Below are positions 1 to 20,394 of a stretch of 20,394 nt of DNA, one piece after another; the first letter of the stretch is position 1; every line of letters begins with the position of its first letter. A model generated the notes under the pieces. The model searched no databases. It saw nothing but the letters and a program-made list of their open reading frames with translations, and was not told where the DNA came from. The stretch is from positions 1 through 20,394 of IMG/VR virus record IMGVR_UViG_3300030109_000528; one strand, written 5' to 3'. A program made the position numbers and the translations under genes. This stretch comes from a virus.

Positions 1-924
1 TGCCACGTTCGACATAATACCTTGCGCCATAGCGCCCTGAACGGGCTCTGTCATCTCTTCGGCAGCCAAGCCGCCAATACCTTGGTCAACTGCGCCCATC
101 ATAATAGCGGGCTGAGTCAGTGCCAAAACTGACTCTGGTGTTTGAGCCGCGTCTTCCTCACCTACCACACTGGCAAGTTCTTCATAACGAGCGGAAATAG
201 GCGCATCGTCACCGCGGATAGAATTGATTACGGTCTCGTAGTCTTCTGCTTGATCCAGATCACCAATGGATTGAGACGCTTCATTAAGAAGACCCTCAAG
301 CACCTGCGGGTCCATAGCTTGTCCACCTTCCATAGGAGGTTGAGCCGGAGGCATGGCGGGTGGCGGGGGCATCATTGAACCAACGCCCTGTGCCATAGCT
401 GGGTCCCCACCCATTGCCATAGGTTTAACTTCGGAATAAGTTTCATTAGGGCGCATCATGGTAGCCTCTGGCCCCGCCATATTACCAGAGGGTGCAAAGG
501 GTGGACTAGCCATCAACGCAAGAAGCTCCCGTAATGTAATACCCATGCGGTCAGCTTCTGCTTGTAAACTACCTTGCCGTTGACCGGGCATCATTTGAAT
601 TTGCTGCCGCCTCAACTCTTCAGGAGTCATGTTCATAGATCGCGCTTCTGCTAAGAACTCAGGATCTCTCATCATTTGAGAATATTCTCGCGGATCAAGA
701 CCAAACTCTCTTGAAGTCTCTAAAGCTAACGCTCTGTCCATTATAGGATCTCTTGGAAATCCCTCATTATAATTTACAGATCCACCCTCCTGATACTTCT
801 TGGCAGCAACAGGGTCCATCTTCATCTGCACTTGTTCAGGTAGCCGTGAAAAGCCCTTGTACTCGTTAGGCACGGCTTGACCACCATTGGCAAACATCTG
901 TCTGGCTAATACGCTTCTGTTCAT
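1..924 (-). CDS. Internal virion / structural protein, 3' end cut by window edge
   Basis: The frame is open from the ATG at 924 to the left edge, giving 308 residues with no stop, so the C-terminus is missing. The start is set by a TAATG overlap with the stop of the upstream gene and by a GGGG element 8 bases before the ATG. The N-terminus has a glycine-containing MFANGG segment. Further on come a Met/Gln/Glu-rich helical stretch (about residues 80-140), a proline-rich run near 185-200 and a helical segment containing TPESVLALTQPAIMM (about 265-280). There is no signal peptide or clear membrane segment. It is the last of three consecutive genes for low-complexity, Ala/Gly/Gln-rich proteins, a pattern I recall for internal or DNA-ejection proteins of marine short-tailed phages. 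A structural role is inferred from position and composition; no catalytic motif is visible. Confidence 0.75.
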   Translation of the reverse strand, partial: MNRSVLARQMFANGGQAVPNEYKGFSRLPEQVQMKMDPVAAKKYQEGGSVNYNEGFPRDPIMDRALALETSREFGLDPREYSQMMRDPEFLAEARSMNMTPEELRRQQIQMMPGQRQGSLQAEADRMGITLRELLALMASPPFAPSGNMAGPEATMMRPNETYSEVKPMAMGGDPAMAQGVGSMMPPPPAMPPAQPPMEGGQAMDPQVLEGLLNEASQSIGDLDQAEDYETVINSIRGDDAPISARYEELASVVGEEDAAQTPESVLALTQPAIMMGAVDQGIGGLAAEEMTEPVQGAMAQGIMSNVA

Positions 925-1748
925 TAGAATAACCCCGCTGTCTTAGCGCCTGCTGCCGCTGATAATCCTGCAATACCCAGACCCAGATAAGTCTGAGCCG
1001 GTGATACGTTAGGTGCAGTAGCCGAAGTAATACTTTGCTGCGTAGTCGGTGCACCCTTATAAATATCTGACAAGAAGCCATACCGCTGATAGGGCTCATA
1101 TAACTGTGCCAAATCACTCTGCCGCTGTGCTTCAAGCTCTGCTTGCTGCTGACCTTGTTGCTGCTTGCCAAGATTAAACTGTGTCTCAATGTCCTGTAAA
1201 GCAGACTGCTGAGACTGTTGACCTAACGCCGCCTGACGAAGACCCATTTGTCCCAACGCCTCTGCTTGTGCCTGCTGCGCTTGTTGAGCCTGTAAAAAGT
1301 TTTGTGCTTGAGCTTGTGCCAAGGCTGCCGCACGATTCCGGCCTATCTCCGCTTGTTGAATCGCGGCCCGTGATCCGCCGAACGCGCCCTGTCCTACTGC
1401 GCCAAGACCAGCTTGGGCAGCTTGAACATCGAAAGATCTGTCAATTTCCGCCTGAACAGCCGCCTGATACGGGTTCATAAATTGAGTTATGCCTGACGGA
1501 TCTAACGTGGTCTGTGCTTCACCCAACGCGGTTCCCGCATCGGTAAGATATTGTTGATATCCACCTATACCGCCAGTAGCGGGAGCAGCCGCCGTTAGCG
1601 CATCCGTCTGAAGGCCAGACATCCCTGCAATTTGTTGAATAGGCACGGTAATCGGTTGATCAGCCAGCTTTTTAGCAGACTCAAGAAGCCCAATTTTATA
1701 GGCTTCAATTTCCGGGGCTTCACGTACAATGGAGGTTTCTACTGCCAT
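924..1748 (-). CDS. Ala/Gln-rich internal virion (ejection-type) protein, 274 aa
   Basis: The middle of the protein (about residues 100-220) is almost entirely Ala, Gln, Glu, Leu and Arg and should form long helices or coiled coil. The core segment FMNPYQAAVQAEIDR (90-104), followed by a Gly/Ala-rich GQGAFGGSRAA (119-129), is a signature I recall in marine phage internal virion proteins. The C-terminus (about 253-274) is a small hydrophobic Gly/Ala-rich segment that could insert in a membrane. The ATG at 1748 overlaps the previous stop as TAATG, and its own stop overlaps the next start the same way, so the three ejection-type genes are tightly coupled. The likely role is a protein packed in the capsid and injected with the DNA, as for P22 gp7/gp16/gp20. 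That is inference; no enzyme motif is seen. Confidence 0.78.
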   Translation of the reverse strand: MAVETSIVREAPEIEAYKIGLLESAKKLADQPITVPIQQIAGMSGLQTDALTAAAPATGGIGGYQQYLTDAGTALGEAQTTLDPSGITQFMNPYQAAVQAEIDRSFDVQAAQAGLGAVGQGAFGGSRAAIQQAEIGRNRAAALAQAQAQNFLQAQQAQQAQAEALGQMGLRQAALGQQSQQSALQDIETQFNLGKQQQGQQQAELEAQRQSDLAQLYEPYQRYGFLSDIYKGAPTTQQSITSATAPNVSPAQTYLGLGIAGLSAAAGAKTAGLF

Positions 1749-3673
1749 TATGCCATCGCCTTCCCTTTGGCCTCAAGGCCGCGCATCATCTGATACATGT
1801 TCTTTATACCTTGATCGTTGTTTCCGTTACCCAAACCCTTGACCGCGTCTGTTGTCATCACAAACTCACCGGGCATTAACATAGCTCTGACGCTGTCTTT
1901 GCCGGGAGTGCCTTCGTTTGGCATGATGCCCCCTACACGACGAGGGAAGATTTCACCGCCGTCCGCTGCAAAAGTTGTTGGAACAGCGTATTGACCTTGA
2001 GAAAACAGAGGTGTGCCACCCGCTACGCCGTACTTAGCTTCGTTTGCCTTATATAATTCGTAACCTGTAGGACCAAGCTGCGCCATCAACTCTTCGTCAC
2101 TTGGGCCTTCATCGGGGGCGTCGAACATGCCGCCAGCATAAGCCGCGGTGCCAGCTAGTGCCGTTGCGGGCCCGTATGTGCGGATTATGCCGGGGGTTAG
2201 TTCAGCGGTTGCGGATTTAATCGCGGCATCGCCGGTTAAAGGTACTCCGGCCTGCTTTGCAGCGGCCATTTTTTCTCCAGCTAATTTATAAATATCATTG
2301 TCAGCAGGAGTTCCCCCTGTCAAGAAGTCCATCCCCTTCTGGCCGTAGTCCATAGCGGTTTCGCCAGCGCTTTGTAACTGTTCCAAAATTGTAGGAGGCG
2401 GTGTAGGTGGTAAAGCATCAGCGGCTCCAAGGAACATTTGATCTGGTCCCGCAGTAACAGGTGGTGCAGAAAGATTTACACCACCTGTTTGATTAAGAAG
2501 CGCTGCCGGATCTGTTTTAGTAAGATTATTAAGTTGTATCATCTTTTCAGTTGAAGAAAGACTAGGGTTGTTAGCGATAGCTTCATAAGCTGCCTTATTA
2601 GGACCCGCAAAAGGCTTGTAATTTGGATCTAAGGCAGGAGCGGACGCGGCCCTATCCACGCCTCCCGTTAAAGCTTTGTATATATTTTCGTCCCTTACAA
2701 AATCGTCAGATCCCGGTGGAATCGTTTGAAGAGTTGTTCCGGCATCAGTCGCGGTGGTGCCCGCACCCTGTGCGTACTGTCCTTGAAAGTCTGTCGCCTT
2801 ATCCGCCACACTCTGCGGGGTGACGCCCTCTTGAACACTAGCCAAAGTCTCAGAAGCCGGAGTAACCAAAGCTTGGTCAGCCAAAACTTTTTCATAACCC
2901 GCTTGACCAAACTGACCGGAGGCAAGCTGCTGACCGGCTGTACGCAGGTTAGACAACTTAGCGGCGTCCTGAATACCAGCCATAGCGCCTTTTCCAAAAC
3001 TTCCACCAGTGTTAGCGGCTTTTAATCCGCCACCTATAGCCGCAGTTGCGCCGCCGATAGCGCCACCAATCAAGGCAGACTGGAAGGCGTCCTTCATACT
3101 GCCACCTTGCAACAACGTGCCAATACCTGATCCAAGAGCGCCAGAGTAAATAGCGCCAAGGCCGGGAAACATAGCGTTCAAAGCAAAAGGTATAATTACA
3201 GGAGCAGCCTTTTTTAAAACTTTTGTAATACCCTTGAAAGCCTTGCTTACACCTTTAGCTACCTTAGATACGGCTTTTTTAGCGCCCTTAAATAGTTTTT
3301 TCAAAAAGAACTCAGGCATACCTGTTTCAGGATTAAGCGAGTTAGCGCCCGAACCAACTACATAACGCTCTGGGTCCTCAACGCCAAGCTCACGCAAGTG
3401 ACTAAATATAGAGTCGCGCAGCTTTGGATTGTCGTCGATCAGGGCTTTCGGGACAATAAGCTCGCCTGTCTCAACGTGAGCCACGGTGTCATCACCGTAC
3501 CTACCGTATGATGCCATGCGGTGAGCAATAGGTTCAAACGTAGCAATACCCGCAGAACCAAACTCTTCAGCCGCCTCTTCACGCTCCAGAGCCTCAATCT
3601 CGTGGTCTTCCATGTAAAAATCGGCGATACCGCCAGATGGAAACTCAAGGACTTTTTCTGCTGCTTGTGCCAT
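1748..3673 (-). CDS. Large internal virion protein with tape-measure-like end motif, 641 aa
   Basis: Residues 1-60 are acidic. Residues 61-120 hold DDTVAHVETGELIVPKALI and then RYVVGS..NS.NPETG.PEFF, a block I recall from many marine phage structural proteins. Residues 124-155 are a Lys-rich amphipathic stretch, and 157-225 is a long Gly/Ala hydrophobic region that could span or disrupt a membrane. A Pro/Ala/Thr-rich middle follows. The C-terminus (574-641) contains DSVRAMLMPGEFVMTTDAVK, which resembles the 'D.V.A.L..GE.V....AV' motif found near the ends of many phage tape-measure and virion proteins. The ATG at 3673 has a GGGA element upstream and follows a 61-base gap. The likely role is a DNA-ejection or internal core protein acting at the cell envelope. 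The exact function is unknown. Confidence 0.8.
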   Translation of the reverse strand: MAQAAEKVLEFPSGGIADFYMEDHEIEALEREEAAEEFGSAGIATFEPIAHRMASYGRYGDDTVAHVETGELIVPKALIDDNPKLRDSIFSHLRELGVEDPERYVVGSGANSLNPETGMPEFFLKKLFKGAKKAVSKVAKGVSKAFKGITKVLKKAAPVIIPFALNAMFPGLGAIYSGALGSGIGTLLQGGSMKDAFQSALIGGAIGGATAAIGGGLKAANTGGSFGKGAMAGIQDAAKLSNLRTAGQQLASGQFGQAGYEKVLADQALVTPASETLASVQEGVTPQSVADKATDFQGQYAQGAGTTATDAGTTLQTIPPGSDDFVRDENIYKALTGGVDRAASAPALDPNYKPFAGPNKAAYEAIANNPSLSSTEKMIQLNNLTKTDPAALLNQTGGVNLSAPPVTAGPDQMFLGAADALPPTPPPTILEQLQSAGETAMDYGQKGMDFLTGGTPADNDIYKLAGEKMAAAKQAGVPLTGDAAIKSATAELTPGIIRTYGPATALAGTAAYAGGMFDAPDEGPSDEELMAQLGPTGYELYKANEAKYGVAGGTPLFSQGQYAVPTTFAADGGEIFPRRVGGIMPNEGTPGKDSVRAMLMPGEFVMTTDAVKGLGNGNNDQGIKNMYQMMRGLEAKGKAMA

Positions 3674-3734
3674 TTTTATTATCCCATCTTATAAATCTTT
3701 TGCAGTCTAACCTTTTTTCAGACTTACGTCTACA
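3674..3734 (-). other. 61-base intergenic gap before the internal virion genes
   Basis: This is one of the few non-coding gaps in the left half. It contains a weak inverted repeat, AGTCT/AGACT with an 11-base loop at 3704-3724, and AT-rich stretches including TTTATAAG and GATAAT nearer the start codon. The stem is too short and lacks a following T-run, so I do not call a terminator. No -35 box sits at a proper distance, so I do not call a promoter either. It may simply hold the ribosome site of the 641-residue protein. Confidence 0.4.
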
Positions 3735-4025
3735 CTAGGAAACAGATACCGTAACGGTGCCCACGGCACTCGTTGCTGACAGGCTTCCACTAAACACTTC
3801 TGTTTTACCAACTACTTTTAAAAAGCCACCATCTGCAATGTAAATGTCACCCTGTTGAAGCAAGTTGTTGTTCCCATCCGTGGGCACTTCTTGAAAGTTT
3901 AATTGCGGGTTTTGTGCCTGCCTTAAAAATATCTCTAACGCTCTAACTAAATCTGTTAAATACTGAGCATCTACCTGTTGAGGCGGGGTGGGTAGCCTTG
4001 GAAAAGGCGTTACGTTTGTAGCCAT
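3735..4025 (-). CDS. Small structural-module protein of unknown function, 96 aa
   Basis: This short protein has a Pro-rich N-terminus (PFPRLPTPPQQ), one amphipathic helix (about residues 20-38), then NLLQQGDIYIADGGFLKVV (55-73), which looks like a small beta unit, and a Ser/Thr/Val tail. There is no signal peptide or membrane segment. The ATG at 4025 overlaps the TAA of the large gp10-like gene as TAATG, so the two are probably translated together. I recall similar small proteins beside the gp10-like tail gene in marine phages, but with no assigned role. A minor virion or assembly component is the best guess from location. Confidence 0.72.
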   Translation of the reverse strand: MATNVTPFPRLPTPPQQVDAQYLTDLVRALEIFLRQAQNPQLNFQEVPTDGNNNLLQQGDIYIADGGFLKVVGKTEVFSGSLSATSAVGTVTVSVS

Positions 4026-5911
4026 TATCGCCGCCCATCCTGCCTAATATTTACACGAGGACTACCAAGACGCCAACGAACACCTAAAGCAGAACAATCT
4101 ACCTTTAAAGAAAAGGCCCTGCCTCGCAGTCTAACGTCCGCTTTTTGGGTGAATTGTTCAAAAGGAACGGTAGTGGAGGTGGCACTACGATCTATCTTAG
4201 CCAACTCTGATTGAAGGTAATTACCCCCCGGAAAATTATTAGATTGTAAGGTTACATTCACGGTTGGGTCTGCGTTTGTAGAGCCGTTAAAAGTAAAATC
4301 GGGTATAATCCTACTAATAAAAGTAAATTGATCCCCGTCTCCCATATCAATCGGGCTGGACTCTATTGTAGAGGTCATAATAGATCCGTCGTCCGTGTAC
4401 CCCGACTCATGGTTGTACAAATAATTGCCTTCTGAACCTATGGGAAAAGTGCGGATTCCTCTATCTAAAAAAGCTGACCGCCCTAAGTTTCCATAATACC
4501 ACGTGTTTTCTGCATAATTAAAAATAACGTAACGGTCGTTCTCGCCTGTACCACCGTTGCCAAGTGAATTTGTTTCGGAACAATAGAACCAGATTACTTC
4601 ACTAAATTCAGAAATTACAGCAGCGTAAACTTTATCTGCTTGGTCATAATCGAAATCAAAGAACACACGCTCTTTTACTGTGCAAGGCATCTGTTGAGTT
4701 TTACCGTCGTATAGGTAGAAGTTCTGCCTACCCATCCAGAATACGGCATCTTCTATTGCGATAGCCGCATTAGGACCCATAATGGTGGTATTAGAAGCTA
4801 GAGGCTGAATACCAAACGTAAAAGGTGATCCAATAAATTGCATAGAATGCACAGAGCTATCTGTGAAGATTACAATCTCACGTTTAGTTTCAATGGCTTT
4901 TACAAACTCAGAACCAGAGCCTATACGCAAGTCCCCTGCTGTATTAGTCGCTTTAGGGTTCCAATCAGTTAAAGACTCTTGATCAGAAAACCGTATGAGC
5001 AAAGGATCTTGTGTTGTGCCTCCTACTGGGTTTGTGCCAAACGCAATTACATGACGATCAACATCTGAAACCATAATTTGTTTTGCAATAACAGGTGTTT
5101 CATCCGCACCTGACACGGTGCCTATTTCTACCGCACGAGCAGTGACTCCATCACTTTTGTCCCAATAAAATATTGAGCCATCCCTAGCATTGATTAACAA
5201 GTCCTCGCCAAAGTTATCTTGGCTCCAGACTCTAAGAGATGTTGTAACACTAATTGCGGCTCCAGAGCCCCATGTACCTCTGCCCCAAGTTCCTGCACCC
5301 CAACCGTTGCCACCGACACCCGTATTAAGGCCAGCATTAATCTGATACGCCCCATCAACCCCTGCGCCACCATTACCACTATCACTGGCATTTGCTGTTA
5401 CGGTTGCACCGGTAGTATCTTTAGCTACAAAAGTATAACTATTAAGGTTAGGGACAGAGGCTATTTCATACTCTTGGTTTAAGACTGCCGCTGTTATAAG
5501 ACCACCTAAAGATACCGCGCCAGATAAAGTAACAAAATCCCCCTGCACCGCGCCATGACTAGAGTCTGTCGCAGTAATTACAGAAGAACCATCGGTCGCA
5601 GCAAACGTAATGCCGTTAGTGGTAGTAGCTCTTATGGGAGTAATATCATTAAACGCTTGGCCTTGCTCAATATAGTATTTAGACTCTGTACCAACCCCAA
5701 GAAAATCAGAGCCATCAAGAGCTACCCAGTTAAACAAACCTCTGGCCGTACCTATATAAGTATTTTGTGAATACTTTTCCCAACCGCCAATAACTTCAGG
5801 GTAGCCAAGACGAAAACGCACCTTATCACAATCAACCCAACCGCCTTCGTTTGAGTACGATGTTACGTCACGGTTGATTCCGGGTTTGAACTGTAACTTG
5901 GTTAAAGGCAC
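4025..5911 (-). CDS. P22 gp10-like tail hub/accessory protein, 628 aa
   Basis: The N-terminus carries GINRDVTSYSNEGGW.DCDKVRFR.GYPE.IGGW (residues 11-44), the hallmark of a widespread phage tail family usually compared with P22 gp10, the tail accessory factor. The body has the regularly spaced beta-strand and aromatic pattern expected of a propeller-like fold (e.g. FTDSSVHSMQF, AVFWMGRQNFYLYDG, YVIFNYAENTWYYG). Residues about 95-195 look like an inserted Ser/Thr/Gly-rich beta domain, followed by Trp-Gly repeats (GNGWGAGTWGRGTWGSG, 201-217). The start is GTG: bases 5911-5909 read GTG with AAGGGG six bases upstream, and no better ATG fits. The protein probably plugs or extends the neck and short tail and supports the fibres. 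The fold call rests on motif memory. Confidence 0.85.
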   Translation of the reverse strand: MPLTKLQFKPGINRDVTSYSNEGGWVDCDKVRFRLGYPEVIGGWEKYSQNTYIGTARGLFNWVALDGSDFLGVGTESKYYIEQGQAFNDITPIRATTTNGITFAATDGSSVITATDSSHGAVQGDFVTLSGAVSLGGLITAAVLNQEYEIASVPNLNSYTFVAKDTTGATVTANASDSGNGGAGVDGAYQINAGLNTGVGGNGWGAGTWGRGTWGSGAAISVTTSLRVWSQDNFGEDLLINARDGSIFYWDKSDGVTARAVEIGTVSGADETPVIAKQIMVSDVDRHVIAFGTNPVGGTTQDPLLIRFSDQESLTDWNPKATNTAGDLRIGSGSEFVKAIETKREIVIFTDSSVHSMQFIGSPFTFGIQPLASNTTIMGPNAAIAIEDAVFWMGRQNFYLYDGKTQQMPCTVKERVFFDFDYDQADKVYAAVISEFSEVIWFYCSETNSLGNGGTGENDRYVIFNYAENTWYYGNLGRSAFLDRGIRTFPIGSEGNYLYNHESGYTDDGSIMTSTIESSPIDMGDGDQFTFISRIIPDFTFNGSTNADPTVNVTLQSNNFPGGNYLQSELAKIDRSATSTTVPFEQFTQKADVRLRGRAFSLKVDCSALGVRWRLGSPRVNIRQDGRR

Positions 5912-5922
5912 AAAGTTCCCCT

Positions 5923-6495
5923 TTAAATCTCATCAGGCCAGTCGTTAATCTTAGCAATGGTTTTTATTGTACCGTCTGAGTTCATTTCATTTTCAAACAA
6001 AGCCATAAACGCCGCCAAATCAGATGCACCATTCAAAGCTGTCTCTATCTCTGCACATTTAGTACGGACTGCATCCCTGTATGTAGTGACTGAACTTGGG
6101 ATAGCTGTAGACTTTTCAGCGTTGCGAGTAACATACCAGTCATGCACTGAAAGTTTATCGGCTGCTGTTCGTTTTGTTTGTGCTACCCAAACAGACTTGA
6201 GGCCAAGTGTAACAAGTTGATTGCCAGTGATAGGGTCATTGATAGCCTTACCATCTGCATCCACTTCGTTAACATCCGTCAGGCTTTTAGGTATAAGTGT
6301 GCCATCTGTCTGACGACCCCAATAAAACCTGTTGTCAAAAAAAGCTTCACTTGCCGGGGGGTTTTCCCAAGTAATACCAATAGCAGACTTCTCGCTATCA
6401 CTGTAGCGCATCCAGACTTTTGGATACTGCGTACCATCTGTACCAGTAAACTCTCGTCCTTCTTTCAGGGTTGCCCCATTATATTTCCACGGCAT
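5923..6495 (-). CDS. Fibre-associated / tail-assembly protein, 190 aa
   Basis: The N-terminus is rich in Trp and Tyr (MPWKYNGATLKEGREF...YPKVWMRYS). The middle has an Asn/Asp-rich beta segment (DVNEVDADGKAINDPITGNQLVTLG), and the last 70 residues form helices containing TAIPSSVTTYRDAVRTKCAE, ending in an acidic NDWPDEI tail. This two-part layout, straight after the fibre genes, matches small phage proteins I recall as tail-fibre assembly or fibre-tip proteins. A helper for fibre folding or attachment is inferred. The ATG at 6495 has a clear GGAG 8 bases upstream, which overlaps the stop of the previous gene. No enzymatic motif is visible. Confidence 0.72.
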   Translation of the reverse strand: MPWKYNGATLKEGREFTGTDGTQYPKVWMRYSDSEKSAIGITWENPPASEAFFDNRFYWGRQTDGTLIPKSLTDVNEVDADGKAINDPITGNQLVTLGLKSVWVAQTKRTAADKLSVHDWYVTRNAEKSTAIPSSVTTYRDAVRTKCAEIETALNGASDLAAFMALFENEMNSDGTIKTIAKINDWPDEI

Positions 6496-6506
6496 TTTAC
6501 ATTCTC

Positions 6507-8975
6507 CTAAAAGGCATTAGCAAATTTAAATGGGCTATGAGCAAATGCTAAATATATAAATGTTGCACCACTAGCATTTACATACGCCTCTGACCCTCTA
6601 ACTTTGAATCCATTGCTCAAAAAGTCACGATTGTATGCAGCGTCAGAGGTTTCTTGATAAGCAAGGTTGGCAAATTTAAAACCATCCATTACGTTAATAG
6701 GGTTTCTATGGTCATCCATAATTTGCCAGTCAGCCGTACTGTCCGCTCTTTTCGTCATAACCCAAGCTGGTCTAAATCCTGTGTAAACAAAGGGCCCATC
6801 ATCGGCTCCATTTCCTGTGAAGCTGCCGAACTTTGAGTAGCCTTCAACATTTGCAAAACAGTACGCTATCATGTTTTCTGATGGGCTTGCTGCTGAATTA
6901 ACAGAAAATACTGAAGTTGTTGGAGCCGTTCCGTTCCACGGATATGACACACCTGTCTCACCTGATCCGTCACTGTTTAAGTATAAATAAGCCGATTCGC
7001 CTCTAGAAGAGTGGTAAACGAGCCACCCACCCGTGCTTCTGCTCTTTGCAATAATTAAATTTGGTGCGACACCTAAACCATGTGCAACGGTGGCTGCCGA
7101 CCCAGTTCCAGTATAACTTATAATACTAAACCCCGCCGTTGTGTTGACCTGACCAGAACTGTCAATGGAACCAACGCTTGTCGCTGAAGCATCGTTGCTA
7201 AAGGCTGTTCCAGCCAGCCAGTTCCAAGCAACATAGGTATCAGAACCATCATTGACAGCATCATCGCCCGACGAACCAGAGGTAACAGAAAACCCATCAG
7301 TTACAAAGGCACTTAGGTAGCCCCCACCATTATTTGCGGTTTCAGCAGTGGTTCCTTCTGAAAACAAACTTTTGTTTGCGCCGCGAACCGTGTCATTTAG
7401 TAGATGGCTTGTTGCTAAGTTTCTACTTACGAGCCAGACCCAATCTGGATCGAAACCTACGCCCGTAATACTGCGACCATCGCTACCGTTACCAGTATAT
7501 AGCACAGTGTTAAAATGATCACCAGCTTGGCTGCTTTGTCCGGGGCCAATTGTTATGTCTGCTAGATTAGATGTGCAAGGCGCAAGATAATCAGACAAAC
7601 CTATAGTGTCATAAAACTTACCAATGCCGTTGCTATCACTTGCCGCTGCACTGCCTGATGTTTTAAGGCCAGAAAATGTATCGTCCTGACCAAAGTTCGC
7701 TATGTGAAAACAGTTTGATTCGGACGCTATTGCAAATCTAAACGGGCCAGTTACGCTAGTAAATGCTGCTGTGCCAGAGTTTTGCACAGTACCGTTTTTG
7801 CTGAAATATATATTACCGTTGTCTGCATCTATATAGACACCAATAACATCACCAGACCCATCTGCGGCTACTGAATAACTAGTTCCGTAAGATGTATAGG
7901 AGCCGTTGTTTACTTTACGTCCGTCAGAATAATATCCGTAAGTGTAACTGTCTTGCCCCATATATCGGTTTGCGCCGGGGTTTGTTGTACCTGCAATTAC
8001 ACCTACGCCAGTATTGCCCGTGTCTAATAAAAACTCAGCATACCATTTTCCACTATCAAAAGAGAAGCTACTATACGCCTGTGCAAAACTACTGCTTGTT
8101 CGTTCTGCTTTTAAGTTACCTTCAGAGTATGTAAGACCAGTGCCTGATATATCTAACGGATTAAAAGTAGCAAAGTTATTTGTTGGGCTGTCTGGCACGA
8201 CATCTGTTGCGGCTAGGTTAGCAACAGTCCAGTCATTTGTATTTGCGCTTTCATCGTCACCAATTGCGCTTGAATCATCGAAAGGAAGATAAAAACCATT
8301 ATCCCCATGTGAACCTGAATAGGCTTTTGGCACCCACACTCCGTCCTTAGTTTCGCCAAATGAACTTGGTGTTAACTGCTGACCATCAATATTGTGAAAC
8401 TCAGCCATGTAGCCATCAAAGTTTAAACTATTGTTACTGGCACTTCTTGCACCAATCGCACATGATTTACCATTCGTATTCCAGTTTGAATTGCTGCTAC
8501 TGCTGATGCTACTACGTTGGTCTGTAGCAAAAGATGTTTCTTCAGTGCCGTTAATATACAATCTCAGACGATGCGCTGCTGTGCCATTATCTTCATCGAA
8601 AGCGACGACTATGTGATAAAATGCTGAAAAATCCCTGAACAATCTGTTTGTTTGAATATAGTGACCCGCACCACCAGCGTTTATCTGAATGTAAAGAGTG
8701 TCATTGTAAAAAGCGCAAACAGTCCACGCCTCACTTTCTTCTGCAAATAAAGTGTGCCAATTACCCCCGTCTTGAGTAGCCCTTTTAACCCACATTGAAA
8801 CAGTCCACGTGGTATCGTCTGTTGCTGCTGCACCCCAAGTTCTTGTTAGTCTAGGGTCATCATCATCATTAAAACGCAAAGACTGGTCAAGGGTGTGACT
8901 GAAAAACGAACCTAACGAACCCCCCGGTGCACCGGAGCCACCTAACCCACCATGATTGGATTTAATTAAACTCAT
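6507..8975 (-). CDS. Receptor-binding tail fibre with LamG-like, SPRY-like and repeat modules, 822 aa
   Basis: The frame extends upstream to 9035, but the ATG at 8975 (MSLIKSNHGG) is chosen because it overlaps the stop of the upstream fibre gene as TAATG and has GGAG 10 bases before it. After a Gly/Ser-rich linker (1-24), residues about 30-200 look like a LamG/concanavalin-type sandwich (WTVSMWVKRA, YHIVVAFDE, RLRLYINGTEE, GYMAEFHNIDG). Residues about 285-430 look SPRY-like (GKWYAEFLLD, VIGVYIDADNGNIYFSKNG, FRFAIAS). Then come three related blocks (about 488-590, 612-712, 714-818), each with a G.GF.P.WV/LI segment; I recall these repeats as a recently named DUF in marine phage fibres. Carbohydrate-binding folds suggest host-receptor recognition. 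The ending AFAHSPFKFANAF is typical of this group as I recall it. Confidence 0.87.
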   Translation of the reverse strand: MSLIKSNHGGLGGSGAPGGSLGSFFSHTLDQSLRFNDDDDPRLTRTWGAAATDDTTWTVSMWVKRATQDGGNWHTLFAEESEAWTVCAFYNDTLYIQINAGGAGHYIQTNRLFRDFSAFYHIVVAFDEDNGTAAHRLRLYINGTEETSFATDQRSSISSSSNSNWNTNGKSCAIGARSASNNSLNFDGYMAEFHNIDGQQLTPSSFGETKDGVWVPKAYSGSHGDNGFYLPFDDSSAIGDDESANTNDWTVANLAATDVVPDSPTNNFATFNPLDISGTGLTYSEGNLKAERTSSSFAQAYSSFSFDSGKWYAEFLLDTGNTGVGVIAGTTNPGANRYMGQDSYTYGYYSDGRKVNNGSYTSYGTSYSVAADGSGDVIGVYIDADNGNIYFSKNGTVQNSGTAAFTSVTGPFRFAIASESNCFHIANFGQDDTFSGLKTSGSAAASDSNGIGKFYDTIGLSDYLAPCTSNLADITIGPGQSSQAGDHFNTVLYTGNGSDGRSITGVGFDPDWVWLVSRNLATSHLLNDTVRGANKSLFSEGTTAETANNGGGYLSAFVTDGFSVTSGSSGDDAVNDGSDTYVAWNWLAGTAFSNDASATSVGSIDSSGQVNTTAGFSIISYTGTGSAATVAHGLGVAPNLIIAKSRSTGGWLVYHSSRGESAYLYLNSDGSGETGVSYPWNGTAPTTSVFSVNSAASPSENMIAYCFANVEGYSKFGSFTGNGADDGPFVYTGFRPAWVMTKRADSTADWQIMDDHRNPINVMDGFKFANLAYQETSDAAYNRDFLSNGFKVRGSEAYVNASGATFIYLAFAHSPFKFANAF

Positions 8976-11338
8976 TAAGTCAAGGCTCCAGATGCTGACA
9001 CAGCTATCGTATTGTTGCCGCTTGCCGCGCTGCAATAGTAAGCAAGATGATATGTTCCAGCCGTTGCCAATGCTGTTAGGGCAGTAGCGTTGATTGCAAC
9101 AGAGGCATGGGCTGATACGGTATGACCACCAGAGTTAATTAAAAACACATTGCCAGATTGCCCGGCGGCTGGATTTGTAAAGGTCAGAGTAAAGTCACCT
9201 GTTGGTGTGCATTGAAAGTCGTTGCCAACCTCAAGGTCAAAGCTACCATCGTTGTCGGTGGTGACATGTCCAAATGCTCTACCATCCACTTCAATATCAT
9301 CGTTTATCTTGAATATGGTTGTGCCTGTGGCTATTGAGGCTACTGTAGCGTCTGCATCGTTTTTGATTGTTACATCTGTGCTAGAACCTTGTCCTGTTAG
9401 GATAAGTCCTTCAGCAGAAGTATAGCCTATAGCAGCGTTATCCCCAGCAGCAGTATCTGCACTAGGTTCAAACGTGGTTGCAGCCATCATTAAGTTACAA
9501 GTCAGGCTTGTATCAGCAGCATGTGTAAGTGTTACATCGCTATCTGCACCAAACTTGAGAACGGCACTGTCTGACAGCAACATAACATCATCGCCAAATA
9601 CTGCATCCTTAACAACAGATAATCCACCATCAGTCTGTAGAGAGCCATCAGTTGTGCTTGTTGCTTCAGTCGCATCGTCTGTTTTTAGGATACCCCCAAC
9701 GGTGGTTGCTCCTGATATGTCTACTGCGCCGTTAATGTCAATCAAAGTTGAGTTTAACTCAATCTCATCATCCGCGTTAATATCTAAATCACCATCAGCA
9801 GGTGAGCCAATGTTTATAGCGGAGTCGCGAAACTGAACTACCATCGCTGCATTGAGTAACAAACCCGTATCAGCAACGTGAGTGAGAGTCACATCTTGGT
9901 CGTTACCAAACTGAACAGTACCAGCGTCAGCAAGGAACAGGTCACTGAACTCAGCGGATGCAGTTCCAAGAGTTGCCCCGTCTGCACTAGCAGGTACAAT
10001 GGATGTGCCTACAGTTGCTGTATTGATTACAGGGCTGGTAAGTGTTTTGTTTGTTAGTGTGTCTGCTGATACGAGAGAAACAAGGGTTGAGTCTGCTCCT
10101 GCAGGTAACATTAAAGTATTTGTTACAGAAGCAGAGTGGGGTTGTCCGTATACTTTTTGACCGTGTGAGTTTGATTCACAATTAAATACAATAGCACCTG
10201 AGTTGGTGTTTCCTCGCACAACTACTGTGCCTGTACCGTTGGGAGCCAAATCTATTGTGGCATTAGATGTAGTAACAATATCCGCACCGTTCATGTCTAG
10301 GTCGCCACCTAGTTGTGGGGATGTATCTTCAACTACATTGGCTATAGCACCTGAAGTAGCAAGTCCTGCAACTATAGTGCTTCTTTGAATTTTCTTTAAT
10401 CCACCGCCCGACGTATCTACAGCAATAAACACATCGTCATTTGCTACAGTTGATATTTCAGATAAATCTCCTGCTGCTACGGAATTAAAATTTGTACCGT
10501 CAGCTACGAGTAGATTACCAGCGGTGTTGGTTCCCATCGTAATGTCATCACCAGATACAGTTAAATCACCGCTAATTTCCACGTTGCCGTTGATGTCGAT
10601 TGTTGTGGCGTTAATTTCTATTTCTGTATCGGATACAAGGTCAAGCACACCATCGGCTGATTGATGAATGTAAGTGCCGCTGTCTCCAAACTGCAGTTGT
10701 CGAGTTGAGTTGAGAAGAATGCCTGTGTCAGCAACGTGCGTTAGTGTTGTGTCTTGGTCTGCGCCTAAGTTGATTACGGCTGCATCAGCAAGAAACAGGT
10801 CACTAAACTCTAAGGATGTGGTTCCTAAAGCTGCCCCATCTGCAGCATCCGGTACAAACGCTGTACCCGCTGATACTGTGCTGGCACCAACTATAGTTCC
10901 GCTAACATCTAGGTTACCGTTCACATCTATCGTAGTAGCAGCAATCTGTATTTCTGTATCTGCTACGAGGTCAAGCTGCCCGTCTGTGCTTGAATTGATG
11001 TAAAGTGCTGTGTCACGGAATTGTAGTTTTTCAGTTGTAGACATAAGTATATCGTCTGAGAACTGAAAGTAATCTTCATCTTCCATCCAAGTTAAAACAC
11101 CGTCGCTAGTATTAGCGTTGAATGTCACAGATATATCAGTGTCCGCACCTGTTCCAAAAGTAACGGCGTTGGTAGCTAGTAGGGTTACTGGCCCACCTTC
11201 ACCTGCTGTCCCATCGTGCGTGTGTCCGGTACTGGCTGCAAACGCTGCAAGTAGCTGGTCAAATTCGTCGTTGGTATCGGCAGCACTAATCGTATCGCCA
11301 TCAGCATACGTAGACTGTCGTGTATAAGTCGCGCCCAT
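8975..11338 (-). CDS. Tail fibre with duplicated beta modules, 787 aa
   Basis: The N-terminus (1-50) holds YADGDTISAADTNDEFDQLL and a GHTHDG motif, which I recall as the virion-attachment end of fibres in many marine phages. The shaft is built of repeating modules: one type near 105-147, 215-257 and 501-543 (QF.D...DG.LDL..D.EI....T.ID.NG...SG) and another near 161-210 and 447-496 (EFSDLFLADA...DQD.TLTHVADTG.LLN), with a partial copy near 589-612. LTNKTLTSPVIN (429-440), also frequent in such fibres, lies between them. The C-terminal part (about 690-787) is a different, Gly/Ala-rich beta domain, perhaps the tip. It starts at the ATG at 11338, directly after the upstream TAA. Its role is a structural fibre or an adaptor for the 822-residue receptor-binding protein that follows. 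Confidence 0.87.
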   Translation of the reverse strand: MGATYTRQSTYADGDTISAADTNDEFDQLLAAFAASTGHTHDGTAGEGGPVTLLATNAVTFGTGADTDISVTFNANTSDGVLTWMEDEDYFQFSDDILMSTTEKLQFRDTALYINSSTDGQLDLVADTEIQIAATTIDVNGNLDVSGTIVGASTVSAGTAFVPDAADGAALGTTSLEFSDLFLADAAVINLGADQDTTLTHVADTGILLNSTRQLQFGDSGTYIHQSADGVLDLVSDTEIEINATTIDINGNVEISGDLTVSGDDITMGTNTAGNLLVADGTNFNSVAAGDLSEISTVANDDVFIAVDTSGGGLKKIQRSTIVAGLATSGAIANVVEDTSPQLGGDLDMNGADIVTTSNATIDLAPNGTGTVVVRGNTNSGAIVFNCESNSHGQKVYGQPHSASVTNTLMLPAGADSTLVSLVSADTLTNKTLTSPVINTATVGTSIVPASADGATLGTASAEFSDLFLADAGTVQFGNDQDVTLTHVADTGLLLNAAMVVQFRDSAINIGSPADGDLDINADDEIELNSTLIDINGAVDISGATTVGGILKTDDATEATSTTDGSLQTDGGLSVVKDAVFGDDVMLLSDSAVLKFGADSDVTLTHAADTSLTCNLMMAATTFEPSADTAAGDNAAIGYTSAEGLILTGQGSSTDVTIKNDADATVASIATGTTIFKINDDIEVDGRAFGHVTTDNDGSFDLEVGNDFQCTPTGDFTLTFTNPAAGQSGNVFLINSGGHTVSAHASVAINATALTALATAGTYHLAYYCSAASGNNTIAVSASGALT
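9710..10000 (-). repeat. Second copy of ~97-residue fibre module (related copy at 10568-10858)
   Basis: Residues 447-543 of the fibre protein repeat residues 161-257. Both run from a (F/I)VP..ADGA.LGT.S.EFSDLFLADA segment through DQD.TLTHVADTG.LLN to QF.D...ADG.LD...D.EIE.N.T.IDING...ISG. The internal spacing between the two halves is the same 54 residues in both copies, so this is a true module duplication rather than loose low complexity. A further copy of the second half lies at 10898-11026. The copies differ enough at protein level that the duplication does not look recent. Confidence 0.8.
10568..10858 (-). repeat. First copy of ~97-residue fibre module
   Basis: Residues 161-257 of the fibre protein form the first full module, matching residues 447-543 (9710-10000) in sequence and internal spacing. 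It is preceded by an extra half-module at residues 105-147. Such duplications lengthen or vary the fibre shaft and give homologous stretches for recombination between related phages; the second point is inference. Confidence 0.8.
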
Positions 11339-13069
11339 TTACCTTCTCGCTCCCACCTGAAATTCTAATTGAAACCCTTTTAGGGTATAAGGGGCTGTAG
11401 CATTTGCCCCATCTTCTACTCGCAGTGCCACTGCAAATCCAGAACCCTCTACTGCTTTACGAACAATAGGTTGTGAAGGTCCACCATACACTGCACTGCC
11501 GTAAACCGACGTGCCGTACAAACCTGCAACATTCGTACTATCTAGCGGGTACGCAGCAGGTCTTGTAGAAGTGTTTGATTCATAGTCATACCGCACAAAT
11601 AAGTCAGCGTCGATAGTTGATTCCGGTGCGTAGTTGATGTTTACACGTTGCATATGTTTGCGAACACCGGGGTCACCCATGTTTAAGTCTGGGCTTCTAT
11701 ACTTTGCACTTATTAAAGTACCATCGAATGTGTTGCCTTTTTCCTGCCTGTAGATGTACCCATCAAAACCCCCATGTACAACAATCACATCTCCAGACTC
11801 TAGCACTGTGTCAGCACAAGCAGGGCGAATACCCTTCATTGTAGAAAATTCAAACGCTTGCCCCTTCATAACAGCAATGGCACCTATTGTTGCAGTCTGG
11901 GTGCCCGTTGCTTTTGAAAAGAATATCCTGTATTGCGTCTTATCTGGTATAACCAAAGAAACGAACGCATCGGCATCGTCTAGGTTTTCTCTAAATAGTT
12001 GTTGCACGTTGGTGCTAATAGTGCCCAACTCAACGTCACCAATACGAGCAGTACCAGCAACTGTGCGGAGTCCGTCTGGACCCAAGAATACCAAGTCACC
12101 TGCAAATTCAAGAATACTAAAGCCGTTGATACAACCAATGTTTCTAGTGACAGGAACAATAGCAAAGTCACTCAAGCTGCTACCGCCCAACTTAAATATT
12201 CTGTTTTCACAAAAGATAAACAAGTTATCACGGAAAACCTTCAAACCAACGATAGTGTCGTCCACCTTGATGCTTCCGGCACCGTCACTGGCATTAAAGC
12301 CATCTTCGTCGAATGGCTCACTAAACACAACTTCCTGTGGTGTGCTTGACATACCGGAGTAGAACATATGGTTCTTAAAGGCAACTACGTGTTTTGCACC
12401 AGCTACAGAACTGTCACTTACGTCACTTGCTGTCAGCGCAGCGTTAAATATTGTAGGGGCATTAGCTTGGTCAACAACAATTATCTTATCGTTACCGTCA
12501 AAATTATACTTTTCAAAGTTGTATCGTGCAGCGTTAGTTCGTCCTGTATCCCTAGCTGTCCAAGTCTCTGATATAACATCTGTAACAGCTTGGTTAGCGG
12601 CTGTTGTACCGCCTGTTGCTCTTGTTACCCCTGTAAATGAGGTAGTTGTTTTACCTGTATACGTGAATATTTCAGAGTTTATCTGGATAGTTCCGCTGTT
12701 ACTAAACCCTGCAGTATTGTCTACAGTTATAGTGCCAGCACCTGTCATTGCTGTACCGGATGCAATTTTTATAGATAGCTCCGTTGAAGCAGAACTAAAT
12801 ATCTTCTCACCCCTAGCTGCTAACACAAAACTATTAAACTTGGTGCTTAGTAAAACAGCTTCTGATGAGATGGTTGTTTCAGGAACAATTTGAAGAACGT
12901 AGGGTCTAAAACCTAGCAGTCGTTTGTATCCACCACCCACGTCTGGCTCAAAGTTTTCCAACTCAAGTGCCTGACCCGGTTGCATGATAAAGGTGGACCT
13001 GTTTAGCACAAGACCCCCCTCACAGTTGAACGATAACGGGGACACACCCTGAAGTTCTAAATCAGGCAT
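11339..13069 (-). CDS. Second gp10-like / beta-propeller tail protein, 576 aa
   Basis: The protein opens with GGLVLNRSTFIMQPGQALELENFEPDVGGGYKRLLGFRPY, the start pattern of phage tail proteins that define a propeller-like tail hub, comparable with P22 gp10 by memory. The body has repeated short strands (VVAFKNHMFYSGM, GLKVFRDNLFIFCENRIFKLGG, LVFLGPDGLRTVAGT). Residues 105-168 look like an inserted domain: TITVDNTAGFSNSGTIQINS, then TYTGKTTTSFTGVTRATGGT, a module I recall in many marine phage fibre and tail proteins. It starts at the ATG at 13069, one base after the upstream TAA, and ends directly before the fibre gene. It is probably part of the neck or tail stack just below the connector. 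A role similar to the 628-residue protein is likely but not proven. Confidence 0.8.
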   Translation of the reverse strand: MPDLELQGVSPLSFNCEGGLVLNRSTFIMQPGQALELENFEPDVGGGYKRLLGFRPYVLQIVPETTISSEAVLLSTKFNSFVLAARGEKIFSSASTELSIKIASGTAMTGAGTITVDNTAGFSNSGTIQINSEIFTYTGKTTTSFTGVTRATGGTTAANQAVTDVISETWTARDTGRTNAARYNFEKYNFDGNDKIIVVDQANAPTIFNAALTASDVSDSSVAGAKHVVAFKNHMFYSGMSSTPQEVVFSEPFDEDGFNASDGAGSIKVDDTIVGLKVFRDNLFIFCENRIFKLGGSSLSDFAIVPVTRNIGCINGFSILEFAGDLVFLGPDGLRTVAGTARIGDVELGTISTNVQQLFRENLDDADAFVSLVIPDKTQYRIFFSKATGTQTATIGAIAVMKGQAFEFSTMKGIRPACADTVLESGDVIVVHGGFDGYIYRQEKGNTFDGTLISAKYRSPDLNMGDPGVRKHMQRVNINYAPESTIDADLFVRYDYESNTSTRPAAYPLDSTNVAGLYGTSVYGSAVYGGPSQPIVRKAVEGSGFAVALRVEDGANATAPYTLKGFQLEFQVGARR

Positions 13070-13070
13070 A

Positions 13071-14135
13071 TTACACTGCTCTCATATAATCTTTTCTGTT
13101 TAGTAGCTCGACTCGCATACGCTTCAAGCTATCTTCATATTCTTTTAGTGCGAACTGTGCTGTTTGTGTATCGGAACGGAACATGTACGTATAGTACTTT
13201 GCTCGTGATACTATGACAGGCTCAAACCGTGTGGGTATGATACTTGTATCTGTGGATGCAGACAAAGCAGTGTTCGTTACGTAATAATCAAACTCAAGAG
13301 TTCTATTGCTTGTATCCGGTATAGGTGTGAGTCCAATCTCATTGTTGTATGTTGTGTATACATATTCAGGATCACCAAATTTATTTACATCTGCCTTAGA
13401 ATCTCGTTCCCTAAACCTCTCTGTGTATTCTTCAAACGAAAGGTACTTTAGCGGGACAGGGTTTAAGTTCTCACTAAGAGTTACAAGCTTTACAAATGCA
13501 GCACTTCCTGCAGCTTCTGTAAAACTAACGAAGTGCGTTGTTGCTGTCGCTGTAAAAGTTGTTTCTGTAAGTAAGACTTCGTTACCGCTTGCTATGGTCA
13601 GTGTGCTAGACTTTGTTTGTGCCCCACCTGCACCCGTTCCAACTTCAAGAGTTAAAGTGGCTCCGCTTGTTTGTGTTAGTATAGTATACGAACGTCCTAC
13701 GATTAAATCTGATATTTCTTGAGTTGCTTCGGCATTTGTGAGCAAAAGTGTATTGCCAAATTTTGTACTTGCAGCAGGTGTGCCACTTACTGTTGTCCAT
13801 CCTGCTATGCTTGAAGTGCCATCTACTTCGTATATGCCATTAGTAATGTAATTCTTTGGCTGCAGAAACATGTTGTCATAGTCTACATATTTTAACGTGG
13901 TTGCTATGGAAGCATGGCTGTAAAGAGATTTACCTGCAATTACATCTACAGAACCTTGTGCGTGAGTAAAAGGCCAGTTCAAATCAGAGTTAATTATATC
14001 GGCTATGGCACGGTTGACGTAGTCTTTTACAGTAGTCTGCACACCACGTGATGAAGCAAACGTAGCAGTAGTAAGTTCTACTTCGTTCATGTCCCGCAGA
14101 ACTAAATTAGTTAATTGTAGGTACGTACTAGCCAT
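13071..14135 (-). CDS. gp4-like head-tail connector / tail adaptor with inserted domain, 354 aa
   Basis: Residues 1-57 (LQLTNLVLRDMNEVELTTAT then SRGVQTTVKDYVNRAIADI and SDLNWPF) match a widespread phage connector family of the P22 gp4 / tail-adaptor kind, as I recall it. The helical C-terminus (about 226-354; YLSFEEYTERFRERD, PTRFEPVIVSRAKYYTYMF, LKEYEDSLKRMRVELL) is the rest of that domain. Residues about 97-222 break the family pattern and look like a jelly-roll or carbohydrate-binding-type insert (ITNGIYEVDGTSSIAGWTTV, ISDLIVGRSYTI, Thr/Ser-rich strands). The ATG at 14135 lies 8 bases inside the small upstream gene. The role is the first ring below the portal that joins head and tail. Confidence 0.82.
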   Translation of the reverse strand: MASTYLQLTNLVLRDMNEVELTTATFASSRGVQTTVKDYVNRAIADIINSDLNWPFTHAQGSVDVIAGKSLYSHASIATTLKYVDYDNMFLQPKNYITNGIYEVDGTSSIAGWTTVSGTPAASTKFGNTLLLTNAEATQEISDLIVGRSYTILTQTSGATLTLEVGTGAGGAQTKSSTLTIASGNEVLLTETTFTATATTHFVSFTEAAGSAAFVKLVTLSENLNPVPLKYLSFEEYTERFRERDSKADVNKFGDPEYVYTTYNNEIGLTPIPDTSNRTLEFDYYVTNTALSASTDTSIIPTRFEPVIVSRAKYYTYMFRSDTQTAQFALKEYEDSLKRMRVELLNRKDYMRAV

Positions 14136-14286
14136 CTGGTTTGCTGCCTTTTAACTTAAATCGTTTTATGCCACCCGGTAGATCTTTAACTCTTACAAGG
14201 GTATCCCTAGTGTAAACAACCCTACATGGTGTATGTCTTATTAATTGTTTAGGTCGAGTACCTGCCTGTGTTTTTTCCAAAACCAA
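14128..14286 (-). CDS. Small basic protein with TTG start, about 50-52 aa
   Basis: An open frame runs from the TAA at 14289-14287 to the TAG at 14130-14128. The stop lies just inside the connector gene, so its tail overlaps the connector start by 8 bases. The protein reads like a genuine sequence: TRPKQLIRHTPCRVVYTRD, then VRVKDLPGGIKRFKLKG, with alternating beta-type strands and many Lys/Arg. There is no ATG in frame. The candidate starts are TTG at 14286, or TTG at 14280, which has AGG about 9 bases upstream and would give 50 residues. The first part overlaps the end of the 42-residue gene in another frame. In an operon with almost no gaps, an unclaimed stretch here would be odd, which supports a real gene. 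Function unknown. Confidence 0.5.
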   Translation of the reverse strand: MVLEKTQAGTRPKQLIRHTPCRVVYTRDTLVRVKDLPGGIKRFKLKGSKPDG

Positions 14287-14369
14287 TTACCTATAGATGT
14301 AAAGGGCTTGCCGCAATACAACAAACCCCAACCAATATACTTAATCAAATAACGTTTGATACTTGTCAT
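14241..14369 (-). CDS. Small hydrophobic/basic protein, 42 aa
   Basis: The ATG at 14369 opens a 42-codon frame overlapping the last 29 bases of the upstream 74-residue gene. The protein (MTSIKRYLIKYIGWGLL then YCGKPFTSIGNWFWKKHRQ) has a hydrophobic, aromatic half bracketed by basic residues and could lie on or in a membrane. The frame extends further upstream (to 14510), but that part only shadows the 74-residue gene and reads as non-native sequence. The ribosome site is weak (GGA about 11 bases upstream), so expression probably depends on coupling. I recall similar 'GKP...IGNW.W..H' small proteins in marine phages, but with no known role. Confidence 0.55.
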   Translation of the reverse strand: MTSIKRYLIKYIGWGLLYCGKPFTSIGNWFWKKHRQVLDLNN

Positions 14370-14565
14370 CTTCAAAGTTTTCCAAAGACTCCAGCTTACC
14401 GTTTGCTTCACTCCATTCCTTGAGAGCCTTATCAATTTCTGCAAGCAAGTCAGGGTGTTCGCCGATAGCTGCCGGATGAAAGAAGTAATTTTTAATAATA
14501 TATTCCGCACTTTTCTTTTGTCCTTCGTACCTGTATTTTAAAGCTTCGATTGCAAGATTCTTCAT
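14341..14565 (-). CDS. Small helical conserved phage protein, 74 aa
   Basis: This short, mostly helical protein (MKNLAIEALKYRYEGQKKSA, then GEHPDLLAEIDKALKEWSEA, ending acidic) is of a type I recall as frequent in marine phages, where the centre reads roughly '(V/A).IGEHP...EE.DK'. No function is assigned. Its ATG at 14565 has GGGG about 8 bases upstream and lies about 20 bases below a near-consensus sigma-70 promoter, so it is the first gene of a separately started transcript that continues into the connector and tail genes. The frame starting at 14510 that overlaps it is a shadow except for its last 42 codons. Confidence 0.8.
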   Translation of the reverse strand: MKNLAIEALKYRYEGQKKSAEYIIKNYFFHPAAIGEHPDLLAEIDKALKEWSEANGKLESLENFEDDKYQTLFD

Positions 14566-14584
14566 TATAGTCCCCTTCAGACTA

Positions 14585-14613
14585 ATTATATAATAAAAAT
14601 GTAATTAAGTCAA
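14585..14613 (-). promoter_or_regulatory. Sigma-70-type promoter for the tail module
   Basis: Reading the minus strand, TTGACT (14613-14608) and TATAAT (14590-14585) are separated by exactly 17 bases of AT-rich DNA. This is five of six and six of six matches to the bacterial consensus at the optimal spacing. Transcription would start near 14578, giving a leader of roughly a dozen bases that contains the GAAGGGG ribosome site of the gene at 14565. The -35 box begins one base after the stop of the 159-residue gene, so the promoter fills the only gap in this area. It implies use of host RNA polymerase for the tail genes. Confidence 0.8.
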
Positions 14614-14614
14614 G

Positions 14615-15094
14615 TTAATTAGGTAGAAAGAGAAGAACGAAGAGTAACGCTGCTACTGCAAAACCAACCACCAGACTAATTAAAACAGCGTTTTTTAAGC
14701 CTTCTATCATTTCTTCGTGAGCACGTTTTGCTTCTAGACGAGCTTTGCGTTCAGCTTCCTTTGCTTCTTTTATTCTCTTTGCTCGTTCGTCAACGATGCT
14801 CTGCCACGTACCCGGACCAAATCGTAGGTCAATCATTGTACGCATTTCTTGAATTTTTTCTTGGGCCAGCCTTGCATCTATTACATCCTGTGCAACAGAC
14901 TTTATTCCAAACTGGTCACCAATACCTACACCAGCTTTTTTGGCTCTATTTTTTTGGAGTTGTTTTTCACCAGTTAAGAGATTGTCAATGTGTCCTGCAA
15001 TCTCTCCAACGTCGTTCGCTGTCCCTATTGCAGACTTAATACCATCGACTGCGCTCTTTACAAGCGCGATACCCGCAAGGGTTTCTGCAATCAT
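14615..15094 (-). CDS. Coiled-coil protein with C-terminal membrane anchor, 159 aa
   Basis: Residues 1-40 form an Ala/Gly-rich helical region. The middle contains KAGVGIGDQFGIKSVAQDVI (53-72) and a conserved-looking DLRFGPGTWQSIVDERAKRI (89-108). Residues 100-133 are Lys/Glu/Arg/Ala-rich coiled coil, and 135-157 are a single strong membrane helix (VLISLVVGFAVAALLFVLLF) with only two residues after it. I recall this family, with the 'RFG.GTW.SIVDERA' core, from T4-like cyanophages and other marine phages as a conserved protein of unknown role. The ATG at 15094 has GAGG 7 bases upstream. The tail-anchored form and a position just after the lysis genes suggest action at the host membrane or virion surface. 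Function unknown. Confidence 0.82.
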   Translation of the reverse strand: MIAETLAGIALVKSAVDGIKSAIGTANDVGEIAGHIDNLLTGEKQLQKNRAKKAGVGIGDQFGIKSVAQDVIDARLAQEKIQEMRTMIDLRFGPGTWQSIVDERAKRIKEAKEAERKARLEAKRAHEEMIEGLKNAVLISLVVGFAVAALLFVLLFLPN

Positions 15095-15131
15095 CCGTCA
15101 GCCTCGTTTGTTCGTTGTTGGTTTTCATGTT

Positions 15132-16211
15132 TTAAGCTGCAATGGAGGGGTTGGTTGCATTGGTCCCCATCCATTTACTCCACTCTGCATAATAGTGACG
15201 CATCCCAACCTCATCGTGTATTGTGTGGTTTTCGTGTCGTCCATGCAGGATGTTGCGAGGCTCCGTTCCCTGCCTCATGGTTGTTCCCTGTCCTGCTACG
15301 CCGATAAGGTCTTCGTGCAGGTTACGTCCGAACGGACCCCATATCGAATTGTGATGTTTGATACGGGTCTGTCTTTCTTCTGGTGTATCTTTCTTCAAGC
15401 CGTAGCCACGAAACTCAATAAGAACCTTGTCTGGACCTAACGGTGTTACGCTATCGCTACGGTATGCACTGCCACGTAAGTTAAAATTAAATCCGGGAAA
15501 CAAGTCTACCATATACCATTGGTTAGGTGGAAGGTTAGGGAAACTAAGTTCTCCTCTGTCTTCAAAACCAGCGTACTCTTCGTAGTTAACTGTAAAACTA
15601 CTGACGTTGACGTGTCCGTTATCAAATGCGATATTCTTTCTAGCAAAGTACTCATCATTAAACCCTGATACGCGATTAAAGTAGTGCATAAAGTCGTGGT
15701 AGAACTCAGAGTTTGTATCGTGCCACAACTTGTAGTTTGTATCGACTATTGCTTTGTGGTAATGAAAGACTTCCATCTCCTCAGTATCGATGGCGTCTGC
15801 AATACAATCAAACGCTCCAGCAGTCCACTCATCTACACTCATAGTTGGGTTAGTATTTAGAGTAGTCCAGACCATTCCCCCATGTTTTATTTCACATGGT
15901 AACTCTACCCACATACCAGAGTGGTAGGTCAGAGATAGGTCGTTACCTGCAGGGCGTAACACGTTGTCAGTCAAGAATGTCTTTACTTCATTATTTTCAA
16001 AACGTATAGCTACCACGTTGTGCAAGGCTATTTTTGTTGTTCTGAAATCCCCCAAGTGGGGTAGCTCGCTAGAGTGACACATAGGAACCCAGACTTTAGA
16101 AAATATATTTTCCTGTTCCTGTTCAAAAAGGCTGTGATCAGAATAGATCAATGAACTTATGTACTCTACTTTAGGCTGTTTAATCCAGTCCTTGTGATTA
16201 CGTGGCGGCAT
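15132..16211 (-). CDS. Ring-hydroxylating dioxygenase alpha-subunit-like protein lacking the Rieske cluster, 359 aa
   Basis: Overall order fits Rieske non-haem iron oxygenase large subunits. There is a Rieske-type lead-in (IFSKVWVPMCHSSELPHLGDF, 36-56), then GGMVWTTLN (111-119), TNYKL (158-162), the iron-site-like D165..N..E169.YH172...H176, and HED301 with Q308G near the end as a plausible third ligand. The usual C-x-H...C-x2-H cluster ligands are absent: the expected region reads DNVLRPAGNDLSLTYHSG (82-99) and is shortened. The second iron His is four residues after the first instead of the usual five. The frame extends to a TTG at 16247, but the ATG at 16211 overlaps the previous stop as TAATG and is preferred. 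It may be an oxygenase with altered electron delivery or a repurposed fold; the substrate cannot be told. Confidence 0.75.
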   Translation of the reverse strand: MPPRNHKDWIKQPKVEYISSLIYSDHSLFEQEQENIFSKVWVPMCHSSELPHLGDFRTTKIALHNVVAIRFENNEVKTFLTDNVLRPAGNDLSLTYHSGMWVELPCEIKHGGMVWTTLNTNPTMSVDEWTAGAFDCIADAIDTEEMEVFHYHKAIVDTNYKLWHDTNSEFYHDFMHYFNRVSGFNDEYFARKNIAFDNGHVNVSSFTVNYEEYAGFEDRGELSFPNLPPNQWYMVDLFPGFNFNLRGSAYRSDSVTPLGPDKVLIEFRGYGLKKDTPEERQTRIKHHNSIWGPFGRNLHEDLIGVAGQGTTMRQGTEPRNILHGRHENHTIHDEVGMRHYYAEWSKWMGTNATNPSIAA

Positions 16212-16390
16212 TACCGTTTCAAACTTTCTACATCGACACAGAAACAAACATCGTTGGGATGCTCAAATCCATGTTCCGTTAAAGCCACATGGCATTTAGA
16301 TATGGCAGTGTGCATAGATACCACTTTAGCTTCCATATCCCAGTTAGAATTTCCTGCTGCCAGTAGTATGCAGAACATAGCGGTTTTCAT
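16211..16390 (-). CDS. Small exported Cys-containing protein, 59 aa
   Basis: The ATG at 16390 overlaps the upstream stop as ATGA, and the TAA at 16213-16211 overlaps the dioxygenase start as TAATG, so it fills the space between two genes exactly. The ribosome site CGGAAACAAG is good. The protein begins MKTAMFCILLAAGNSNW, a short signal-peptide-like segment, followed by a mature part with C33, C50 and C52 (plus C7 in the leader) and the segment HPNDVCFCVD. Export to the periplasm with disulfide bonds is plausible. It sits just after the lysozyme block, so a lysis accessory role is possible but unproven. I do not recognise the family. Confidence 0.7.
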   Translation of the reverse strand: MKTAMFCILLAAGNSNWDMEAKVVSMHTAISKCHVALTEHGFEHPNDVCFCVDVESLKR

Positions 16391-16680
16391 CTTGTTTCCG
16401 TAGTACGCATAGCACCGCGAGGTTGTATCTTGCCACCGTACATTTTTTGAGATCGGCGATAGTCTGCATAGGCTTTTTCCCCTGAAAAATAACTGGGCAA
16501 TTCTATTCCTTTATCTTCATAAAACTCTTTTATTTGATCTATGTTATTGTTGTAATACTTTTTGTGCATACTATAGGGAGCATCAGAGGGAAAAGGTTTA
16601 GCTATACCTGTAGCCTCTTCCTTTTTCTTTTCTCTCTTTGTACTGACTTGAGATAATCCTGAACTATACATAGTTGCCAT
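16387..16680 (-). CDS. Hydrophilic protein of unknown function, 97 aa
   Basis: This is a charged, soluble protein with a Lys/Glu-rich N-terminus (STKREKKKEEATG), a Tyr-rich centre (YSMHKKYYNNNIDQIKEFYE), then ELPSYFSGEKAYADYRRSQKM and a basic Gly/Arg tail. There is no signal peptide, membrane segment or known motif. The ATG at 16680 directly follows the TAG of the lysozyme gene, with GGGAG 8 bases upstream. Its own TGA overlaps the next ATG. Being locked between the lysozyme and a secreted protein gene suggests co-expression late in infection. I do not recognise the family. Confidence 0.75.
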   Translation of the reverse strand: MATMYSSGLSQVSTKREKKKEEATGIAKPFPSDAPYSMHKKYYNNNIDQIKEFYEDKGIELPSYFSGEKAYADYRRSQKMYGGKIQPRGAMRTTETR

Positions 16681-17166
16681 CTAAAATTCTCCCGCCTTCA
16701 TAGCGTCTGAAAGTATACGTGATCGTCGTCCTACCTGCCGTGCCCAACGAGAATCCATCATCTCAAGACTTGCAGCTTCAAAATTATTTTCATGTATTGC
16801 GTTCCACATGTTTTTAAATTTACACAGTCTTGGTACACCCATGTTAAACGCCATATCCATCAAGATCAATTGCCTGACTGCATCTAAGTCCTCAACACAT
16901 TTGTGAACAGCAACCAACTCCCGTTCAACTATAGCCATGTCGTTCATGGCAAGGTAACGAGCGTCAGCCTCTGTAATACCATGTTCGTATACTATATCCA
17001 TACTGGGTATGTCAAGGTAATCCAGTTCTTCTTTGCTAATACCACGATCTTTTAGGTTTCGCCCAATACCAATAGTTTCAATACCCAAGCTATCCTTATA
17101 GACGTTAAGAACCATACCTTCGTGTTCGATTAGTTTATCTAAGAAGTGAGACGAGTTATACTTCAT
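16681..17166 (-). CDS. Endolysin, T4-type lysozyme (GH24), 161 aa
   Basis: It cleaves the glycan strands of host peptidoglycan at lysis. LIEHEG (12-17), YKDSLGIETIGIG (23-35) and the spacing E16-9-D25-6-T31 reproduce the T4 lysozyme catalytic triad E11/D20/T26. The C-terminal half has MAFNMG and then SRWARQVGRRSRILSDAM, the matching second-lobe segments. The length (161) is close to T4 lysozyme (164). There is no signal peptide, so release should depend on a holin; two candidate membrane proteins lie immediately upstream. The ATG at 17166 overlaps the previous TGA as ATGA, and AGGAG lies 10 bases upstream. It is the clearest enzyme in the window. Confidence 0.95.
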   Translation of the reverse strand: MKYNSSHFLDKLIEHEGMVLNVYKDSLGIETIGIGRNLKDRGISKEELDYLDIPSMDIVYEHGITEADARYLAMNDMAIVERELVAVHKCVEDLDAVRQLILMDMAFNMGVPRLCKFKNMWNAIHENNFEAASLEMMDSRWARQVGRRSRILSDAMKAGEF

Positions 17167-17357
17167 ATACCAACGGCTCCTATTATCTTACAAGTATAGT
17201 CAACAGTTTTCCAAGAATCATCAGGGGGTATACTTTCGTGTATTGCTTTTATTTCCAAACACTCTGGCTCACCATCAAACCATTGAATTGTTTGGTTGTA
17301 GCATTCTCCGCTGGAAGTACAAGCTGTTAATACTAATGCCCAAATTATAGCTGTCAT
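17163..17357 (-). CDS. Possible small lipoprotein / exported protein in the lysis module, 64 aa
   Basis: The N-terminus MTAIIWALVLTAC ends in LTAC, which fits a lipobox with C13 as the lipid-modified residue, although the leader is very short and lacks a basic N-terminal residue. The mature part has three more Cys (C19, C33, C56) and a Trp/acidic-rich segment (IQWFDGEPECLEIKAIHESI). It overlaps both neighbours by ATGA, between a membrane protein and the endolysin. That position would suit an outer-membrane spanin-like protein, but no inner-membrane partner is evident and spanins are often Pro-rich, so the role is open. I recall similar small proteins with a 'TxQWF' core in marine phages. Confidence 0.75.
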   Translation of the reverse strand: MTAIIWALVLTACTSSGECYNQTIQWFDGEPECLEIKAIHESIPPDDSWKTVDYTCKIIGAVGI

Positions 17358-17608
17358 TTTATATTATCTTCTCTACTGTGAAGTCGTTTTGCTTGGGTCT
17401 GATGTGCGTTACCTTCATGATTCATCCATACCGCAAATGCACCTGTCATGGCCCCCGTGACTACACTCACTAGTGCCGCTTGTTGACTTGTCGGGTCGGG
17501 AAGAGTCATGAACCATTCCACTACTCTCCACGCTGACACCGACATCATTAACATCATTAAGCGCGGTAGTAACTTCCACGCCAGAACTCGTTCCATTACG
17601 CCTGTCAC
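17354..17608 (-). CDS. Two-helix membrane protein, holin-like candidate, 84 aa
   Basis: Two hydrophobic segments (about residues 10-33 and 43-62: LLPRLMMLMMSVSAWRVVEW, then AALVSVVTGAMTGAFAVWMN) are followed by a charged tail. The start is GTG at 17608, not ATG, with AAGGA six bases upstream. A different frame over the same DNA (17415-17663) is less convincing. The small size, two membrane helices and a place between a holin-like gene and the endolysin suggest a holin, antiholin or other lysis membrane protein. I recall the 'WFMTLPDPT..QAALVS' core from many marine phages without firm function. Confidence 0.82.
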   Translation of the reverse strand: MTGVMERVLAWKLLPRLMMLMMSVSAWRVVEWFMTLPDPTSQQAALVSVVTGAMTGAFAVWMNHEGNAHQTQAKRLHSREDNIK

Positions 17609-17668
17609 GATTTTTCCTTGCTTGCTCTTCTGTTGTTTGGTTGTACATATTCCACATCTGCACTGGGA

Positions 17669-18052
17669 CTACCTCTTACCAAAGAATTTAGTAGCACTGC
17701 GTACACCAAAGCTGGCAGCAACAATAACACCAAGACTATACTGATACCACTCAGGCATTTCGTTGAGTCTGTCGAATCCATTTCGCACTACCTCTTCCAT
17801 GCCGGGTACAAACGCTAGTATAAGAGGAATACTAAATAAAATGGTGAGCCACTCGTCTTTCCACGAGGATGCCGAAGCATCAGCCATCTTCAAGTCCCAG
17901 TCTATTTCACCCGTAGCTTTCTTTTGCATAACGACAGCCTCTGCTTCTGCTTTGGCTACCCGTGTCTTTGCTTGGGCTTTCTTCTCCTCAACTTTACCGT
18001 TTAACCAAGTACCAGCTAAATCTGCAATCGGTCCTATCAGTAAATTTAACAT
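17669..18052 (-). CDS. Holin-like protein, GTA-holin-type, 127 aa
   Basis: An N-terminal amphipathic segment (LLIGPIADLAGTWLNGK) is followed by a Lys/Glu/Ala helical stretch (20-46), a WKDEWLTILFSIPLILAFVPG block (64-84) and a second hydrophobic helix (about 102-118), ending in basic residues. The 'W+DE...P..LAF.P' core matches what I recall of the three-TM holin family linked to gene-transfer-agent release. A GTG at 18058 would add two residues, but the ATG at 18052 has GAGG at the right distance and is preferred. The protein would form membrane lesions that free the lysozyme encoded two genes downstream. The family call is from memory; a pinholin or scaffold role cannot be excluded. Confidence 0.8.
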   Translation of the reverse strand: MLNLLIGPIADLAGTWLNGKVEEKKAQAKTRVAKAEAEAVVMQKKATGEIDWDLKMADASASSWKDEWLTILFSIPLILAFVPGMEEVVRNGFDRLNEMPEWYQYSLGVIVAASFGVRSATKFFGKR

Positions 18053-18330
18053 TTCCACCTCTTCCGTGCTTGACGCAAACGGCTATTTGGATTCTTTGCT
18101 GCTTTGGGAAACTTCTTCATCTGCCCAGCAGAACGAGCACAGAATGATTTGCGTCGTTTAGCTGCCTTGCTTCCCGGCTTTACCTTGCCTGTTACAGCAG
18201 TCTTGAGTTTGCTGCCGGGATTCTTTCTTCGATAAGCAGCAACACCAGCCTTAGTCATTCCCGCGCCAGACTTCGTTGAACGGAAGTTCTTTTTGTTACG
18301 GGCTGGCATGTTATCTGCTTTACGAGCCAT
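18046..18330 (-). CDS. Highly basic small protein, 94 aa
   Basis: About a third of the residues are Lys or Arg (31 of 94), with few acids. The core runs GAGMTKAGVAAYRRKNPGSK, then KTAVTGKVKPGSKAAKRRKSFCA and a C-terminal RQARKRWKC. I recall this core as a conserved uncharacterised family (a DUF) in marine and other phages. There is no signal peptide or membrane helix. It starts at an ATG overlapping the previous TAA as TAATG, with AGGA 7 bases upstream, and its end overlaps the holin-like start. Binding nucleic acid is the natural inference from charge, but no fold-specific motif is seen. Confidence 0.85.
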   Translation of the reverse strand: MARKADNMPARNKKNFRSTKSGAGMTKAGVAAYRRKNPGSKLKTAVTGKVKPGSKAAKRRKSFCARSAGQMKKFPKAAKNPNSRLRQARKRWKC

Positions 18331-18479
18331 TACTTTTTCCTAGCTGTCTGCGCTGCACGTTTGAAGTTGGCTTTGCTTGGCGCACCCCTACTTCCAGCTT
18401 TACGCATGGTTTCCCCACTGCCAGCTTTTATTCTGCGCTTTTTAGCAGCTATGTTGGCGTATAATCCGCGTCCAGCCAT
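18330..18479 (-). CDS. Very small basic protein, 49 aa
   Basis: The ATG at 18479 overlaps the TAA of the Lys-rich repeat protein, and the TAA at 18332-18330 overlaps the next ATG, so the gene fits its slot exactly (TAATG at both ends). The protein begins MAGRGLYANIAAKKRRIKAG, continues GSGETMRKAGSRGAPSKANF and ends in RKK; 15 of 49 residues are Lys or Arg. I recall the 'GLYANI..K..RI..GSGE.MR..G..GAP' pattern as a small conserved protein of T4-like cyanophages and other marine phages with no known function. Binding to DNA or RNA is plausible from charge alone. Confidence 0.85.
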   Translation of the reverse strand: MAGRGLYANIAAKKRRIKAGSGETMRKAGSRGAPSKANFKRAAQTARKK

Positions 18480-18970
18480 TAACGTTTTGCCTTACCGCCA
18501 CGAGCCATACCCTTAGACTTCATCATCTTGCCACCACGAGCCATACCTTTGGACTTTTTCATCATGGCTTTACCACCACGAGCCATGCCCTTAGATTTTT
18601 TCATCATGGTCTTGCCGCCCTTTGCATAACCTTTCGACTTCATTTTGCCGCCTTTAGCCATGCCTTTAGCTTTCTTCGTGGCTTTACCACCTTTAGCCAT
18701 AGCACCGACAAAACCTTGTTTCTTCTGTATGTCTGGGTTGCCGCCTTGTTTGGCTTTTCGTTGTACTTTTGCGCCACCAGTACGTTTAACAACTTCTTTT
18801 GCAAGTTTTCCCCTGCCATAAACTCCCGGTGCTTTATTCATTAAAGAATCTAGCTTTTTCTTTTTAGTTGCAGGAAGCATACTTCGTATTTCATTATATT
18901 CTTTTATCAAAGCCGGAGTAAGGGGCTTTTCATTTTTTATAGCGTTGTTAAGCTTTTCCATCAACGTCAT
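18479..18970 (-). CDS. Lys/Gly-rich repeat protein, histone-tail-like, 163 aa
   Basis: The frame runs to a TTG at 18997, but the ATG at 18970 has GGAG 7 bases upstream and is preferred; it overlaps the end of the upstream gene by 23 bases. Residues 1-45 are helical (LMEKLNNAIKNEKPLTPALI...ATKKKKLDSL). Residues 46-90 are basic linker. From about residue 91 to the end, tandem units of the form KSKGMARGGK(x)MMK repeat, with 23 Lys and 4 Arg in the last 72 residues. Such tails resemble histone H1 or AlgP-type tails and would bind DNA or RNA without sequence preference. It lies amid other basic small proteins, suggesting a shared role in DNA condensation, packaging or host takeover (inference). 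Confidence 0.8.
   Translation of the reverse strand: MTLMEKLNNAIKNEKPLTPALIKEYNEIRSMLPATKKKKLDSLMNKAPGVYGRGKLAKEVVKRTGGAKVQRKAKQGGNPDIQKKQGFVGAMAKGGKATKKAKGMAKGGKMKSKGYAKGGKTMMKKSKGMARGGKAMMKKSKGMARGGKMMKSKGMARGGKAKR
18482..18697 (-). repeat. Tandem repeats encoding KSKGMARGGK-type units
   Basis: The last 72 codons of the Lys-rich protein repeat a short unit that codes for (M)K(K)SKGMA(K/R)GGK, about 9-14 residues per unit. At DNA level (plus strand) blocks such as ccaccacgagccat and gactttttcatcatgg recur. The last units are nearly identical while the earlier ones have drifted, which suggests growth by slippage or unequal exchange at the 3' end. Copy number probably varies among relatives. 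Confidence 0.8.
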
Positions 18971-19634
18971 CGTCTGTCTCCGCATATAGATTATCAAATA
19001 CCCGTGCTGTATCTTCTACATAGTTCGGGTCTTGTTTAGAATGGTGAACCCACTGACTAGGAGTGAAGTCCGGTGGGCCATCGCCCGTTACAAACCAAGC
19101 AGGGTTCGTTACCCTTACTCTATTATTGGGCAGTGCAACTATGTTGCCTGTCCACTCACCAGCATCCATCAATTCTAGCACGTGGCTTTGTTTGTGTTGG
19201 GCTGGGTCGTCTGCTACTTCGGTATCTGTGTAGTCAATTGTGAAGTAGTATTTTGCTGGGTAGAACTCTCCGTCTATCTTAGCCAACCACGGGCAGGGAG
19301 TAGCTCTATTCAAAACAAACACCGAATGGTGGTGTGATTGACAATCCCACGGTTGAGCCAAGTAGGTTGGCATTGGTGTAGGCCACTCTTCAAAGGGTGT
19401 ATCACCTACAAGGGCTGTCAAGGGCATTCGTGCCCACATAGCCCCACCGTGTACGTTTTCTTCTTCATCGTATCCGGTAAACATTACTTGGAATGATAGT
19501 GTCTTCATGGGCAGTGTGGTAACAGCTATTACCATTGCATGAAGAAACTCACCTTGATACCGATCAAAATTGGTGGTATATTCTCTGCGTACCCAAGCTT
19601 TGAAGTATGGTACGTTACTTGTAATATAATTCAT
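18948..19634 (-). CDS. Conserved phage protein of unknown function, 228 aa
   Basis: This soluble protein is rich in aromatic residues, with beta-type patterns: NFDRYQGEFLHAMVIAVTTL (22-41), then AMWARMPLTALVGDTPFEEW (65-84), QPWDCQSHHHSVFVLNRA (94-111) and CPWLAKIDGEFYPAKYYF (114-131). It ends in an acidic tail (AETDDDVDGKA). The His cluster SHHHS and nearby Cys/Asp could bind a metal, but I know of no proof. I recall this as a strongly conserved family in marine phages, without a role. The ATG at 19634 has GGAG 7 bases upstream. It stands out as the only acidic, globular protein among the basic ones. Confidence 0.85.
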   Translation of the reverse strand: MNYITSNVPYFKAWVRREYTTNFDRYQGEFLHAMVIAVTTLPMKTLSFQVMFTGYDEEENVHGGAMWARMPLTALVGDTPFEEWPTPMPTYLAQPWDCQSHHHSVFVLNRATPCPWLAKIDGEFYPAKYYFTIDYTDTEVADDPAQHKQSHVLELMDAGEWTGNIVALPNNRVRVTNPAWFVTGDGPPDFTPSQWVHHSKQDPNYVEDTARVFDNLYAETDDDVDGKA

Positions 19635-19655
19635 AAAGCATCTCCTTTGATGCCA

Positions 19656-19910
19656 TTATGCCTTATACGTTGCTTTTCGTCCACTACTTCTTTTTCTCCC
19701 TGATGCTGTAACAGACCACTTAACTGATTTTGGTCCTGTCTTTTTAGCTGCTTCTTTCTTGCTTATGCGACCAGCTACTTTGGCTGGTCTGCAAGCAGGG
19801 TATGGACGTTTACCTTTTTCTTTACCAGAGCGACCACATTTCTTGCCAGTCTTTACATCTCGCCAATCTTCCTTGAACCATTTTGTAAGACCGCCCTGTG
19901 GTTTTGCCAT
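19656..19910 (-). CDS. Basic small protein with Cys pair, 84 aa
   Basis: Residues 1-20 (MAKPQGGLTKWFKEDWRDVK) and CGRSGKEKGKRPYPACRPA (25-43) form a pattern I recall in small uncharacterised proteins of marine phages and some large algal viruses, where the two Cys are about 15 residues apart. The C-terminal half is Lys/Ser/Gly-rich (KKTGPKSVKWSVTASGRKRS). Some 27 of 84 residues are Lys or Arg. The Cys pair might bind a metal or form a disulfide. The ATG at 19910 overlaps the upstream TAA as TAATG. The role is unknown; nucleic-acid binding is inferred from charge. Confidence 0.85.
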   Translation of the reverse strand: MAKPQGGLTKWFKEDWRDVKTGKKCGRSGKEKGKRPYPACRPAKVAGRISKKEAAKKTGPKSVKWSVTASGRKRSSGRKATYKA

Positions 19911-20089
19911 TAGTAAGTGCCGCCCCGTTTCTTGTAAGTTCTAACTAACCAAGCATTTGCATATGCACTAGGATACACATCGAACTTGCGTTTAGCCTCT
20001 GCCTTGACCCGCGAGTACAATGCAGGGTTCTTTGGCTTTGGGCTTCCAGAACTTTTCTTTTTTGGTGTAACTTTTTTTCTAGGTGCCAT
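19910..20089 (-). CDS. Basic small protein, 59 aa
   Basis: It has a Lys/Pro-rich N-terminal tail (APRKKVTPKKKSSGSPKPK) followed by a compact domain: NPALYSRVKAEAKRKFDVYP, then SAYANAWLVRTYKKRGGTY. I recall this domain as a small uncharacterised family widespread in marine phages and giant viruses. A GTG at 20092 is in frame, but the ATG at 20089 overlaps the upstream TGA as TGATG with a GGGG element upstream and is preferred. Of 59 residues, 17 are Lys or Arg. A tail-plus-domain design is typical of DNA-binding proteins, but no proven function is known to me. Confidence 0.85.
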   Translation of the reverse strand: MAPRKKVTPKKKSSGSPKPKNPALYSRVKAEAKRKFDVYPSAYANAWLVRTYKKRGGTY

Positions 20090-20394
20090 CACTTACCCCA
20101 ATGTTTAGCTAAATAATTCTGTACCAACGTTGACTTGAGAGCCATCGGGCTTTCTTCTTTCAAAAAGCTTGCGTTTATTTCAAACAGGTTTCTTAGTATG
20201 TAGCTTTGTTCGTAAGAAACGTTGCTGGACATCCAACCTATGATTGCCTTACGCGAACCTTTTGTTATTGGCTTTACGCCGTGAGGGTATATAATTGGAA
20301 ATATAAGTAGTTGTCCTTTTCCGATTGTGTAGCTTATTTCACCTACATCGTTGTTTAGAACAAACTCCCCGCCCTCATACTCGTCACTAAGACC
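20089..20394 (-). CDS. 2-oxoglutarate/Fe(II)-dependent oxygenase, C-terminal part (5' end outside window)
   Basis: The frame is open from the right edge to the TGA at 20091-20089, giving the last 101 residues. It contains SDEYEGGEF (3-11), then GKGQLLIFP (25-33), PH38GVKPITKGSR48 and IIGWM. This is the classic second half of the prolyl-hydroxylase-like double-stranded beta helix, with the distal iron-binding His (H38) and the 2-oxoglutarate-binding Arg (R48) ten residues later. The proximal HxD motif would lie beyond the edge. A helical tail of about 45 residues follows. Such oxygenases are common in marine phages; targets (protein side chain, nucleic acid or small molecule) are not known here. 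It overlaps the next gene as TGATG. Confidence 0.85.
   Translation of the reverse strand, partial: GLSDEYEGGEFVLNNDVGEISYTIGKGQLLIFPIIYPHGVKPITKGSRKAIIGWMSSNVSYEQSYILRNLFEINASFLKEESPMALKSTLVQNYLAKHWGK

Follow-up and report, generated by a model that had tools for sequence, protein, structure and literature searches.

In ordinary Rieske oxygenases, electrons leave the Rieske cluster of one alpha subunit, cross the interface by way of a bridging acidic residue and reach the mononuclear iron in the neighbouring alpha subunit. In the carnitine monooxygenase CntA, the two centres lie 44 A apart within a chain and about 12 A apart across the interface; a bridging glutamate links them, and its mutation abolishes activity (PMC7948474). 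The 7-methylxanthine N7-demethylase NdmCDE has a Rieske-less oxygenase and a Rieske domain fused to its reductase (PMC4408171), and it is a working precedent for split cofactors. Since electrons cross between neighbouring subunits, an alpha subunit lacking a Rieske cluster can work beside a Rieske-bearing one, and the placement of the two cofactors on two chains is thus mechanistically permitted.

Few ocean phages are as abundant as those of the HMO-2011 type, whose 'MsmA' is cited as a way in which viruses contribute to sulfur cycling. This AMG reading of phage MsmA has been repeated in a review (PMC4928673). Genuine MsmA has a 26-residue spacer, and long-spacer MsmA is a marker of MSA degraders; the predicted MsmA of HMO-2011 and many GOS and virome sequences lack CXH-Xn-CXXH, as does one of the two proteins resembling MsmA in the host, IMCC1322 (Henriques and De Marco, PMC4433239). 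The absence of the Rieske motif in HMO-2011 and one IMCC1322 protein is therefore published and not new in itself. In the accessible literature, which treats the gp61-type protein of HMO-2011 as an MsmA AMG, we found no description of a Rieske-bearing partner (alphaR), of its absence from phages or of repeated Rieske loss.

In this study, a Rieske-less phage protein of this family was compared with its viral and bacterial relatives. We estimate a probability of about 0.7 that methanesulfonate monooxygenase is split here, with this form (alphaFe) as its iron-bearing alpha subunit, which phages carry as an AMG and which receives electrons from a Rieske-bearing alpha subunit of the host.

Domain content and selection of the phage protein

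The window, which is the whole stretch of DNA analysed, comprises the 20,394 nucleotides of IMG/VR record IMGVR_UViG_3300030109_000528. The alphaFe gene, recognized by its open reading frame, PF00848 match, identity to gp61 and Rieske-oxygenase fold, lies on the minus strand at 16211..15132 (ATG at 16211, stop at 15132) and encodes 359 residues; stops occur throughout the plus strand of 15132-16211. Its neighbours are phage genes, with an endolysin upstream (16681..17166, minus strand; phrog_15410 and phrog_7 endolysin), outside the proposed system, and structural genes downstream. The best relative of the structural gene at 11339-13069 is in HMO-2011 (56%), and those of the gene at 4025-5911 are in other marine phages. 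Because the structural genes differ in their nearest relatives, the window phage appears to be a mosaic relative of the HMO-2011 group, and its assignment to the plain HMO-2011 type was dropped. Two small overlapping ORFs in different frames near the endolysin (17354-17663, minus strand), one of them membrane-like, suggest a lysis cassette. A small basic protein with repeated KSKGMARGGK units is encoded next to the structural genes (18479-18997, minus strand).

The nearest annotated relative of the window protein is gp61 of HMO-2011 (73% identity over 99% of the length), annotated 'methanesulfonate monooxygenase'. Pfam matched the catalytic domain PF00848 above the cut-off (E 4e-7), and the Rieske [2Fe-2S] domain PF00355 gave no match up to E 10. 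The sequence-only reading had described a dioxygenase-like protein with its iron site retained and its Rieske cluster lost. The loss was borne out: no C-x-H...C-x2-H pair occurs anywhere in the 359 residues, and residues 81-101 (15909..15971, minus strand), aligned to CPHRG-X26-CMFHAW of canonical MsmA, read TDNVLRPAGNDLSLTYHSGMW in place of the Rieske loops. Both parts of the MsmA-type iron-site motif, WHDTN(S/C)EFYHD..H and RNLHED, are present. The first, WHDTNSEFYHDFMH (residues 163-176; 15684..15725, minus strand), is the same in canonical MsmA and bears the bridging E169 and the ligands H172 and H176; the second (residues 296-301; 15309..15326, minus strand) provides the third ligand, D301, and is kept in viral proteins and deleted in alphaR. 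D165, E169, H172, H176 and D301 all stand where they had been placed from the letters alone. As for the family, an oxygenase alpha subunit was correctly recognized, but the sequence assigns it to the large subunit of methanesulfonate monooxygenase (MsmA), with the iron site intact and the Rieske cluster missing, and not to the naphthalene-type dioxygenases.

Full-length MsmA (about 415 aa) was found by a genome scan in Filomicrobium, Hyphomicrobium, Methylobacterium and gammaproteobacterial genomes, almost always with CXH-X26-CXXH; identity was 50-59% in the genome scan and 55-65% in alignment A2. The short His-x3-His spacing pointed out earlier is seen in the window protein, but genuine MsmA with an intact Rieske cluster has it too. 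It is a trait of the MsmA family, and a phage-specific spacing was rejected.

The expected fold was supported by an AlphaFold2 model built with 70 diverse sequences (pLDDT 86.8, pTM 0.88), for which Foldseek returned Rieske-oxygenase alpha subunits from the PDB, the best being 7q05_D (TPADO) with E 8e-20. At the sequence level, oxygenase alpha subunits of the PDB matched mostly the N-terminal lead-in (residues 18-90 approximately). A library of predicted viral protein structures gave only two significant matches, both partial and unnamed.

Viral homologues were collected by a match to any one of six short peptides, EFYHDFMH among them, giving at least 271 loci and at least 176 distinct proteins, both totals being lower bounds. 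The Rieske motif CXH-X26-CXXH was absent from 271 of the 271 viral loci listed (176 distinct proteins), so that a local deletion in a single copy, which would have refuted the sequence-only reading, was rejected. EFYHD(F/Y)(M/L)H and RNLHED were kept in all 176 distinct viral proteins listed, with variation at two non-ligand positions; the collection somewhat favours conservation of the EFYHD motif, while copies with an altered motif were still reachable through the other five peptides. Two of the loci counted (L097 and L098) look like phage by gene content; these alphaFe-bearing contigs are filed under bacterial MAGs (Hellea and Rickettsiales).

Among pairs of viral copies with dS below 1.5, the median pairwise dN/dS was 0.026 for the catalytic residues 130-348 and 0.54 for the Rieske remnant at residues 58-110. 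The iron-site domain of viral alphaFe is thus under extreme purifying selection and the Rieske remnant is not, a pattern indicating that selection preserves an enzyme in the catalytic half and lets the former Rieske half drift. These data refute a degenerate relic on its way to a pseudogene. The missing cofactor domain would fit such decay, but the open frames, the hundreds of copies in several phage lineages and the strong selection leave it a negligible chance. A role of the phage protein as a modulator without catalytic activity, or as a dominant-negative subunit that blocks or redirects host trimers, is also very unlikely. Phages carry no other msm part, as a modulator would predict; however, a blocker needs neither iron ligands nor a bridging glutamate, which are invariant in the 176 viral proteins listed, the median dN/dS of the catalytic domain is 0.026, and SAR116 bacteria retain an alphaFe of their own in the operon. 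Of the three roles envisaged in the sequence-only reading, a non-redox protein and a binding protein fit badly because of this low dN/dS and the invariant ligands, and an enzyme with another electron route fits best.

A complementary paralogue in SAR116 operons

SAR116 chromosomes carry Rieske-less alphaFe copies that are 75-79% identical to the phage protein. The msm operon there runs from a divergent MsmE-like binding protein through an alphaR-reductase fusion, the beta subunit, a ferredoxin and an ORF termed ORFx to alphaFe, followed by LysR, a TauE sulfite exporter and C1-folate genes. In canonical operons, msmA holds the position that alphaR takes here. In the fusion (about 800 aa), residues 1-375 are an MsmA whose X26 Rieske domain is intact and whose iron site is deleted, and the remainder is an FAD/NAD ferredoxin reductase. 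The Pfam domains are complementary: PF00848 without PF00355 in alphaFe, PF00355 and reductase without PF00848 in alphaR, and both oxygenase domains in canonical MsmA. CXH-X26-CXXH was kept and the EFYH and RNLHED element lost in 15 of 15 alphaR ORFs, two of which are one gene in two loci. Identity in the Rieske region was 97% among alphaR sequences and 30% among alphaFe sequences, while in the iron region it was 26% and 91%, respectively. The alternative electron route can be given a name, since the hosts have a paralogue that complements alphaFe, bearing only the Rieske part and fused to a reductase. In two loci (L096:4911-7484 and L188:7157-9553) more of the dead catalytic region of alphaR is left than in others, and these copies may be decay intermediates.

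AlphaR and alphaFe were found in the identical 12 of 136 genomes of the SAR116 order and neither occurred alone, counts which are not independent because the genomes are related and the genes syntenic. A thirteenth genome has canonical MsmA. Both genes are present in a closed 2.75-Mb genome that is probably IMCC1322, the host of HMO-2011. In one genome of the order, two copies of the split system were seen (L190, on G012:C16, and G012:C45), each with a gap of about 12 kb between alphaR and alphaFe.

A Rieske ferredoxin (MsmC) is encoded in every intact split operon. ORFx, a conserved protein of about 280 aa encoded in almost every split operon between the ferredoxin and alphaFe (L084:8953-9795, L188:15555-16385), has no Pfam or NCBIfam match; by analogy with NdmE of NdmCDE, it could be an assembly factor.

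The substrate is suggested to be methanesulfonate by the family and the operon context. It is unlikely that the same split mechanism serves another small sulfonate or a related compound. Such a substrate might be read from the DMSO-reductase-like dmsABC genes that interrupt the operon in one genome (L188:10912-15502, in the probable IMCC1322 genome, between the ferredoxin and ORFx), but long-spacer MsmA marks MSA degraders (PMC4433239), and the operon holds the MsmE-like binding protein, TauE and C1-folate genes.

Distribution in phages and repeated loss of the Rieske part

Hundreds of viral contigs carry alphaFe. The loci listed belong to several contig types, 80 with HMO-2011 hallmarks, 34 with structural genes of the window type and 25 with a T4-like ribonucleotide reductase. 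AlphaR was not found in searches of viral contigs, and the corresponding search of phage records returned gp61 itself in HMO-2011 only. The codon pattern for CMFHAWQFDM had no match in viral contigs, while the positive control matched 51 of 80 bacterial loci. An ORF motif scan of viral sequences gave 32 matches, which appear to be chance occurrences and no Rieske domains. A Rieske partner elsewhere on the phage genomes was thus not found by any of these searches.

Sixteen isolates have an HMO-2011-type terminase, and among them alphaFe occurs in the SAR116 phage only, being absent from 11 Roseobacter and 4 Pelagibacter phages. With one positive, this restriction is only suggestive; if true, the need for a Rieske partner would explain it.

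In a tree built without the Rieske region, the viral protein of locus L335 falls inside gammaproteobacterial MsmA. Its iron-site sequence is nearly identical to those of L145 and L161, but the Rieske segment has been cut out at the same position; L352 has the same excised form. L323 and L359 branch separately. A single origin of all Rieske-less forms was rejected (AU p 8e-5), and the Rieske part has thus been lost in phages at least two times independently. In the gammaproteobacterial set, each of 11 sampled genomes has a single canonical MsmA, and none has a Rieske-less copy. Another phage alphaFe of gammaproteobacterial MsmA descent was seen at L332:5001-6128, where the sampled related bacteria have canonical MsmA only.

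Because the sampled bacterial relatives of the L335 type hold canonical MsmA only, alphaR is probably not the electron donor for all phages, and on this branch the phage subunit would therefore need to enter mixed trimers with canonical alpha. These phages, of a lineage whose bacterial relatives lack alphaR, also speak for an alternative in which alphaR is not the donor and alphaFe either takes its electrons directly from the host MsmC, docked in the vacated Rieske site, or uses a peroxide shunt. Peroxide shunts are known in Rieske oxygenases, and the ferredoxin is present in every intact operon. We nevertheless consider this route improbable, as it would give no function to the X26 Rieske domain that alphaR conserves at 97% identity beside a dead catalytic domain, and E169 is kept in every viral copy listed.

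As for the direction of transfer, the AU test favoured neither phage-to-host nor host-to-phage (p 0.23), and it may be that the phage iron half came first and drove decay of the host iron site. We lean towards a wider form of the split-enzyme reading, in which each SAR116 alpha paralogue has lost the cofactor that the other retains, and the iron half of MsmA is carried by several unrelated phage lineages, partly after independent losses, as an AMG that works only when plugged into the electron chain of the host.

Proposed electron route and known systems

E169 of the window protein is the aligned equivalent of the bridging glutamate of CntA. Under the split-enzyme reading, alphaR would be the neighbouring subunit supplied by the SAR116 host, beside the beta subunit and the Rieske ferredoxin. 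Electrons would pass from NADH to the FAD domain of alphaR, to the ferredoxin and to the Rieske cluster of alphaR, and from there through E169 to the iron at H172, H176 and D301 of host or phage alphaFe, where methanesulfonate would be attacked and formaldehyde and sulfite released. During infection, the phage copy would add or replace catalytic sites and borrow all other parts from the host; in hosts with canonical MsmA, it would join mixed trimers. The phage may gain formaldehyde for C1 metabolism, reducing power or sulfite. Against this model, a mix of alphaR and alphaFe in a head-to-tail alpha3 (C3) ring cannot make all junctions productive.

If phage MsmA amounts to half an enzyme, its importance is confined to cells that provide the Rieske partner. 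The system would also let electron transfer between subunits be studied in a natural experiment, in which evolution separated the two cofactors of one enzyme onto two chains.

Gp61 of HMO-2011 and the Rieske-less 'MsmA' of IMCC1322 belong to the same family as the window protein and share its Rieske absence. Canonical MsmA has the identical iron-site motif and the same PF00848 catalytic domain, whereas the window protein has no Rieske cluster and is about 50-60 residues shorter. CntA and the alpha subunits of naphthalene and biphenyl dioxygenases share the fold and the E/D-H-H-D site; unlike the window protein, they have both cofactors on one chain and H-x4-H spacing. The SAR116 operons are NdmCDE-like in architecture, with a Rieske-less oxygenase and a Rieske domain on the reductase chain. 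Unlike in NdmCDE, the Rieske partner is a paralogous alpha without an iron site, fused to an FAD reductase, and the iron half is carried by phages. Judged from these architectures, the SAR116 and phage case is probably a variant of the split Rieske oxygenases that we did not find described in searchable papers.
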